From contig JADLEK010000044.1 in assembly GCA_020846135.1 (NCBI GenBank), forward strand, positions 62,001 through 126,000: a DNA stretch of 64,000 nucleotides, written 5' to 3'. A model generated the notes under the pieces. That model searched no databases and was not told where the DNA came from. It saw only the letters and a list, made by a program, of their open reading frames with translations. Of this stretch, positions 1-64,000 are shown piece after piece. How positions within the stretch are numbered: position 1 is the stretch's first letter; each line of letters starts with the position of its first letter. This DNA comes from Gammaproteobacteria bacterium (GTDB taxonomy: Bacteria; Pseudomonadota; Gammaproteobacteria; Competibacterales; Competibacteraceae). A program made the position numbers and the translations under genes.

Positions 1-1
1 C

Positions 2-670
2 GAGGCTGACGCCGATCTCAGCCGCGTCGTGATGGCTCGCCCGGATCGTCTTCACCTCCCGGCCTTGCGCGAGCTGAACGAATTACGGCAGCGGAATCTG
101 CTACGGCGCTGGCTGCGGCGGTTGAATCTGCCGGTCCCCGACGCCCGGCAATTGGCGCACCTGCTCCACGATGCGCTGACCGCCGGACGCGACCGACAAC
201 CCTGGACCCGCTGGCCCGGCGGCGAAGTCCGGCGTTATCGCGATGCGCTGTACGCCTTGCCGCCGCTTCCCGCGCATGATCCCGGTCGGTCATTTGTCTG
301 GCGACCGCTTGCTGGCCAGTGGCCGCCGCTGGACTTGCCCGGCATTGGTCGTTTGCAGTGGCGGGAAACAGTGGGCGCGGGTTTGAGCGCTGCGGCGCTG
401 GTTGAGGCGACGCTGACCGTTCGGTTTCGTCAGGGCGGCGAACGGTTCCAGCCGGTCGGTCGCTGCCACAGCCAAGAGTTGAAAAAGCTGTTGCAGGAAG
501 CCGGCATTCCACTGTGGGAACGGGAACGGTTGCCGTTGCTGTATCGAGAGGAGAGGTTGCTGGCGGTTGTGGGTTTGGGTGTGGCCGTCGAATTGGCCGT
601 TGCGCCCGATAAGTTAGGTTGGCAGCCGGTTTTAGCGCCGCTGCCGGCGACCGAAATGGCTGCCGAATAG
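2..670 (+). CDS. tilS: tRNA(Ile)-lysidine synthetase, C-terminal part (5' cut by window)
   Basis: TilS makes lysidine at C34 of tRNA-Ile(CAU) so that it reads AUA. Only the C-terminal part is here: the frame is open to the window edge, so the internal GTG/ATG at 29-34 is not the start. The end of the protein has the typical TilS C-terminal domain pattern, with a LLQEAGIPLWERERLPLLY-like stretch followed by a hydrophobic AVVGLGVAVEL strand. The catalytic PP-loop ATPase domain would lie upstream of the window. It ends 9 bp from the stop of the convergent hemN. Confidence rests on the C-terminal motif alone. Confidence 0.85.
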   Translation, partial: EADADLSRVVMARPDRLHLPALRELNELRQRNLLRRWLRRLNLPVPDARQLAHLLHDALTAGRDRQPWTRWPGGEVRRYRDALYALPPLPAHDPGRSFVWRPLAGQWPPLDLPGIGRLQWRETVGAGLSAAALVEATLTVRFRQGGERFQPVGRCHSQELKKLLQEAGIPLWERERLPLLYREERLLAVVGLGVAVELAVAPDKLGWQPVLAPLPATEMAAE

Positions 671-679
671 CGGTGTTCT

Positions 680-2062
680 TTAAATCACCCGCGAAAACCG
701 CTGCTGTTTTTGTTCGCGCAAATAGCGATCAAACGCCATGCAGATATTACGGATCAGCAATCGACCCGGCGGCAAGACCTGAATCCGAGCGGCATCCACG
801 GTTAATAAGCCATCCGCTTGCATATCTGCCAATTCCGCTAGTTCCGTTGCAAAATAATCGTTGAACCGGATATTGAATAGCTGATCAATCGCGGCGAATT
901 CCAGAGTGAAATGACAAATCAGCGCGGTAATCACCGCCCGCCGCAACCGATCATCGGCATCCAGCCGCACTCCGCGAAACACCGCCAGTTTTCCCTCGTT
1001 AATCCGGGCGTAATACTCTTCCAGCGTTTTCAAGTTCTGGCTATAGCTATCGCCGACCATGCTGATTGAGGTCGCGCCCAGGCCAATCAAGTCACAGTCA
1101 GCGTGAGTGCTGTAGCCCTGAAAATTGCGATACAACGTCCCGGCCTGCTGCGCCAAGGTTAATTCATCTTCGGGTTTGGCGAAATGATCCATGCCGATGT
1201 AGACATAGCCGGCAGTGGTCAATTGCTCAATCACGGTTTTCAGAATCTCCAGTTTGACCGCCGGCGAGGGCAGAGCGCTGGCGTCAATCTGGCGCTGGGT
1301 TTTAAATAATTCCGGCAAATGGGCGTAATTGAAAACCGAAATCCGGTCAGGATGCTGGGCCACGATTTCATCCACGGTGCGGCTGAAGCTGGCGACGCTT
1401 TGCCGGGGCAGGCCGTAAATTAAATCCACGCTAATCGATTTGAAACCCTCGGATCGGGCAGCCTCCATAACCTTCAACGTGATCTCGCGCGACTGAATCC
1501 GATTCACCGCTTTCTGCACGTCTGGATCAAAATCCTGCACGCCCAGACTCAGCCGGTTAAAACCCAGTTCGCGTAATAGCCCAACCGTACCTTCATCGGT
1601 TTCTCGTGGATCAACTTCAATCGAGTATTCGCCCCGGTCGCCGTCCAGTAGTCGAAAATGCTCGCCGGTAACCCGCATTAACTCACACATTTCCGCGGCA
1701 CTGACAAACGTCGGGGTGCCGCCGCCCCAATGCAATTGCGTGACGGGTCGGGAGTGATCAAACAAAGCGCCCTGCAACGCCATTTCCTGATGCAGATGAT
1801 CGAGATAAGGCGCAGTGTGCCGACGATTCTTGGTGATAATCTTGTTGCAGGCGCAGTAAAAGCAGACCGTGTCGCAGAATGGAATGTGCAGATACAACGA
1901 CAAGGGTTTGCCGGTCGTATTACCGGCCTCAGCCTCTTGCCGATAATCCGCCTCGCCGAAACCGTCATGGAACTGTACGGCAGTCGGGTACGAGGTATAG
2001 CGTGGGCCGGCTTTGTCGTACTTGCCGATCAGCGCCGGATCGAAAATCAGGGTGGTGTCCAT
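680..2062 (-). CDS. hemN: oxygen-independent coproporphyrinogen III oxidase
   Basis: Radical SAM enzyme that converts coproporphyrinogen III to protoporphyrinogen IX without oxygen, in cytoplasmic heme synthesis. At 460 residues it matches the E. coli enzyme (about 457). The iron-sulfur cysteines are C63, C67 and C70 in HIPFCDTVCFYCAC, with the fourth characteristic cysteine at 72. The GGGTPTF motif follows. The N-terminal KYDKAGPRYTSYPTAVQF is the HemN-specific segment, which separates it from HemW. It lies tail-to-tail with tilS and 19 bp downstream of prmB on the same strand. Confidence 0.96.
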   Translation of the reverse strand: MDTTLIFDPALIGKYDKAGPRYTSYPTAVQFHDGFGEADYRQEAEAGNTTGKPLSLYLHIPFCDTVCFYCACNKIITKNRRHTAPYLDHLHQEMALQGALFDHSRPVTQLHWGGGTPTFVSAAEMCELMRVTGEHFRLLDGDRGEYSIEVDPRETDEGTVGLLRELGFNRLSLGVQDFDPDVQKAVNRIQSREITLKVMEAARSEGFKSISVDLIYGLPRQSVASFSRTVDEIVAQHPDRISVFNYAHLPELFKTQRQIDASALPSPAVKLEILKTVIEQLTTAGYVYIGMDHFAKPEDELTLAQQAGTLYRNFQGYSTHADCDLIGLGATSISMVGDSYSQNLKTLEEYYARINEGKLAVFRGVRLDADDRLRRAVITALICHFTLEFAAIDQLFNIRFNDYFATELAELADMQADGLLTVDAARIQVLPPGRLLIRNICMAFDRYLREQKQQRFSRVI

Positions 2063-2081
2063 GTTGCCGATCTCGCAAGGC

Positions 2082-2987
2082 TCACAAGCGGCGGACTTGT
2101 GCGGCGTTCAGCAGAAATACGCCCTGCCCGCCACGCTCGAATTCCAGCCAGGTAAATGGCACCTCCGGGAGTGCCTCGCAGAGCGCGTACTGGGCATCCC
2201 CGACCTCGACAATCAACAATCCGTCGCGTTTCAGGTAATCGGTGGCCTCGCGCAGAATCTCCGCCACCACATCCAGCCCCTCTTCGCCAGCCACCAGTCC
2301 CAGCCGGGGTTCGTGCTGGTATTCATCGGGCAGAGTGGCCAATTCGGCCAGACTGACGTAAGGCGGGTTGCTGATAACCAGGTCGTAGCGGCGGCCCTTC
2401 AGCGCCGAAAACAGATCAGACTGGATGACTTCAACCTGATCCTCCAGACCGTGATTGGCGACATTGCGCCGCGCCACCTCCAGCGCCTCGGCGGAAACAT
2501 CGGCCAGATCGACCTGCGCATCGGGAAAGGCATAGGCGCAGGCGATGCCGATGCAGCCGCTGCCGGTTCCCAGGTCGAGAATGCGCTCGACCTTGCGGCT
2601 GTCCGGCAACCACGGGGAGAAATGGCGCTCGATCAGCTCGGCCAGCGGCGAGCGCGGCACCAGCACCCGTTCATCGACATAGAACGGCAAGCCCATGAAC
2701 CAGGCGCGGTTGGTCAGATAGGCGGCGGGCTTGCGCTCGGTGATCCGCCGCTCCAGCAGGTGCAAGGCCGCTTGCTGTTCGGGCGGGGTCAGGCGGCCTT
2801 GCAAGTACTCGGTATGCAAATCCGGGGGTAAATGCAGCGCGTGCAATACCAGCGCCGCCGCTTCGTCAATGGCGTTGTCAACGCCGTGGCCGAAGTGCAG
2901 GCCCGCCTCGTTCATCCGGCTGGCCCCCCAGCGGATCAGGTCGCGGATGGTGCGCAGATAAGGCAGAAGGGCGTCGTAGTTGGTCAT
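2082..2987 (-). CDS. prmB: 50S ribosomal protein uL3 glutamine methyltransferase
   Basis: N5-glutamine methyltransferase that modifies the Gln of the GGQ-like site in ribosomal protein L3. The 301-residue protein starts at the ATG at 2987 (MTNYDALLPYL). An upstream in-frame ATG at 3125 would run through fabI and the repeat between the genes, so it is rejected. SAM-binding motif DLGTGSGCIG and the catalytic NPPYV motif are present, and the all-alpha N-terminal domain (residues 1-90) looks like PrmB rather than PrmC. It sits between fabI and hemN on the same strand, 46 bp after fabI. Confidence 0.92.
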   Translation of the reverse strand: MTNYDALLPYLRTIRDLIRWGASRMNEAGLHFGHGVDNAIDEAAALVLHALHLPPDLHTEYLQGRLTPPEQQAALHLLERRITERKPAAYLTNRAWFMGLPFYVDERVLVPRSPLAELIERHFSPWLPDSRKVERILDLGTGSGCIGIACAYAFPDAQVDLADVSAEALEVARRNVANHGLEDQVEVIQSDLFSALKGRRYDLVISNPPYVSLAELATLPDEYQHEPRLGLVAGEEGLDVVAEILREATDYLKRDGLLIVEVGDAQYALCEALPEVPFTWLEFERGGQGVFLLNAAQVRRL

Positions 2988-3033
2988 CAGGATCGGGGAT
3001 CGTGGATCGGAAATTGGGAATCGCGGATCGGGT
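2988..3033. repeat. imperfect heptamer repeat between fabI and prmB
   Basis: The 46-bp gap between the fabI stop and the prmB start consists almost wholly of imperfect copies of a 7-8 base unit like CGATCCN on the minus strand (CGATCC, GCGATTCC, CGATCC, ACGATCC, CCGATCC). It holds no recognisable Shine-Dalgarno sequence for prmB. Copy number may vary between strains. Confidence 0.6.
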
Positions 3034-3864
3034 TCAACCGCCCATGATGTTGTAGCCGCCGTCCATGTACAGCACTTCACCGGTGACGATGCTGGCGAAA
3101 TCGCAGGCCAGCGCGGCGGTGGCAAGCCCCACCTGATCCGGCGTCACCAGCGAATGGGTCGGAGCGCGCTCCCGGGTGCGATCCAGTAATTCATCGAAGC
3201 GGTCGATGCCCGATGCGGCGCGAGTCATGACCGGTCCCGGCGAAACAATGTTGATCCGGATGCCCTTCGGCCCCAGTTCAGCGGCCATGTATTTGGCGGC
3301 GGTTTCCAGCGCCGACTTGGCGGTACCCATAATCCCGTAGTGTGGCACCACTTTTTCGCCGCCAAAGTAGCTGAGGGTAAACGCGGCCCCGCCTTCCTTC
3401 TCCAGCAACGGTTCGGCCAGATGCACCATGCGGATGAACGACCAGGCCGACACTTCCATCGTCGACAGGAACCCGCTCAGCGAGCAGTCGGTGACCCGGC
3501 CATGCAAGTCTTCGCGGGGACTGAAAGCGATAGAGTGCAACAGAATGTTCAGCTTGCCCCAGTGGTTTTCGAGGGCCTCGAACACTGCCTCGACCTGGCC
3601 GGGTTCGCGCACATCGCAGGGCAGATAGAGTTCCGGCGGCACGTCCAAAGCATCGGCCAGAATCTGGGTATAGGGGCGAGTCTTCTCATTCAGATACGTC
3701 ATCGCCACTTCGGCCCCGAACGCGCGGAAGGCGCGGGCGCAGCCATAGGCGATGGAATCCTTGTTGGCGACGCCGACCACCAGCGCCTTCTTGCCAGCCA
3801 GCGGCAGATTCGGGGGACTCATGGGTTGCAGGGCGGGATCATTCGGATCAATCAGAGCGGCCAT
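3034..3864 (-). CDS. fabI: enoyl-[acyl-carrier-protein] reductase I (NADH)
   Basis: Catalyses the last reduction of each cycle of type II fatty acid synthesis, trans-2-enoyl-ACP to acyl-ACP, in the cytoplasm. It is 276 residues long, about 14 more than E. coli FabI because of an N-terminal extension. The divergent-SDR glycine motif is VVGVANKDSIAYG, and the active site is the FabI-type Y-x6-K in PHYGIMGTAK, preceded by the SYFGGEKVV segment. The ATG at 3864 has a good AAAGGA site 6-7 bases upstream; a second Met at residue 15 could be the start of the core fold. Divergent from psd. Confidence 0.95.
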   Translation of the reverse strand: MAALIDPNDPALQPMSPPNLPLAGKKALVVGVANKDSIAYGCARAFRAFGAEVAMTYLNEKTRPYTQILADALDVPPELYLPCDVREPGQVEAVFEALENHWGKLNILLHSIAFSPREDLHGRVTDCSLSGFLSTMEVSAWSFIRMVHLAEPLLEKEGGAAFTLSYFGGEKVVPHYGIMGTAKSALETAAKYMAAELGPKGIRINIVSPGPVMTRAASGIDRFDELLDRTRERAPTHSLVTPDQVGLATAALACDFASIVTGEVLYMDGGYNIMGG

Positions 3865-3983
3865 GATGATTCCTTTGGAACAGGGCGGGGAATGGATGAC
3901 CGGGACATTCTACCGTTTCAGAGCCGGGGCGGGTATGCTTCCATGCTCTGATCGCCCGATCTTTTGCCGTTCTACCTTCCGCC

Positions 3984-4883
3984 ATGCGCCCAATTGCTAC
4001 TCCCGACATTCCAGTGTCATTGAAGGATCGTTTTCGCAATCTGCCGCAATACCTGTTGCCGCAACGCTTGCTGACCCGCCTGACCTACCGGTTGACCCGG
4101 GCGCAAACCCCGTGGCTTAAGAATCGGCTGATTCGCTGGTTCGCCGAGCATTACCAGGTCAGGCTGGCCGAGGCGCTGGAGCCGGATCTGCGAACCTATC
4201 CGGACTTCAATGCGTTTTTCACCCGCGCCCTCAAACCGGGAGTGCGGCCCATTGCGCCGGGGGACCGGGTAGCCTGCTGTCCAGCCGATGGTGTCATTAG
4301 CCAGATTGGCAAGGCCGAGGCCGATACCCTGCTGCAAGCGAAGGGGCGAAATTTCTCGCTGAAGGCGTTGCTGGGCGGCGATCCGGAGCGGGCCAAGCCG
4401 TTCCAGGGCGGGAGCTTCGCGACCTTGTACCTGTCGCCCCGCGACTATCACCGGATTCATCTACCGCTGGCCGGGCGTCTACAGGAGATGGTCCATATTC
4501 CCGGCAAGCTGTTCAGCGTTTCGCCATTGACCACGCGGATGGTTCCGGAATTATTCGCCCGCAATGAACGGGTGGTCACGCTGTTTGATACTCCGGCGGG
4601 GCCGATGGCGCTGGTGCTGGTGGGCGCGATCAATGTGGCCTCGATTGAGACCGTGTGGGCGGGCGCGATTACTCCGCCGCGGGGAACTTCAATCCGCCAC
4701 TGGAGTTATCCGGCCAATGGCGAGGGTGCGGTGCGGCTGGACAAGGGCGCGGAACTGGGTCGATTCAACATGGGTTCGACCGTGATTCTGCTGTTTGGCC
4801 CCAATGCGTTGCGCTGGGGAGCGGAATTGCGGGCCGGGGCCGCAGTGAAGATGGGCCAGCGGCTGGGGAAGGCTAAAGGCTAA
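3984..4883 (+). CDS. psd: phosphatidylserine decarboxylase proenzyme
   Basis: Inner-membrane-associated enzyme that decarboxylates phosphatidylserine to phosphatidylethanolamine. At 299 residues it fits the bacterial family. The self-cleavage site that makes the pyruvoyl cofactor is GST in GRFNMGSTVILLF; the usual LGST is MGST here, with the essential Gly-Ser pair kept. Other family blocks: the PADG motif (CCPADGVISQIG) with its Asp, and SPRDYHRIHLP with the catalytic His. Convergent with epmA, 27 bp apart. Confidence 0.95.
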   Translation: MRPIATPDIPVSLKDRFRNLPQYLLPQRLLTRLTYRLTRAQTPWLKNRLIRWFAEHYQVRLAEALEPDLRTYPDFNAFFTRALKPGVRPIAPGDRVACCPADGVISQIGKAEADTLLQAKGRNFSLKALLGGDPERAKPFQGGSFATLYLSPRDYHRIHLPLAGRLQEMVHIPGKLFSVSPLTTRMVPELFARNERVVTLFDTPAGPMALVLVGAINVASIETVWAGAITPPRGTSIRHWSYPANGEGAVRLDKGAELGRFNMGSTVILLFGPNALRWGAELRAGAAVKMGQRLGKAKG

Positions 4884-4910
4884 AGGCAGCCTTTCCGTCA
4901 ACGCCCGATT

Positions 4911-5924
4911 TCAAGCCCGCTCGAAGGAAAACGCCAGCGCCTCCGCCAGCGCCGTTTTCCCTGCCGCCAGCATGACCAGCCGGTCAAACCCCAAGGCTAC
5001 ACCGGCGCATTCCGGCAATCCTGCGTCCAGCGCCTCCAGTAAATGGTCATCGATCGGCATTTCCGGCCATCCCGCCGCCCGCCGTGCGGCATTCTCCGCT
5101 GCAAATCGGCGCTGCTGTTCGCCGGCATCGCCCAGTTCGTGGAAGCCGTTCGCCAGTTCAACCCCGTGCAGATACAGCTCAAACCGCTCGCCCACCGGCG
5201 GATCGCCAGGCCGCACCCGCGCCAGCGCCGCCTGCGAAACCGGGTAGTCGTAGACGAAGGTCAACCGTCCTTGACCCAGTTCCGGCTCGATGCCCAGATC
5301 CGGTTCAATACAATGAGTCAGCAGCAGATCCAGCCAGGGATCGAGGTTATCGACCGGCATCCCCGGCGGAATGGATACGTTTTGTGTTTTCGCTACCGCC
5401 GCCAGTTCCGCCACCGTTGCCCGGTGCGGGTCCAGACCGAGATGGCGCTGGAACATTTCTCGATAACTCAACCGTTCCGGTTCCGCCAATGACAATCGCC
5501 CGGCCAGTAATTCGGCAACGAGTTCGGCGACTTCACTCATCAGCCGATGATGGTCGAAACCGACCCGATACCATTCCAGCAGCGTGAATTCAGGATTGTG
5601 GCGACGCCCTGCTTCCCCATCGCGAAACACCCGGGCGATCTGGTAAATGCAACCGCTGCCCGCCGCCAGCAACCGCTTCATCGGGAATTCAGGCGAGGTG
5701 TGCAGATACAGCGTCTGGCCGTGGCGCGGCCCCGGTCCGGTGTAGTGGACCGCAAAACTGGCCAGGTGTGGATCGGGAATCGCTGCTGCCGACAGGGCCG
5801 GGGTTTCCACCTCCAGCACCTCGCGCTGGGCGAAAAACCCCCGGATTCGAGCCAGCAGTTCGGCTCGCAACCGCAGCGTGGCCCCATCCCCGCTGGGTCG
5901 CCAGGCCAGTGAATTGGCGTCCAC
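4911..5924 (-). CDS. epmA: EF-P beta-lysine ligase (EpmA/GenX/PoxA)
   Basis: Class II lysyl-tRNA-synthetase paralogue that attaches (R)-beta-lysine to the conserved lysine of elongation factor P. It is 337 residues long and lacks the anticodon-binding domain, as expected for the family. Motif 2 is FRDGEAGRRHNPEFTLLEWYR-like (residues about 100-120) and motif 3 is GVALGFDRLVML near the C-terminus. The efp gene lies 1.4 kb upstream on the same strand, with its modifiable lysine intact. The partner aminomutase EpmB is not in this window. The stop of the upstream frameshifted gene abuts this start with no gap. Confidence 0.93.
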   Translation of the reverse strand: MDANSLAWRPSGDGATLRLRAELLARIRGFFAQREVLEVETPALSAAAIPDPHLASFAVHYTGPGPRHGQTLYLHTSPEFPMKRLLAAGSGCIYQIARVFRDGEAGRRHNPEFTLLEWYRVGFDHHRLMSEVAELVAELLAGRLSLAEPERLSYREMFQRHLGLDPHRATVAELAAVAKTQNVSIPPGMPVDNLDPWLDLLLTHCIEPDLGIEPELGQGRLTFVYDYPVSQAALARVRPGDPPVGERFELYLHGVELANGFHELGDAGEQQRRFAAENAARRAAGWPEMPIDDHLLEALDAGLPECAGVALGFDRLVMLAAGKTALAEALAFSFERA

Positions 5925-7156
5925 TCAGATCGACTCGACCGCCCGGCAGACTTGGTTGCGGCCGTTGTGTTTAGCCGCGTACAAGGCAGTGTTGGCGCGC
6001 TGGATCAAATCCAGCAGGGTCTCCCGGAGTTGGCGAACCGCAGCGCCAATACTGACGGTCACCATTCGTTCCGCCATCGGCTCTTCAAAGAGGATCCGCG
6101 CGATCCGCGCCCACAGCCGTTCGGCAAACGAGCCGATCTGGGTGACAGCATCACCCACGACAAAAATGGCGAACGCCTCGTCCAGTTGCCGGTAGATCAC
6201 TTCCCGCTCTACCGCCACCTGTAGCGGCACGCTCATCTGATCGATAATCTGGCGCAATGCCTCGTTAGCAGCGACCGTCTCGGCCAGCTTCACGATCGTA
6301 ACCGCCTGCGCAGTGCCCTTGTCCGGCGAGAACAACGGCAACATCAGGGTCGGCGCCTGGTCGTCATCGTGCGCCAGCATGAATTCAGTCGCGCCCACTG
6401 TATTCATCTCGCTCCACTGCGTGCGATCCAGATCGAGAATCCGGGCGACCGGCGGCGGATCGGCCTCGATCCCGCGATAACGGTTTTCCGGGGAAACATG
6501 GAGTATCCGCTGATCATCGATCCGGGCATAGAACTGCTCAATGGCCCGCAGCGCATAGCCGAGAATCTCCCGGCTGGGCATTATAGTGTTCATAGCGCTC
6601 ATCCCGCGCTACCAGCGCAAACTCCGGGGTCAGCCCGCCGAAAATATCGCTGGAAAACAGCACCCGCGAGACGGGATCAAAGGTGCAAATCGCGCCGGGA
6701 AAGTGGGCGTAAGGGGTAAACACAAACTCCACCGTCCGATCCTGCAATGGCAATTGCCAGCGATGCTCCTCCACCAGCCAGAACGGTAGCCGCAAGCCGT
6801 AATGCTTGACCAGCATTTTGGTCCGCCAATGGGTCACCAAGACCGCGCCATCCCGACCGATCATTTGATCGATCAACGGCAGGGCGCCGGTAATATCAGG
6901 GGTCCTGATGGGGGCAAATAAAATAGCGGATGTGGTTGAACGGAATGATTTCTTCAATCTTGCGCAACGTATGGCGGAAGGTCGGCACCGAACCGGGATC
7001 GAGCAACACCGACTGATCGCCTTGCTCGATCAGGTAAACATGACATTGAAAAATATCGTCATCCTGCGCGTGCCCAACCCACCAGATTCGATCCGCGATC
7101 TCAATCGCATGATGGGTCTCGGCGAGGTTCAAATCGTCGATGGCGTAGCGAGGCAT
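5925..7156 (-). pseudogene. oxygen-binding di-iron (ODP) / degenerate GGDEF protein, broken by two frameshifts
   Basis: Three consecutive minus-strand frames read as one protein if single extra bases are removed. Start is ATG at 7156 with GGGGAG upstream. Part 1 (to about 6900) is a metallo-beta-lactamase-like ODP domain: DIFQCHVYLIEQGDQSVLLDP then CPHQDP. One extra base in the GGGG run at 6899-6902 shifts the frame; without it the text continues as HQDPDITGALPLID, the expected metal-ligand block. Part 2 continues to HFPGAICTF and SSDIFGG. A second extra A near 6580 breaks ERYEHY-MPSREILGYAL, a highly typical ODP segment. Part 3 ends in a partial GGDEF-like domain (MVTVSIGAAV, ANTALYAAKHNGRNQV), but the GGDEF signature is absent (about RQLDEAFAI). 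Either a recent pseudogene or two sequencing errors. Role inferred: oxygen/NO-responsive signalling. Confidence 0.7.
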
Positions 7157-7295
7157 TGCGGTCTCCCCATCAATTCCTGTGGCGCAAGGGTTGGGGTTAG
7201 CAAAGATTAAGCTTAGGCGAATCCGGCCAGGCGGATGCGCGGGCGCTATCGGATTTTTGGATCGATCTCCCGACAGCGCACACACTGAACTCCAG

Positions 7296-7865
7296 TTACT
7301 CTTTAACCCGGGAAACATATTCGCCGGTGCGGGTATCGACCTTGATCACCTCGCCGCTTTGCACGAACAGCGGCACCCGCACCACCGCCCCGGTATCCAG
7401 GGTTGCCGGTTTGCCGCCGCCACCCGAAGTGTCGCCGCGCAAGCCGGGATCGGTTTCGACGATGGTCATGATCACGAAAATTGGCGCGCTGACGCTCAAG
7501 GGGACGCCATTCCACAGCGTCACCTGGCAGATCGCTTCTTCTTTCAGCCATTTGGCCGCATCGCCCACCGCAGTGGCGTCAGCGGTCAGTTGTTCATAGC
7601 TTTGCGGATCCATGAAATGCCAGTGTTCGCCATCGTTGTAGAGATATTGCAGATCCACATCGACCACATCGGCGGCTTCGACCGTGTCGCCGGATTTGAA
7701 CGTGCGCTCGATGACTCGCCCGGTTTTCAGATTACGCACCCTGGCCCGGTTGAACGCCTGGCCCTTGCCGGGCTTGACGAACTCGTTGTCAACAATGACG
7801 TAGGGATCGCCATCCATCATGATTTTGAGTCCACCCTTGAATTCATTAGTGCTATACGTCGCCAT
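7296..7865 (-). CDS. efp: elongation factor P
   Basis: Rescues ribosomes stalled at polyproline stretches. The 189 residues match the standard three-domain EF-P. Lys34 in [10 protein letters not shown] is the position beta-lysylated by EpmA, which is encoded nearby, so the modified pathway is likely active. The C-terminal domain ends with the conserved [17 protein letters not shown]. Unlike many genomes where efp stands beside epmB, here it is separated from epmA by the broken ODP gene. Confidence 0.97.
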
Positions 7866-8128
7866 GCAAACCCGCCTTCCAGAGTGATTGAGCCATGAAA
7901 ACCAAGTATGATAGCCGGAAATGCTCGTTTCACGTCAGGCGCTGCAAAGCAGTGGTTTCCCGACCGGATGAAACCGACTGGAGCGTGGCTATCCTGATTA
8001 CAGCGTGCGCCGGCGATCGCCGGGGTAAACAGCCCGGAACTCAAAGAATCTTTTGGATCTTTTAGCATGGGTAAAACCTGGCGAACCGTTTCCTGTCGGA
8101 TTCCGGTCATCAGCAGAGGTTGGCAAGC

Positions 8129-10222
8129 GTGCCTAATTCTACCGTCATCAATCTGCTCATCGTGGATCGCTCCCGATCCGATATTGATCATATTGGCAAA
8201 ACCCTGCGCGGGGATGGCTATCAACTGGAGCTGACCCATACCGACCAAGCCGAAGAAGCCCGCAGCGCGATCGATTATCAACCGCTGGATCTGATTTTGT
8301 TGCGGCTGGCCAACGATCTGCCTACCTTCGCCGAAGTGCGTCTGATGGTGGCCGAGGCCAGGCAGGATATCCCGATCATTGTGGTGATGGACGATCGCAA
8401 TCAGCAACACAAGCCCGCCCACCTGCTCGAAGAAGGCGCTGACAATTATTTCTATCTGGATGACGCCGATCATCTGGTCGCAGTGATCCGCAAGGAACTG
8501 CGCCATCTGCAAACCCGCAAGCGTGAACAATCCTTCGAGACCCGCTTCAAGGAAAGCGAGAGCCGCAGCCAGGCCCTGCTGGAAAATATCCAGGAAGCCT
8601 TGGCCTACATCCACGAAGGCGTCCATACCTACGCGAATCCTGCTTACCTTCGCCTATTTGGTTACGAACACAAGGACGAACTGGCTAATATCCAACTGGT
8701 GCACATGGTGCCGCCCGGCTATCGGGATGCGCTGAAAAGCGTCCTGCGCCGTAGCATTCGCTCAGGCCGGGCGATCGAGCCGGTCGAACTGGTCGGGGTC
8801 CGCAGCAACGGCCAGATCTTCCCGATCCTGCTGGAATGCGCGCCGACCCGGATGAATGACGAACCCTGCACCCAGATCATCGTGCGGGATGTGACCCCGG
8901 AGAAAATCGCCTACAACCAGCAAATGGAGGAGATGCTCAAGGTTGATGAGGTGAGCGGCCTGTACAGCCGGCGGTTTCTGCTGGAGGCCATCGAAATCAG
9001 GCGCGAGGGCGCAGTCCTGTATCTGCTGCTGACCGATTACTCGGCAATCCGTTATGCCATGGGGTTTGAGGCGATCGAGCAACTGTTGCGCGAGGCGGCT
9101 GAACTGGTCAAAGCCCTGCTCGCGCCCGACGATATCGCCGCCCATTTCGCCAGTGGCGTATTCGCGATTTACCTGCCCGCCAATTCGCCCACCGAGCCGC
9201 TGGCGCTGGCTGAACGGATCTGCCAGACCATCGCCGAAAATAGCTTTAAAATCAATGGTAAACTATTTACAACGACCTGCTGTATTGGCATCTACAAGGC
9301 TGGCGATAGCCATGAAGCCCCCATTCAGATGCTGTTCCATGCTGACCGTGCCTGCGAAGCAGCACGCCAGAAAGGCGGCAGCCAGATTGAGGTTTATGAG
9401 CCGCCCAAGGAGGCCAGGTCGGGACGGACCATCAGCGCGATCAGTGAAGCGGATGAAGCCGCGATCCGCCAGATTCGTAACGCCCTGACCACGGGACGGT
9501 TGAGCTTGATTTATCAGCCGATCGTCAGCTTCGAGAACGCTGAGGAAGCGCGTTATAAGGTTTACCTGATGATGATGGACGAGACCGATAAACCGCAACC
9601 CATCGACAAGTTCGGTAGCGTTGCGGTGCGTTATGGCCTCATGGGCGCACTGGACAAGTGGACGATCATTCGCAGCCTGTCGGCGCTGATCGAGCTACAG
9701 AAAGCGGGGACTCGACTACCGGCCGTGTTCGTCAGAGCTTCTCGCAACTCTCTGGTGGATAAGGATTTCAGCGACTGGCTGACCAAGTGCTTCAAGGACA
9801 GCCGGTTATCGCCCGAGTATCTGGTGCTGGAAATCAAGGAGGACGACGCGGATGACTGTTTTGAAGAAACCCGGCATTTGCGGATTCACCTCAAGACACT
9901 GGGTTGTGGCATAGCCTTATCCCATTTTGGCGGCAAGCCCCATTCCGATCGCCTGCTTCGGGATCTGACCCCTAATTACATCAAGCTCGATGGCAGCCTA
10001 ATTGAACGGCTGGCCAAGGCCAAGGATGAAAACAGCCGTCGCGCTATGGCGGTGCTGACTCAGCAGGCTCAGGATTTAAGTATCCGGGTAGTGGCGGCTG
10101 GGGTATCCACTGCGCCACAGATGGCCAGCATCTGGCAATTCGGCGTCACCTTGGTGCAAGGCAACATGGTGGCGGAAGCCGGACCTAAACCGGACTTTGA
10201 TTTCCGGCAATACGCGGGCTGA
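8129..10222 (+). CDS. FimX-like protein: REC-like, PAS, degenerate GGDEF, degenerate EAL
   Basis: Likely c-di-GMP receptor that controls type IV pilus assembly and twitching, as FimX does in Pseudomonas and Xanthomonas. The 697 residues match FimX (about 690). Order: REC-like fold (residues 10-125), PAS (about 145-260, NIQEALAYIHEGVHTYANPAYLRLFGY), GGDEF (about 270-420) with ASGVF in place of GGDEF, and EAL (about 440-690) with VYLMM in place of EAL. Both catalytic signatures are lost, so binding rather than turnover is inferred. GTG at 8129 is preferred, with AGAGG nine bases upstream; a TTG at 8120 lies too close to that site. pilT is 4 kb away. Confidence 0.85.
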   Translation: MPNSTVINLLIVDRSRSDIDHIGKTLRGDGYQLELTHTDQAEEARSAIDYQPLDLILLRLANDLPTFAEVRLMVAEARQDIPIIVVMDDRNQQHKPAHLLEEGADNYFYLDDADHLVAVIRKELRHLQTRKREQSFETRFKESESRSQALLENIQEALAYIHEGVHTYANPAYLRLFGYEHKDELANIQLVHMVPPGYRDALKSVLRRSIRSGRAIEPVELVGVRSNGQIFPILLECAPTRMNDEPCTQIIVRDVTPEKIAYNQQMEEMLKVDEVSGLYSRRFLLEAIEIRREGAVLYLLLTDYSAIRYAMGFEAIEQLLREAAELVKALLAPDDIAAHFASGVFAIYLPANSPTEPLALAERICQTIAENSFKINGKLFTTTCCIGIYKAGDSHEAPIQMLFHADRACEAARQKGGSQIEVYEPPKEARSGRTISAISEADEAAIRQIRNALTTGRLSLIYQPIVSFENAEEARYKVYLMMMDETDKPQPIDKFGSVAVRYGLMGALDKWTIIRSLSALIELQKAGTRLPAVFVRASRNSLVDKDFSDWLTKCFKDSRLSPEYLVLEIKEDDADDCFEETRHLRIHLKTLGCGIALSHFGGKPHSDRLLRDLTPNYIKLDGSLIERLAKAKDENSRRAMAVLTQQAQDLSIRVVAAGVSTAPQMASIWQFGVTLVQGNMVAEAGPKPDFDFRQYAG

Positions 10223-10288
10223 CCCCGCCCATAAAAAACGCCGCGATGACCCGAGTCATCGCGGCGTTTTTTATGGGCGGGGTCAGCC
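10217..10288. terminator. bidirectional terminator with perfect 34-bp arms
   Basis: Arms 10217-10250 and 10255-10288 are perfect reverse complements around a 4-base CCGA loop. The core is GC-rich (CGCCGCGATGAC) and flanked by A6 and T6 tracts, so it can terminate both the FimX-like gene and convergent htpX. Both TGA stop codons lie inside the arms, so the last codons of each gene are part of the palindrome. Confidence 0.92.
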
Positions 10289-11161
10289 TTGGCGCAAGGC
10301 GGCGATCCGCTCTTCCAGCGGCGGATGGGTCATCAGCAGCTTGCGTAGGCCATCGCCCAGCCCGCCGTTGATCCCGAACGCCGCCATTTGCGATGGCAAT
10401 TGCGAGGGTTCATGTAATTGCCGCAGCCGTTCCAGCGCCGCAATCATCTTGCCCCGTCCGGCCAGGCGTGCGCCGCCGGCGTCGGCGTGAAACTCGCGAT
10501 AGCGGCTGAACCACATCACCACCAGCGAAGCCAGGAACCCAAGCAGGAGTTCCATGACAAAGCTGGTGAGGAAGTAACCGATACCGGGGCCGCGCCGCTC
10601 GCCTTTGGCAAGAAACTGATCGACGGCGTAACCGACTACCCGAGCCAGAAAGATCACAAAAGTATTCAGCACCCCCTGCAACAGACTCAGCGTGACCATG
10701 TCGCCGTTGGCGACGTGGCTGACTTCATGGCCCAGCACCGCTTCCGCTTCCTCGGCGCTCATCTGTTGCAGCAGGCCGGTGCTGACCGCCACCAGCGCGG
10801 CATTGCGGCTGGCGCCGGTGGCGAAGGCATTGGGTTCCGGTGAGTCGTAGATCGCCACTTCCGGCATTCCGATCCCGGCGGCCTGCGCCTGACGCCGCAC
10901 GGTCTCGATCAGCCAGCGCTCCGTCTGGGTCGTCGGTTGTTCAATCACCTGAGCGCCGACCGACCGTTTGGCGACCCATTTCGACATCAGCAGCGAGATC
11001 AGCGATCCGCCCATGCCGAAAATGGCGGCGAAGATCAGCAGGCCGGTCAGATTCAGACCTGACCCTGACAGGAACCGGTTGACGCCCAACAGATTGGCGA
11101 CGATGCCCAGCAGCAACACGACCGCCAGGTTGGTGGTAAGAAATAACAGAATACGTTGCAT
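10283..11161 (-). CDS. htpX: membrane zinc metalloprotease HtpX
   Basis: Inner-membrane M48 protease that degrades misfolded membrane proteins with FtsH. It has 292 residues, the usual length. Zinc motif [10 protein letters not shown] sits between two pairs of membrane segments, and a third ligand Glu is expected in the [11 protein letters not shown] block. The first two transmembrane helices occupy about residues 5-25 and 35-55. It lies downstream of yggU with a 65-bp gap and ends inside the bidirectional terminator. Confidence 0.96.
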
Positions 11162-11226
11162 GGTGGGACTCCCAGTTCACGAGTTCACGGATTGGAGATC
11201 ACTCTATGGGCGCATGGTCATCAATT

Positions 11227-11526
11227 TCAAGGCGGAGTTGCCGGGGCAATGCCAGGCGGCAACCGCTTGGGCGCGGCGACGCGCAGCCGCTTGTCCCGCC
11301 CGGTCGCGCCCGCCAGTAAGGTAATCCGGCTTTTGGCGACTCCGCACAGTCCCGCCAGAAACTCCTGCAAATGGACATTGGCCTGGCCGTCGACCGGCGG
11401 CGCGGTAATTCGGACCGCGAACCGGCCCTCCTGCAATCCCATCCAGCCATCGCGCCCGGAGCGCGGCTGGACCCGGACCCGCACAATCAGATCCGCGCCT
11501 TCCCAGACGTAGCCACGGTCGTCCAT
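11227..11526 (-). CDS. YggU/DUF167 family protein
   Basis: Small conserved protein of unknown biochemical role (99 residues; the family is about 95-100). Diagnostic pattern: RVQPRSGRDG near residue 20, then RITAPPVDGQANVHLQEFLA, then the GATGRDKRLRV block. It starts 5 bp after the yggT stop, so it is co-translated with proC and yggT, the usual gammaproteobacterial context. Confidence 0.9.
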   Translation of the reverse strand: MDDRGYVWEGADLIVRVRVQPRSGRDGWMGLQEGRFAVRITAPPVDGQANVHLQEFLAGLCGVAKSRITLLAGATGRDKRLRVAAPKRLPPGIAPATPP

Positions 11527-11530
11527 CGCT

Positions 11531-12085
11531 TCAGCGTAACCCGGCCCACGATCCGAACAGGTCTTGCAGCAGCAGGCTGATGAAAATCAGCCCGACGACC
11601 ACCACCATCGGCGATAGATCGATCCCAGATACCGGCGGTAACCGGTTCCGCACCGGACGCAGCACCGGATCCGTCAGTTGCGCCAGCACCCGCGCCGCCG
11701 GGTGACGGGGATCGGGATTGACCCAGCTCAGGATCGCCTGAATCACGATCCCCCACAGATAGATGTTGATCAACAGCTTGAGCAGTTCCGCTACCGTCAG
11801 CAGCAGTACGCCGCCGACACTGGGGGACGGGCTGATCAGCAACGTGATCAAACTCATCTCGACCAGTTGCAGCACGAAGGCCAGGACCAGCGAGGCCAGA
11901 TCCAGCCCCCGGTAACCGGGAATGAACCGCCGCAACGGCAACAGCGGCGGATTGGTGATGCGCACCAGAAACTGCACCAGCGGGTTGTAGAAATCGGCGC
12001 GCACCCACTGCAACAGGAAACGCAGCATCACCGCCAGGATGTAGAAGCCAAAGACCGTCTGGATCAGAAAGATGGTCGCGGTCAT
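11531..12085 (-). CDS. YggT family integral membrane protein
   Basis: Two tandem YGGT repeats, each with two hydrophobic helices, in 184 residues. Each repeat has a proline/arginine loop (FYNPLVQFLVRITNPPLLPLRRFIPG and VNPDPRHPAARVLAQLTDPVLRPVR). The family has been connected with osmotic tolerance and cell-envelope functions, but no activity is established. The start overlaps the proC stop by 4 bp (ATGA), indicating translational coupling. Confidence 0.93.
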   Translation of the reverse strand: MTATIFLIQTVFGFYILAVMLRFLLQWVRADFYNPLVQFLVRITNPPLLPLRRFIPGYRGLDLASLVLAFVLQLVEMSLITLLISPSPSVGGVLLLTVAELLKLLINIYLWGIVIQAILSWVNPDPRHPAARVLAQLTDPVLRPVRNRLPPVSGIDLSPMVVVVGLIFISLLLQDLFGSWAGLR

Positions 12086-12987
12086 GGCTGCCCTCCCAGC
12101 AGATTGCCCAACTCTTCGGAACGATGGCGGGCGGCGTCCAGCGCCCGGGCCACCAGATCGTCGAGTTGATCGGTCAGCAGGGTCGGAGTCTCCATAATCG
12201 CCAGCGAGGCGGCCAGCGACCGGGCGATGAGCACATCCAGTTGCTCGTCCTGAAACACGCTGATCGCCCGCTCGGTGGTGCCGCCAGGCGAGGTGACCCG
12301 CGCCCGCAAGGCCGCAGCGTTTTCCGGAATTTCCAAGGCCATCTTGGCCGCCCCGAACGCAGTTTGCAAAGTGAGCAAGCGGGCGGTTTCCGCCTCCAGG
12401 CCCATGCGAATCCCGGCCTTTTCCAGAGCCTCCATCAGCAGGAAGAAATAGGCGGGGCCACTGCCCGACAGCGCAGTCACGGCATCCAGCAACCGTTCAT
12501 GATCCACCCAGACCGCCAGGCCCACCGCCCGCATGATCGATTCGGCCACTTGACGCTGGCTGTCGCTGACCCAGGGGTTGGCAAACAGCGCCGTAGCGCC
12601 GCTGCCGACCAGCGCCGGGGTGTTGGGCATGGTGCGAACAATAGCCGCTTCGCCGCCCAGCCACTGGCGAATATCGGCTTCGCGCACTCCGGCGGCGATC
12701 GAGATCACCAGGGGCTGGCGGGTTTGAACGATTTCAGCCAGATCTTCGGTCACACCGTGCAATGCTTGCGGTTTGACTGCCAGCACCAGGACTTCCGCCC
12801 GGGCGGCGATGTCCCGGTTATCGGCGCTGGCGTGAACGCCAAACCGGCCGCGCAGAAATTCCCGCTGGCCGGCGTCGGGTTCCGCCACATAGAGGCGGCC
12901 CGGATCGCTGCCGCTGGTCAGCAGGCCGCCGATCAGGCTGCGGGCCATGTTGCCGCCGCCTATGAAGGCAATGGACACGTTTTTCAT
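12082..12987 (-). CDS. proC: pyrroline-5-carboxylate reductase
   Basis: Last step of proline synthesis, reducing 1-pyrroline-5-carboxylate with NAD(P)H. It is 301 residues long, slightly over the usual 270. Rossmann motif IAFIGGGNMARSLIGGL at the N-terminus; substrate-binding SGSGPAYFFLLMEAL and TSPGGTTERAI in the C-terminal dimerisation domain. Overlaps yggT by 4 bp. Confidence 0.96.
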   Translation of the reverse strand: MKNVSIAFIGGGNMARSLIGGLLTSGSDPGRLYVAEPDAGQREFLRGRFGVHASADNRDIAARAEVLVLAVKPQALHGVTEDLAEIVQTRQPLVISIAAGVREADIRQWLGGEAAIVRTMPNTPALVGSGATALFANPWVSDSQRQVAESIMRAVGLAVWVDHERLLDAVTALSGSGPAYFFLLMEALEKAGIRMGLEAETARLLTLQTAFGAAKMALEIPENAAALRARVTSPGGTTERAISVFQDEQLDVLIARSLAASLAIMETPTLLTDQLDDLVARALDAARHRSEELGNLLGGQP

Positions 12988-13021
12988 CAGGATTCCTTCG
13001 AACGAGGCTGCAAGGTGAGCT

Positions 13022-13405
13022 TCAAGGGTTACCGCTGGTCAGCCACACGATCTGTTCGCTGATGGCGGCCAGCCGGTTGTCTTGCTGATAGGCGGTGTAG
13101 ATCTTCTGCTGGTTGACAGGGGTAAGCCGCTGATAGAACGCATAGCTTCCCGGCAAGTTTTCGCGCAGGGCTTGTTCGAATGCGGGTTGAGCTAACCCCG
13201 GAGCCAGCCGATCGCTATCAGTGGCCGGGGTCGATTCAGCAGCGGGGCGGGTCAGCAAGGTCGTGGCCTGCCGTTTGGCGTCTTCCTCGATGTTGCGCAA
13301 ATAATCGTCATCCACGCCCAGCAGCAGCGGTGCAATGAGCAACAGGCCCAGCAGGCGGTTGCATCGGGAGAGCAAGTTCAGGCGCAGCATGGCGGTCAGG
13401 TTCAT
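13022..13405 (-). CDS. hypothetical exported protein
   Basis: Not recognised. From ATG 13405 it would be 127 residues with an N-terminal hydrophobic stretch (LLGLLLIAPLLLGV, about residues 20-33), suggesting a signal peptide or anchor. This is followed by a charged region, a Thr/Ala/Pro linker and a C-terminal block PGSYAFYQRLTPVNQQKIYTAY. No strong ribosome binding site is seen at 13405; a longer frame starts at 13471. It lies between yggS and proC, all same strand, so it may share that transcript. Confidence 0.6.
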   Translation of the reverse strand: MNLTAMLRLNLLSRCNRLLGLLLIAPLLLGVDDDYLRNIEEDAKRQATTLLTRPAAESTPATDSDRLAPGLAQPAFEQALRENLPGSYAFYQRLTPVNQQKIYTAYQQDNRLAAISEQIVWLTSGNP

Positions 13406-13480
13406 GTAGCGGCGAGGCGGTTCCAGAACCGGGGGCGGATTAGGGCAAAAGAGGGAATTAGCATAACGCAAAGCTGCTCC

Positions 13481-14167
13481 TCAGGTGCGGGGTCCAAACA
13501 GGGCGGTTCCCACCCGGGTCAGGGTGGCGCCCTCGGCGATGGCGGCTTCCAGATCGTCAGACATTCCCATGGACAAGGTATCCAGCCCCAGTCCGGCGGC
13601 GTTCAACAGGTCCTGCAAGGTTCGCAAACGGGCCAGTGGCTCACGCTGAGCGGTGAAATCAGCCGCCGGGGCCGGAATCGCCATCAGGCCCCGCAGGCGC
13701 AATCGGGGCAATGTCGCCACGGCTGATGCAACCGTAGCGACTTCGCGCTCATCCAGCCCATGTTTGGTCGGCTCCCGGTCGATGTTGACCTGCAGGCAGA
13801 CGTTCAACGGCGGCAGATGGGCGGGCCGCTGGGCGCTCAGCCGCTCAGCGATTTTGAGCCGGTCCACGCTGTGAACCCAGGCGAAATGCTCGGCGATACT
13901 CCGGGTCTTGTTGGCCTGGATCGGTCCGATAAAGTGCCATTCCAGATCCAGCGCCGCCAGCTCCGCTATTTTATCCAAGGCTTCCTGCACATAGTTTTCG
14001 CCAAACCGGCGCTGACCGACAGCGGCAAGGGCGGCGATGGCGGCGGACGGTTGGGTTTTGCTGACCGCCAGCAATTGCACCGATCCCGGCAGGCGCTGGA
14101 AGCGTTGCTCGGCGGCGCGAATCCGGGCCAGCACGAGATGGAGGCGGTCGGCGAAATCAGTATTCAT
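13481..14167 (-). CDS. yggS: YggS/PLPBP family pyridoxal phosphate homeostasis protein
   Basis: PLP-binding TIM-barrel protein that maintains vitamin B6 and amino acid pools; no enzymatic activity is known. The PLP lysine lies in LLAVSKTQP, followed by FGENYVQEALDK, EWHFIGPIQANK and the C-terminal SMGMSDDLEAAIAEGATLTRVGTALFG phosphate-binding region. Start chosen at ATG 14167 (MNTDFADRL), which fits the family N-terminus; an upstream ATG at 14206 adds 13 unusual residues. Divergent from pilT, a classic gammaproteobacterial arrangement. Confidence 0.94.
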   Translation of the reverse strand: MNTDFADRLHLVLARIRAAEQRFQRLPGSVQLLAVSKTQPSAAIAALAAVGQRRFGENYVQEALDKIAELAALDLEWHFIGPIQANKTRSIAEHFAWVHSVDRLKIAERLSAQRPAHLPPLNVCLQVNIDREPTKHGLDEREVATVASAVATLPRLRLRGLMAIPAPAADFTAQREPLARLRTLQDLLNAAGLGLDTLSMGMSDDLEAAIAEGATLTRVGTALFGPRT

Positions 14168-14281
14168 ACGAATGGCGTTCCCAGCGGGTTGATGAACGGT
14201 GATCACGAGGTTGCGCTATATACTATGGGAAAATCCGGCCTACCGGATCGCCTACCACCTGTTTTCCCAGGAGCAACCCCC

Positions 14282-15328
14282 ATGAATCTTGATGAGCTGC
14301 TGACCTTTTCCGTGCAACAAAAAGCCTCGGACTTGCATCTTTCGGCGGGTTTGCCGCCGATGATTCGAGTAGACGGCGATATGCGTAAAATCAACGTCCC
14401 GCCGCTGGAACATAAGCAGGTACATGCGTTGATTTACGACATTATGAATGACAAGCAGCGCAAGGATTATGACGAGTTTCTGGAGTGCGATTTCTCGTTT
14501 GAGATTCCCAAGCTGGCCCGGTTCCGGGTTAATGCGTTCAACCAGAATCGCGGTGCGGCGGGGGTATTTCGCACCATTCCGACCCAGATTCTGACGCTGG
14601 AGGATCTAGGCTGTCCAGCGGTGTTCCGGGATCTGGTCGATGCGCCGCGCGGGCTGATTCTGGTGACCGGCCCGACCGGTTCCGGCAAATCGACGACCCT
14701 GGCGGCGATGATCGACTACGTCAACAAGAACGAATACGGCCACATTCTGACCATTGAAGACCCCATCGAATTTGTTCACACCACTCAACGCTGTCTGGTC
14801 AACCAGCGCGAAGTTCACCGCGACACACTGGGATTCACCGAGGCGCTGCGTTCAGCGTTGCGCGAAGACCCGGACATCATTCTGGTCGGCGAAATGCGCG
14901 ACCGGGAAACCATCAGCCTGGCGCTGACCGCCGCCGAGACTGGACATCTGGTGTTCGGCACCCTGCACACCAGTTCCGCACCCAAGACCATCGACCGGAT
15001 CATTGACGTGTTCCCGGCGGGCGAAAAGCCGATGGTGCGCTCCATGCTCTCGGAGTCGCTGCGCGCGGTGATTTCGCAGGCGTTGCTGAAAAAGAAAGGC
15101 GGCGGACGAGTCGCAGCGCATGAGATCATGGTCGGCGTTCCCGCCATCCGCAATCTGATCCGCGAGGACAAGGTGGCGCAGATGTACTCCTCCATTCAGA
15201 CCGGTTCCGGTTACGGGATGCAAACCCTGGATCAATGCCTGCTGGAATTGATCAAGAAAGGGATAGTCACCCGTGAGGAAGCCACTTCTTACGCCCAGAA
15301 CAAGGCATCGTTCAAGGCGCAGGGTTAG
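14282..15328 (+). CDS. pilT: type IV pilus retraction ATPase PilT
   Basis: Hexameric ATPase that depolymerises type IV pili for twitching motility. It has 348 residues. N-terminal domain with ASDLHLSAGLPP; Walker A GPTGSGKST at residues 130-138; Asp box with TIEDPIEFVH; Walker B DIILVGEMRD; His box GTLHTSSAPKTIDRIID; and the PilT-type AIRNLIREDK (AIRNLIRE) motif needed for retraction. ATG 14282 has AGGAG nine bases upstream; the frame extends far upstream through yggS antisense, which is not used. It works with the FimX-like c-di-GMP receptor encoded nearby (inference). Confidence 0.97.
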   Translation: MNLDELLTFSVQQKASDLHLSAGLPPMIRVDGDMRKINVPPLEHKQVHALIYDIMNDKQRKDYDEFLECDFSFEIPKLARFRVNAFNQNRGAAGVFRTIPTQILTLEDLGCPAVFRDLVDAPRGLILVTGPTGSGKSTTLAAMIDYVNKNEYGHILTIEDPIEFVHTTQRCLVNQREVHRDTLGFTEALRSALREDPDIILVGEMRDRETISLALTAAETGHLVFGTLHTSSAPKTIDRIIDVFPAGEKPMVRSMLSESLRAVISQALLKKKGGGRVAAHEIMVGVPAIRNLIREDKVAQMYSSIQTGSGYGMQTLDQCLLELIKKGIVTREEATSYAQNKASFKAQG

Positions 15329-15369
15329 AGGATATCCGGCACAGACGGCCCGTAAAAAATTAAAGGCTA

Positions 15370-18300
15370 ATGATGGCTCATGATCCTCATCAAACCGTGG
15401 CAACGGTTTCCCCAACCCCGCTAACGCCCCGTCAGATCGTCGAACACGCTTTGGCGCATCTCGATCATCTGTTGCCCGCCCAGGCGCCGATCCTGAATTT
15501 CGTCCATCACAACACCCTGCACGGTTATCAGCATTTGCCGTTTGAACAGGCGCTGGCTGCCGTTGAGCAACTCACCGGGATTCACGCTTATTTGCCCGAT
15601 GCAGCGTTTCGCAACCTCTATCAGGCCGGACGAATAACCGACGCCGATCTGGATGCGGTATTTGCCCAGCGTCCGGCGCTGGCGGCGGAAACATTGTTAG
15701 TCGCGATAGGCCAGCGGACGATTCAGCGCGGCGACGTACTGCGAATTTCGCTGATCCACGGGGTCGAGGCGCTGTCACTGAATCAACTGGTCTGGCAGAT
15801 GGAAGAACTCAATGCCACCGGTCAGTTTCAGTGTGATGTCCCGGAGCCGATGCGGCAACGCTTGCTGGATGCGGCGTGGCGCGACGGGTTGACCAATGCC
15901 GGCGCGGCGCTGGAAGACCTGTGGCGAGCCTGTCTGGAAGGATTCCAGTTGCCGGCGTTCACCCTGCATCCCGAAGAGCTGGTGGATTTGCAACTGAACC
16001 TGGCGAAGTCGCTACTGGCCCGGTTTCGGGGGGCCGACGCGACAGAAGACGGCCCGACGGTTCATAAACGAATGCAGACCGAAAGTGTGGCCTTGCTGGA
16101 AGGGCTGTTGGCCGAAGTGGGCGACCGGATCACCTTGCGTGGGTTGTTGCGGGCGCTGACCGGGCAGGACTGGTTCGATCAGGTGCGCCCGGAGTTGATC
16201 CGGCTGGCCGCCGCGCATCTTGATGAGGGACTAGCTGCCTGGAATCTGCCGGATCGAAGCGCCGGTTTGTATGTGGCGTGGCGACGACTGACGGAAGCAG
16301 ACCCGGCCTGGACTTTCGCCGGATTGCCCGAAGACCCGCTGACCGCAATCAGCGCCGAATTGCAGCGCCTTGGTCTGCCGGAATCGCGCTGGGACGGCTA
16401 TCTGACCCGGCTGGCGCTGGAACTGCCCGGATGGGCGGGGATGATGAACTGGCGACAACACCATCCCGACTATCCGGCCAACCGGCGGACTCCGGTGGCT
16501 TTGGCCGATTGGCTGGCGGTGCGGTTGCATCTCGACCGGGTGCAGCTTGAACGGTTGTGCCGGGAAACCTGGGGCGTGACCGGAACCTTGTCGGCCTTGC
16601 GCGACTATTTCATGGCTCGTCCGGCGGAGGCGCTGATTCGCTATGCCCTACACGAGGGGCGCTTGCCAGAGTATTTAGCCAGCCGGGCGCGAGCCTTGAT
16701 CGAGGGAGGCATCGCGCCTTCCGGGTTTTCTCTCCCACCGACGGGTGCCGGAAGCAAAGCGGCTTGGGACCTGCTGGCCGACATGATCTGGACCTGGCGG
16801 CATAGCCCGGTAGCGACTGATCCGGGAACCCATACCGTGCATGGCAGCGCCTGGCGGCTGTTTCGGCTGGCGCAACATCTGGGCCTGTCCGGCGGCGAAC
16901 TGCGGACGCTGACTCCCACCGATCTGGAACGGTTGCTGGCGGTCGTGGACGAGTTGCCCGCTGCCCGTCGTGGCGCGATCTGGCAGTCCGCGTATGAACA
17001 TCATTACCGCACGGCGCTGATTAACGCCTTGGCCAATAATCGCGGGCGCTGGAGCCAGACTGACGACCGGCCATCAGCGCAAGTGGTGTTCTGCATTGAC
17101 GACCGTGAGGAAGGCTTCCGTCGCCATCTGGAGGAGCTGAACCCACGGATTGAGACCTTGGGCGCCGCCGGCTTTTTCGGGGTCGCGATGAACTGGCGGG
17201 GACTGGATGACCGCACCGTGACGCCGTTGTGCCCGGTGGTAGTGACGCCGGTTCACGAAGTCCGGGAAGTGGCCCGGCCTGAAACCGAAATGCTGCATCT
17301 TCACCGTAACCAGCGCCGCGCCTGGCGCGACCGGTGGCGGGCGCTGTATCAGGAAATTCGCCGCAATCTGCTGTCCTCGGCGCTGCTGATCGATCCGCTG
17401 GCCCTAGGCGTGTTGCCGACCTTGGCCGGTAAAGTATTCACGCCCAACCGGCAAGGGCAACTCGCTGAAACCGCTGCGGCATGGCTGGTTCCTGATGCGC
17501 CCACTCAGGTTGCGATCACTGCGGTTGATGACCACGCCCCGGCGACTCCGGAGCAGTCGCGCCTCGGTTTCACTGACGCGGAACAGGCGGATCGGGTTGC
17601 TGGGCTGCTCCGCAATCTCGGCTTAACGACCCGCTTTGCGCCGCTGGTAGTGCTGATGGGCCACGGTTCGATGAGTCAGAACAACCCGCATTTGGGCGCT
17701 TACGATTGCGGAGCATGTGGCGGGCGGCATGGCGGACCCAATGCCCGAACCTTTACCGCGATGGCCAATCGTCCCGAAGTGCGGGCGTTGTTGCCGGAAC
17801 GCGGGGTTCAGGTTCCGGTGGATACCTGGTTCGTTGGTGCGGAACATAACACCTGTGATGAGCAGATCGCCTTTTACGACCAGTGCGACTTGCCGGATGC
17901 AGTGCAATCCGCAGTCCGGGAATTGCAACGGGAGCTGGATCGCGCCCGCCAGCTTTCGGCCCATGAACGCTGCCGCCGATTTGCCTCTGCGCCACGCGAT
18001 CCGACTCCAGCCCAGGCGTTGCGTCATGTCGAGGAGCGGGGCCGCGATTTCAGTCAGGCTCGCCCGGAACTTGGTCACGCGACTAATGCCGCCGCATTGG
18101 TCGGGCGGCGCACCATGAGCCGGGGCATATTTCTCGACCGGCGGGCGTTTCTGATCTCCTACGATCCGGCTCAGGACCCGGACGGCAAAGTATTGGAAGG
18201 GATTCTGCTGGCGGTTGGGCCGGTCGGGGCCGGAATTAATCTGGAGTATTACTTTTCCACGGTGAACAACGAGCGACTGGGGTGCGGTACCAAGACTCCG

Positions 18301-18660
18301 CATAATGTCACCGGGCTGTTTGCGGTGATGGAGGGCGCGAGCAGCGATTTGCGCACCGGACTGCCCTGCCAGATGGTTGAGATTCACGAGCCGGTGCGGC
18401 TGCAAATGGTGGTTGAAGCGCGGACGGAGATTCTGGCGGTGATTTATGGGCGGCAAGCCGGATTGCGGGAACTGATCGGCAATGAATGGGTGCAACTGAT
18501 CGCGAAACATCCGGACAGTGGCGAGTTTTCGATTTTCGACCCGGCGCGAGGCTTTGTGCCGTGGACGGGGCCGCTGCAACCGATACCAATTTGCGCCCGA
18601 TCCGGCGACTGGTATCGCGGCCAGACCGATCCATTGCCGCCGGCGCTGATCGACGGTTAA
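15370..18660 (+). CDS. dabA: DabA-type inorganic carbon uptake subunit (DUF2309)
   Basis: Peripheral carbonic-anhydrase-like subunit of the DAB pump, which hydrates CO2 on the cytoplasmic side using cation-motive force. The zinc site can be placed: C575 and D577 in VFCIDDREEGF, H765 in LMGHGS and C780 in YDCGACGG. The H-C spacing of 15 equals that described for Halothiobacillus DabA2. N-terminal FVHHNTLHGYQHLPFE and C-terminal FSTVNNERLGCGTKTPHNV are family blocks. At 1096 residues it belongs to the long DUF2309 forms. ATG at 15373 is also possible and is better spaced from AAAGG. Gene order is dabA before the membrane subunit, the reverse of the described dabB-dabA order. Confidence 0.9.
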   Translation: MMAHDPHQTVATVSPTPLTPRQIVEHALAHLDHLLPAQAPILNFVHHNTLHGYQHLPFEQALAAVEQLTGIHAYLPDAAFRNLYQAGRITDADLDAVFAQRPALAAETLLVAIGQRTIQRGDVLRISLIHGVEALSLNQLVWQMEELNATGQFQCDVPEPMRQRLLDAAWRDGLTNAGAALEDLWRACLEGFQLPAFTLHPEELVDLQLNLAKSLLARFRGADATEDGPTVHKRMQTESVALLEGLLAEVGDRITLRGLLRALTGQDWFDQVRPELIRLAAAHLDEGLAAWNLPDRSAGLYVAWRRLTEADPAWTFAGLPEDPLTAISAELQRLGLPESRWDGYLTRLALELPGWAGMMNWRQHHPDYPANRRTPVALADWLAVRLHLDRVQLERLCRETWGVTGTLSALRDYFMARPAEALIRYALHEGRLPEYLASRARALIEGGIAPSGFSLPPTGAGSKAAWDLLADMIWTWRHSPVATDPGTHTVHGSAWRLFRLAQHLGLSGGELRTLTPTDLERLLAVVDELPAARRGAIWQSAYEHHYRTALINALANNRGRWSQTDDRPSAQVVFCIDDREEGFRRHLEELNPRIETLGAAGFFGVAMNWRGLDDRTVTPLCPVVVTPVHEVREVARPETEMLHLHRNQRRAWRDRWRALYQEIRRNLLSSALLIDPLALGVLPTLAGKVFTPNRQGQLAETAAAWLVPDAPTQVAITAVDDHAPATPEQSRLGFTDAEQADRVAGLLRNLGLTTRFAPLVVLMGHGSMSQNNPHLGAYDCGACGGRHGGPNARTFTAMANRPEVRALLPERGVQVPVDTWFVGAEHNTCDEQIAFYDQCDLPDAVQSAVRELQRELDRARQLSAHERCRRFASAPRDPTPAQALRHVEERGRDFSQARPELGHATNAAALVGRRTMSRGIFLDRRAFLISYDPAQDPDGKVLEGILLAVGPVGAGINLEYYFSTVNNERLGCGTKTPHNVTGLFAVMEGASSDLRTGLPCQMVEIHEPVRLQMVVEARTEILAVIYGRQAGLRELIGNEWVQLIAKHPDSGEFSIFDPARGFVPWTGPLQPIPICARSGDWYRGQTDPLPPALIDG

Positions 18661-18797
18661 CGAGGTTGTCGAAAAGCTCTCTATTGATTTTGAAGCAAAA
18701 TTTAAGGTGGAACCGGCTTCGATCCGGCTGGAAACTGGCCCCACTATGATTATGCAGATCAAATACTTGGTTTTTAGACAGCCTCTGAGAGGCGGCG

Positions 18798-21700
18798 ATG
18801 ACGACAATCATGGTTGAGTGGCTTACTGGTTTTATCCCCGCCCTGCCGTTGGCGGCGGCGCTGGGGATTGGCATTGCCCTGTTAGCCGGGCCAGCGCCGG
18901 GCGAACGCTACGAACGATGCACCAGCCGGATCGCGCTGCTGGCCAGCGCCGGATCGCTGATCGCGGCGTTGGCGCTGATCGCGATCCGACTGACTGGCGA
19001 ATTGCCGGAAACCGTATTGCTGGGAAACTGGCTGCACAGCGGCAGGGTTCAAGTCAGCCTGCTGTTTTTCACCGACCGCCTCAGCCTGACCCTGGCAGCG
19101 CTGACCGGGCTGGCCGGGTTGCTGGCGCTGCGCTTTGCGGTGAACTACATGCACCGGGAACCCGGTTTTCACCGCTTCTTCATGATTCTCAGCCTGTTTA
19201 TCGCGGTGATGCAGGTGCTGGTCATGGCGGGCAACGCCGTTTTAACCTTTGTCGGTTGGGAGGTCGCCGGGCTGTGTTCCTATCTGCTGATCGCCTTTTT
19301 CCCGGATCGACCGGTCGCTGCCGAAAACGCTACCCGAGCCTTTGTCGCCAACCGGATCGGCGACGCCGGGTTCCTGCTCGGCATTGCAGTGGCGTTCTCT
19401 GCGCTGGGCGGGGCCGATTGGACGACGATCAATGCTGGCGCGACCGGGTTAAGCTCGGTGCAAACCGGAATGCTGGCTGGCGGATTCCTGCTGGCGGCCA
19501 TGGCGAAATCGGCGCAGGTTCCCTTTGCCTCGTGGCTGGCGCGGGCGATGGAAGGCCCAACTCCGTCCAGCGCCCTGTTTTACGGGGCAGTGATGGTTCA
19601 CGCCGGAGTCTATCTGCTGCTGCGGCTGCAACCGCTGCTCGAATCATCGCCAACGATCATGGCGCTGATCGCGGCAGTCGGATTAGCGACCGCGCTGTAC
19701 GGTTTTGTCGGCGGCCTGGTGCAAACCGACATCAAAAGCGCCCTGATTTTTTCCACGTCCGGCCAGGTCGGTCTGATGGTGCTGGCCTGCGGCCTCGGAC
19801 TCTGGACCTGGGCGTTGCTGCACCTGTGCGCTCATGCGGCGGTACGCGGCTACCAGTTTTTCAGCGCCCCGTCGATCCTGCGGCAACTAAACGGGGAACG
19901 CGCCCGCCCGGTTCCGACATTTCTGGCCCAGCAACACCGACTCTACGCCGCCGCACTACAGCGGTTCCGGCTGGATGATCTGGCTAATGGGAGTCTGGTT
20001 CGCCCGGTGCAACGACTGGCCCGCGCCCTGGCGCTGTTCGATACTGCGGTAGTGGATCGGGCCACCGGCCTGTCGGTGCCGGCGGTCAATGCGCTGTCCT
20101 CGCTGGCCCAATGGGAAGAACGGCAACTGGGGGCGGGGCGGTTGCTGGAGCGTGGCCCGACCGCGCTGGATGAGGAACAAGGGGTTGTCCGCTGGACAGC
20201 GGAACGGATCGCGACGGCCTTCCATTGGGTCGAAGAACAACTGATTTTCAAAGCCGCCGGGCAGGGGATCGTCGCGGTTAGCCGCCAGTTGGGGCAAGGT
20301 TTAAGCGGGGTGGAGCGGTGGCTGGGCCGATCATGGGTGGGCATGGCGGGGATCGTAACGTTGCTGGCGGCGCTGATCGCCATCGCTGAGCTGCTGCGGA
20401 ATCAGGGTCACGACGGCGCAACCGGTTTTCCGCTATTAAGCACATTGCTGCTGATTCCGCTGTTGGGAATGATTGCGGCCTGGCGGGCGCGGCAGGCCCC
20501 AACCGTGTTTCAAGTGGGACTGGCCGCGACCGGGATAGAGCTGGCGCTGGCGCTTTTTCTACTGGTCCAGTTCGAGCCGAATGTGGCCGGGATCCAGTTG
20601 GTGGAACAGGTCCAGCTTGCGCCGTGGCTGAGTTATCACGTCGGCATCGACGGGCTAAATGTGCTGTTCCTGCCGCTGACCGCCCTGCTCGGCCTGCTGA
20701 TGATGCTTTACGCCGAACCGGAACAGCGGCAACAACCGGGTCGGTTCGTCGCCTGTCTGCTGGCGCAACAGGCGGCGCTGATCGGGATGTTCACCGCGCT
20801 AAACCTGCTGCAATTCTGGCTGTTCGCGCTGGCCGAAATTCTTCCGACGGCCCTGCTGATCCGCTATTGGGGAACCAGTCCAGCCCGGAGTCAGGCCGCC
20901 CGCCATTTCCGTCGCGCCTTGATCAGCGGAACCTTGGCGATTCTAGTGGGAACCCTGCTGATCGGCTGGAACCATGCAGCCCATCACGGCCACTGGTCTT
21001 TCGATTTGCCCGCCTTGCTGGCGATCCCGCTGTCCGCCGGCCAACAGTCGCTGATCTTCATCCTGCTATTCGGCGGGCTAGCGGTGCGCCTGGCGCTGTT
21101 CCCGTTTCACGCCTGGCTGCCGATGGTGGCGCAACACGGCACCGTTGCGGTAGGCATCGTGTTTCTGGTCGGGGCCAAAGTGGGGATTTACGCCCTGCTG
21201 CGCTTCGTCTTCCCGCTGTTGCCCGCCGCCGCTGAGCAATGGGCCGGCTCGATCATGGCGCTGGGGCTGGCCGGGATGCTGTACGGGGCCTTACTGGCGC
21301 TGATGCAGCGTGATTTACGCCGGCTGCTGGCCTTCGCCGTGATCAGCCAGAGCGGGGCATTAGCGGTTGGCCTGTTCTCGCTGAATCCGGCCGGGTTGCG
21401 CGGTGGCCTGCTGCTGGCCCTGAATCTTGGGTTAGCCGCAGCGGGTCTGTTCATGGTCGCCGGCCTGTTGCAGCGCCGGCTGGGTGGAACCCGCTTTTAC
21501 CGGCTGGGCGGACTGTTCGACGCTGCTCCATTGCTGGGCCTGACCTTTCTGGTGGTGGTGCTGGGCAGCATCGCCATGCCGGGCACACCGGGGTTTGAGG
21601 CCGCCCATCTGGCGCTGGAAGGCATTCTGGAAACCGCCGGATGGGGCATCGCCACCCTCGCCGCCGCCGGCAATGTCCTGGCGGCCGGCTATCTGCTGTG

Positions 21701-21935
21701 GGCTTATCAGCGGATTTTTCTGGCGCGCGGCCCGAAGCGCAGAATGCGCTCCCTGACTGATCTGCACCGGCGGGAGCGGATCATGGCCGGGCTGTTGTGC
21801 GCGGTGATGATCGGGGTCGGTTTGTATGCTGATCCGTGGATCAGGATGATCGGCAGGGCCGTCGATGAAGTATCGCAACGGCTAGAGGCGCATCCGGGCA
21901 GTAAGCACCTAGCGCCGCCCGTTGCGCTGCCCTGA
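18798..21935 (+). CDS. DabB-like proton/cation-conducting subunit: NuoL-like and NuoM-like halves fused
   Basis: A 1045-residue polytopic membrane protein made of two complex-I antiporter-like modules. The first (about 1-530) is NuoL/DabB-like, with E155 in FVGWEVAGLCSYLL, K237 in AMAKSAQVPF, EGPTPSSALFYGAVMVHAGVYLL, and a NuoL-style C-terminal amphipathic region. The second (about 535-1020) is NuoM-like, with E680 in ALAEILPTALL, FPFHAWLPMVAQHG, and K794 in GAKVGIYALLRF. Both halves keep the Glu/Lys pair of proton-translocating subunits. Ordinary DabB has only one module of about 500-560 residues. It follows dabA by 137 bp on the same strand, so it is the likely membrane partner. Confidence 0.85.
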   Translation: MTTIMVEWLTGFIPALPLAAALGIGIALLAGPAPGERYERCTSRIALLASAGSLIAALALIAIRLTGELPETVLLGNWLHSGRVQVSLLFFTDRLSLTLAALTGLAGLLALRFAVNYMHREPGFHRFFMILSLFIAVMQVLVMAGNAVLTFVGWEVAGLCSYLLIAFFPDRPVAAENATRAFVANRIGDAGFLLGIAVAFSALGGADWTTINAGATGLSSVQTGMLAGGFLLAAMAKSAQVPFASWLARAMEGPTPSSALFYGAVMVHAGVYLLLRLQPLLESSPTIMALIAAVGLATALYGFVGGLVQTDIKSALIFSTSGQVGLMVLACGLGLWTWALLHLCAHAAVRGYQFFSAPSILRQLNGERARPVPTFLAQQHRLYAAALQRFRLDDLANGSLVRPVQRLARALALFDTAVVDRATGLSVPAVNALSSLAQWEERQLGAGRLLERGPTALDEEQGVVRWTAERIATAFHWVEEQLIFKAAGQGIVAVSRQLGQGLSGVERWLGRSWVGMAGIVTLLAALIAIAELLRNQGHDGATGFPLLSTLLLIPLLGMIAAWRARQAPTVFQVGLAATGIELALALFLLVQFEPNVAGIQLVEQVQLAPWLSYHVGIDGLNVLFLPLTALLGLLMMLYAEPEQRQQPGRFVACLLAQQAALIGMFTALNLLQFWLFALAEILPTALLIRYWGTSPARSQAARHFRRALISGTLAILVGTLLIGWNHAAHHGHWSFDLPALLAIPLSAGQQSLIFILLFGGLAVRLALFPFHAWLPMVAQHGTVAVGIVFLVGAKVGIYALLRFVFPLLPAAAEQWAGSIMALGLAGMLYGALLALMQRDLRRLLAFAVISQSGALAVGLFSLNPAGLRGGLLLALNLGLAAAGLFMVAGLLQRRLGGTRFYRLGGLFDAAPLLGLTFLVVVLGSIAMPGTPGFEAAHLALEGILETAGWGIATLAAAGNVLAAGYLLWAYQRIFLARGPKRRMRSLTDLHRRERIMAGLLCAVMIGVGLYADPWIRMIGRAVDEVSQRLEAHPGSKHLAPPVALP

Positions 21936-21971
21936 AATCCGGGAGGCCGGGTTGACGTTCGGTTGCCCCTA

Positions 21972-21990
21972 GGCTCGGCGGCGCCGAGCC
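21972..21990. other. GC-rich perfect hairpin after the dab genes
   Basis: Eight-base arms GGCTCGGC/GCCGAGCC around a 3-base loop, 37 bp after the dabB-like stop and before the GH13 gene. No T-run follows, so it may only attenuate or protect RNA ends. Confidence 0.35.
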
Positions 21991-22117
21991 GCCACGCCCG
22001 ATGCTGCAAATTGTGGTTTCATGGTACGATTCCCCGTATCGCAATGCCGCATTTCAGCCGCCGGGACGTCCAGCCGGATCCTGGCCACTAGAACAAAGTA
22101 CTCCGGGGAACCACCGA

Positions 22118-23401
22118 ATGATCATTTATAACCTTTTTCCCTTGCTGGCTGGTCCGTGCGGGGATTGGGAGCCACACCTGAAACGGGCCGCCGACATGGG
22201 TTTCGACTGGATTTTCGTCAATCCGGTGCAAAAACCTGGCTACTCAGGCAGTCTGTACTCCATTGTCGACTATTTTGAGTTGAATCCGCTGCTGGCCGAT
22301 CCTCAGTCCAAGCTATCCCCGGAACAGCAGATGCAGGCCGCACTGGCCGCCGCCGAAAAACTGGGCCTCAAGGTAATGGTCGATTTGGTCATCAACCATT
22401 GCGCCTTCGACTCGAAACTGATTAGCCAGCATCCCGAATGGTTTGTGCGTGAAGGCGACGGCAGCGTCGCCCACCCATTCTGCATGGAAGACGGGCACAA
22501 GGTGGTCTGGGGCGATCTGGCCAGCTTCAATCATCAGCACACCCCCGACCCTGAAGGGCTGTACCGCTACTTCTACCAGATCGTCGAATACCTGCTGAAG
22601 CTCGGCTTCAAGGGTTTCCGTTGCGATGCCGCCTATCAACTGCCGGGCCATGTCTGGAGCCGCCTGATTCGCGAAATCCGCCAGAAATATCCCGATACCC
22701 TGTTCACCGCTGAAACCCTGGGCTGTACCGCCGACCAGACCAAGCAGACCGCCCAGGCGGGCTTTGATTACGTCTTCAACAGTTCCAAGTGGTGGGATTT
22801 CAACGGCGCATGGTTGATGGAGCAATACCAACTGGTGCGCGAGATCGCCCCGTCGATCAGCTTCCCCGAAAGTCACGACACCGATCGCCTGTTCCAGGAA
22901 GTCCATGGCAACGAGGCGGCGATGAAGCAGCGCTACCTGTTTTCCGCGCTGTTCTCCGCTGGAGTGATGGCGCCGATGGGCTTCGAGTATGGCTTCCGCC
23001 GCCGCTTGCATGTGGTGAATACCCGCCCCGGCGACTGGGAGCAGCCCAATATCGACCTGTGCGAGTTCATCACCCAGGTCAACGCCGTCAAGCGCCGGCA
23101 TCCCATTTTTCAGGAGGAATGCCCGACCAGCATCCTGCCCTACCAGAACCCCAACATTCTGGTGATGTGGAAGGCTTCGACCAAGACCCACGAAGAAGCG
23201 CTGGTGATCCTGAACAAGGATCCTTGGAATCACCAGTACTTCCATGCTGAAAATCTGAGCACCTATATTCAGGCCGGCGCGCCGCTGATGGATGTGTCGC
23301 CCGAGTACCCGCTCGAGTACATCCCGCGCCCGTTTTCCTATGACTTGCGGCCCGGCCAAGCCTTCGTTATGGTCACCAGCCGCGATCATCTGCCGCACTA
23401 G
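22118..23401 (+). CDS. GH13 alpha-amylase-family enzyme, GlgE-like
   Basis: Alpha-glucan-active (beta/alpha)8 enzyme, 427 residues from ATG 22118 (GGGGAA eight bases upstream; a longer frame from 22001 is rejected). Visible: KVMVDLVINHCA (beta3), nucleophile Asp in GFRCDAAYQ (beta4), acid/base Glu in LFTAETLG (beta5) and SFPESHDTDR (beta7, HD pair). The VINHCAFDSKLISQHPEWFVREGDG segment and overall layout recall maltosyltransferase GlgE more than a secreted amylase; no signal peptide is present. As first gene of a cluster with glgA and two GH57 enzymes, it likely makes or remodels glycogen. Substrate is not settled by sequence alone. Confidence 0.8.
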   Translation: MIIYNLFPLLAGPCGDWEPHLKRAADMGFDWIFVNPVQKPGYSGSLYSIVDYFELNPLLADPQSKLSPEQQMQAALAAAEKLGLKVMVDLVINHCAFDSKLISQHPEWFVREGDGSVAHPFCMEDGHKVVWGDLASFNHQHTPDPEGLYRYFYQIVEYLLKLGFKGFRCDAAYQLPGHVWSRLIREIRQKYPDTLFTAETLGCTADQTKQTAQAGFDYVFNSSKWWDFNGAWLMEQYQLVREIAPSISFPESHDTDRLFQEVHGNEAAMKQRYLFSALFSAGVMAPMGFEYGFRRRLHVVNTRPGDWEQPNIDLCEFITQVNAVKRRHPIFQEECPTSILPYQNPNILVMWKASTKTHEEALVILNKDPWNHQYFHAENLSTYIQAGAPLMDVSPEYPLEYIPRPFSYDLRPGQAFVMVTSRDHLPH

Positions 23402-23485
23402 ACCCCAGGGCGCCATCTGGACCCGCCCGGCGAAGGGGGGCCAGATCGCCATGCCCGGCATCTGAAATAAGGACGGGAGACATTA

Positions 23486-24958
23486 ATGTATATTGTGCAG
23501 ATTGCTTCTGAATGCGCCCCGGTGGCGAAAGTCGGCGGTCTGGCCGACGTGATCTTCGGCCTGAGCCGGGAACTGGAAATTCGTGGCAACGAAGTCCACA
23601 TCATCCTGCCCAAGTATGACTGCATGCGCTATGACCAGATCTGGGGGCTGCAAGTCAGCATCCGGGATCTGTGGGTGCCGTGGTACAACGGCGCAGTGCA
23701 TTGTTCAGTCTGGTTCGGCTTTGTTCACGGCCGCAAGTGCTTTTTTATTGAGCCGCATTCGCAGGATAACTTCTTCAATCGCGGCCATTTTTACGGCTTT
23801 CAGGATGATGTCAGCCGCTTTGCCTTTTTCAGCAAAGCCGCCATGGAATTCATGCTCAAGGACAACCGTCGCCCGGACATTATTCATTGCCACGACTGGC
23901 AAACCGGGCTGATTCCGGTCCTGCTGTTTGAGCAGTACGCCCATGCCGGAATGCACTGGCAACGGGTCTGCTATACCATTCACAACTTCAAACATCAGGG
24001 CCTGACCGGCGAATACGCGCTGTGGGCTACTGGCCTGACCAATATCAGCCACTATTTCAATTTCGACCGACTGCGCGACAACTACAACCACACTGCCGTT
24101 AATCTGATGAAGGGAGGAATTGTCTATTCCAACTTCGTCACCACGGTGTCGCCGACCCATGCTCATGAAGCCCGCTTTACTGATCAGGGCAGTGGGCTGG
24201 CGCCGGTGCTGAATCTGCATCAAAGCAAGTTCGGCGGCGTACTGAATGGCATTGATTATGATATCTGGAACCCGGAAGTAGATCCGCACATTCCCAGTCG
24301 CTATGGGATTGAAACGCTGGATCAGAAGTATGCCAATAAAGACGCACTGCGGGATCGGCTGTGGTTGAGTAAAGAGTTCAAGCCGATCATTGCCTATGTC
24401 GGACGACTGGATAGCCAAAAAGGCGTCAATCTGCTGCATCACGCCATCTTTTATGCGCTGCGCAATAATGCCCAGTTTGTGCTGCTGGGTTCCAGTCCGG
24501 AACCGCACACCAATCAGCATTTCTGGAATCTCAAGCGCCATCTCAACGACAGCCCGGATTGCCATCTGGAGCTGGGTTTTGACGAAGAATTATCTCACCT
24601 GATTTACGCCGGGGCAGACATGATCATCATGCCCAGCCTGTTTGAACCCTGCGGCCTGACGCAAATGATCGCGCTGAAATACGGCACGGTACCGATTGTG
24701 CGCGAGGTCGGTGGTCTCAAGGACACGGTGTTCGACAAGGACTATTCGCACAAGCCGTTTGAGGAGCGCAATGGCTATGTGTTCCAGGGCGCTGATAACG
24801 CCGGCATCGAGTCCGCCATGCATCGCGCGATTGCCTTGTGGTTCGCCTATCCTGACGATTTCCGCCGCCTGATGATTCACGGCATGACCTGTGATTATTC
24901 ATGGTGCCGGCCCGGTCAGGATTATCTCAATATTTACGAACATATCCGTTCCAAATAA
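23486..24958 (+). CDS. glgA: glycogen synthase (GT5)
   Basis: Adds glucosyl units from ADP- or UDP-glucose to the growing alpha-1,4 chain. It is 490 residues long, typical for GT5. Nucleotide-sugar motif KVGGLADV is at residues 15-22; DIIHCHDWQTGLIPVLL, YVGRLDSQKGVNLL and MPSLFEPCGLTQMIALKYGTVPIVREVGG are the GT5 C-terminal donor-site blocks. GGGAG stands seven bases before ATG 23486. The 84-bp gap after the GH13 gene contains a hairpin (GGCG...ATCTGG with CCAGATCGCC), consistent with an operon with intercistronic structure. Confidence 0.95.
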   Translation: MYIVQIASECAPVAKVGGLADVIFGLSRELEIRGNEVHIILPKYDCMRYDQIWGLQVSIRDLWVPWYNGAVHCSVWFGFVHGRKCFFIEPHSQDNFFNRGHFYGFQDDVSRFAFFSKAAMEFMLKDNRRPDIIHCHDWQTGLIPVLLFEQYAHAGMHWQRVCYTIHNFKHQGLTGEYALWATGLTNISHYFNFDRLRDNYNHTAVNLMKGGIVYSNFVTTVSPTHAHEARFTDQGSGLAPVLNLHQSKFGGVLNGIDYDIWNPEVDPHIPSRYGIETLDQKYANKDALRDRLWLSKEFKPIIAYVGRLDSQKGVNLLHHAIFYALRNNAQFVLLGSSPEPHTNQHFWNLKRHLNDSPDCHLELGFDEELSHLIYAGADMIIMPSLFEPCGLTQMIALKYGTVPIVREVGGLKDTVFDKDYSHKPFEERNGYVFQGADNAGIESAMHRAIALWFAYPDDFRRLMIHGMTCDYSWCRPGQDYLNIYEHIRSK

Positions 24959-24990
24959 GCCTTGCCATTGCCAAAGGAGAACGCTTCGCC

Positions 24991-26454
24991 ATGAGTCAGC
25001 TTCCCGAATACGTCGACGGTTTACCGAACATCTGCGGTTCGGAATCCCTCGTGGAAAAAACCCTGCTTGCCCATCGCGGCCAGCCGGTGTTTCTGCCCGA
25101 AAGCCGGATTGATTTCAGTAAAATCCGCGCGGCCTGCGCTATTGCCCTGCACATGCATCAACCGCTGATTCCGGCCGGCGGCGGCGATTTGTCGACTGCG
25201 GCAATCATCAGCAATCTCAAGTACATGATGGATAACCAAGGCATTGGCGATAATTACAATGCCCCGGTTTTTCACTGGTGCTACAAGCGCATGGGTGAGT
25301 TCCTCCCGCAACTGATTAACGAGGGCAAGGAACCGCGAGTGATGCTGGAATACTCTGGAACCCTGTTCCACGGCTTGCGGGCGATGGGCTTAAATGACGT
25401 CTTCGACGCGCTTAAAAACGCGACCTGCAATCCGGATTACCGGCGGGCGGTGGAATGGCTCGGTTGTCCGTGGGGTCATGCGGTGGCGCCGTCGACCCCG
25501 ACTCAGGATTTCCGGCTGCATGTCAAAGCCTGGCAACACCATTTTGCGGCTATTTTTGGGTTAGAGGCTTTGGCGCGAGTGCGCGGTTTCTCGCCGTCGG
25601 AAATGGCGTTGCCCAATCATCCCGATATTGCCTATGCCTACATCAAGACCCTGGTGGACTGCGGTTATCAATGGCTGCTAGTGCAGGAACACACCGTCGA
25701 ACGCCCGGAAAATGGCTGGGGACCGGAGAAAAAGCATCTCCCGCACCGGCTGGTTTGCACCAATTCCAAGGGCGAAACGGTCAGCATTATCGCTATTATC
25801 AAGACTCAGGGCAGCGACACTAAACTGGTCGCGCAAATGCAGCCGTATTACGAAGCCAAGAGTCTGTCGCGCTGGGAACTGGCTGGAAAATCAGTGCCGC
25901 CCCTGGTCACTCAAGTGGCTGATGGCGAGAACGGCGGGGTGATGATGAATGAGTTCCCCGGCAAGTTCTTTGATTCGGTCAACGAGGCTTCCGGCTCCGA
26001 TACGGTGTTTATGAACGCCACCGAATATCTGGAACATTTGTTTGCGTCCGGGGTGAAAGAAGCCGATTTGCCAACCCTGCAACCGTTATTCCAGAAGCGA
26101 ATCTGGGATCGGTTCAAGCCAGGCGACGGGCCAGAGAAGCTGGAAAAAGTCATTGCCGAATTGAAGCAGGAAGATGGACGATTTCACATGGAAGGCGGTA
26201 GCTGGACCAATGATATTTCTTGGGTACAGGGTTATGACAACGTCCTCGGCCCGATGGAAAAAGCCAGCGCAGTCTTTTACGAGAAGATCCTGAAACCAGG
26301 CATTGCGCCCAGCGATCCACGCTATCGGAATGCGCTGTTTCACCTGATGAGTTCGCAAACCAGTTGTTACCGGTATTGGGGACAGGGTCTGTGGACCGAC
26401 TACGGTCGTGAAATCTGCCGGCGGGCCGCGCATATCGCTGAAACCGATTTTTAG
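24991..26454 (+). CDS. glycoside hydrolase family 57 enzyme
   Basis: 487 residues from ATG 24991, with AAAGGAGA upstream; a frame from 24901 overlaps glgA and is not used. GH57 signatures: N-terminal HQP (residues 56-58, ALHMHQPLIPAGG), a Glu in GFSPSEMALPN at the nucleophile position, and Asp in VADGENGGVMM at the acid/base position. The family includes amylases, branching enzymes and 4-alpha-glucanotransferases; exact activity cannot be read from this. The C-terminal part is helical (SCYRYWGQGLW). Second GH57 follows 108 bp later, suggesting a pair acting on the same glucan. Confidence 0.85.
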   Translation: MSQLPEYVDGLPNICGSESLVEKTLLAHRGQPVFLPESRIDFSKIRAACAIALHMHQPLIPAGGGDLSTAAIISNLKYMMDNQGIGDNYNAPVFHWCYKRMGEFLPQLINEGKEPRVMLEYSGTLFHGLRAMGLNDVFDALKNATCNPDYRRAVEWLGCPWGHAVAPSTPTQDFRLHVKAWQHHFAAIFGLEALARVRGFSPSEMALPNHPDIAYAYIKTLVDCGYQWLLVQEHTVERPENGWGPEKKHLPHRLVCTNSKGETVSIIAIIKTQGSDTKLVAQMQPYYEAKSLSRWELAGKSVPPLVTQVADGENGGVMMNEFPGKFFDSVNEASGSDTVFMNATEYLEHLFASGVKEADLPTLQPLFQKRIWDRFKPGDGPEKLEKVIAELKQEDGRFHMEGGSWTNDISWVQGYDNVLGPMEKASAVFYEKILKPGIAPSDPRYRNALFHLMSSQTSCYRYWGQGLWTDYGREICRRAAHIAETDF

Positions 26455-26562
26455 CCGGTTGGGCTATTCCTGATTCCGGCATGCTCACTAAAAATAATCA
26501 GGGTGGCAGTCAGGGCGGCGCTCATCCCGCTGCCCGTTGAAGTTGCCACAGGAGGCTGAATT

Positions 26563-27750
26563 ATGGCGGACACCCTTTACCACGCGCTGGTGCTGAATCT
26601 GCACCAGCCGCACGGCAATCTGGAACATCTGCTGGAACATAATGAATGGGAGGCTCGGGAGATCCTGTTTGCAATGGATCGGATTCCCCGAGCGCTGGCT
26701 GATTATCAGGACGTTGGCCGGGTGCATCTGGCGCTGTCCGGCACCCTGCTCGAAACTCTGATCAATGCCGATTTTCAAAGCCGGGCTTACGGAATGACTG
26801 ACTGTGGGGCATTGCTCTGGCAGTTACGCAATACCCAGGTCATTGATATGCTCGGTACGGCTTATTATCACCCGGTCATGCCGCTGATTCCGCCGGCGGA
26901 CTGGGAAGCACAGATGGATCGGTGGCGAGGCATTGCGCGCCGCCAGTTCTATCACAGCGATTTTCAGGGCTTCTGGCCACCGGAAATGGGCTTCTGCATG
27001 GAAATGATTCCGCTGTTGCGGCGCAGCGGTTACCGCTTTGTGCTGGTGGACTGCGAGCATGTCCAGCCGGTTACGCCAATGCGCTGGGAACAGTTGCGTT
27101 ATCAGCCGCATATCGCCCGCTTTGGCGGGGAAGAAATCATCGTTATTGTCCGCGACCGCGAACTGTCGAATGCGCAGGAATCCGGGATGGAATTTGCGTG
27201 GTTTGACCGGGAAGTGCGGGAGCGGACCAAGATCTGCAATTTTCCGGCGCTGGTGACGACCTGCAGCGACGGTCAAAACGGCGGCTGGTTCCGCAATGCT
27301 ACGCCGGGCAGCAATTTCTGGGATGTGTTCTACAAGCCGTTAATGGAACAGGCGCGGGGCGGTGGTCATGCGATCCAGCCGACCTTCATCAAGACTTATC
27401 TCGACCAGTTCGGGGCAACAGGCGAAGTCACGGTCGGGCCGGGAGCATGGAATACCGGCTGGCATAACGGCCACGATTTTGTGCAATGGTCCGGATCGGC
27501 GGCGCAGAAAGATGCCTTGACCCGGGTGGGCGAAGTCAGTCAGGCTGTGCATGGCTCGTTGCACAACGCCACCCATATCGGCTCGCGCAACCCGGAACTG
27601 CTGGGCTTACTGGAAGAAGCGCGCTGGCGGGTGCTGCGGGCTGAAACCAGTTGCCATTTCTTCTGGGGCGACGCTTGGGTGATGCGCTGCCACTCCGATC
27701 TGGATCAAGCCTGCGAGTGTCTGGATCGGGCTAACGCCTGTTTTAACTGA
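26563..27750 (+). CDS. glycoside hydrolase family 57 enzyme (second, shorter copy)
   Basis: 395 residues, starting after a strong AGGAGG site. HQP at residues 14-16 (LNLHQPHGN), nucleophile Glu141 in GFWPPEMGF and acid/base Asp236 in TTCSDGQNGGWF. It is about 90 residues shorter than the preceding GH57 and differs at the motifs (PPEMGF versus SPSEMAL), so the two probably have different specificities. The C-terminal helical SCHFFWGDAW resembles the SCYRYWGQGLW of its neighbour. Last gene of the glycogen operon; a hairpin terminator follows. Confidence 0.85.
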   Translation: MADTLYHALVLNLHQPHGNLEHLLEHNEWEAREILFAMDRIPRALADYQDVGRVHLALSGTLLETLINADFQSRAYGMTDCGALLWQLRNTQVIDMLGTAYYHPVMPLIPPADWEAQMDRWRGIARRQFYHSDFQGFWPPEMGFCMEMIPLLRRSGYRFVLVDCEHVQPVTPMRWEQLRYQPHIARFGGEEIIVIVRDRELSNAQESGMEFAWFDREVRERTKICNFPALVTTCSDGQNGGWFRNATPGSNFWDVFYKPLMEQARGGGHAIQPTFIKTYLDQFGATGEVTVGPGAWNTGWHNGHDFVQWSGSAAQKDALTRVGEVSQAVHGSLHNATHIGSRNPELLGLLEEARWRVLRAETSCHFFWGDAWVMRCHSDLDQACECLDRANACFN

Positions 27751-27760
27751 ATCCGCAATG

Positions 27761-27803
27761 CCCCTTATTCCAGCTCCTTTCCGGTTGCCGGAACAGGGGT
27801 TTT
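27761..27803 (+). terminator. probable rho-independent terminator after the glycogen operon
   Basis: CCCCT...TTCC pairs with GGAA...AGGGG across a loop, followed by TTTT at 27800-27803. It lies between the second GH57 stop and the convergent thioredoxin gene. Confidence 0.5.
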
Positions 27804-27812
27804 AGCGCCCGG

Positions 27813-28316
27813 CTAAAGCATCTCCTGAATGGTCTGACGCAGCTTCGGCATATCCAGCAAACCCAGCCGGTATTGCACGATCCGTCCGTCCGGTGAAATC
27901 AGCGCTGTGGTGGGCGTCAACTGGACCCGGTCAAATTCGTGGGCGATCCGTGATTGCACATCCAGGATCACCGGATAGGGAATCTGCCGCTGTTTCACCA
28001 TGGCCTGCACCTGTTCGGGTGGGTCGTAACTCATGGCGACCCCAATGATCTCCAGCCCTTTCGGATGCAAATCCCGGTAAAGCTCGGCTAGATGGGGCAT
28101 TTCTTCGATGCAGGACGGACAGGTGGTCGCCCAGAAGGTCACCAGCACCGGCTTGCCGCGCAACTGCTCCAGGGTCAGGGTGCGACCATCGAGGGTTTGT
28201 CCGACCAAAGGCGGCGCGGGACGTAGACCGGCAGGCATGAATAACCAGACGGCGGCAAAGGCCAGCACTGCAACTATAACAATGCCGGTGATGAGGGTTT
28301 CTTTGTTTAGGGTCAT
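27813..28316 (-). CDS. TlpA-like membrane-anchored thioredoxin-fold protein
   Basis: 167 residues: an N-terminal hydrophobic helix (about 9-28) that anchors it facing the periplasm, then a redoxin fold with active site WATTCPSC and a cis-Pro loop LTPTTALISPDG. Related proteins reduce cytochrome c apoproteins or other periplasmic disulfides. No cytochrome maturation genes are adjacent, so the partner is unknown. Confidence 0.87.
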   Translation of the reverse strand: MTLNKETLITGIVIVAVLAFAAVWLFMPAGLRPAPPLVGQTLDGRTLTLEQLRGKPVLVTFWATTCPSCIEEMPHLAELYRDLHPKGLEIIGVAMSYDPPEQVQAMVKQRQIPYPVILDVQSRIAHEFDRVQLTPTTALISPDGRIVQYRLGLLDMPKLRQTIQEML

Positions 28317-28478
28317 CTTTGGATCACGCTCCGGACGAAAATGATCAATCGCGGGTTACCGCCCGTCAGGGATGACCGGTAGCCCGCCGTTCTGTAAAAT
28401 GTCTCACATCATTATGTTGGGATGACTCCGCAGCCCGCCATCTGTTCATCGCCTGCTCTATTCAAAAAAGGGATTGTC

Positions 28479-29627
28479 ATGCAGCCTGGCAACACGACCA
28501 AACCACTGACTGGACTCACCGTTATCGACTTTACTCACGTCCTGAGCGGCCCATTCTGCACCATGATGCTGGCTGATCATGGGGCGCGCGTGATCAAAAT
28601 TGAACCCCCGAACACAGGCGACGACAGCCGGGCCTTCGGACCATTCTACCCGGAAGGCGATTCCGTCTATTTTGATTTCGTCAATCGCGGCAAGCAAAGC
28701 ATCGCCCTTAATCTCAAGGATCCGGACGATCTGGCGCTGGCCCGGCGCATGATCGCCGGTGCGGACGTGGTAGTGGAGAATTTCCGCCCCGGAACCATGG
28801 CTAAACTAGGGCTGGATCCCCAGGAACTGCTCAATACGCACCCGCGCCTGATCGTCTGCTCGATCTCCGGCTTCGGACAAACCGGCCCCATGCGGTTGCA
28901 GCCGGCTTACGACACGGTGATCCAGGCGCTGAGCGGGATGATGAGCGTCACCGGTTTCCCGGAAGGTCTGCCGACCCGGGTGGGTACCTCCATCGCCGAT
29001 CTGTCCGCCGGCCTGTTTGCCTATGCGGCGATCACCACCGCGCTGACCGGACGCGACCGCACCGGCAAAGGCACGACTATCGACATGGCGATGCTGGACA
29101 GCCTGTTTGTGCTGCTGGAGCATGGCCTGATGGACTCCCTGGCCGAACACATCAACCCGCAGCGCCTTGGTAATCGGCATCCGTCAATCTCCCCCTTCGA
29201 CGTTTACCAGTGTCGGGATCGGATGCTCGCCATCTGCTGCGGCAACGATCATCTGTTCCAGCAGCTTTGTCAGGCGCTTGACCTGGGATCTGCCCACTCC
29301 GAACCCCGTTTCGCCTCCAATGATCTGCGGATGGCGCATCAGGCTGATCTGAAAGTTCTGCTGGAAGAGCGCCTCCAGCGCCAGGATGCGGCGGTCTGGG
29401 AGTCCCAGTTGGAAGCCGCCGGCATTCCGGTCGGACGGGTGCAAACAGTCGATGAAGCCAAGCAAATGGCGCAAATCCAGGTGCGCAATATGGTTGTAAC
29501 TCTGGGTGGCCGCGAAGTGCCGGGCAACCCGATCAAACTGGGCGGTTACGACTCCAGTTGCGCGGTGATGCTGCCGCCGACCCTGAACGCGGATAGCGAC
29601 AACCTCCGGCGGGAATTCAAGGCATGA
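28479..29627 (+). CDS. CoA transferase family III (CaiB/formyl-CoA transferase family)
   Basis: Moves CoA between carboxylic acids through a covalent aspartyl intermediate. 382 residues from ATG 28479, preceded by AAAAGGGA; the frame from 28422 is a poorer start. N-terminal [25 protein letters not shown] and catalytic Asp in [11 protein letters not shown] are family hallmarks. The acyl substrate cannot be told. argC overlaps its stop by 4 bp, so the pair is translationally coupled, a pairing without an obvious metabolic link. Confidence 0.9.
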
Positions 29628-30655
29628 TCAAGGCAGGCATTGTCGGCGGGACCGGTTATACCGGAGTAGAACTGTTGCGCTTGCTGGCGGCCCATCCGGC
29701 AGCGGAATTGACGGTGATCACCTCGCGCGGCGAGAAGGGACTACCGGTTGCGCAGCTCTTTCCTAACCTGCGCAGGCGGGTGGATTTATGCTTTGTCGAG
29801 CCGGATGACGCCACGCTGAGTGGTTGCGATGTGGTGTTTTTCGCCACGCCCAACGGCACGGCGATGAAAAGTGCGCCGGCCTTGCTCAAAGCCGGGGTCA
29901 AGGTCATTGATCTGGCTGCCGATTTTCGCCTGAAAACGGCCAGCGAATGGGAGCAGTGGTACGGAATGCCGCATGCCTGTCCGGAGTTGCTGGCCGAAGC
30001 GGTGTACGGGCTACCGGAAGTCAACCGCGACGCGATCCGCAAGGCCCGGCTGATTGCCAATCCCGGTTGTTATCCGACCGCAGTACAGTTGGGATTCCTA
30101 CCCCTGCTGCAAGCCGGCGTGATTGATCCAGGTTCGCTGATCGCCGACGCCAAATCCGGGGTCAGTGGCGCCGGGCGCAAGGCTGAGGTCGGCATCCTGT
30201 TTAGCGAAGCCAGCGACAATTTCCGGGCCTACAACGTGTCGGCGCATCGCCATTTACCGGAGATTCGCCAAGGCCTGATCACCACCACTGGCCAGTCGGT
30301 CGAACTGGTGTTTACGCCACATCTGACGCCAATCATTCGCGGGATTCACGCGACACTGTACGCGACCCTGACTGATCCCGACGCTGATTTGCAGGTGATT
30401 TTCGAGCAGCGCTATGCCGATGAACCGTTCATAGACGTGCTGCCGCCCAAGTCTCATCCTGAAACCCGCAGCGTGCGCGGTTCAAACCAGTGCCGATTGG
30501 CCGTGCATCGCCCGCAGAACGGCAAGACCGTGGTCGTGCTGTCGGTGATTGATAATCTAGTCAAGGGCGCAGCAGGCCAGGCGGTGCAGAACATGAATCT
30601 GCTGTTCGGTCTACCGGAAACAACCGGACTGGAAGGCATTGGGCTGTTGCCGTAG
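29624..30655 (+). CDS. argC: N-acetyl-gamma-glutamyl-phosphate reductase
   Basis: Third step of arginine synthesis: NADPH reduction of N-acetylglutamyl phosphate. 343 residues. N-terminal [16 protein letters not shown] nucleotide-binding loop, catalytic Cys in [12 protein letters not shown] and C-terminal His in SAHRHLPEI. Begins at the ATGA overlap with the CoA transferase. Confidence 0.96.
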
Positions 30656-30735
30656 CGTCGTTACTGATCTGTCCTGCCATGGAAAGCACAAAAAATCACG
30701 GATTCGGCGTCAGCCGTCTTTGGCCTTTTTAGCCT

Positions 30736-31848
30736 TTACCCTCTGTCCTGCAGCAGCGCCAAAGTCTCGACATGCCGGGTCTGTGGAAAAAAGTCGTAGG
30801 GAATGAGCGCGTTGACCGCATATCCGGCAGCGGTCAACGCCTGCAAATCCCGACCCAGGGTTCCGGCGCTGCAGGACAGATACGCCAGCCGGCTCGGTCG
30901 GAACTCATGTATCGCCCAGGCTAAAACCTCTGGCTCTAGGCCAGTGCGCGGCGGATTGACATACAGCAGCCGGGTTCCCGTCGCTGGCGTCCAAGCCCGT
31001 AATTGCGGAATCCGCTCAGCGCACTTGCCGCGCAAAATCGCCGCATCCGGGGCGTTCAATCCGGCGCATTCCACGGCTTCGCCGCCCAGTTCGACGCCCA
31101 TCACTCGCGCTCCGCGCCGGGTCCAGCGCTGTAACGTCGCGCCGATCCCGCAATAGAGATCGGCAATACTCTGCCCCGGATCGGGAATCAAAAACGCCTC
31201 CGCCGCATCCAGCACCTGCTGGTACAGGGCGGGAATCTGCTGCTGAAAAGCAGTCGGGCCATAGACCAGCCCCAAGCCATCCCGTGAGCGCGGTTGCCCC
31301 CACAACAAGGTCCAGCCATTCCGGGCAAACAATCGCCGCCCCGTTGCCGGATGCCGGTGCAGCCACAATCCTTTCAGTCCACTCGCCGCCAGTTCCGCTT
31401 GCAGCGCTCCGTTGAACCAGCCCGGATCAGGCAAGGCATGCGTTTTCAGAATCAGCGTCGCCTGCGCCCCGGACTGAACGAAAAAGGCCAGCGGAAAGTC
31501 GGGACCCGGCGGTAAAGTACGCATCAGCCAGCGGATGATCATCCGCACTGGTTCGGCGTGAACGGGGCAATCGGGAATCGGGATCAGTTCATCTCGTCGC
31601 CACAGACCCAACTGCCAACCCTCAATCTCGCGCCATTGGGCTGACAGGCAGACCTTGCGCCGATAGTTCCAGCGCGCAGCGTCGGTGACGGTCTGCATTG
31701 GCGTCAATTGCGCCGCCCAGGGAGTGAGCGCCCGGCGCAGCCAATCCAGTTTTTGCGCCTCACTGGCGGCAGCGCTTAACCTCCGGTGCGAACAACCCGG
31801 ACAGCGGGATTCGCAGCCGACAGGCAAGTTGATGACGGACTCATTCAT
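30736..31848 (-). CDS. TrmA/RlmC/RlmD-family RNA (uracil-5-)-methyltransferase
   Basis: SAM-dependent 5-methyluridine enzyme, 370 residues from ATG 31848 (MNESVINL). The N-terminal cysteine cluster GCESRCPGC suggests a [4Fe-4S] site as in RlmC/RlmD, and there is no TRAM domain. SAM motif LYCGIGATLQ, NPPRTGLEPEVL, and the catalytic Cys in YLSCSAGTLGRDL. RNA target (23S rRNA or tRNA) is not decided. A longer frame from a TTG at 31878 would overlap the divergent zinc-ribbon gene's start codon and is less likely. Confidence 0.85.
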   Translation of the reverse strand: MNESVINLPVGCESRCPGCSHRRLSAAASEAQKLDWLRRALTPWAAQLTPMQTVTDAARWNYRRKVCLSAQWREIEGWQLGLWRRDELIPIPDCPVHAEPVRMIIRWLMRTLPPGPDFPLAFFVQSGAQATLILKTHALPDPGWFNGALQAELAASGLKGLWLHRHPATGRRLFARNGWTLLWGQPRSRDGLGLVYGPTAFQQQIPALYQQVLDAAEAFLIPDPGQSIADLYCGIGATLQRWTRRGARVMGVELGGEAVECAGLNAPDAAILRGKCAERIPQLRAWTPATGTRLLYVNPPRTGLEPEVLAWAIHEFRPSRLAYLSCSAGTLGRDLQALTAAGYAVNALIPYDFFPQTRHVETLALLQDRG

Positions 31849-31877
31849 GGGGCAGGACGAAAGGAGGAGAAAACGCA

Positions 31878-32069
31878 ATGGTTAGCAGTTATCTGATTTG
31901 CGATCGGTGCGGTCAGTTTGGGCCGCCCGCCAGCTTTTTGAGTCAGGATGGCCTGCGGCTCTGTTATCAATGTTGGTATCAGGAACGGTGTGGCGAAATC
32001 CCGCCCGAGTCTGAACCGGAGCCTGAGCATGAAGCCGGAGATCCGATTTCGACGACGCAGCCTGACTGA
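31878..32069 (+). CDS. small zinc-ribbon-like protein
   Basis: 63 residues with two CxxC knuckles (LICDRCG at residues 7-13 and CYQCW about 20 residues later), then an acidic Glu/Pro tail. Start is very well supported by AAGGAGGAG seven bases before ATG 31878. It starts 30 bp from the divergent methyltransferase. No family assigned; a metal-binding or RNA-binding role is only a guess. Confidence 0.72.
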   Translation: MVSSYLICDRCGQFGPPASFLSQDGLRLCYQCWYQERCGEIPPESEPEPEHEAGDPISTTQPD

Positions 32070-32106
32070 ATCAGGCGAGAATTCTAATACCAATTCTCAG
32101 TAGGTT

Positions 32107-32138
32107 TTCGTCATACCCGCGAAAGCGGGTATGACGAA
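32107..32138. repeat. REP-like palindrome (TCATACCCGC-GAAA-GCGGGTATGA type)
   Basis: Perfect 14-base arms (32107-32120 and 32125-32138) around a GAAA tetraloop. Same family as the repeats at 55281-55356. Lies between the zinc-ribbon gene and the end of the EAL-HDOD gene, where it may also act as a terminator. Confidence 0.85.
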
Positions 32139-32179
32139 TAAAGACAAAATCTATCGGTAAACGGTATAACGGCAGACGG

Positions 32180-33406
32180 TCAATCCTGCAGAAGCTCATT
32201 GCTGGCGCGATAAGCCTCGGTCAGGGCGGTCATGTAGGCTTCGTTTACCTGCGCGGCGTCCAGACCGGACTCCTTGATGATTTCCCAATCACACTGTTCG
32301 TATGCCAGAGCGCAGGCCAGAATCCGGCCCAGCCCACCCTCTTGCCGCAGCAGCGCCGCATTGATTTCTTCTTCCAGGGGCAGCGCCGCCAGCACCTCCG
32401 GCATCGGTGCCTGCGCCACCAGATCCAGCACCGATAACAACCCCACCATGAACGTGGTGTCGCGCTGCTTGAGTCCCAGTTGCTCACCCAGCAACTCGCA
32501 CATTTTGGCGCGAATCAGCGCAATGGTCATCAGGTCGCTGCGGGCGCTTTCGACGTTGGACAGCGAGATCAGGGTTGCCCAGGAACGCATGGTGCGCAGC
32601 CCCAGCAGCGTCACCGCCCGCTGAATTGAATCCACCCGCCGGGGCAGGCTGAAGTAGGCGGAGTTGATGTAGCGCAGCAATTTATAACTGAGCGCGACAT
32701 CCTGGGCGATCAGCGCTTCGATCTTTTTTAGATCAACATCGGGCCGGTTCAAGGCGCTGACCAGTCGCATCACCGCCTGTTGGTTGGTCTGGATACCCTG
32801 GAATTTGAGCAGACGCGGCTGGGAAAAGTGGCGTCCCTGAAAATAGTTAAACCCCAGTTGTTGACATGTTTCGAGGATATGCTGGTCTTCAATACCGCTG
32901 GCGATGACCCCCAGTCCACGCTGCTGGAGTTGCGCCACCAGCAGGAGCATTTCCGGTTCCGGGAGGCTCGCAACATTCACCCGCACATAGGTGGCGGCAT
33001 CCAGCAGCGCCCGATAGGCGTCGTTGTCCTCATACTCGTCCAGTAGAAAGCAGTAGCCTTCCCGACGGAGGGCCTTGAGCGCCTCCAGCAGTGGTTCGTC
33101 AACCACAATATCGGCAACCACCTCGAACACCATGTGTGGCGCCGCCGCTATCAGTTGTTGCAGCGATCCCTGGATCAGCAGATCTCGGGCTACGCCCAAA
33201 AAAACCTTGCTATTGCCGACCAGCCGATCCAGCCCAATCTCGATCAGGGTGTTGAACAGCGCCCGGGTGTGCGCCAGTTCGATATCGAGCAACGGCGCAT
33301 CTTCCAGGGCATCGGCGCTCTCGGTCGGATGGTAGGAAAGCTGGTAGCCTTCCACATGCAAGGCCGAATCGTAAATGGGTTGACGGCCCAGGTAGATTTC
33401 CTTCAT
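32180..33406 (-). CDS. EAL-HDOD signalling protein
   Basis: 408 residues: EAL-like domain (about 1-200) followed by an HDOD domain (about 205-400, DVALSYKLLRYINSAYFSLPRRVDSIQRAVTLLG). The EAL signature is changed to EGYQL in MKEIYLGRQPIYD...VEGYQLSYH, and other metal residues look altered, so it probably does not hydrolyse c-di-GMP. YuxH/CdgJ-type proteins of this layout affect motility. Single gene, 28 bp downstream of the EamA transporter on the same strand. Confidence 0.9.
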   Translation of the reverse strand: MKEIYLGRQPIYDSALHVEGYQLSYHPTESADALEDAPLLDIELAHTRALFNTLIEIGLDRLVGNSKVFLGVARDLLIQGSLQQLIAAAPHMVFEVVADIVVDEPLLEALKALRREGYCFLLDEYEDNDAYRALLDAATYVRVNVASLPEPEMLLLVAQLQQRGLGVIASGIEDQHILETCQQLGFNYFQGRHFSQPRLLKFQGIQTNQQAVMRLVSALNRPDVDLKKIEALIAQDVALSYKLLRYINSAYFSLPRRVDSIQRAVTLLGLRTMRSWATLISLSNVESARSDLMTIALIRAKMCELLGEQLGLKQRDTTFMVGLLSVLDLVAQAPMPEVLAALPLEEEINAALLRQEGGLGRILACALAYEQCDWEIIKESGLDAAQVNEAYMTALTEAYRASNELLQD

Positions 33407-33434
33407 GGATGGGATGGAGTCTCCTCGCTTTGGA

Positions 33435-34400
33435 TTATGGACGGGTTGGAATAGTGGGTGTGGGCGGGCAAGACAACACGGGTGCGGGAACGACCGCCGG
33501 TTCCGTTGGAGAAGGCGCCGCTGCGCCGAGGCCCCATTGTGACCACAACATGCCGACGAACATCAAGCCACAGCCGGCTAATCCCCGTCCTGACAATTCT
33601 TCGTTCAGCCATAGCCAACCGGCCAATGCCGCAAATACGGTTTCCAGGCTGAGAATGATCGCGGCATGGCTCGGCGGCGCATCGCGCTGGGCAATGACTT
33701 GCAGGGTATAAGCGACCCCAACCGACAGTAAACCGCCGTAGAGAATCGGTAGCGCTGCATCTTGCAAGCCGGTCAGGGTGATCGACTCGGTCATCAGGGC
33801 GGTCGCCAGACTGAGTACCGCGCACACCACAAATTGCAGGCCGGCTAGCAGCACCGGTTCCACATGCCGCCCTGACAGCCAGCCAATCGCCAGCACATGC
33901 GCCGCCCAGAACAGCGCGCCGATCAGCACCAGCCCGTCGCCCTGGGCCAGGCTGAGATCATCGGTCATGGTCAGCAGGTAGAGTCCGATCACCGCGAAGG
34001 TAGCCCCGGCCCAGGTACTCCACGGCGTCCGGTGTCCCCATAGCAGTCCCAGAAATGGCACGATCACTACATACAGCCCGGTAATGAAGCCCGCCTTGCC
34101 GGCGGTGGTGTAGACGATGCCGACCTGTTGCAGCGAGGCGCCAGCGAACAGGATCAGGCCTGCCAGCAACCCGCCACCGATGATGGGCTTCCAACTCCCA
34201 ACGGAAACCAGCGGGACGGCTGGCCGGTTGAGCAGCAGCAACGGCAGCAACGCCAGCGCGCCCAGCATGAACCGGACGCCGTTGTAGGTGAAGGGACCGA
34301 CATGCTCCATGCCAACCCGCTGGGCGACAAAGGCAAAACCCCAGATCACCGCTGCCAGCGCCAGCAGTAGTTCCGCTTTTAGCGTTTTGGAATTGAACAT
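33435..34400 (-). CDS. EamA/DMT-superfamily transporter
   Basis: Ten predicted membrane helices in two EamA repeats over 321 residues (ELLLALAAVIWGFAFVAQRVG starts repeat 1; GLVLIGALFWAAHVLAIGW starts repeat 2). Such proteins export metabolites, often amino acids. The last 25 residues are Pro/Ala-rich and hydrophilic. Substrate unknown. Confidence 0.88.
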   Translation of the reverse strand: MFNSKTLKAELLLALAAVIWGFAFVAQRVGMEHVGPFTYNGVRFMLGALALLPLLLLNRPAVPLVSVGSWKPIIGGGLLAGLILFAGASLQQVGIVYTTAGKAGFITGLYVVIVPFLGLLWGHRTPWSTWAGATFAVIGLYLLTMTDDLSLAQGDGLVLIGALFWAAHVLAIGWLSGRHVEPVLLAGLQFVVCAVLSLATALMTESITLTGLQDAALPILYGGLLSVGVAYTLQVIAQRDAPPSHAAIILSLETVFAALAGWLWLNEELSGRGLAGCGLMFVGMLWSQWGLGAAAPSPTEPAVVPAPVLSCPPTPTIPTRP

Positions 34401-34523
34401 GGTTGGAGAACGTGATGAGGTTAAACAGACACCGACTTATGGAAATCCAGCCGAGCGAAAGGCAATAGACCGGGCGACAAGGTGCGCATCATAGCCAAAT
34501 TCGGGTGGAAACGCCGGTCCCGC

Positions 34524-34551
34524 TTGCCGAGCGGCGGAAAATCCTTATACT
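34524..34551 (+). promoter_or_regulatory. sigma70-type promoter of tRNA-Leu
   Basis: -35 TTGCCG (34524-34529), 16-base spacer, -10 TATACT (34546-34551), followed by a GC-rich discriminator as found at stringently controlled stable RNA promoters. The tRNA begins 18 bases after the -10 box. Confidence 0.65.
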
Positions 34552-34569
34552 TGCGCCTCTCCCTCCCTT

Positions 34570-34655
34570 GCCGGGGTGGCGGAATGGTAGACGCAGCGGA
34601 CTCAAAATCCGCCGGTAGTGATACCGTGAGAGTTCGAGTCTCTCTCCCGGCACCA
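34570..34655 (+). tRNA. tRNA-Leu(CAA)
   Basis: 86 bases including encoded CCA. Acceptor GCCGGGG pairs with TCCCGGC; anticodon stem-loop CGGA-CTCAAAA-TCCG gives CAA; the long variable arm (CGGTAGTGATACCGT region) is the class II feature of leucine tRNA; T-loop TTCGAGT. Its 3' 58 bases are the attachment site of the prophage. Confidence 0.95.
34598..34655 (+). repeat. attL: 58-bp direct repeat in the 3' half of tRNA-Leu
   Basis: Identical to 47558-47615. Extends from the anticodon stem (GGACTCAAAATCC) through the CCA. Flanking bases differ at both ends, which sets the repeat limits. The intact tRNA stays on the integrase side. Confidence 0.93.
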
Positions 34656-34665
34656 AATAAAACAA

Positions 34666-35724
34666 TCAGTTGTGACTTGCAACCCGCTCGCGGTGGTGTT
34701 CGGTGTGAGCGGATTGTGTCAAACGCTCCGTAGCCGCCCGCAGATTTTCCGGGGCCACATGCGCATAGCGCTCGGTCATCGTGACCGTTTTGTGGCCCAG
34801 CAAATCCCGGATTTCCGCCAGGCTCACCCCTTCCTGCACCAACCAACTGGCAAAAGTATGGCGCAGGTCGTGGATGTGAAAATCGGTGATCTCGGCTACC
34901 CGACACGCCGTTTTGAAACTCCCGCGCAAATCGGTCAAGCGCCGCCCATCGGGATGGACAAACACCCAGAGCGCTGCCGGACACTGCTCGGCCCGGAACC
35001 GGGCGCGACGGATCAATGCGGTATGCGCCGCTTCGTTCAGCGGGACGGTGCGCCGTTTGCCGGACTTGACCTGCCCGCTCTCCAGATACAGCAGATTCCG
35101 AATCAGATCGACCCGACTCCACTCCAGATGCAGCAACTCTCCCGAACGCAGCCCGGTATGTAGCGCCAGTTGGATAAAATCCGCCAGGTAGCCATACGGC
35201 TTGCCGGCTTCAATCAGGCGCTCGGCTTCCGCTCGGGTCAACCAGCGTAGCCGGCCCTCCGGTTCCGGCAGTTTGCGCCGGGCGAACGGGTTAGGCAGTT
35301 GCCAGTCCAGTTCCTTGTTACACCAGTTGACCGCGACGCTGGCCAGCGCCAGTTCCCGGTTGATGGTGCCATTGGCCCGGCCCGCCGCCAGCCGCGCCTG
35401 AATGAAACGCCGCACCAGGGGCGCGGTAATCGCCGCGATTTCGATGCCGCCAAAATGCGCCCGCAGGGTTTTGGCCCGCATTAAATCCACCCGCCGACTA
35501 CGTTTGGTCGGGGTCGCCTTCAGGTATTCCAGCATCACCTCGTCCCAACTGCGGGGCGGCGGCGTTCCCCACTGTTTGAGTTGATGAGCCTCAAGTTTCC
35601 ATTTGGCTTCGAGGGCGGCGGCTTCCTTGCGGTCGGCGGCGCCAGTAGAGCGTCTAATTCGTTCGCCGTTTGCGTCGGTGTACGCGACCCACCAATAGGG
35701 CGATTGAGGGCGTTGATAAGGCAT
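34666..35724 (-). CDS. int: prophage tyrosine integrase
   Basis: Site-specific recombinase, 352 residues. N-terminal SAM-like core-binding domain, then catalytic Arg in HTGLRSGELLHLEW, HxxR in HDLRHTFASWL, LGH in DLLGHKTVTMTERYAH and the nucleophile Tyr in ERYAHV. GGAGGAGG precedes ATG 35724. Its stop is 10 bp from attL, the standard position for tRNA-targeting integrases. Confidence 0.95.
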   Translation of the reverse strand: MPYQRPQSPYWWVAYTDANGERIRRSTGAADRKEAAALEAKWKLEAHQLKQWGTPPPRSWDEVMLEYLKATPTKRSRRVDLMRAKTLRAHFGGIEIAAITAPLVRRFIQARLAAGRANGTINRELALASVAVNWCNKELDWQLPNPFARRKLPEPEGRLRWLTRAEAERLIEAGKPYGYLADFIQLALHTGLRSGELLHLEWSRVDLIRNLLYLESGQVKSGKRRTVPLNEAAHTALIRRARFRAEQCPAALWVFVHPDGRRLTDLRGSFKTACRVAEITDFHIHDLRHTFASWLVQEGVSLAEIRDLLGHKTVTMTERYAHVAPENLRAATERLTQSAHTEHHRERVASHN

Positions 35725-35752
35725 GGTTCGTTCCTCCTCCGTTCCGCCCCTG

Positions 35753-35860
35753 CTGGCGGCGGGAAACGACCATTGCTGCGATGCGCTGCGCTATGCGCTG
35801 GACGGGGTGATTAAGCGCGGCGGTGATGGGCCGATTGGCCTGCGGGTGCCGGGATTATGA
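35753..35860 (+). pseudogene. C-terminal remnant of a phage terminase large subunit
   Basis: The frame reads ...AAGNDHCCDALRYALDGVI and ends in a TGA overlapping the next start (ATGA at 35857-35860). DHxxDALRYAL is the usual end of the TerL nuclease domain. Only about 35 residues remain; upstream sequence is the integrase promoter region. This marks a deletion that removed terminase, and no portal gene follows. Confidence 0.6.
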
Positions 35861-36924
35861 TCAGCTACGACCGCTATCTGGCGATCCTGGCGCAGTCCGA
35901 CACCGCCGTGCAGCAAGCCGCCGGCCTGGCGTTTGCCAAGCTGCTGGACAAGATTCGCCAGGGCGACACGCCCCGCGCCGCGATTGACGCCATCATGCGC
36001 GAGTTCAACGCCGATACCCTGCCCGGCTTTCGTGAGGCGTTCAGTGCGGTGCTGGAATCGAGCCTGGGCGAAAAGGAACTGAAAGCCTGGCCGGTGGGTG
36101 GGGTGAAGCTGAGTGACCGGCTGTACCAGAACGCGCAACAGGTCAGCGTCACCACGCGGACCATCATCGAAGATCACATGAAAGGGCTGCATTCCGCCCG
36201 CGAACTGCGCAAGGCGCTGTATGAGGGGTACAACTTCCAGGACGATCCCCTCAAGATCATCCGGCCCCTACCCAAGTATCTCCAGATCGAATTCGATAAG
36301 TTCAAAGCCGCGCAACTCAAGACGCCCGCGCTCCGGGCCGCGTACCTGGAGGCGATTCGCAAGGCGGAAGCCGGGGCCGGGATGGACGCGATTGAGAAGC
36401 AGCTCCGCGTCGCCTTCTATGAGCGCAACCGCTATTTCGCCAACCGGATCGCCCGGACGGAATTGCATCGCAGCTACACCGACCAGCAGAGTCGGGAGTT
36501 GATGGGGCAGGGCCGGATTCAGTACGTCCAGCTCCGTTTGTCGAGCAAGCACCCCAAGCCGGACATTTGCGACTATCACGCCAAGGTCGATCTCTATGGT
36601 CTGGGGCCGGGCGTCTATCCGAAAGCCGACGCGCCCAAACCGCCCTTTCACCCGCACTGCTACTGCCTGCTGTCGCCGATGATTGCGCTGGTGGACCCCA
36701 AACCGCGCTTCAACCCCAAAGCCGAGCCGGCCTTGCTGTACGTCTTTACCATTCCGGGCGAAACCAAGCGCGGCAAGTATGTGGTGCGCGTGGATTTTCC
36801 AACGTGGGTTAAGGAAGACGGGATGAAGATGAAGCGCTGGCTGAATACGGTGCGAACCGGTGGGATGCTGGAAACGATTGACCTGAAAGTTCCTCGTTAC
36901 CGCCCGCTTGAAGGTGCGCTTTGA
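35857..36924 (+). CDS. phage Mu F-like head morphogenesis protein
   Basis: Minor head protein expected to sit at the portal/connector inside the capsid. 355 residues. Mu gp30/MuF core: ANRIARTELHRSYTDQQSREL, then a Cys/His block with LSSKHPKPDICDYHAKVDLYG and FHPHCYCLLSP. The C-terminal 80 residues are Lys/Arg-rich. Starts by ATGA overlap with the terminase remnant, so it keeps the original operon coupling. Confidence 0.85.
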   Translation: MISYDRYLAILAQSDTAVQQAAGLAFAKLLDKIRQGDTPRAAIDAIMREFNADTLPGFREAFSAVLESSLGEKELKAWPVGGVKLSDRLYQNAQQVSVTTRTIIEDHMKGLHSARELRKALYEGYNFQDDPLKIIRPLPKYLQIEFDKFKAAQLKTPALRAAYLEAIRKAEAGAGMDAIEKQLRVAFYERNRYFANRIARTELHRSYTDQQSRELMGQGRIQYVQLRLSSKHPKPDICDYHAKVDLYGLGPGVYPKADAPKPPFHPHCYCLLSPMIALVDPKPRFNPKAEPALLYVFTIPGETKRGKYVVRVDFPTWVKEDGMKMKRWLNTVRTGGMLETIDLKVPRYRPLEGAL

Positions 36925-37091
36925 CTGCCGTGGAGGGGCGCCATTCCGAAACTCACCCCGTCAACGGGCTTATTCGGTGTCCCTCATGTAGCGGCGTCTG
37001 TTGAACGCCCCCGCGAACAGCCCGGCGTCTTTCTGTCGTCGCGGCGGCCAAAGCGTAGTTCTTAGATACCACACCCCAAGGAAAATTCAAG
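36925..37091. other. gap with decayed small-ORF traces
   Basis: Between the MuF-like gene and a 21-codon frame. A short frame from GTG 36930 ends with a CPSC...C cysteine pattern (IRCPSCSGVC), reminiscent of small phage zinc-finger proteins, but no start site supports it. Nothing else seen. Confidence 0.3.
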
Positions 37092-37157
37092 ATGCAACCC
37101 ACCATCATCGGCAACGCCCTTTTCGGCGCGGGCATGGCCCGCTCCTACTTCGAGTGA
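37092..37157 (+). CDS. 21-residue peptide frame, possible truncated gene
   Basis: ATG with AAGGAAAA upstream; encodes MQPTIIGNALFGAGMARSYFE and stops 7 bp before an 84-bp REP-like element. Probably the 5' scrap of a longer gene. Not recognised. Confidence 0.3.
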   Translation: MQPTIIGNALFGAGMARSYFE

Positions 37158-37164
37158 GTAGCAA

Positions 37165-37248
37165 GTAGGTTGGGCTGAGCTTGCGAAGCCCAACATTAAA
37201 TTCCAGCGCCGGTCATCTGTTGGGCTTCGCAAGCTCAGCCCAACCTAC
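37165..37248. repeat. 84-bp double-hairpin repeat, copy 1
   Basis: Outer arms GTAGGTTGGGCTGAGCTTGC and complement close the whole element; each arm is also a small hairpin (GTTGGGCT/AGCCCAAC). The centre (ATTAAATTCCAGCGCCGGTC) is identical in copy 2 at 38087-38170. The only stem differences are T to G on one side and A to C on the other, so pairing is kept. Confidence 0.9.
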
Positions 37249-37266
37249 CCGGCTGGAGGTATCCAA

Positions 37267-37413
37267 ATGATCGGAAAGCTGCTTTGCCGACTGGGCTGGC
37301 ATGATGAGGTCGCCATCAAAGCGCCGCGTCCGGGCATCGCCTTTGTCGTGTTTTGTCATCGCTGCGGTCGCGTGATCGAGTACCGCATTCCACCGCCAAA
37401 GGGGTCCGCATAA
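37267..37413 (+). CDS. 48-residue zinc-ribbon-like phage protein
   Basis: Starts seven bases after GGAGG and ends exactly at the next gene's ATG. Residues C7, H12 and the pair CHRCG form a possible metal site in MIGKLLCRLGWHD...VVFCHRCGRVIEY. No family recognised; placement in the head operon suggests a phage gene. Confidence 0.65.
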   Translation: MIGKLLCRLGWHDEVAIKAPRPGIAFVVFCHRCGRVIEYRIPPPKGSA

Positions 37414-37935
37414 ATGGCCGGCGCATCGCTCGACATTGAACTGACCATCAGCAACGCCGCCGAAGTCAAAGCCGCGTTTGAGTCCCTGCAAGCCAGGCTC
37501 GCCGATCTCACCCCCGCCTTTCGCGACATCGGCGAAGCGCTGCTCAATTCCACCCGCCAGCGGTTTGAAGACTCGGTTGCGCCGGACGGCACGCCCTGGA
37601 AAGCCTTGTCGGAAGCGACCTTGATCGGCCGGGCGCGGCGCGCCAGCGGCGGGCGCCTCAAGAACAAGGACGGGCGCTACTCCAAAAAAGCCGCGATGGG
37701 CTACGCCTACGCCAAGCCGCTCATTGATCGCGGCAACCTGATGGGCCTGCTCAACTATCAAGCCGGCCCCAAAGAAGTCCGGATCGGTACTCCTCTGATC
37801 TACGGCGCCACCCACCAATTCGGCAACCCGCAAAAGAACATCCCCGCCCGCCCGTTCCTGGGTTTGTCCAGCAGCGACGAGGCGGAATTGCTCGACATTC
37901 TCAACGACCATCTCAGCCGGGCGATGCAGGGCTAA
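37414..37935 (+). CDS. phage virion morphogenesis protein (Mu gpG/P2 gpS-like)
   Basis: 173 residues. Family pattern: LTPAFRDIGEALLNSTRQRFEDSVAPDGTPWKALS near residue 32-66, then GSLMGLLNYQ-like and YGATHQFG (YAxxHQfG), PARPFLGLS. Acts in head-tail connection or tail completion. Abuts the 48-residue gene with no gap. Confidence 0.87.
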   Translation: MAGASLDIELTISNAAEVKAAFESLQARLADLTPAFRDIGEALLNSTRQRFEDSVAPDGTPWKALSEATLIGRARRASGGRLKNKDGRYSKKAAMGYAYAKPLIDRGNLMGLLNYQAGPKEVRIGTPLIYGATHQFGNPQKNIPARPFLGLSSSDEAELLDILNDHLSRAMQG

Positions 37936-38086
37936 TCGCAACCGCATTTAACTCACCGTTAACTCTTCGATACCGCCACTTTATCCGCCCGGTCATACCA
38001 ATCCCGCCCCCCGTCCCCAACCCGCCTAAAAAGGCCTCTCCTGCGGTTTCTCGCCATCGTCTTCCCCCCTTTGAAAAAGCAAGCAA

Positions 38087-38170
38087 GTAGGTTGGGCTGA
38101 GCGTGCGAAGCCCAACATTAAATTCCAGCGCCGGTCATCTGTTGGGCTTCGCACGCTCAGCCCAACCTAC
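38087..38170. repeat. 84-bp double-hairpin repeat, copy 2
   Basis: Same element as at 37165-37248, same orientation, with a compensating base-pair change in the stem. Lies in the 290-bp gap between the gpG-like and protease genes, which otherwise holds nothing recognisable. Confidence 0.9.
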
Positions 38171-38224
38171 TCGAGTCCGTAAAAACCGTTATACTGATAC
38201 AGGTTTCTACTGAGTCCCTGCCCC

Positions 38225-39157
38225 ATGCTCACCGCTCGCGCCTGCAACCTCTCGCTGGTCGATAACGACGGCATCCCCGACTGGATCGAACTCCTCCCCG
38301 CCGGCCCCGCGATTCAGGGCAGCGATGGCCGCGCCTGGACCCTCCCCGATCCGACCGCGTTGCTGACCGCCTTCACCGCCCGCAACAAACCCCTGGTCAT
38401 CGACTGGGAACACAGCAGCGAACACCGCGCCCCCCAGGGCCTCGATGCCCCCGCCGCCGGCTGGATTGACCAGCTCGAAGCCCGCCATGGCGCGATCTGG
38501 GGTCACGTCGACTGGACCCCCAAAGCCGCCGCCCAGATCGCCAAAAAGGAATACCGCTTCCTCTCCCCCGTCTTCACCTACGCCAAAGCCGACAGCCGGA
38601 TCATCGAACTGATCTCCGCCGGCCTGACCAATCAACCCAACCTCACCCTCACTGCCCTCAACCGCGAGGAATCGCCCATGCCCGTACCCGCCGCCCTCTG
38701 CCAGGCGCTCAACCTGCCAGAAACCGCCGACGAAGCCCTGGTCGTCGCCCGCGTCCAAACCCTCAATCTGGCCCTGAACGCCGCGCCAGCCCTCGACAAA
38801 TTCATTCCGCGCCCCGACTACGACGCCGCGCTGAGCCGCGCCAGCAACGCCGAGGCCAAGCTCGCTGAAATCGAACAGGCGCACCTCAGTCAGCAGATTG
38901 AAACCGCGCTGAATCAGGCCCTCAAAGCTGGGCAGATTTGCCCCGCCACCGTCGACTTCTACCGCGCCGGCTGCCGACAGGAAGGCGGACTCCAAGCCTT
39001 CCAGGACTTCCTCAAGACCGCGCCCCCGGTTCTCGGCGCCAAGCCCGAGCTGGATGGCCACAAACCGCCCACCGCCCTCAACCGCGCCGCCTTTGAAGCG
39101 CTCTCGCCGGTTGCGCAAGCCGCCGCCCTCAAAACCGGCGCGCGCATCACCGACTAA
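38225..39157 (+). CDS. phage capsid protease/scaffold (Mu gpI-like)
   Basis: 310 residues. N-terminal half is the protease: LVIDWEHSSEHRAPQGL contains the conserved His, then AAGWIDQLEAR, WTPKAAAQIAKKEYRFLSPVF with the Ser. After about residue 150 (MPVPAALCQALNLP, an internal ATG at 38678 that could start a separate scaffold form, as Mu gpZ) the sequence is Ala/Gln-rich helical. Directly before the coat protein gene. Confidence 0.87.
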   Translation: MLTARACNLSLVDNDGIPDWIELLPAGPAIQGSDGRAWTLPDPTALLTAFTARNKPLVIDWEHSSEHRAPQGLDAPAAGWIDQLEARHGAIWGHVDWTPKAAAQIAKKEYRFLSPVFTYAKADSRIIELISAGLTNQPNLTLTALNREESPMPVPAALCQALNLPETADEALVVARVQTLNLALNAAPALDKFIPRPDYDAALSRASNAEAKLAEIEQAHLSQQIETALNQALKAGQICPATVDFYRAGCRQEGGLQAFQDFLKTAPPVLGAKPELDGHKPPTALNRAAFEALSPVAQAAALKTGARITD

Positions 39158-39188
39158 CGCCGACTGACAAAGACCAGGACACCCCCTC

Positions 39189-40349
39189 ATGGCCAACACC
39201 CTGACCAACCTTATCCCCGACATTTACGCCGCCCTGGACGTGGTCAGCCGCGAACTGGTCGGGTTCATCCCCGCCGTCGCCCGCGACCCCAGCGCGGATC
39301 GGGTGGCGCTGAACCAGACCCTCCGCGTTCCGATTTCGCCCGCCAACGCCGCCGGCCTCGACATCACCCCGGCCATGGCTCTGCCCGCGGCCGCGAATCA
39401 GACCATCGGCAACGCCGGGATTACGATCAGCAAGAGCCGGGCCTTCCCGTTCAGTTGGACCGGCGAAGAGCAGCGCGCGGTCAGTGCCGGCCCCGGCTTT
39501 TTGACCCTCAAACAGGGCCAGATCGCCCAGGCGATTCGCGCGGTGGTGAACGAGATGGAGCTGGACATTGCCACCGCCGCCTACCAGGGCGCGAGCCGCG
39601 CCATCGGCGCAACCGCCGGAACGGCTCCGGTCTTGGCCGACTGGGCGGGCGCGAAGAAGATTCTGGACGACAACGGCGCGCCGATCTCCGACCGCACCAC
39701 CGTGATCAACACTACGGCAGGCGTCGCGTTGCGCTCCACCGCCAATCTGTACAAGGTGAACGAGGCCGGCGAAAACGGCCTGTTGCGCAACGGGACGCTC
39801 GGCAACCTGTACGGCTTCGATCTCCGTGAATCCGCGCAAGTGCAGACCGTCAACGCCGGAACCATGGCCAGCGCCACCACGACCGCCGCCGTGCTGGCCG
39901 TCGGCCAGACCGTGTTGCCCTTGGCGACCGCCGGGACCGGGGTCGTAGCGGCGGGCGACATCATCACCCTGGCCAACGACACCCATAAATATGTGGTCGC
40001 GTCGGTCTCGTTTGCCGGCGCTAACCCGGCCTCCGGGGATTCGATCACGATCGCCGCGCCCGGCCTGCGCCTGGCCCAGGCGTCGGCCACCCGCGCCATC
40101 ACCGTCTTTGCCACCAGCACCCGCAACTGCGCCTTGACCCGCAACGCGATCCTGCTGGCGACCCGGCTCCCGGCGATTCCCACCGAGGGCGATCTCGCCA
40201 CCGACCGGATGACCATTACCGACCCGACCTCCGGGATTTCCCTGGAGGTCGCGGCCTATCCCGGCTTTCGGATGATCACTTATCACGTCTCCGTCGCCTG
40301 GGGCGTCAAGGTCATCAAGCCCGAACACCTGGCGATCATCATCGGCTAA
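39189..40349 (+). CDS. major capsid protein, P22 coat-like
   Basis: 386 residues. N-terminal MANTLTNLIPDIYAALDVVSRELVGFIPAV and the ANLYKVNEAGENGLLRNGTLGNLYGFDLRES region fit the P22 gp5 family rather than the Mu gpT family. A beta-rich insertion lies at residues about 230-300. Hence the capsid operon is mosaic: Mu-like protease and connector with a P22-like coat. Confidence 0.8.
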   Translation: MANTLTNLIPDIYAALDVVSRELVGFIPAVARDPSADRVALNQTLRVPISPANAAGLDITPAMALPAAANQTIGNAGITISKSRAFPFSWTGEEQRAVSAGPGFLTLKQGQIAQAIRAVVNEMELDIATAAYQGASRAIGATAGTAPVLADWAGAKKILDDNGAPISDRTTVINTTAGVALRSTANLYKVNEAGENGLLRNGTLGNLYGFDLRESAQVQTVNAGTMASATTTAAVLAVGQTVLPLATAGTGVVAAGDIITLANDTHKYVVASVSFAGANPASGDSITIAAPGLRLAQASATRAITVFATSTRNCALTRNAILLATRLPAIPTEGDLATDRMTITDPTSGISLEVAAYPGFRMITYHVSVAWGVKVIKPEHLAIIIG

Positions 40350-40370
40350 CCCCGAAAACGCCGACGCCCT

Positions 40371-40487
40371 ATGGAAGCTAACGGCTCTGAAACGATGATC
40401 AAGTGGGCGCTGATCGCTGCCGTAGCGATGACCTTCATCGTGCGCCTGCCCGACATCATTACCGCCTTGGCGCTGGCCCTGAAATGA
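40371..40487 (+). CDS. 38-residue membrane peptide
   Basis: ATG 40371 to TGA 40487; one hydrophobic helix (WALIAAVAMTFIVRLPDIITALALAL). Its stop overlaps the next start by ATGA. Not recognised; phage small membrane proteins at this place are common. Confidence 0.5.
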   Translation: MEANGSETMIKWALIAAVAMTFIVRLPDIITALALALK

Positions 40488-40903
40488 CCTACGCCACTCA
40501 AGCCGACATCGAAGCCCGCTATCCGGGCGAACTGACCCAGGCCGGGCCGAAAGACTCGACCGGGGCGCTGGATGAAGAGGCGGTTGCGGTGGCCCTGAGC
40601 GCTGCCGACGACCCGATTGACGGGGCGTTGCGGACCATCGGCTGGACCGTCCCGCTCACCGCCCCGGTCCCCGCCTGGGTGAAGAACCTGGCGGTCGATA
40701 TGGCCCTGTATCTGGCCACCCCGACCGTTCTCGCCAGTCAGGACGATTTCAAGGATCGGCGGGTCCGTTATGACACCGCGCTCAAGACCCTGGCCGACAT
40801 CGCCGCCGGGCGGCTGATCCCGCCCCCGCTGACCGACGTCGCCAGCTCCTCCGGCGTCTTCGTCACCAGCGCCCCCCGCCAGTTTGGCCGAGGCGTCCTG
40901 TGA
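40484..40903 (+). CDS. phage gp36-like protein (DUF1320)
   Basis: 139 residues from ATG 40484 (MTYATQADIEARYPGEL), the start set by coupling to the preceding peptide. DUF1320 pattern: ALSAADDPIDGALRTIGWTVPL...VPAWVKNLAVDMALYLA, ending near RRVRYDTALKTLADIAAGR. Neck/connector protein by analogy with Mu. Confidence 0.85.
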   Translation: MTYATQADIEARYPGELTQAGPKDSTGALDEEAVAVALSAADDPIDGALRTIGWTVPLTAPVPAWVKNLAVDMALYLATPTVLASQDDFKDRRVRYDTALKTLADIAAGRLIPPPLTDVASSSGVFVTSAPRQFGRGVL

Positions 40904-41349
40904 GCCTAGCCGCCCTGACCGGAGCCATCGTCACCACCCTGAGTTCACGCCTGACCCCGGTCCGCGTGAAAGAACACGGCGGTTCCTTCACCGAGCGCGA
41001 GCTGGCCCTGCTGCTCGGGGAGGCGCCCTGTCTGCTGGTCTCACCGATCGGTCTGGCCGACTTTGGGCCCAACCACAACCTGAACGGCTGGCAGGCCACC
41101 GCCCGCTTCACCGTCTATTGCCTCAGCACTGACGCCAACGGCCACCGCGCCGATGCCGCCAAGGATCAGGCCCAAGCGGTGCTCAATCTGCTGCTGGAAG
41201 ACCAGGACTGGGGACTGCCGACCCAGTGCGATGTTCCGGTACTGACCAGCCTGCGCGCTGAAAACCTCTATTCCGGCAAAATCAACGTCCTGAGCGTCGC
41301 CCTGTGGGCGGTGTCCTGGGATCAACTGTTCATCTTCACCACCCCTTAA
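40900..41349 (+). CDS. phage gp37-like protein (DUF1834)
   Basis: 149 residues from a GTG overlapping the previous stop. Family-like layout LTGAIVTTLSSRL at the N-terminus, a central CLLVSPIGLADFG and C-terminal SGKINVLSVALWAVSW. Probable tail-terminator/connector role, inferred from Mu gene order. Confidence 0.75.
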   Translation: MSLAALTGAIVTTLSSRLTPVRVKEHGGSFTERELALLLGEAPCLLVSPIGLADFGPNHNLNGWQATARFTVYCLSTDANGHRADAAKDQAQAVLNLLLEDQDWGLPTQCDVPVLTSLRAENLYSGKINVLSVALWAVSWDQLFIFTTP

Positions 41350-41361
41350 GGATGTCCCGCC

Positions 41362-42333
41362 ATGGCTATCGCCTCCACCACCACCCAACGCCTGGTCGCC
41401 GCCGGCAAGGTCTACTGGGATCAATTCAATGCCGCCGGGGTCAAAACCGGCGAACGCTACCTCGGCCTGACCCCCGGCTTTACCGTCTCGGTCAAGAGCG
41501 ACACGATTGAAAGCTACAGCGCCGAGACCGGCGTTCGCCAGCTCGATGATCGGACCCTGATTTCAGTGACCCGCACCGGCACACTCAGCGTCCGCCAGGT
41601 CAGCCTGGAAAATCTGGCGCTGTTTGTCGGCGGCTCGGCCATCACCGCCGCCCAGACCAGCGGCGCGGTCAGCAACGAAGCGGTCAGCGTCCTGGCCGAT
41701 CGCTACTACCAGCTCGGCGCGACGGTCGCCAACCCGTCCGGGGTGCGCAACGTCACCAGCATCACCGCGACCGCCGCCACCCCGACCAGTTGGGCCGCCA
41801 CCACCGCCAAGGCGCTCGGGGCACAGGTCCAACAACTGTCCAGCCCGACCCACGTCTTTCAATGCACCACCGCCGGCACCACCGGCGGCACCGCCCCCAC
41901 CTGGGTGACCACCCTCGGCGGCACCACCACCGACGGCACCGTCACCTGGACCTGCATCGGCATCATCACCCCGGTCCTCGGCACCGACTACACCGTCGAT
42001 CAAACCGCCGGGCGGGTCTACATCCTGCCCACCGCCCGGGCCAGCGCCACCTATCCGGTCCCCTGGCTGTTCGGCTACACCAAAACCACCGTCTCCCGCG
42101 ACCAGATCAGCACCGCCGGGCTGCCCTCGGCCTACGGCGCATTGCGCTACCTCGCCGCCAACGCCAAGGGCGCGAACCGCGACCTGTACGGCTGCAACGT
42201 CATGCTGGCCCCCACCGGCGACTGGATTCTGAGCGCCGACGATCCCAAATACGTCGAGCTGGAATTTGAAGTCAGCTTCAGCCTCGGCGCCAATGGCGAA
42301 CCGGCCTTGATGATCGACGGCCAGGCGTATTAA
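41362..42333 (+). CDS. phage tail tube-like protein with inserted Thr/Gly-rich module
   Basis: 323 residues. The ends resemble tail-tube folds (LGLTPGFTVSVKSDTIESYSAE; YVELEFEVSFSLGANGEPALMIDGQ). An inserted segment, about residues 160-200, with the PTWVTTLGGTTTDGTVTWTC pattern is a widespread phage-protein module. Strong C/A skew in this gene gives long false frames on other strands. Precedes the tape-measure gene as expected. Confidence 0.7.
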   Translation: MAIASTTTQRLVAAGKVYWDQFNAAGVKTGERYLGLTPGFTVSVKSDTIESYSAETGVRQLDDRTLISVTRTGTLSVRQVSLENLALFVGGSAITAAQTSGAVSNEAVSVLADRYYQLGATVANPSGVRNVTSITATAATPTSWAATTAKALGAQVQQLSSPTHVFQCTTAGTTGGTAPTWVTTLGGTTTDGTVTWTCIGIITPVLGTDYTVDQTAGRVYILPTARASATYPVPWLFGYTKTTVSRDQISTAGLPSAYGALRYLAANAKGANRDLYGCNVMLAPTGDWILSADDPKYVELEFEVSFSLGANGEPALMIDGQAY

Positions 42334-42339
42334 CCGCCC

Positions 42340-42450
42340 TGAGTCGCTGCGTAGCCTGGATGCAGGCCGTCAGGCCGTAATTCGGGGCTGCTGGCGGGAT
42401 ATGAGCGATCCCGGATTCCGCTACGCTTCATCCGGGCTACGCGACTACGC
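42340..42450. repeat. REP-like element (GCGTAGCCTGGATG ... CATCCGGGCTACGC)
   Basis: Inverted arms near 42350-42362 and 42429-42441 differ by one base. The right part, CCCGGATTCCGCTACGCTTC, is itself a hairpin-type unit seen widely between gammaproteobacterial genes. Fills the gap between the tail-tube and tape-measure genes. Confidence 0.65.
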
Positions 42451-42494
42451 GGCTGATGGCCCGGTTTTCCTGTTGAGCTTCACCGAGGTAACGC

Positions 42495-45400
42495 ATGGCT
42501 GACCGCAATCTCGTTTTGCAACTGCTGATCACCGCCAAGGATCAGGCGAGCGGCGTTTTCAGCAAGCTGTTCTCGTCGCTCAATGACGGCACCAATGTCA
42601 TTGCCGGCAAAGTCCGCGACGGGTTTTCCAACCTGTTTGGCGGAGCCGTAGACAGCGCCGCGGCGTTTGAGCAGCAACTGGGCAAGGTCCAGGCCAAGGG
42701 CGATGAGACTTATCAGGACACTGCCGAACTGAAGAAGGGCTTGCAGACCCTGGCCGCGCAATTCGGGATTACCGGGACGGAAGCGGCGCAAGGGATGGAA
42801 GTGCTGGCGGCGGCGAGCTTGAATGCGACCGACGCGATGAAGGCCCTGCCCGCGGTGCTGAATCTGGCCAAGATGGAAAATCTCAGCCTGGATGATGCGG
42901 CCACCAAGCTGAGCGACACCCTCTCGATCATGGGGATGGAGTTCAGCCAGGCCGGCACGATGGCGGATGTTCTGGCCAAGGGCGCGAATATCAGCACCGC
43001 CTCCGCCGCCAGCCTGGCCGAGGCGTTGTCGGTCGCGGGCGGGCAAGCCAAGAGCGCCGGGATGGATTTACAAGCCACCGTCGCCGCTCTCGACCTGCTG
43101 CACAGCGCCGGGATTAAAGGCAGCGCGGCAGGAACGTCGCTCTCGGCGATTCTGACCCAGTTGCAGAACCCGGCCAGCGCCGCCAGCAAGGAACTGAACA
43201 AGCTGGGGATTAACAGTCGCGATTTGGGCGACGTGCTGGATGGACTAAAGGCCGCTGGCGGCAAATCGGGCGCGGCGATTCTGGCCTTTGGTGAAACCGC
43301 CGGCCCCGGTTTGCAGGCCATGGTCAGCAAAGGCGCGGCGGGCCTGAAGGACTATGACACCCAGCTCCGCAAGGCCGGCGGCTCCGCCGCGGAGGCCGCA
43401 GACAAGCTCGATCAAAACTTCAACAGCGCTCTGAGCCGCCTCGCCGCCGCCTGGGACAGCATCAAAGCCGCTCTCGCCGAGCCGATCCTCAAACCCATCG
43501 CTGACGGGGCGCGGGAAGTCGCCAAGACTCTGAATGAGGCGCTGATCAGCGGGGCGCTGAAGCCGGCGCAAGCGGCGATCAAGACCTTTGCGACGGAAGG
43601 CATCGCGGCGATCCGGGACTTCGTTAAGAACTTCGATTTTCAGCAAGCGATCAAGGCCGCTGGTGACTTTTTAACCAGCGCCAAGACCTCGTTTGAGGAG
43701 ATTAAAACCGCCGGCAATACCGCCGCCGATGGGGTCACCATCGCCTGGAATGCGGTCACTGCCGGGTTTAAGACCATCGGCGCGGCGCTGTTGGCGATAG
43801 CCAGCCAGACCGTCAGCGCCTTGGCGGCCACGGAAGAAGCCGCCAGCAAGGTCGGCATGGGCAGCCTGGAACGCGCCAATGAACTGCGCCAGACCGCCAG
43901 CGCCCTGGCAGCCACCGCGGCGGAACTGGTGCAGTCGGTGGCGCAAGACAGCGTGGAAATGGGCGCGGCATACGACCGGATGACCGGCAAGACCGGCGAA
44001 GCGCAAGCCGCGCAGGAACGGCTTAAGACCGCGTTTCCGACCAATGAAATTCAGACTCTCAGTTACACCCTCGCGGACTATCAGACGATAGCGGATCGGG
44101 CCAATGCGGCCACGGAAGCGGCGCGGATCGCCCACGAAGCCGGCAAGATCACGGCCCAGGAGTACGGGGTCAAGCTGCTGGAAGCGGCGGACGCCAATCA
44201 GGCGCTGAACGTAGCGACCTTGGAACAAGCGGCAGGCGCTGCCGCGCAACAGGCGCAAGCCGACAAGGTCACCCTGGCGACCGCGGAACTGACCGGCAAG
44301 CTGGCCAACTGGAGCCGCGAGATCAAGTACGCCAATGAGATGGCGGACAAGTGGCAGTCCGGGATGGCGCTGAACGAGGTCAAGATGCTCGGCCTGCGCG
44401 ATGCAGCGCAAGCGACCGCGGAAAAGCTGGCCTATCTCACCTCGGTGAAAGCCACCTTGCCGGATGCGGATAAGAAAATCGCCGCCGCCACGGCGGAAAA
44501 CAAGGCCGCGCTGGATCGCTACAACACCGCGCTGGGCGAACACATCACCCAGTTGGAGGCCAAGCAAGCCGCGGTCGAACGCGCGAACGGCATCGAGCAA
44601 AAAGGCTATGACCTGCTGATTCAGCAAGCCAGGGCAGAGGAGGAGCTGGCGACCCTCAAGGGCGATACCGAGGCTGCAACCCGCGCCCAAACCGACGCGA
44701 CCGATCTGCAAAATGAGAAAGCGGCAGCGGCGATTGCCCAGAAAAACCAAGAGATTGCGGTTTATAAAGACCTGATTGCCGCGACCAAAGAGAAGCTGGC
44801 GGCGGATGGGACGCTGGATCAAGCCGACCAGGCGCACCTGGCGACGATGGCCGACACCCTGACCGCGATGGGCCAGGAACGCGACAGCATGGCCCAGAGC
44901 CTGCAAGCGACCAAGGATCTGACCGAGGCCAAGAGGCAGAAAAAAGAAGCCGACGAAGCGGCGGCTAAGGCGGCGAAAGAAGCGGCGGAGGCGGAGAAGG
45001 AAGCGCTGGCCCAACTCGCCGCCGCGGGCGATGCGGTCAACTCCAACATGACTGCGGTGAATCAAGCGTTCGTTGAAACTGGTGGCAATATGGAAAAGCT
45101 GACCTCCGCTTTCAATGAGATGCGCACCAGTACGGTCAATGGCCTCTCCGCCGATCCGTGGATTGCCTGGTCAGCGTCGGTCGCCGCCAACGCCGATAAG
45201 GTTGTGCAATCCTACAACAATCAAAAATCCGCCCTGGATAACAGTGTCGCCACTCTGCAACGCTTCGCCGATGAAGGCGGGAACGTCGCTGAGATTCAGC
45301 GGATCATGGCGCAAGGCAGCGGGAATCTGGCGAACCAGTACAGCCTGCTGGATGAACAGGACTTGTCGAAGCTGCGCAGCGCAATGGACAGTGCCAATGA

Positions 45401-45854
45401 CAAGCTGCGCGAAATGCAGCAGGAAGCGCAAGACGCGCAAACCGCGCTCGCTGAATTGAATGCTGAGATTCTGGCCGAGCAGGGCAATACCGCCGCCGCC
45501 GATAAGTTGAAGCTGCAAATCAGTCAGACCAGTGCGCTGACGGAATTGGAACGCAAATTAGCCGAGGCGCGGGGGATAGGCAACAAGGAACTGATCGCTA
45601 TTTATCAACAGCAGATCAACAAGACCAATGAGCTGTATGCACTCAAGAATCGCAACCTTGACGCGGAAATTGCCGGCAACGACAAGACCACCAAGACCAA
45701 TCAGGCGGCCATTACATCGGCCAATGCATTGACCTCTGCAATGAAGCAATCCGCTGAAGCGGTGAAAATTCTGAATGGAGCCGATCTCAGTGGTCTGGTG
45801 GAAAGCTCCGGGCAAGCGCTGAACAACTTTAAAGCCATCAAGGGGTTAATGTAA
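42495..45854 (+). CDS. phage tail tape measure protein
   Basis: 1119 residues, mostly Ala/Lys/Glu-rich coiled coil. The N-terminal core is TP901-type (ALPAVLNLAKMENLSLDDAATKLSDTLSIMGMEF, SLAEALSVAGGQAKSAGMDL, LDLLHSAGIKGSAAGTSLSAIL). Length sets the tail. It lacks an obvious C-terminal peptidase or hydrophobic belt end, and the next gene begins on its last base, so the original protein may have been longer. Confidence 0.9.
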   Translation: MADRNLVLQLLITAKDQASGVFSKLFSSLNDGTNVIAGKVRDGFSNLFGGAVDSAAAFEQQLGKVQAKGDETYQDTAELKKGLQTLAAQFGITGTEAAQGMEVLAAASLNATDAMKALPAVLNLAKMENLSLDDAATKLSDTLSIMGMEFSQAGTMADVLAKGANISTASAASLAEALSVAGGQAKSAGMDLQATVAALDLLHSAGIKGSAAGTSLSAILTQLQNPASAASKELNKLGINSRDLGDVLDGLKAAGGKSGAAILAFGETAGPGLQAMVSKGAAGLKDYDTQLRKAGGSAAEAADKLDQNFNSALSRLAAAWDSIKAALAEPILKPIADGAREVAKTLNEALISGALKPAQAAIKTFATEGIAAIRDFVKNFDFQQAIKAAGDFLTSAKTSFEEIKTAGNTAADGVTIAWNAVTAGFKTIGAALLAIASQTVSALAATEEAASKVGMGSLERANELRQTASALAATAAELVQSVAQDSVEMGAAYDRMTGKTGEAQAAQERLKTAFPTNEIQTLSYTLADYQTIADRANAATEAARIAHEAGKITAQEYGVKLLEAADANQALNVATLEQAAGAAAQQAQADKVTLATAELTGKLANWSREIKYANEMADKWQSGMALNEVKMLGLRDAAQATAEKLAYLTSVKATLPDADKKIAAATAENKAALDRYNTALGEHITQLEAKQAAVERANGIEQKGYDLLIQQARAEEELATLKGDTEAATRAQTDATDLQNEKAAAAIAQKNQEIAVYKDLIAATKEKLAADGTLDQADQAHLATMADTLTAMGQERDSMAQSLQATKDLTEAKRQKKEADEAAAKAAKEAAEAEKEALAQLAAAGDAVNSNMTAVNQAFVETGGNMEKLTSAFNEMRTSTVNGLSADPWIAWSASVAANADKVVQSYNNQKSALDNSVATLQRFADEGGNVAEIQRIMAQGSGNLANQYSLLDEQDLSKLRSAMDSANDKLREMQQEAQDAQTALAELNAEILAEQGNTAAADKLKLQISQTSALTELERKLAEARGIGNKELIAIYQQQINKTNELYALKNRNLDAEIAGNDKTTKTNQAAITSANALTSAMKQSAEAVKILNGADLSGLVESSGQALNNFKAIKGLM

Positions 45855-46771
45855 TGGGACTGCTGGATGATTTTGCAAAACTCAATACAGAGATTAATTC
45901 TTACGCGAAGGCGATGGACAAAGCCTATGCGGCAGCCGTCAAGCAGTTGCAGGTGACGGATGAACTTGAGAAAAAATCCAGGTCTGCGGCGCTGGCGATG
46001 GCCGAATCCGCGACGAAAGCGGAGGCTGCGGCGGCGAAAATGGCGGAAGTTTCCAAAAGCACAGCAATGAGTGCGTATGATTTACAAAAAGCAGGACAAT
46101 CTGCCGGCAGTAATAGCTACAACCCTTATAACGCAAGCAGATATCTTGATAGTAAATACATTGCTAATCAAGTATTGGGCGGAATGAAATCATCATCGTT
46201 TTCTTTTGTTGATAGCAACGAGGCAAAATTAACCGGATTAACGGACGAATTGATTGATTCTAATGAATCCGTAAAGCAGGCATACAAGGCTTTTGCAAAC
46301 TTCAAGCTGGATATTGGTGATAAAGGCAGACTTTATTACGACATGCAGGTTAAATATGAAAGTATGAAAAAAGAAGGGTATGACAAAACGACTATAGACG
46401 GAACTATAAAAATAATGAATGAACAGCTCACCAAATTAAGGGGCGAATATGATAGCCGTCTGAACGCACTCAAAGGCACTGTCGATGCAGCATTAAAGCC
46501 GGAACGGGACGCCTTGGCGGCAGACTGGCGCAGTGCAGTCACCGAGTTCGCTCAAAAGGTGGGTACCAACGACATTCAGGGAACTACTCAGACGGATGAT
46601 TTAAGGCTGGAAGCCCTCGCCAAGAAACTCGTGGAGGCCATAATGAGTGGCGCGAATGCCAAGACCTACACCATTCAACTGAATGGCAATGACATTCGGA
46701 CGATTGACGATCCGACTGATTTGATCAAGCTGATTGAAGAACTGTCGAAGGCGAAGCGGTTGGCGGGGTAG
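45854..46771 (+). CDS. hypothetical phage protein downstream of the tape measure
   Basis: 305 residues, starting 1 bp within the tape-measure stop. N-terminal coiled coil (about 1-90), a Ser/Asn/Tyr-rich middle and a C-terminal YTIQLNGNDIRTIDDPTDLIKLIEEL that resembles the end of some tail tape-measure proteins. DNA at about 46100-46450 is clearly more AT-rich than the rest of the window, a sign of separate acquisition. It may be the split C-terminal piece of the tape measure. Confidence 0.6.
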   Translation: MGLLDDFAKLNTEINSYAKAMDKAYAAAVKQLQVTDELEKKSRSAALAMAESATKAEAAAAKMAEVSKSTAMSAYDLQKAGQSAGSNSYNPYNASRYLDSKYIANQVLGGMKSSSFSFVDSNEAKLTGLTDELIDSNESVKQAYKAFANFKLDIGDKGRLYYDMQVKYESMKKEGYDKTTIDGTIKIMNEQLTKLRGEYDSRLNALKGTVDAALKPERDALAADWRSAVTEFAQKVGTNDIQGTTQTDDLRLEALAKKLVEAIMSGANAKTYTIQLNGNDIRTIDDPTDLIKLIEELSKAKRLAG

Positions 46772-46850
46772 CGCCGTCGCCAGATTGTCGCCAGCTTCGA
46801 GCGCGATAAGCAACGGGCCAGCTAGGGCGGGTTGGCCGGGTGATTGACGG

Positions 46851-47135
46851 TCAGTGGGTTGCGGTTCTAATCAGTACCCACAGCACGGCAACGCCAATGC
46901 CCAGGTTGAACGCCATCATCCATTGCAGCAGCTTGAAGCGCCCGTCGCTGCGTTCCTCAAACAGGTTGACCCGTGCCTCTAGCCGGTCTATGTCCTGCTT
47001 GGTAGCGAGGTCGCCAGCGCTGGATTTAAGCACCGCCGCCAGCGCGGATGCTTGCGCCTCGGCTTGCTTCTCTTCAATGCCGGCATCCCGTAGCGTCTTG
47101 ACATAAGCCAGCGTGTCAAAAGTCATAGCGGTCAT
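46851..47135 (-). CDS. DUF1640-like coiled-coil membrane protein
   Basis: 94 residues from ATG 47135, which has AGAGGA seven bases upstream; the ATG at 47141 would overlap that site. N-terminal MTFDTLAYVKTLRDAGIEEKQAEAQASAL, coiled coil DLATKQDIDRLEARVNLFEE, and a C-terminal membrane helix WMMAFNLGIGVAVLWVLI. Function unknown; similar genes often ride on mobile elements. Confidence 0.75.
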   Translation of the reverse strand: MTAMTFDTLAYVKTLRDAGIEEKQAEAQASALAAVLKSSAGDLATKQDIDRLEARVNLFEERSDGRFKLLQWMMAFNLGIGVAVLWVLIRTATH

Positions 47136-47215
47136 CGGCATTCCTCTGTGGTTGATTTTGGCATTAGACCCGGATTCTGCTCGGTGGTGCAAGCCATCCG
47201 TGGCGTCTGCAATCC

Positions 47216-47428
47216 CTACGGGTTAGCAGCAGGCAACATCTCAAACTCCGGCCCGGTGCGACCGAGGCGCTTGTCGAGTTCGCGCTTGAGGGTCAGCAAC
47301 AGCCATTCCCGCTCGTGGCGAATCCGCTCAGTGCGGTAGGCGTCCACCTGGGTCTGGATGCTGCGGAGCATCGCCAGCACTTCCGGGTAAGAACTGACCG
47401 GAATCAGTTTCCGGCGTGGAACGCCCAC
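47216..47428 (-). CDS. hypothetical small protein
   Basis: 70 residues, GTG start. Charged helical sequence (SIQTQVDAYRTERIRHEREWLLLTLKRELDKRLG). Same strand as the DUF1640 gene and just upstream of it. No clear ribosome binding site; family not recognised. Confidence 0.4.
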   Translation of the reverse strand: MGVPRRKLIPVSSYPEVLAMLRSIQTQVDAYRTERIRHEREWLLLTLKRELDKRLGRTGPEFEMLPAANP

Positions 47429-47557
47429 CCGCAGAGTGTGCTACGAATGTGTCCGGGGTTGATCAGGCCAGCCGTTGTGCATAGGCGCAGCGTGGCACAG
47501 AAAATAAAAAACGGAACGGTATTTTATTGATTGAAAAAAGGATTTTTCGACCGCCTA

Positions 47558-47615
47558 GGACTCAAAATCCGCCGGTAGTGATACCGTGAGAGTTCGAGTC
47601 TCTCTCCCGGCACCA
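47558..47615 (+). repeat. attR: 58-bp copy of the tRNA-Leu 3' end
   Basis: Exact copy of 34598-34655, preceded by unrelated sequence, so it is a partial tRNA and not a gene. Marks the right end of the prophage. Confidence 0.93.
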
Positions 47616-47739
47616 GATCAAACAATCTTTCAAAGTCAGTTGTCGTTGCACGATCAACTGACTCACCCTCCTGGCGACCGTCCTGCTCCCGACAGCCCTC
47701 TTGGCGGCATTTTTCCAGTAGTCATTGGCGTCCTCATTC

Positions 47740-48066
47740 TTGCGTCCACTTCCATGCAGCCAATGCTCGCGCATGTCCTGCCGTTCCGTGTCCATCTGGA
47801 AATGCGCCGCGCCTTGGAAGAAGTCGGGGCTTACTTCACGCACTCCGCGTCACCGAAGCCGACCAGGAAATTCTGCGGGGGCGGTTTGCGGCCTTGAAGG
47901 AGATTCAGCGCGGCCTGTTTAATCTGCTGTTAAGCCTATCTGCCGGTCGCTGGAGCGGCTTTATACCCGCGAAAGCAGCTATGTGATCGTCCATTCCCAA
48001 CAGCGGGCCATCCTGCAACGCCGGTTGCCCAGTCTGAATCTGCCGAGCCTGGAAGCTAGCGTGTAG
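47740..48066 (+). pseudogene. decayed protein-coding remnant, unknown family
   Basis: Protein-like text jumps frame twice: HVLPFRVHLEMRRALEEVG (frame 1), VTEADQEILRGRFAALKEIQ then RGLFNLLLSL (frame 2), and SLERLYTRESSYVIVHSQQ to SLNLPSLEASV ending at TAG 48066 (frame 3). No intact frame covers it. Just outside attR on the host side. Confidence 0.45.
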
Positions 48067-48102
48067 GGTTTTTTGCCACGGAAGGTCCACGGAAAATCAA
48101 CT

Positions 48103-48303
48103 TCAGGCGGATTCCGGGTAGCCCAGCGTCTGCAATGCCGCCCTGAGTTCCGCCCGGCAGTCGCGGTCGGCTTCTACCATGACCTGCCCGGTTGGCACAT
48201 CAACCACAATGTCGCCAACACCCGGCAACGGGCTGAGTCCGGCGCGAATCGCGGCGGCGCAGCCTTGGCATTTGACGTTCTGAACCTGGATGGCAATCTG
48301 CAT
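48103..48303 (-). CDS. heavy-metal-associated (CopZ-like) protein
   Basis: 66-residue ferredoxin-like metallochaperone. Metal-binding cysteines in VKCQGCAAAI (residues 12-15), in place of the more usual MxCxxC. C-terminal LRAALQTLGYPE is the common HMA ending. Likely Cu(I) carrier; no copper ATPase is near. Confidence 0.88.
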   Translation of the reverse strand: MQIAIQVQNVKCQGCAAAIRAGLSPLPGVGDIVVDVPTGQVMVEADRDCRAELRAALQTLGYPESA

Positions 48304-48558
48304 GTTGTCTATCTCCGTCTCTCAGTGGTCATCTCATTAAAGCCCATCCCCTGCATTTTCGACACTATCGAAGCCGCATTCCTCCCGGTCCAGCTCCGCG
48401 CTCACCCGGCAGGACCCGGTGAAGCCGGTCATCGCTTATAGTCAACCGTAGAATAAATTTGGATTTTCTCTGGCTGAGGCGGATAGAATCCGCCCCTGTT
48501 TTCAACCCCTGATGACGAGAATAATCATGTTCAGGCTGGAATTCCCACGGAGTTATTT
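48304..48558. other. 255-bp gap before lgt with small hairpin
   Basis: Contains GGCGGAT-AGA-ATCCGCC (48478-48494) followed by CCTGTTTT, a weak terminator-like hairpin. Otherwise nothing recognised. Confidence 0.35.
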
Positions 48559-49347
48559 ATGCTGATTCATCCCGATTTCGACCCGGTAGCGCTGAGTCTG
48601 GGACCCTTGCAGGTGCGTTGGTATGGGCTGATGTACCTGCTGGCCTTTCTGATCGGCTGGGCGCTGGGCCGTTACCGGGTTAAGCAGACCGGCTCCGGAT
48701 GGACCGCCGAGCAAATGGATGATCTGGTGTTTTACATTGCACTCGGGGTCATTCTCGGCGGGCGGTTCGGCTATGTGCTGTTTTATGGCTTTAGCAGTTT
48801 CCTGCACGATCCGCTGATGCTGTTGCGGATCTGGGAAGGCGGGATGTCCTTCCACGGCGGGTTCATCGGCGTGTTGCTGGCGATGATCCTGTTTGCGCGT
48901 AAATACCAAAAGCCATTTTGGGGAACCGTTGATTTCATCGCGCCGTTGATTGCGCCGGGGCTGTTTTTCGGGCGGATCGGCAATTTCATCAACGGCGAGT
49001 TGTGGGGCCGGGTCACCGATGCGCCGTGGGGAGTGGTGTTTCGCCAGACCGGCGACCACCTGCCGCGCCATCCTTCGCAACTGTATGAGGCGGCGCTGGA
49101 AGGGGTGGCGTTGTTCCTGATCGTCTGGCTGTTTTCGGCCAAACCGCGCCCAAGAATGGCGGTATCCGGCGTATTCGCGCTGGGCTACGGCATCTTTCGC
49201 TTGCTGGTGGAACTGGTGCGCCAGCCGGACGCCCACCTCGGTTATCTGGCGTTTGGCTGGGTGACGATGGGGCAATTGCTGTCATTGCCGCTGATTGCCG
49301 TGGGCGTGATTCTGCTGCTGCTGGCCTATCGGCGGAAGGCGGGTTAA
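48559..49347 (+). CDS. lgt: prolipoprotein diacylglyceryl transferase
   Basis: Inner-membrane enzyme that adds diacylglycerol to the lipobox cysteine of prolipoproteins. 262 residues, seven hydrophobic segments. N-terminal VRWYGLMYLLAFL, GGRFGYVLFYG with key Arg, WEGGMSFHGGFIG, and the Lgt signature GRIGNFINGELWGR. GGAG stands before ATG 48559. Often followed by thyA; here a broken photolyase follows instead. Confidence 0.96.
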   Translation: MLIHPDFDPVALSLGPLQVRWYGLMYLLAFLIGWALGRYRVKQTGSGWTAEQMDDLVFYIALGVILGGRFGYVLFYGFSSFLHDPLMLLRIWEGGMSFHGGFIGVLLAMILFARKYQKPFWGTVDFIAPLIAPGLFFGRIGNFINGELWGRVTDAPWGVVFRQTGDHLPRHPSQLYEAALEGVALFLIVWLFSAKPRPRMAVSGVFALGYGIFRLLVELVRQPDAHLGYLAFGWVTMGQLLSLPLIAVGVILLLLAYRRKAG

Positions 49348-49362
49348 GCGGTGACGCCGTGA

Positions 49363-49723
49363 TTAATCCGCCGTGATCCGGGCATATCCGGCCAAGGCTT
49401 CAGCGCGACTGACGGCGAATTCCACGACCGGGTCTGGATAAGCCCGGCCCGACGCAAAACCGGTGGCCGGTTGCTCGGCGGGCGATGCGGTCTAAGGTTG
49501 ATGCAGGGCCGATACCGGCAGCTTCGCCAGTTCGGGAATCCACTGGCGCAGATAAGCGCCGTCCGGATCGAGCTTTTCGCTCTGCCGCATCGGGTTGAAC
49601 ACCCCCTCATGAGGAGCGTGCAGGTAAACCGGAATCACCTGCTGATGCTGGCCAGCAGCCTGACGCAAGGCGGTTGTCCGCCAGCCGCAGATCGCGGCGA
49701 AACCAGACCAGAGCTATCGACAT
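49363..49723 (-). pseudogene. phrB: internally deleted deoxyribodipyrimidine photolyase
   Basis: Starts with a true photolyase N-terminus, MSIALVWFRRDLRLADN from ATG 49723. It then frameshifts to ALRQAAGQHQQVIPVYLHAP and joins directly to the C-terminal block GVFNPMRQSEKLDPDGAYLRQW. A stop and another shift follow, then YPDPVVEFAVSRAEALAGYA and TAA at 49363. The middle, with antenna- and FAD-binding parts (more than 300 residues), is gone. Only about 360 bp remain of an expected 1.4 kb. Confidence 0.8.
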
Positions 49724-49842
49724 GAACGCGTTATCCCGCAGAATAGTGAACGATTATCGGTGCCCGGCAACCAAACAGCTTCCGAACCGTCCCTTAATAC
49801 CGTGATCAGGCTGCCCTGGCCCGGCCTTGGAGATTTTCAGCC

Positions 49843-50136
49843 ATGTATCTGTGCATCTGCAAAACTGTTTCCGACCAGCAAATCCGCCAGGCGGTCTCGG
49901 AGGGCGTGCGCACGGTCGGCGAGGTCAGCGCCCGCTTTGGGGTCGGGACTGAGTGCGGCAAGTGCCTCGACGACATTCGCGCCTATGTTGACGCCTGCCT
50001 GGTCGATGTTGACGCCGGTTTGGCCGAGCTGCCAGCAGTTCCGGGGCCGACGCCAATTGCCGTCGCCAAACCGGCTCCCCCACCCGTCACCACCCCCGCT
50101 CCAGCGCCAGCCGCCTGGTTCGCCATCGATCTTTAA
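49843..50136 (+). CDS. bfd: bacterioferritin-associated ferredoxin with Pro/Ala tail
   Basis: [2Fe-2S] protein that reduces bacterioferritin iron for release. Cysteines CIC (residues 4-6) and CGKC form the cluster in MYLCICKTVSDQQIRQAV...GTECGKCLDDIR. The Bfd core is about 60 residues; here a Pro/Ala-rich tail of about 30 residues is added (APPPVTTPAPAPAA). Lies 39 bp before bfr. Confidence 0.92.
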   Translation: MYLCICKTVSDQQIRQAVSEGVRTVGEVSARFGVGTECGKCLDDIRAYVDACLVDVDAGLAELPAVPGPTPIAVAKPAPPPVTTPAPAPAAWFAIDL

Positions 50137-50175
50137 CCGCCTCACCTCACCCCATTCACTCCGGAGACATGCTGC

Positions 50176-50640
50176 ATGAAAGGCGACGCCCAAGTCATCG
50201 AGTACCTGAACAAGGCGCTCAAGAACGAACTGACTTCCATCAACCAGTATTTTCTCCATGCCCGCATCCTGGAAAACTGGGGATTCGCCAAACTCGGCCA
50301 GCACGAGTACGACGAGTCGATTGACGAGATGAAACACGCCGACCGGCTGACCCAGCGGATTCTGGCGCTGGAGGGTCTGCCCAATCTGCAAGACCTGGGC
50401 AAGCTGTACATCGGGCAGAATGTGGAAGAAATCCTGCGCGGCGACCTCAAGCTCGAACTGACCGCGCACCCGCTCTACAAGGAAGCGGTCGGGTATTGCG
50501 AAAGTTGCGGCGACTATGCGACCCGCGATCTGCTGGCCGCCATTCTCGCCAGCGAGGAAGAACACATCGGCTGGCTGGAAATGCAGTTGGGGCTGATTCA
50601 GCATCTGGGCCTGCCGGGCTATTTGCAAGCTCAGTTGTAA
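50176..50640 (+). CDS. bfr: bacterioferritin
   Basis: 24-mer iron storage protein, 154 residues. Heme ligand Met52 and ferroxidase residues E18, E51, H54 are in place ([15 protein letters not shown]), with the C-terminal EEEHIGWLE supplying the other ligands. Its last 10 bases overlap the 3' end of the convergent histidine kinase gene. Confidence 0.96.
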
Positions 50641-51995
50641 GTTCGAGCCACCGGCAGCCGGAGCGCAAACACCGCGCCGTGCGGGACTTGATCGCGCACG
50701 GTGATCTCGCCGCCATGCAGACGGGCGATGGTGCGAACGATGGACAAGCCAAGTCCGCTGCCGGGTCCAGCATCCCGCCGATAGAACCGCTCAAAAATCG
50801 CCGCCTTTTCCCCATCGGGCACCCCCGGACCGTAATCGGCTACCGTGATTTCAAGATCGGATTCGGCCAGCCGCAGGCGGATTTCAGGCGGCCGGCGATC
50901 CGGGCTTTGGCGCAACGCATTGTCGATCAGGTTGTGCAGGGCAATCGTTAGCAGTTCCGGGTCAACATCCAGATAGAGTTCCTGATCCAGCACTTGCCAG
51001 CGGATCCGGGCTGGGTAATGGTCGGCTGCCTGGCCGACTACGGCGTTGATGCCAACCTCCTGTAGGGCCAGACCGAAACGCAGGTCACGCAAGCGATCCT
51101 GGGTAATCAGGGCATTAGCGAGATGGATCAGGCGCTGGGTGGCTTGACGCATATTGTCCAGCCGGGTCGCTACCGCTGGCTGGATGTCGTCGGCGAGATA
51201 TTTTAGGGAGTCGAGCGACGCCTGAATCATGGCGGCCGGAGTGCGGAATTCGTGCGAGGCCAGCGACAGCAACTGACGCTGTTCGGCTTCAGCCTGTTCG
51301 ACATCAGCCAGAGCGGTGCGCAGGTTGCGATCATCGCTCTGCTTGGCAAGCAGCAGAAAACCATAGCCATTGATAATGGTGATCAGGTAGCCCGCCACCC
51401 ATAACGTCAGGTTGGGGCCTTGGTAGCCGAGGTGCGCGATGTCGTTGATCCAGAACAAAGGGACCGACCGGGCGATGAAGATCGCGCCCATGATGGCGTT
51501 GGTGACGCCCATCAACCGCAGCAGCGGGCCGTTGGACCGTTGGGTCAGTAGCAGGACCGTCATAGCGGTAAAGAAAGCGCCGTTGATCCATGAGAAATAG
51601 ATCAGATCGATCCGGCGCGATAAGCCCAGACCATGCAGAGTCAACTGCGCGATCAGCGCCAGTCCGGTCAGGATCAGCAGGGGCATTTGCCAGCCGCGCC
51701 GGCGCAGCAGGCTGGCGTAAGCGGCGCATTCCAATGACCAGCCGACGATCAGCAGCAGATGAGAAACGGTCAGGGACAGCCAGAGTGGAATGACCGGCCG
51801 CAGCCAGATTAGCAGGAAGGCGCTGCCGCTGATGACCCGCGCCCAGCGCCAGATCAACAGTGGCTGATCGGTCGTTTTGACCGACCAGGTATAAACCGTG
51901 ACCAGCGCGGCAAAGGCCAGATTGCCGAGACCCGCCGCTAGCGATAGAGTAGGAATATCAATCAATTGCTCACCTTTTCCCGGTTCTTGCGCCAT
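50631..51995 (-). CDS. membrane sensor histidine kinase
   Basis: 454 residues: about seven N-terminal hydrophobic helices (residues 15-215) without a large periplasmic loop, then HisKA with H248 in [12 protein letters not shown], and HATPase_c with HNLIDNAL (N box), DYGPGVP (G1) and GSGLGLSIV (G2). The signal may be membrane-embedded. Pairs with the divergent response regulator: the two ATGs share one CATG at 51993-51996. Confidence 0.92.
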
Positions 51996-52707
51996 GTCGG
52001 ATTGTAGCGTTGCTTATACCGTTTCCATCGTCGAGGATGAAGCTGTCCTGCGCGATGAACTGGCGTTTCAGCTCGAATGCCTGGGGTTTACAGTCGAGAA
52101 GTTCGCCAGCGCTGAACAGTTTTACCGTTACCTGGCGGTGCAGTCGCAAACGGTGGTGGTGCTGGATATTGGTCTGACCGGCGAGGATGGTTTATCGGTC
52201 TGCCAGCATCTGCGGGGGCATAACCTCAACATTGGCATTGTCTTCATCACCGCGCGGAGTTTGCGGAGCGATCGCCTGGCGGGTCTTGATGCCGGCGCGG
52301 ACGCCTACCTGGTCAAGCCCCTTGATGTGGATGAGCTGGCGCTGATTCTCAAACGTCTGGGGCAACGCTTCAGCGCCGCCGCGATCCCGATGCCGCCGCA
52401 TCCGGCTCCCCACGGGCAATGGCATTTTACGGAGGGTTCCACCTGGCTCGTTGCGCCGAATCAGGCCCGGATTCGCCTGTCCGTCCGCGAATATCAGTTA
52501 CTGAACGCGCTGTTGCAGCGTTTGGGCGAACCGTGCCGCCATGCCGAACTGGCGCTCGCACTGGGCTTGCTCCCGGAGGAATATAACCGGCACCGGGTCG
52601 AGGTCATTCTCAGTCGGTTACGCGAGAGAATCTACCGCTGTAGCGGGCTACATCTGCCCATTCAGGCCGAGAGAAATGTCGGTTATCTCATTGTGCCGGG
52701 ACTTTAA
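51994..52707 (+). CDS. response regulator, REC plus winged-helix (OmpR-like)
   Basis: 237 residues from ATG 51994; the frame from 51898 would run antisense to the kinase. REC: acidic E14-D15, phosphoacceptor D58, T86, K108 in YLVKPLD. C-terminal DNA-binding domain with SVREYQLLNALLQRLGEPC and HRVEVILSRLRERI. No Shine-Dalgarno is seen for this or the kinase gene. Two secreted-protein genes follow on the same strand after 144 bp; regulation of these is an inference. Confidence 0.88.
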   Translation: MSDCSVAYTVSIVEDEAVLRDELAFQLECLGFTVEKFASAEQFYRYLAVQSQTVVVLDIGLTGEDGLSVCQHLRGHNLNIGIVFITARSLRSDRLAGLDAGADAYLVKPLDVDELALILKRLGQRFSAAAIPMPPHPAPHGQWHFTEGSTWLVAPNQARIRLSVREYQLLNALLQRLGEPCRHAELALALGLLPEEYNRHRVEVILSRLRERIYRCSGLHLPIQAERNVGYLIVPGL

Positions 52708-52851
52708 TTGGCGGGCAGAACCCTTCCGAGAGTTTTGAGAGCATTTGAGAGCAAATTCCCCTTGATTTCTTGTAGGGTGACGCGCGGCGCTGGGATAAGG
52801 CTTGCAAGCCGGTCTTCCACGCCCATCTACCGCCATTCTCAGGAGGCACTC

Positions 52852-53763
52852 ATGCTCTACCCCAATCCCCTCAATCTGGCCCAGCGGAGTGTTCTGCCGT
52901 TGGCGCTGCTCTGCGCCTTGAGCGGCCAGAGCGCGACCGCCGCCACCGCCGGTATGTGTCACTACATGACCAATACGGCAATCCAGAATGTCACCGGGCA
53001 CAACCTGCAATATACCAACCTAGCCCTGTCCGATAACTTCGGCATCCACCCCAATTTCCCCATCACCTGGATTCTTGCCACGGGCGGCGTGACCGGGTTT
53101 ACCCAAACCTGGGGGTCGTCCAACGGCACGACCGGCGGGCAACTCACCTTCCAGATTCAGGATGGTCAGGCCAATCCGCAGTTCATCCTGGATTACTCGA
53201 GTGGAGTGAGCGCCAATCCCGCCACCGTCGCCGACGCGGCAGCGACTGGCGCCCAGGAAGTCACGCAAGAAACGCTTAAAGATGCCGGGGAAGATGCCGG
53301 GGAAGATGCAGCGGAAGATGCTGAAGTGCCGCCGCCCGCCGATGCGGTTTTGGCTGCGGTTCAGGTTTTGAAGGCCGTGTTTAAAATCGCGTCCAAGATC
53401 ATTAGCGCTTTCAGCGCGGAAGGCTACCTCAATGTCAACCCGCCGTCTGGCGTCACCTTTCCAACCGTGGCCAACCTCACGGTAGATTCCTCCCAGACCA
53501 ATACAGTGGTGGTCCCCGGTTCAGGCAGCACCCCCGAGGAGCAAAACCTCAACGGTTATGTAGTATCGGCCATCGGGATTAACAATGGGTGCATCAACTC
53601 CTGGAACGTAGTTGTCGCCCCTTACTGTGCCTATGTTTGCGGTTATGCCTCAGCCAATAATACCCCTGTTGCCGATGCCAACTGTGCGAGTACCACCTAC
53701 TGTTCATCGCCGGCTAGTGCGTCGACTAACCCCTTGTTTGCTAAAACCTTGGCTGCCCAATAA
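52852..53763 (+). CDS. hypothetical secreted protein
   Basis: 303 residues after a perfect AGGAGG site. Signal peptide about 1-31 (LPLALLCALSGQSATAA). Mature part: a beta-rich region (SWGSSNGT-type Gly/Ser/Thr, TFQIQDGQANPQFILDYSSG) that faintly recalls aegerolysin-like folds. It is followed by an acidic helix with repeated DAGEDAGEDAAEDAE, a hydrophobic stretch VLAAVQVLKAVFKIASKIIS, and a Cys-rich end (CINSW, YCAYVCGYA, CASTTYCSS). Not assigned to a family. Confidence 0.65.
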   Translation: MLYPNPLNLAQRSVLPLALLCALSGQSATAATAGMCHYMTNTAIQNVTGHNLQYTNLALSDNFGIHPNFPITWILATGGVTGFTQTWGSSNGTTGGQLTFQIQDGQANPQFILDYSSGVSANPATVADAAATGAQEVTQETLKDAGEDAGEDAAEDAEVPPPADAVLAAVQVLKAVFKIASKIISAFSAEGYLNVNPPSGVTFPTVANLTVDSSQTNTVVVPGSGSTPEEQNLNGYVVSAIGINNGCINSWNVVVAPYCAYVCGYASANNTPVADANCASTTYCSSPASASTNPLFAKTLAAQ

Positions 53764-53774
53764 AGGATTTTTCC

Positions 53775-55250
53775 ATGAAACTCCATCCATTCGTATTTAC
53801 TCCAAACCGCATAGCACTGTTATTGCTGGGTGTGCTGGGCAGTCAGTCTGCGTTAGCGATTACTATTCCGGGAAACGCACAATGCTATTCTAACAATGGC
53901 GGCTACGGCTACGATGCCTATATCGCTAACAATTCGGCATTCGGCGAGTTACAGGCTGTTTACGCCTACAACAACGGGAGTGCCTATTACGAAACCGGCA
54001 CCGGAACATTTGCCACGACTCCTCCGGCGAGTGTAAACACGCTCAATAACGGTACCTTTTGTTATAGCGATAAGTCAAGTTATGAGGGGAACTATCTGGC
54101 CTATTCGGTGGGATCGAGTTCCTACGCTTTCAACCTGCAATTCTGGGGTGACGATCAAGGGCCATCGTTTTATTTAAACCTTAACTCCATCAATAATTCG
54201 GTTTGGACCACCAGTGGCGTTTGCCCCGGAGAGACGAACTGGGCGGCGGCGATCTCGGCAAACAACACCAGCACCACCACTCAGACCATCTGCAATGAGG
54301 ATTACGTCCTCAACATCGCTACTGCGAATACCGGTGGCAGCGATAATGGCGCGACCTTGACGATTACCGACAATCCGGCGGGCAACGCCAGTGGCTCGCA
54401 GTCGAGTTCGTCCGTGGCTACGGCAAGCGCCCAGTCAAGATCCATGATGGCCAGTGCGGAAAATTATGGGGTGGCCAGCCGCATCTTCAAAAAAACCCGC
54501 TGGTCCTTGATTCGTGACCCGGCGACGCAGAATCTCAGCGGGATGATTTACGCGAAAGACGGTCGGCAATTTGGCAGCTTTGTCCACTGCACGCTCGTCA
54601 GTGATAACGGGAATGCCGATCCGGTTCAACACCAATCAACCTATAACTGCGCTACTACCGATCCTTGCACTTCGGGACAATGCGGCGAAACCTGGCAAGG
54701 AATGACGGAGGCGGTGATTTTGCCGGGGACTTTCTTTGATCGCCCCCCGACCAATAACCCCAAAGTCAAGCTGTTGACCCCGCCGGTTGGGGGCGATGCT
54801 GATATTCGCAAATCGTTGGAGTTATTACCCACGGTCACCGAGCGAAGAATCCATCAGACCCCGGATGGCAAGGTGAAGGTTCTCAGCGTCAATCTGCTCA
54901 AACAGGAATGGCTGCTGGCTTATGACGGCCAGCATCTATTCGCCGCAGTCCCGCATAACCAGATGGGCCAGCCCCGGTTCGTGCAGTGCAACCAAACCGC
55001 TGAGACTGAGCGAGAGGTGAAGATGGACTGCCTGGAGGCCTATCGCTGCCATTTTGGCCCCTGCACCGATGACCAGTGGAGTCCGGTGGCGTCGATTACG
55101 TTGCCTAAAAGCCTGTTGAGTTTACCGGTGACCCCGACCAGCAGTGGCGGCGGTGGTTGCGTATTAACGCCGAATACGCCATTCGATCCGCTGTTTCCCG
55201 CATTAAGCATCGGCGCACTCTGGTATTTGGGTCGCCGCCGGCGGCAGTAA
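53775..55250 (+). CDS. hypothetical secreted protein with C-terminal sorting signal
   Basis: 491 residues, starting 11 bp after the previous gene. Signal peptide about 1-28 (IALLLLGVLGSQSALA). N-terminal half is Asn/Ser/Tyr/Gly-rich beta structure with several cysteines; the middle is Ser-rich; a second domain (about 235-440) has paired cysteines. The C-terminus is SSGGGGC, an LFPALSIGALWYL helix and RRRR, the layout of CTERM-type (GlyGly/JDVT-like) surface-sorting tails. AT content is higher than in neighbouring genes. Likely partner of the preceding gene. Confidence 0.7.
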   Translation: MKLHPFVFTPNRIALLLLGVLGSQSALAITIPGNAQCYSNNGGYGYDAYIANNSAFGELQAVYAYNNGSAYYETGTGTFATTPPASVNTLNNGTFCYSDKSSYEGNYLAYSVGSSSYAFNLQFWGDDQGPSFYLNLNSINNSVWTTSGVCPGETNWAAAISANNTSTTTQTICNEDYVLNIATANTGGSDNGATLTITDNPAGNASGSQSSSSVATASAQSRSMMASAENYGVASRIFKKTRWSLIRDPATQNLSGMIYAKDGRQFGSFVHCTLVSDNGNADPVQHQSTYNCATTDPCTSGQCGETWQGMTEAVILPGTFFDRPPTNNPKVKLLTPPVGGDADIRKSLELLPTVTERRIHQTPDGKVKVLSVNLLKQEWLLAYDGQHLFAAVPHNQMGQPRFVQCNQTAETEREVKMDCLEAYRCHFGPCTDDQWSPVASITLPKSLLSLPVTPTSSGGGGCVLTPNTPFDPLFPALSIGALWYLGRRRRQ

Positions 55251-55280
55251 TTTGATCAGGACTTGCGCTTAACTCCCTTT

Positions 55281-55356
55281 TCCGTCATTCCCGCGAAAGC
55301 GGGTATCCAGTTTTTCAGCGGCTGCCTGGATTCCCGCATTCGCGGGAATGACGAAA
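55281..55356. repeat. pair of inverted REP-like units (GTCATTCCCGCGAAAGCGGG family)
   Basis: Unit 1 at 55282-55310 and inverted unit 2 at 55325-55353, separated by a 14-base spacer. A further partial unit lies to about 55390. Same family as 32107-32138. Confidence 0.8.
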
Positions 55357-55410
55357 ATATCGGGTATGACGGAAACCTCGGGAATGACGAAAGCCTGTTG
55401 AAAATGGGTA

Positions 55411-56096
55411 TCAGGCTTTTTTACCTGCCAACACCTCATCGATCCAGTCAAACGCCACGCTTTTCCCAAAGCGTCGCGCCCAGACCGCAACAATGGCCGC
55501 CGGCTCCCTCAGCCTCCATGAACCGGTGGAAGCGCTTCTCGCAGGTCAGCAGATCAAACAGCTTCTGGCTCTAGGAGGCGAAGTCTCCTTCCCCTTCGGT
55601 CACCAGCGTTGGGCAACGAATCAGACCGGCCTGATCTTCGACGGTATAGCGGACCTGCATCCGCAGAAATTCACCGAAGGTTTTAGCCCCGAAAGTCGCC
55701 ATACGCGCTCCGTAGAACTCGCGCTTGTGCGGACTGCGAAGCACCTGTTGCAGCACCTGATCCACCTCGGGATTCGCGCGCTGAGGATCTGCCGCCTCTC
55801 GTCCTCAGTGCAAAATGACGGCACGATGCGCGATACAAACTCTACCTGTCCCGGATCACACACCAGCGCCGCGAGGCGCGGCTCGGTGGTGGCGGCGTGT
55901 ACGGCCCAGGTAGCCGGCGAAGCTACGCCCGATCAGCGCCAGTCCTTGCGGATTCACCCCGTTCTGCGCCAACAGCCAGTCAATGACCGGTGACACGACG
56001 ACTCCGAAATCAGGGCGCATCGGAATACGCCTTCGCTGGGGTTAAAATCCGTTGCAACTGCCTATCTATTTCAACATCATCAAGCGCAAATTTCAT
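55411..56096 (-). pseudogene. broken alpha/beta hydrolase
   Basis: Starts at ATG 56096 (GGGGAG upstream) but stops after about 28 codons. Later pieces in other frames carry the nucleophile elbow GRSFAGYL, then CDPGQVEFVSRIVPSFC, EFYGARMATFGAKTFGEFLR, IRCPTLVTEGEGDFAS with an in-frame TAG, QKLFDLLTCEKRFHRF, EGAGGHC (His of the triad) and FDWIDEVLAG. At least three frameshifts, one nonsense codon and probably an N-terminal deletion. The target was a peptidase/esterase-like protein; exact substrate unknown. Confidence 0.65.
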
Positions 56097-56120
56097 TTTG
56101 TACTCCCCAGGTTCAATGAG

Positions 56121-57542
56121 TTAATCCGGCATCCTGGTCGATGCAGAAACGCCCGGCAAACTTAACAAAGGCCAGGCATAGACTGCAAACACTAGCAGCG
56201 GCGTAATATGGCGCTGATAGGCAAAACCGGCCACATAAGGCGCAATATAAGCGCCGATGAACAACAGAAAAACTAGGGCCGGACGCCAATCTTCATCCCG
56301 CCGCCACAAATGCTTAATCGCCATGCCCAGCGCGACGAAAAATAGAAACCGCATCAATACGATCCAGGCCTTTCCAGCCAGAAAAGTCGCCAGTGAATAA
56401 TCCAGTGTTTCTGCGCCAAGTTGTCCAGACTGGCGAAAAGGCACCTTGCCGGGTTCGAGAAAAATCACATACAGTTTGCGCAAGGTTAATTCCAGCGCCT
56501 GACCGGGATTCTCACGAATCCACTGCTTGCCGAGATTCTGAAAATAATCGTGCCATTGCCATTCACTGGTGAACTTGGGGAAATTCACCGTCCAGTCCGG
56601 CAGTTTCAAGATCTCGCCGTTGTTGAGTTGCACTTCCCGCGAATCAATGATCCGATCAAGATTAATATCGGGATACATCCGATAAGTATAAGGATTCTGG
56701 CCCCGGTAGAAATTTTCGCCATTATAGGATGAGGTCAGCCGCACCTCGCCGTGATACGAAGCATTGAACCAGCCCCACCCGATAAAACCGATCACGAAGG
56801 GCAGGAATACGGCGATTCTCAACCAGGCTGGAGTTTTCAACAGCCAGACCGGCGCGGCAATCGCAACCAGTCCGAATAAAATCAACGATGATTTGATGAA
56901 ATACAGGGAACAGCCAATCAGCGCCAACACTACGACTATCGCCCGGTCGGCAGCCGATAAGGTTTGACCAAGGCGTTGCTTAATCACAACTCCCACCAGC
57001 AAGCTGAAATAGACAATGAACAGATCCAGCAGCAGACTTTCTTCATACTGGACGCTAATCGAATGCTTGAGATATTGCGGCCCGAGCAGAGTTAATCCCG
57101 TGACTAGAACCAGAACCAGACGCCGGATCGGAAACTTAGCCAGAATATTGAATAAATAAAGCAGACTGGCGGCCATCAGCACCTGAAACACAATAGCTTT
57201 AGTGATAGCCAGTGCGATTTGGCTAGTTCCAATCAGCATCGCCAGTTTAGCGTAGAGGAATGGCAATAGCGGCATTCGGAACGCAACGCCACAAAAATCC
57301 AGGGCGTAAGCAATTCCGCAGGCTTCCAGAGAATTGCGGTGGTACAGGTTGTCAATCACTCCGCCAAAGCCATATTCCATTTCGAAAATACTTTTTCCAT
57401 GCGGGCCAGTCTGAAGAATCAGAGCCAGTTTTAGCAACAGGCTGAACGCCAATAGTCCCAGTAGCAACCCGCGCATTAACCGGTCGCATTCGCCGAAATG
57501 CCGGCAGGATGCGGTCAAATTGGAAAGTCGTGTCGCCATCAT
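56121..57542 (-). CDS. GT-C-like multi-spanning membrane protein
   Basis: 473 residues with about ten to twelve hydrophobic helices and one large loop (about 285-380). It resembles lipid-linked-sugar glycosyltransferases of the PMT/ArnT type in general layout, with an early acidic loop (FEMEYGFGGVIDNLYHR), but no firm family motif was read. DNA is less GC-rich than the flanks. Neighbours are a pseudogene and an MFS gene, so no pathway context. Confidence 0.5.
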   Translation of the reverse strand: MMATRLSNLTASCRHFGECDRLMRGLLLGLLAFSLLLKLALILQTGPHGKSIFEMEYGFGGVIDNLYHRNSLEACGIAYALDFCGVAFRMPLLPFLYAKLAMLIGTSQIALAITKAIVFQVLMAASLLYLFNILAKFPIRRLVLVLVTGLTLLGPQYLKHSISVQYEESLLLDLFIVYFSLLVGVVIKQRLGQTLSAADRAIVVVLALIGCSLYFIKSSLILFGLVAIAAPVWLLKTPAWLRIAVFLPFVIGFIGWGWFNASYHGEVRLTSSYNGENFYRGQNPYTYRMYPDINLDRIIDSREVQLNNGEILKLPDWTVNFPKFTSEWQWHDYFQNLGKQWIRENPGQALELTLRKLYVIFLEPGKVPFRQSGQLGAETLDYSLATFLAGKAWIVLMRFLFFVALGMAIKHLWRRDEDWRPALVFLLFIGAYIAPYVAGFAYQRHITPLLVFAVYAWPLLSLPGVSASTRMPD

Positions 57543-57582
57543 CTGAAAAACTCAAGGAGGTAGTGAAATCATTGCGGGACTT

Positions 57583-58734
57583 TTACGAGTCATGATCCAC
57601 CAGCCAGCGATGAGCGCCATAGGCCAGCAATCCGCACCCCGCGATCACCGCTGCCATCGGCAACGCCGACGCGCTGCCCAGCAACCCGACCATAGCGCTG
57701 GATAGGGTGGCGATCCCGAATTGCAGAGTTCCAATCAAGGCCGAGGCGCTGCCGGCCCGCATCCCCTGATCGGCCAGAGCCAGGGCGACCGCATTCGGCC
57801 CGGTGAAACCCAGCGTCACCAGATAGCCAAACAGCGGAATCAGCAATCCGGGCAGCCCACCCCGACCACTGACGGTGACCGCAATCAGCACCAGGCCGAG
57901 AATTACCGTGGCGCGATTGGCCCGGCGCAGGATCGCATCGGCGCTATGGCGCAACAGCAGGCGGCGGTTATATTGCGAGCCGGCGATCAGGCCCAGCGCA
58001 TTGAGTCCGAATAGCCAGCCATAGTCCTGCGCCGGGATACCGTAAAGGGTGATAAAGATCTGCGGCGAACCGGTGATATAGGCGAACATGCCCGCCGAGG
58101 CAAACCCGCCGCTGAGGGTATAGCCGAGAAACCGCCGGTCGCGCAGCAACTCGCCATAACCCCGCAAGGCCGCGCTAATGCCAGCGCTGGAGGCGTTGTT
58201 CGCCGGGCGGGTTTCTGGCAAAAAGCGCCAGACTCCCAGCAAAACCGCGCATCCAAACAGCGCCAGCGTTCCGAAAATGGCCCGCCAACCGGCGATGGAT
58301 AGAATCCAGCCGCCGAGAAACGGGGCCAGAATCGGGGCCAAGCCCATGATCAACATCAGCAATGAGTAGACTCGCGCCGAAGAGTGGGCGTCGCAGCGGT
58401 CACGGACAATGGCGCGGGCGATCACTACGCCAGCACAACCTCCCACTGCCTGCACAAAGCGCAGCGCCGTCAACGACCTAATGTCCAGGGCCAGTGCACA
58501 GCCGACCGAAGCGGCGATATACAGGATCAGCCCAGCATACAGCGGCGGCTTGCGCCCATAGCGGTCGGCCAGCGGTCCATGTACGGCTTGACCAAGCGCC
58601 AGCCCGATAAAAAAGCTGGACAGCGTGAATTGCACCGCGGACGCCGCAACCCCAAACTCAGTGGCAATGGTCGGCAGGCTGGGCAGGTACATATCAATCG
58701 ACATCGGCGCAAAGGCGATCAATGCGCCGAGCAT
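57583..58734 (-). CDS. Bcr/CflA-family MFS drug efflux transporter
   Basis: 383 residues, 12 helices. Bcr hallmarks: PMSIDMYLPSLPTIATEFG at the N-terminus, GPLADRYGRKPPLYAGL (motif A), and VGGCAGVVIARAIVRD. The only standard start in frame is ATG 58734, which leaves a short first segment and has no ribosome site. The frame is open upstream (SPLTTLPLSWLL) with CTG codons, so the true start may be non-standard. Confidence 0.88.
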   Translation of the reverse strand: MLGALIAFAPMSIDMYLPSLPTIATEFGVAASAVQFTLSSFFIGLALGQAVHGPLADRYGRKPPLYAGLILYIAASVGCALALDIRSLTALRFVQAVGGCAGVVIARAIVRDRCDAHSSARVYSLLMLIMGLAPILAPFLGGWILSIAGWRAIFGTLALFGCAVLLGVWRFLPETRPANNASSAGISAALRGYGELLRDRRFLGYTLSGGFASAGMFAYITGSPQIFITLYGIPAQDYGWLFGLNALGLIAGSQYNRRLLLRHSADAILRRANRATVILGLVLIAVTVSGRGGLPGLLIPLFGYLVTLGFTGPNAVALALADQGMRAGSASALIGTLQFGIATLSSAMVGLLGSASALPMAAVIAGCGLLAYGAHRWLVDHDS

Positions 58735-58805
58735 CAGCAGCCAGGACAGCGGCAGGGTGGTCAGGGGAGACTCCGGCGTTGGCTTTTTTAAGGGAGCGGG
58801 AGCCG

Positions 58806-59120
58806 TCAGCGCGGCGCGGGCATGGTCGCCAGTGCGGCATCAATCGCGGCGATTTCCGCCTCGTCCAACTGCCGCATCAATTTACCGATGTACTGCAACT
58901 GGCGCTTGCGACCACCCCGCTGGGCGATGGTCTGGGCGCTGCGCACCGCCGCCAGTACCTCGTCCGGCAACGGAATCCGCTGCAACTGGGCCGGGGTGCG
59001 CTTGACCAGCGCCTCGCCCAAATCCTGCAAAGCCGTGGCTTCGCGTTTACGCTGGCTTTTGCTCGGTGGCAGCGGCAGCCCCAGTTCGGACAAATCTTGA
59101 TCAGGTTTATGGTCATTCAT
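58806..59120 (-). CDS. darP: short DarP/YjgA (DUF615) homologue
   Basis: 104 residues from ATG 59120, matching only the N-terminal half of E. coli YjgA (about 183): PPSKSQRKREATALQDLGEALV, IPLPDEVLAAVRSAQTIAQRGGRKRQLQYIGKLMRQLDE. It ends at MPAPR before the C-terminal helical domain. YjgA assists 50S subunit assembly. The truncated form may still bind RNA, or it may be a dead end. Confidence 0.8.
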   Translation of the reverse strand: MNDHKPDQDLSELGLPLPPSKSQRKREATALQDLGEALVKRTPAQLQRIPLPDEVLAAVRSAQTIAQRGGRKRQLQYIGKLMRQLDEAEIAAIDAALATMPAPR

Positions 59121-59175
59121 AGCGGTATTATCCAACACAAGTCCTGTGATTTATGCCTTCGATCTGGAGAGTTTT

Positions 59176-60423
59176 ATGCCGCCGTCGCTGTTGCTGAGGA
59201 TTTTTCTGCCCTTCGCCGCCGGTTATTTCCTGTCCTACGCCTACCGCACCATTAACGCGGTGCTGGCTCCGCATCTGGCCGCCGATGTGAGCCTGGACGC
59301 CGCCGCGCTGGGTTTGCTGACCAGCGTTTATCTGCTGGCCTTCGGGGCGTTTCAGTTGCCGTTGGGGGTATTGCTTGACCGTTATAGTCCGCCCAAGGTC
59401 GAGGCGATCCTGCTGCTGCTGGCGGCGGTCGGGGCTGGGCTGTTCGCGGTGGGCGACAATCTGGGCGATCTGGTGATCGGACGGGTGCTGATCGGGCTGG
59501 GGGTGTCGGCCTGCCTGATGGCCAGTCTCAAAACCTTTGTGCTGTGGTTTCCGCTCCGGCAGTTGCCCGCGGTCAATGGTTGGGTGATGGCGGCGGGCGG
59601 GATCGGAGCTTTGGCGGCGACTGCGCCAGTGGAAGCCGCTCTGCGCCTGACCTCGTGGCGAGGGGTATTCACCGGACTGGCGGCATTAACTGGCTTAACG
59701 GCGGTAGCGATTTTCCTGATCGTGCCAGAGCATCCAGCGACCAGTCACCGCAGCGACTGGCGGGTGCAATGGCAGGGCGTGGTCGAGGTGTTCACCAGCC
59801 GGATCTTCTGGCGACTGGCCCCAATGGGTGCGCTGGCGCTGGGGGCGCACATTGCGATTCAAGGCTTGTGGGCCGGGCCGTGGCTGAAGGATGTGGCCGA
59901 CTTCGACCAGGCGTTGACTGCGCATTATCTGTTCTGGGCTGCCGCCGGGATGGTGGCCGGCTTCCTATCGCTGGGAACGCTGACCTATTGGCTAAACCGG
60001 CTGGAAGTGCCACCGGTCATGGTGACCGTCATCAGCATGGTGGTGTTCATCGGTATCCAGTTGGCGCTGACCATCGGCTATACCGGAACGCCGTTGCTGT
60101 TGTGGATCGCCTTTGGGTTTTTCGGCACCGCCAGCACTCTGAGCTACGCGATCCTGTCACAAGCCTTTCCGCCGGGGCTGGCCGGGCGGGTGAACACCGC
60201 GTTCAACCTGCTGGTATTTATTGCGGCCTTCATCATGCAATGGGGCTTGGGCGCTGTGATCGGACTCTGGTCCCGAACCGCGACGGGCGGTTATGCGCCA
60301 GTGGGTTATAGCGCCGGGTTTGGGCTGGTCGTGGCGTTGCAGATCGCCGTGTTGGGCTGGTTTTGGTACGCGGGGACGACTCGCGCCGGTTTTCTGAATG
60401 GGACGACTCAGCGCCCCATCTAA
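59176..60423 (+). CDS. MFS transporter
   Basis: 415 residues from ATG 59176, with TGGAGA upstream. Twelve helices; LPFAAGYFLSYAYRTINAVLAPHLAADVSLDAAALGLLTSVY is the start of helices 1-2, and GVLLDRYSPPKVEAIL is motif A. Substrate unknown (sugar-phosphate/nitrate-like MFS members look similar). Divergent from darP. Confidence 0.85.
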   Translation: MPPSLLLRIFLPFAAGYFLSYAYRTINAVLAPHLAADVSLDAAALGLLTSVYLLAFGAFQLPLGVLLDRYSPPKVEAILLLLAAVGAGLFAVGDNLGDLVIGRVLIGLGVSACLMASLKTFVLWFPLRQLPAVNGWVMAAGGIGALAATAPVEAALRLTSWRGVFTGLAALTGLTAVAIFLIVPEHPATSHRSDWRVQWQGVVEVFTSRIFWRLAPMGALALGAHIAIQGLWAGPWLKDVADFDQALTAHYLFWAAAGMVAGFLSLGTLTYWLNRLEVPPVMVTVISMVVFIGIQLALTIGYTGTPLLLWIAFGFFGTASTLSYAILSQAFPPGLAGRVNTAFNLLVFIAAFIMQWGLGAVIGLWSRTATGGYAPVGYSAGFGLVVALQIAVLGWFWYAGTTRAGFLNGTTQRPI

Positions 60424-60549
60424 ATCCTAAATCATGGACCGCTAATGGAGGGATTACCCGGAAGAGTTTTTTATAAGTGTCCTGCCTGTGTCCCACGGGA
60501 TGTTTAGGCGCACAAAAAAGGGCTGCATCGCGCAACCCATTGATTTATC

Positions 60550-60625
60550 TGGTGCCGGAAAGAGGAATCGAACCTCCGACCTACTAATTACGAATCAGTT
60601 GCTCTACCGACTGAGCTATTCCGGC
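60550..60625 (-). tRNA. tRNA-Thr(CGT)
   Basis: 76 bases with encoded CCA. Acceptor GCCGGAA / TTCCGGC; anticodon stem ACTGA / TTAGT with loop TTCGTAA, giving CGU; D-loop AGCTCAGTCGGTAGAGC; T-loop TTCGATT. Confidence 0.95.
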
Positions 60626-60645
60626 CTGTTGCTAAGAGGGCGCTC

Positions 60646-60674
60646 ACTATAGCCAACTTGAATCCGGCTCACAA
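60646..60674 (-). promoter_or_regulatory. promoter of tRNA-Thr
   Basis: On the minus strand: -35 TTGTGA (60674-60669), 17-base spacer, -10 TATAGT (60651-60646), then a GC-rich discriminator. The tRNA begins 21 bases later. Confidence 0.65.
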
Positions 60675-60708
60675 GGCTCTGCGATGACCGCGAGCGCTTG
60701 TTGATCGC

Positions 60709-61440
60709 TTAGACTTCCTTGACGAACTGGCGAATGGCCGGAAGGTGGCGGCGGCTGACTTCCAACCGGTCGGGGATGCCATCGAACACCAGGCTCACGC
60801 TACCATCCGCGCCTTTCTCCAAACCGGCGATATGCACCGCCATCGCCAGCGCATTGCGATGGATGCGCACCACCCGCGACCCGAGTCCCTGTTCCAGCGT
60901 TTTCAAGGACTCTTCGATCAGCGTCTCGCCGTGGCGGCGCCGAACGGTGACGTACTTCTGATCCGCCTGAAAATAGAACACGTCCACGAAGGGAATCAGC
61001 TCCAGCCGTTTGCCCAGCCGCGCCCGGATATGGGTATGGCCGGTTTCCGCCTGCTCCGCCGCCAGGTTCGCCAACTGGGCGCGGTTCAGCCGACCGGCGG
61101 TAGCGAGCGTCTGCTCCAACCGCTCCAGCCGCACCGGCTTGAGCAGATAGGCCACCGCCTGCGCGTCAAAGGCTTCCAGCGCATATTGATCGTAAGCGGT
61201 AGTGAAAATGATCGCGGGAGGACGAGCCAGATCCGCCAGGCGCTGCGCAATCTCCAGTCCGCTCAGGCCCGGCATTTGAATATCCAGCAACACAATATCG
61301 GGATTCAGGCTGCTCGCCAGCCGCAAGGCCTCAGCGCCGTTGCTGGCCTCGCCACAGGGTTCGTGATCCGGCAGCCGATTGAGCAAATCCCGCAACCGGT
61401 CGCGAGCCAGAGGTTCATCATCGACGATCAGCACGTTCAT
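60709..61440 (-). CDS. LytTR response regulator, AlgR-like
   Basis: 243 residues from ATG 61440 (AGGT upstream; a GTG at 61455 is less likely). REC domain with D7, D8, phosphoacceptor D53 (IVLLDIQMPG) and K101; LytTR DNA-binding domain about residues 140-240 (YFQADQKYVTVRRRHGETLIEESLKTLEQ, RIHRNALA). AlgR controls alginate and type IV pili in Pseudomonas; the cognate AlgZ/FimS kinase is not in the window. Lies 20 bp after glgB on the same strand, so co-transcription with a glycogen gene is possible. Confidence 0.88.
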   Translation of the reverse strand: MNVLIVDDEPLARDRLRDLLNRLPDHEPCGEASNGAEALRLASSLNPDIVLLDIQMPGLSGLEIAQRLADLARPPAIIFTTAYDQYALEAFDAQAVAYLLKPVRLERLEQTLATAGRLNRAQLANLAAEQAETGHTHIRARLGKRLELIPFVDVFYFQADQKYVTVRRRHGETLIEESLKTLEQGLGSRVVRIHRNALAMAVHIAGLEKGADGSVSLVFDGIPDRLEVSRRHLPAIRQFVKEV

Positions 61441-61460
61441 CGTCGCGACCTGCACGCTCT

Positions 61461-64000
61461 CTAACTGACCCCAAGCTGCAACGGGGCCGGTTTCAGCGCC
61501 ACCGCGCCAAACAGCGGCAAATCCAGCACGATGGAGAAGGCAAAGCCGTGGCTGGAAAACTCCTCGGCGCGAACCGTTCCCGCCGGTACGGTCATTCCGC
61601 TGCCGCCGTAGTCGCGGGCATCGCTGTTCAACAGTTCCCGATACGCAACCGGATAGGGGACGCCGATCCGGTAATTGGGGCGCGGCTGATCAGAGAAATT
61701 CAGCACCCACAGGATTGCATCGCGGGGATCGCGGGCCTTGCGCTGGAACGCCAGCACGTTGGTTTCCGCGCCATTGGGATCGATCCAGTCAAAGCCGGCT
61801 CCGTGAAAATCCATCTGATGCAGAGCCGGTTCCCGAGCATATAGCCGGTTCAGCGCCGCCAGAAACCGCTGCAACCCCTGATGTCCCGGCTGCCGCGCCA
61901 GCGTCCATTCCAGTTCGGCATCATGGTTCCACTCCCCGGCCTGACCAAATTCGCAACCCATGAACAGCAGTTTCTTGCCAGGATGGGCATACATGTAGGC
62001 GTACAGCACCCGCAGATTGGCGAGTTGTTCCTTTTCCGTACCGGGCATCTTGCCCAGCAGCGACTTTTTCAGATGCACCACTTCATCGTGCGACAGCGAC
62101 AGGATGAAGTTTTCGCCGAAGGCATAGGAGATGCTGAAGATCAGCTTGTCATGGTGGTAGCGGCGATGCACCGGCGGCTTCTGCATATAAAACAGCACAT
62201 CGTGCATCCACCCCATATTCCACTTGAAGCCGAAGCCCAGTCCGCCCACGTCGGTTGGGCGCGACACCTTCGGCCAGGCGGTCGATTCCTCGGCGATCAT
62301 CAATACGCCGGGGAAGCGGGCGTGAACGACGGCATTGGTGTGCTTGATGAACTCAATCGCCTCCAGATTTTCGTTGCCGCCGTATTTATTCGGAATCCAG
62401 TCCTTCTTGGAATAATCCAGATAGAGCATCGACGCCACCGCATCGACTCGCAGCCCGTCGAAATGGAAGGTGTCCAGCCAGTACAGGGCATTGGCGATCA
62501 GGAAGTTTTCGACCTCATGCCGGCCATAATTGAAGATCAATGTTCCCCAGTCGGGATGCTCGCCCTGGCGCGGGTCGGCGTGTTCATAAACACAGGTGCC
62601 GTCAAACCAGGCCATCGCGTGAGCGTCTTTCGGAAAATGCGCCGGCACCCAGTCCAGAATCACCCCGATGCCGTTCTGGTGACAGCGGTCGATCAGTTCC
62701 ATTAACTCTTCCGGGCGACCGTAGCGGGCGGTCGGGGCGTAGAAGTTGGAAATCTGATAGCCCCATGACGGGCCATAGGGATGCTCGGCCAGCGGCAGAA
62801 ATTCGATGTGGGTGAAGCCCATTTCCCGGATGTATGGAATGAGTTGATCGGCCAGCTCGCGGTAGGACAGGAACTCGCCGTCCGGGGTGCGCCGCCACGA
62901 TCCGGCGTGAACCTCGTAAATGGAGACCGGCCGGCCCCAGACATTGGTGCGCACCCGTTGCTGCATCCAGTCGCCGTCCCGCCATAAATGCTTGCTGGCC
63001 CGGTCGTAGACCACGCTGGCGGTACCGGGCGGGACTTCGGTATAAAAAGCCACCGGATCGGTTTTCAGAAAGACGTTGCCATTGCGGGCCAGGATTTCAA
63101 ACTTGTACAGCTCGCCTTCGTTCAGGTCGGGAATGAACAATTCCCAAATGCCGGAACCGGGCCGCAGCCGCATCGGATGTCGGCGACCATCCCAATAATT
63201 GAACGTACCCACGATGCTGACCCGCTGGGCATTGGGCGCCCACACCGCAAAATTGATCCCGCGCAAACCGTCGGTCTGGCAGGGATGCGCACCGAGATTC
63301 TGGTAAATCTGGTAATGATTGCCCTCGGCGAACAGGTGGCAATCCTGATCGCTAAGGATCGAAAAGCGCAGCGCGTAGGGATCGATAAAGGTGTGATTCT
63401 GTCCATGCTCGGTAGCGTTGATCCGGTAGCGCAGCGCATTCGGATCTGCGGCGACGATGGCCTCGAACAGCCCGTCATGGGTCGGTTGCAGCGGATAGAG
63501 CAACTGCGGGCGGTCATCGCTGACCAGGCAGGGATTCTCCGCTCCGGGCAACAGGGCGCGCACCACGCTCAGACCCGGCTCGGCCAGCGGATGTGGCCCC
63601 AACAAAGTATGGGGATGGACATGCCGGCCCTGAATCAACGCCGCGCTGTCGGTGACGCTCAAGGTCGGTGGCGCGGCTTCATCCCGTAGCAGGAAGCGCA
63701 ATCTCGCCGCCGGAGATTCGTTCTCCAGCCGGGCGACCCAGGTGCGGACATCGGTCCGCAGCGCGTCAACGTGATAAACCTGTTGCCAGAACCGGGCGTT
63801 AGCGGTCAGAAAGTTCCGCACTTCAGGCCGGTTCAGGTCGAAAGCCAGCAGCCCCGGTTGACCGGGAACATCAATATCGTAAAGCCGGGTTCCATCAAAC
63901 CAGCTCAGTTCCTGACCTTCGCGGGGAATAACCGGCGGAATCCATTCGAGAATGACCCCGATGTTGCGCTGGTGGCAGGCGTCGATGAACGCCATCAGTT
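61461..64000 (-). CDS. glgB: 1,4-alpha-glucan branching enzyme with extra N-terminal partial GH13 domain (5' cut by window)
   Basis: Complete GlgB module from about 63650 down: N1 domain beginning at RHVHPHTLLGPHPL, CBM48 with VWAPNAQRVSIVGTFNYWDG, GH13 with FHFDGLRVDAVASMLY (nucleophile Asp), MIAEESTAWP (acid/base Glu), LSHDEVVHLKKSL, and C-terminal beta domain. It makes alpha-1,6 branches in glycogen. Before N1 the same frame carries a second GH13 fragment, FIDACHQRNIGVILEWIPP ... FWQQVYHVDALRTDVRTWV. This aligns with the LIDRCHQNGIGVILDWVPA ... FHFDGLRVDA block but stops before beta5, so it lacks the acid/base Glu. The frame is open to the window edge; an internal ATG at 63995 is not a real start. 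Confidence 0.9.
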   Translation of the reverse strand, partial: LMAFIDACHQRNIGVILEWIPPVIPREGQELSWFDGTRLYDIDVPGQPGLLAFDLNRPEVRNFLTANARFWQQVYHVDALRTDVRTWVARLENESPAARLRFLLRDEAAPPTLSVTDSAALIQGRHVHPHTLLGPHPLAEPGLSVVRALLPGAENPCLVSDDRPQLLYPLQPTHDGLFEAIVAADPNALRYRINATEHGQNHTFIDPYALRFSILSDQDCHLFAEGNHYQIYQNLGAHPCQTDGLRGINFAVWAPNAQRVSIVGTFNYWDGRRHPMRLRPGSGIWELFIPDLNEGELYKFEILARNGNVFLKTDPVAFYTEVPPGTASVVYDRASKHLWRDGDWMQQRVRTNVWGRPVSIYEVHAGSWRRTPDGEFLSYRELADQLIPYIREMGFTHIEFLPLAEHPYGPSWGYQISNFYAPTARYGRPEELMELIDRCHQNGIGVILDWVPAHFPKDAHAMAWFDGTCVYEHADPRQGEHPDWGTLIFNYGRHEVENFLIANALYWLDTFHFDGLRVDAVASMLYLDYSKKDWIPNKYGGNENLEAIEFIKHTNAVVHARFPGVLMIAEESTAWPKVSRPTDVGGLGFGFKWNMGWMHDVLFYMQKPPVHRRYHHDKLIFSISYAFGENFILSLSHDEVVHLKKSLLGKMPGTEKEQLANLRVLYAYMYAHPGKKLLFMGCEFGQAGEWNHDAELEWTLARQPGHQGLQRFLAALNRLYAREPALHQMDFHGAGFDWIDPNGAETNVLAFQRKARDPRDAILWVLNFSDQPRPNYRIGVPYPVAYRELLNSDARDYGGSGMTVPAGTVRAEEFSSHGFAFSIVLDLPLFGAVALKPAPLQLGVS

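Follow-up and report, generated by a model that had tools for sequence, protein, structure and literature searches.

The 64,000-nucleotide stretch of DNA analysed here (the window), from a wastewater bacterium, holds a gene for the zinc subunit DabA and a gene for a 1045-residue membrane protein, the sole adjacent pair of this system in it. The initial annotation took them for a two-gene inorganic-carbon pump. In the solved DAB2 complex two subunits suffice, and proton-driven CO2 hydration is supported (PMC13144422). We wondered whether DabA and the fused protein form such a pump on their own or belong to a larger assembly.

Both genes are intact in the list of open reading frames (Table 1). 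Of the named relatives, Candidatus Competibacteraceae rank best, Ca. Contendobacter among them. The genome contains one dabA, twelve PF00361 stretches and two β-carbonic anhydrases, and the search for a RuBisCO large subunit returned no match in it. A plasmid search yielded distant DUF2309 proteins only, none with 80% query coverage. Upstream of dabA lies a T2SSE/PilT-type ATPase (13760-15328), whose true start is probably downstream of the first listed start codon. Just 3′ of the fusion gene, a GH13/amylase-like protein (22001-23401, Pfam) starts a glycogen-type cluster (22001-27750) whose further reading frames (23486-24958, 24901-26454 and 26563-27750) resemble, judged by eye, a glycogen synthase and GH57-type enzymes; this fits a glycogen-accumulating organism.

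Table 1 Positions of the two genes and of the features discussed, numbered along the window.
Feature	Position	Strand	Detail
dabA, clade C type, β-carbonic-anhydrase-like zinc subunit	15370..18660	+	1096 aa
C575-I-D577-D-R579: zinc Cys and Asp-Arg dyad	17092..17106	+	DabA2 alignment
Two “finger” helices, residues 640-690	17287..17439	+	AF2 helices 640-665, 671-690
D675, at the DabA2 Glu444 position	17392-17394	+	DabA alignment
H765 and C780, other zinc ligands	17662..17709	+	align with DabA2 H524/C539, invariant
H903, at the DabA2 Leu658 position	18076..18078	+	DabA alignment
Gap between dabA and fused gene	18661..18797		137 nt, gene-free
L-M2 fusion gene	18798..21935	+	1045 aa; two PF00361 stretches
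L module, residues 1-530, DabB orthologue	18798..20387	+	first half-channel, no TM12-15
Non-membrane helices replacing TM12-15, residues 370-512	19905..20333	+	hydropathy, AF2 (low confidence)
Fusion junction, L anchor helix / M2 first helix	20385..20435	+	separate L ends and M2 starts align here
M2 module, residues 545-1035, NuoM fold	20430..21902	+	structure match, residue alignment

The fused membrane protein

The N-terminal half of the fused protein is NuoL-like and the C-terminal half NuoM-like. Over their full length, residues 1-530 align with complete stand-alone genes for a DabB/NuoL-like subunit (L), and residues 545-1035 with complete stand-alone genes for a NuoM-like subunit (M2): the protein is L joined to M2, which are encoded by separate genes in almost all relatives. 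The initial annotation had read the membrane protein of this DAB-family system as a NuoL-NuoM fusion, and had suggested that it may join a NuoM-like subunit that is separate in other pumps; the two PF00361 stretches, the nature of the halves and the separate M2 genes elsewhere agree with both proposals.

The fused form occurs at nine of the 80 loci in our genome collection, and also at locus L059. All nine belong to the Competibacteraceae branch of DabA, where identity to the window’s protein is about 70% or higher and most genomes bear a Competibacteraceae name; no L-M2 fusion was seen among the more distant relatives in the 80 loci. Because most relatives encode the two halves separately, a merge of two genes by sequencing or assembly was considered, as the initial annotation had advised for the region near nucleotide 20400. 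We rule it out as having a negligible chance: independent genomes carry the fusion, and codon-position composition is steady across the junction. Nor are DAB homologues all about 1000 residues long, the other caveat raised, since DabB of other types has about 550 residues. Longer membrane proteins were met elsewhere: two gammaproteobacterial DAB loci (L095 and L096) encode a DabB-like protein of about 745 residues, longer than usual, ahead of a DabA of 753-813 residues, and a PF00361 frame of at least 903 residues (L114, G000:C53 about 34381) lies beside its genome’s own complex-I-type L/M genes.

The L module retains the residues of the first half-channel (E155, R186, D189, K237, K313, H342 and H346), with E155/K237 corresponding to the NuoL-type pair (NuoL E144/K229). 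The ion-pair Glu (DabB2 Ile151, NuoL E144) is Glu in 31 of 33 L sequences, whereas this position has His or Phe in DabB1 and Ile, Val or Leu in DabB2. By hydropathy, L is without membrane helices at about residues 362-513, where DabB1 and DabB2 have four and NuoL has five; after the H343 position, L shows a single hydrophobic peak, DabB1 and DabB2 show four, and NuoL shows five. AF2 places helices at residues 390-422, 427-444, 463-485 and 490-509 of this segment, with pLDDT mostly under 60. At this low model confidence, residues 370-512 could possibly form a long lateral (HL-like) element.

The M2 module has the NuoM fold. A VIA-align search with the model of the fused protein matched M2 to E. 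coli NuoM (PDB code 3rko_C; Z 53.4, 486 residues, 1.7 Å), and as NuoM matches to the C-terminal half filled the list, the structural match covers M2 only. At the canonical NuoM positions M2 has L678 (Glu), R764 (TM7 Lys), K794 (central Lys) and A936 (TM12 Glu), so that of the four residues the central Lys alone is kept and an Arg occupies the TM7 Lys position. Two full antiporter-like modules, each with its Glu/Lys pair, had been proposed. The fold of the C-terminal half and the pair of the N-terminal half stand, but L keeps the first half-channel without TM12-15, and E680/K794 is not the canonical pair: E680 misses the position of the canonical Glu by two residues, and K794 corresponds to the central Lys, not the TM7 Lys.

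The zinc subunit

DabA matches PF10070 with 847 bits (cut-off 25) and the solved DabA2 (PDB code 9rd0_A) with E 4.8e-78. The zinc site is complete, as had been noted from the sequence, with C575, D577, H765 and C780 aligning exactly with DabA2 C351, D353, H524 and C539; the Asp-Arg dyad is present too (D577/R579, corresponding to D353/R355). The DabA alignment has the zinc ligands and the dyad kept clade-wide. With a PF10070 DabA, zinc ligands and dyad, and an adjacent PF00361 DabB-type subunit all present, the system belongs to the DAB/DAC family; we take it for the branch called clade C. In the tree this DabA clade stands apart from the DAB1, DAB2 and short types with a support of 1.0.

The AF2 model of DabA (mean pLDDT 76) brought β-carbonic anhydrases to the top of a second search, VIA-align 2, with CsoSCA best at Z 8.2. 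Carboxysomal and other β-carbonic anhydrases lead with Z 8.2 to 6.0; such values are modest alone, but the top five rows are all one family and are in line with the DabA2 match by sequence. The 9rd0 structure is absent from this ranking, which probably reflects a release date later than the library cut-off of April 2026. Foldseek of the same model against the PDB gave no significant match (best E 0.058).

We compared residues in 76 clade sequences with those in 22 sequences of the DAB1, DAB2 and short types. The position of DabA2 Glu444, a finger residue essential in DAB2 (PMC13144422), has Glu in 1 of 76 clade members versus 22 of 22 others. The position of DabA2 Leu658 has His throughout the clade (76/76) and Leu throughout the others (22/22). 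This leucine, called strictly conserved among 150 homologues, takes the place of the Gln/His of β-carbonic anhydrases, and the low basal activity of DAB2 is linked to it; several substitutions are tolerated in vivo (PMC13144422), so the His alone need not alter function. The clade also carries the signature DDREE, with E580 where DabA2 has S356. Coupling in DAB2 has been tied to Glu444, to Leu658 and to the lost ion pair (PMC13144422). The clade departs from DAB2 in all three, so that conclusions on its direction or substrate drawn from DAB2 may be unreliable.

A five-gene operon with four antiporter-like modules

At 52 of the 80 collection loci the genes form a five-gene operon, M1-dabA-L-M2-M3, in which M1 and M3 encode further antiporter-like modules. 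Eight of ten loci drawn from across the phylum, mostly outside the window’s class, have the same operon. Spacing is nearly nil (median 8, -0.5, -4 and -4 nt), and the tight operon contains PF00361 and DabA genes only, with no redox or other complex I subunits. Hosts include methanotrophs, ammonia oxidisers, symbionts and members of a second class: Methylobacter, Methylomonas, Nitrosospira, Nitrosomonas, Nitrosovibrio, lucinid and Lamellibrachia symbionts, and Sulfurimicrobium. In Ca. Competibacter phosphatis, a single genome, M1 and DabA share one 1646-codon frame (L053 2675-7612, the same as L128); it retains the start Met of DabA internally.

The tree groups L with DabB1 and DabB2, next to NuoL, the L half being sister to DabB1/DabB2. 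M1, M2 and M3 are three clades inside the NuoM group, so M3 is read as NuoM-like, not NuoN-like. The canonical Glu, TM7 Lys, central Lys and TM12 Glu are complete in all M1 (17/17) and M3 (15/15) sequences. The window’s genome has both modules on other contigs, unlinked to dabA (M1 at L204:8106-9590, M3 at L205:7870-9408), and these cluster with their operon counterparts in the tree.

The operons rule out a two-gene system as the normal form of the clade, and the two-gene reading of the window gives way to one with four antiporter-like modules, two of them kept elsewhere in the genome. The dabA-first order, which had been taken as unusual, is normal in the clade and was reported in 2017: in the operons that a COGNAT survey assigned to clade C of YbcC/COG3002, ybcC (dabA) precedes a nuoL homologue, and NuoM and SulP genes are present as well (PMC5700660). 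For the L-M2 fusion and the residue differences we found no description in the literature searched, though the DAB papers of Desmarais 2019, Scott and Mangiapia may hold an earlier description of the clade. Our searches likewise found no experimental test of any clade member. The undescribed part looks to be the departures of the clade from the solved DAB2 complex.

The genes around these modules fit inorganic-carbon handling. M3 of the window’s genome sits between a bestrophin-like gene and a β-carbonic anhydrase; a β-carbonic anhydrase and a SulP gene come after the operon of Methylomonas LW13, and the operon of Nitrosospira NpAV has SbtA and a CsoSCA-like carbonic anhydrase gene on its flanks. 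A second DAB pair adjoins the operon in some methanotrophs and in Nitrosomonas mobilis (L165 3316-7820, L189 3199-7676 and L200 18772-23226), with a DabA of about 860 residues and a longer DabB of about 625-635 residues, dabA coming first along its own strand in all three.

Coupling, alternatives and known systems

We consider it fairly probable that the clade encodes a vectorial CO2 hydratase that is driven by protons, has a complex-I-like arm of four modules and is coupled otherwise than DAB2. For assembly, proton route, direction and substrate we infer the following scheme. M1, M2 and M3 would associate physically with DabA, as the operons and gene fusions suggest. DabA would hydrate CO2 to bicarbonate in the cytoplasm, and proton entry through L, M1, M2 and M3 would power this reaction and make it one-way. 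The main route for protons would probably be M1 and M3, with their complete NuoM Glu-Lys-Lys-Glu path, and energy would move sideways through M2 and L, with its interface ion pair kept, to DabA, as in complex I. A proton exit between DabA and L of the DAB2 type is unlikely because both TM12-15 and the finger glutamate are lost. In Competibacteraceae, L-M2 as one polypeptide would fix the ratio and neighbourhood of the two modules, M1 and M3 coming from other loci in the window’s genome. The bicarbonate would feed carboxylases in the window’s organism and the Calvin cycle in autotrophic relatives.

DabA and the fused protein might instead form the whole pump; each CO2 would then go with two ion translocation events. 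The two genes are the only ones adjacent in the window, and DAB2 functions with two subunits. We nevertheless think this unlikely: M1 and M3 belong to the clade-wide operon and are retained in the window’s genome, an M1-DabA fusion exists, M2 has lost canonical proton-path residues, and L is without TM12-15.

Two further readings keep the array and change its direction or its ion. An exergonic DabA reaction could drive outward pumping of several ions, as was proposed for YbcC operons before DAB pumps were characterised, the number of membrane genes being tied to the ions moved (PMC5700660). The complex-I ion pair of L and the complete pump-type residues of M1 and M3 would suit such a pump, and with His at the canonical β-carbonic anhydrase Gln/His position the clade DabA may be less latent than DabA2. 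Yet CO2/bicarbonate interconversion yields little energy, the tight operon has no redox or other energy-yielding partner, the surrounding inorganic-carbon genes fit uptake, and the nearest tested relative is proton-driven, so we judge outward pumping distinctly unlikely. Alternatively, the system could take up bicarbonate coupled to sodium, a mode of action argued for one protein pair of the wider family, MpsAB of Staphylococcus aureus (PMC13144422, introduction). DAB2, however, shows no sodium dependence (PMC13144422), and M1 and M3 keep the NuoM-type proton-path Lys and Glu, although sequence cannot reveal ion choice; we regard this reading as very unlikely.

Within the proton-driven hydratase that we favour, a more specific picture can be put forward tentatively: a non-redox relative of the complex I arm whose four modules, two of them fused in Competibacteraceae, would drive a carbonic-anhydrase-like subunit by lateral coupling with several protons per CO2. 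It would do so with none of the three marks of DAB2, the finger glutamate, TM12-15 of DabB and the active-site leucine. The published DAB2 mechanism relies on the finger glutamate and the rebuilt DabB helices, and low basal activity is linked to the leucine; a widespread branch of the family has none of these and brings in further modules whose proton-path residues are complete. Two natural designs make the coupling model directly testable by comparison. The branch may show a complex-I-type arm operating without redox chemistry, and could provide a higher-force bicarbonate pump for engineering.

Compared with DAB2 of Halothiobacillus neapolitanus (DabA2-DabB2, PDB code 9rd0), the clade shares the zinc ligands, the Asp-Arg dyad, the β-carbonic-anhydrase-like fold and the finger helices, and its L, the orthologue of DabB, retains most residues of the first half-channel. 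It differs in that L is without TM12-15, which hold the finger in DabB2, and DabA without a conserved Glu444, with DabA2 Leu658 replaced by His and Ser356 by Glu. In L, Glu stands for DabB2 Ile151, so that the ion pair is kept, Tyr for H260 and Arg for K347. The clade also adds three NuoM-like modules, its dabA precedes L, and the window’s DabA is longer (1096 versus 870 residues).

As far as its description goes, clade C of YbcC/COG3002 is the same branch, with the gene order and NuoM genes met here; that account, in the part that treats this clade, gives no function or residue analysis and does not mention the L-M2 fusion, the M1-DabA fusion or the scattered M1 and M3 of Competibacteraceae (PMC5700660). 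PF00361-PF10070 fusions had been noted in 2015 (PMC4633670).

The complex I arm (NuoL/M/N) resembles the clade’s one NuoL-like and three NuoM-like modules, with the ion pair in L and complete NuoM residues in M1 and M3. The operon differs from it by having no redox or other complex I subunits, a carbonic-anhydrase-like soluble partner and an L without TM12-15. Cyanobacterial NDH-1MS is driven by ferredoxin oxidation, and its CO2-hydrating subunit is not DabA. As proposed for the clade system, NDH-1MS joins an antiporter-like arm to a CO2-hydrating subunit (PMC13144422, introduction), whereas the clade operon has no redox subunits.

Follow-up and report, generated by a model that had tools for sequence, protein, structure and literature searches.

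A Competibacteraceae exported protein with a JDVT-CTERM tail and an MrtJ protease encoded on another contig

Two adjacent genes for exported-type proteins

The stretch of DNA analyzed here (64,000 nucleotides; hereafter, the window) lies on contig C44 of a 3.7 Mb genome in 83 contigs (G000). Its host belongs to the Competibacteraceae (Gammaproteobacteria), a family of wastewater bacteria, and comparisons were made with 39 genomes of the family, 369 genomes of the class and 14 control genomes. As the first-pass annotation had reported, two exported-type genes sit side by side on the forward strand, P1 (52852–53763; 303 aa) and P2 (53775–55250; 491 aa), the second starting 11 bases after the stop codon of the first. 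That annotation also placed a divergent kinase/regulator pair next door, and Pfam identified both genes: a membrane sensor histidine kinase on the reverse strand (50631–51995; HATPase_c over its cut-off, HisKA below) and an OmpR-type response regulator on the forward strand (51994–52707; Response_reg and Trans_reg_C). The window also contains capsid-like, tail and tape-measure-like phage genes recognized by eye (39189–46771; probably a prophage), and a palindromic repeat, CATTCCCGCGAAAGCGGG, follows P2 at 55286–55350, with three copies in the window vs 0.03 expected.

P1 is an exported protein of unknown fold whose gene is preceded by a Shine-Dalgarno-like AGGAGG. The signal-like start, acidic DAGED repeat and Cys-rich end previously described for it were all recovered: a signal-peptide-like hydrophobic stretch at residues 13–32, the repeat DAGEDAGEDAAEDAE at 53281–53325 on the forward strand (read directly), and five of the seven Cys within the last 57 residues. 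Neither Pfam nor NCBIfam matched the whole protein at E ≤ 1, and the bodies of P1 and P2 had no match above cut-off when the whole proteins were compared with Pfam and NCBIfam and their pieces with Pfam. Among both the 39 genomes of the family and the 369 of the class, P1 was detected in its own genome only. Searches of viral contigs and plasmids with P1 and P2 returned no relatives, and a PDB sequence search with P1, P2 and the internal repeat of P2 gave matches at chance level only. Structure prediction, proposed earlier for both proteins, did yield models, of a quality too poor to interpret (mean pLDDT of 38.7 for P1 and 38.8 for P2, the latter too low to assign a fold). P1 bears no sorting tail and would therefore be freely exported, and we infer that it is probably a co-transcribed partner of P2.

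The P2 body is rich in cysteines and internally duplicated

The N-terminus of P2 has a hydrophobic stretch at about residues 11–33, with ALA before residue 29, as read from the sequence. Its body includes two copies of an internal Cys repeat of ~85 residues, at 54465–54815 and 54825–55130 on the forward strand. Taken alone, the window protein gives a weak duplication signal (score 40, reached by 9 of 1000 shuffles), and the signal is clear in the full-length P2 of another family genome, G030 (score 71, 0 of 1000 shuffles). Comparisons across copies scored 56 and 64, each reached by none of 1000 shuffles, and a Trp, four Cys and an LP pair are kept in all five repeat copies. The two full-length P2 proteins are 62–64% identical and share all 12 body Cys as well as Cys462 near the C-terminus, so that Cys462 would be the odd one left to carry a lipid.

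Two of the 39 family genomes encode the P2 body (G000 and G030), and a third, G028, matched the P2 search through the tail alone. In the 369-genome class sample the body was found in its own genome only, G030 being absent from the matches there, and in the genome collection it was found only on two contigs of the MAG CPB_C95.

P2 ends in a JDVT-CTERM sorting signal

The last residues of P2 comprise SSGGGGC (residues 456–462; Cys462 codon at 55158–55160), a DP motif, a hydrophobic segment and RRRR (residues 487–490). The first-pass annotation had taken this arrangement for a sorting signal, and the NCBIfam model JDVT-CTERM (NF033191) matched it at 47.6 bits against a cut-off of 27 (E = 1.2e-12). 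The match spans residues 457–491 of 491, i.e., the extreme C-terminus (55140–55247, forward strand). Given this E value, and given that none of the 14 control genomes had a JDVT-CTERM match at E ≤ 0.001, the P2 tail is not a chance match. A genome-wide search of G000 revealed three tails over the cut-off, namely P2 on C44 (53.1 bits, the highest) and one each on C30 and C64 (46.1 and 44.7 bits for these two), plus two further matches far below the cut-off.

The layout of a glycine-rich motif, a hydrophobic helix and a basic end is also that of GlyGly-CTERM proteins, which would make P2 a rhombosortase substrate. We regard this as highly improbable, because no NCBIfam model besides JDVT-CTERM matched P2 at E ≤ 1, GlyGly-CTERM included, and because Rhomboid (PF01694), a model that could miss a divergent rhombosortase, had no match in G000 at E ≤ 0.001 vs 14 of 14 positive control genomes. 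Of the two kinds of sorting protease suggested earlier for this genome, a rhombosortase was thus not indicated, and a glutamic intramembrane protease, MrtJ, was found.

An intact MrtJ is encoded on another contig

MrtJ (NF033192) is intact and over its cut-off on C30 (94.2–95.4 bits vs 75), where its gene directly follows the C30 JDVT-CTERM gene. The protein also matches the Rce1-like family PF02517 (62 bits). Its motifs EELAFR and HGFYN agree with EExxxR and HxxxN, which PMC11980579 describes for MrtX. As P2 and the C30 mrtJ each lie >37 kb from the ends of their own contigs, they are not neighbors. A second mrtJ copy on C64 (L018, 7387–7916) is split between frames beside an intact JDVT-CTERM gene, and the split is either real decay or an assembly error; unless it is the latter, a single intact MrtJ serves G000. 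Two gspD-type (type II) secretin matches over the cut-off were also detected in this genome, and these may come from other secretin systems.

The distance between P2 and mrtJ, together with the split second copy, could also mean that the sorting signal of P2 has decayed or goes unused, P2 being a simple membrane-anchored protein left away from its protease. This is improbable, since P2 has the best-scoring of the three G000 tails and an intact MrtJ remains.

A P2-type gene adjoins mrtJ in a relative

In addition to its full-length P2, G030 encodes a truncated P2 with an intact tail (137 aa), which is followed by mrtJ after 9 bases. This arrangement ties P2-type genes to MrtJ without relying on the tail match. 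Upstream of the full-length G030 P2 lies the end of a different protein (66 aa; L021, 5–205), where the contig ends. That fragment had no Pfam match at E ≤ 1, and its best PDB match was a cyanovirin-N domain protein (E = 0.071), so a lectin-like nature of the cyanovirin-N type is a lead only.

The other JDVT-CTERM cargos examined are proteins of ~760–790 aa (L017, 4774–7062; L018, 7843–10125; L019, 985–3360), in which HExxH motifs were seen by eye (HEVGH, HEIGH and HEMGH, respectively). The L017 and L018 cargos weakly resemble choice-of-anchor X proteins, and the L017 cargo also has a weak match to calcium-activated chloride channel (CLCA) proteins. In G000, each of the two JDVT/mrtJ pairs is preceded by a lipoprotein-like gene, encoding 601 aa on C64 (L018, 10137–11942) and only 170 aa on C30 (L017, 3917–4429).

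A four-gene system is not supported by conservation

The regulator, P1 and P2 share a strand, with P1 starting 144 bases past the regulator, and on this basis the kinase, regulator, P1 and P2 could together make up a dedicated, sensor-controlled surface or matrix system, position being the sole support for control. The C64 JDVT-CTERM gene and its broken mrtJ likewise adjoin a kinase/regulator pair. Several results argue against such a system. P1 has no counterpart elsewhere in the 39 family and 369 class genomes; the P2 body occurs in two of the 39 family genomes, and the gene upstream of it in G030 differs. The conserved co-occurrence of the four genes that the first-pass annotation had looked to was therefore not seen. 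The C30 and G028 JDVT/mrtJ loci had no kinase/regulator pair in the stretches read. A relationship between the window pair and the pair beside the C64 mrtJ was considered and rejected, as the ~32% identity of the two regulators and the two kinases is ordinary background for these families.

The likely start codons of the divergent kinase and regulator overlap as CATG (51993–51996), and, if both starts are correctly assigned, each promoter would sit within the neighboring gene. The interval separating P1 from the regulator had no sigma-70-like site, and promoter-like sites were not above chance. We conclude that the four-gene system is not supported by conservation, and its existence appears doubtful; the kinase and regulator are retained as candidate members only. 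As context only, PMC12019908 reports that PEP-CTERM proteins of other wastewater bacteria are linked to flocs.

JDVT-CTERM tails and MrtJ co-occur and are mostly unlinked

JDVT-CTERM and MrtJ matches over the cut-off were found in the same 3 of the 39 family genomes. In the class sample, JDVT-CTERM was over its cut-off in 41 genomes and MrtJ in 52, with both in 39, leaving 2 of the 41 without an over-cut-off MrtJ and 13 of the 52 without an over-cut-off tail. Three of these 13 (G041, G221 and G241) have weaker JDVT-CTERM matches. The hypergeometric value for the co-occurrence is 6e-39, a figure that ignores relatedness and the curation of both models. Nor is the co-occurrence a fully independent line of evidence, as the curators who set the MrtJ cut-off presumably knew of the JDVT-CTERM pairing.

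Up to 20 candidates were scored per genome, and the tail counts in the class sample are accordingly lower bounds. At least 70 tails were over the cut-off; of those listed, 17 had an over-cut-off mrtJ no more than 5 kb away and 53 had none at that distance, the C64 gene of G000 being counted as unlinked because its mrtJ is below the cut-off. More than one tail was present in 13 of the 41 JDVT-CTERM genomes, among the matches listed. Fragmented assemblies can hide linkage; in the genomes with tails that consist of one contig (G057, G117 and G321), 9 of 10 tails were unlinked, again among the matches listed. Of these genomes, G321 has a completeness of 72%, and its mrtJ match is interrupted by a stop codon. 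Tails were read at 31 loci (L036–L066), and in 27 a Cys and a DP-type motif were accompanied by a hydrophobic stretch and basic residues; of the other four, three had no tail by the pattern used and one (L066) was doubtful.

With 53 of 70 listed tails unlinked, sorting in trans looks common, beyond the two-gene picture in print, and the two-gene mrtJ neighborhood is better taken as typical than as defining. On balance we lean toward JDVT-CTERM/MrtJ being a general gammaproteobacterial pathway that handles multiple cargos in trans, in which unrelated, lineage-specific cargos such as P2 acquire the tail and P1 is a co-exported partner. If MrtJ acts on more than one or two unlinked substrates within a genome, as suggested here, JDVT-CTERM would provide a searchable list of gammaproteobacterial surface proteins.

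Proposed sorting of P2 and comparison with known systems

Taken together, P2 is very probably a disulfide-rich protein that is exported to the cell surface and sorted through the JDVT-CTERM/MrtJ pathway by a protease whose gene lies elsewhere. P2 would be exported by Sec through its N-terminal signal, and its C-terminal helix would hold it in the inner membrane and leave RRRR on the inside. A lipid would then be attached to Cys462, the C30 MrtJ would cleave after this residue, and type II secretion may carry P2 across the outer membrane for display on the cell surface. It is thus most likely a MrtJ substrate, with cleavage in trans and Cys462 as its anchor. This mechanism is proposed by analogy with MYXO-CTERM/MrtX, for which conserved-Cys-dependent cleavage, surface anchoring and type II secretion are experimental findings in PMC11980579. 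The literature searched contained no experiment on any JDVT-CTERM protein, and a search for surface sorting or CTERM proteins gave nothing on Competibacter. With this assignment, an exported protein that had no annotation gains a place in a defined surface-sorting pathway, and direct predictions follow, i.e., which Cys and which protease.

The proposed route shares its tail layout and surface destination with GlyGly-CTERM/rhombosortase, and differs in that the protease of that system is a serine rhomboid, a family without a Rhomboid match in G000. The likeness to MYXO-CTERM/MrtX is broader, comprising the invariant Cys, the helix, the Arg-rich end, a CPBP protease and surface anchoring (here proposed), whereas the tail family and the protease subfamily are different, and the MrtX model reached 43.1 bits on the C30 protease vs a cut-off of 180. 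The suggestion in the first-pass annotation that the system was undescribed did not hold, as JDVT-CTERM/MrtJ is in NCBIfam (NF033191 and NF033192) and, in the introduction of PMC11980579, appears as one JDVT protein beside MrtJ in a gammaproteobacterial host. The P2 tail and MrtJ exceed the cut-offs of these models, also in a gammaproteobacterial host; unlike the published pair, three JDVT-CTERM proteins here share one intact MrtJ, with P2 on another contig. What is new is the cargo body of P2 together with its neighbor P1, and the locus combines a sorting system already known with a cargo that is new and lineage-specific and whose internally duplicated, 12-Cys body is found in two genomes.
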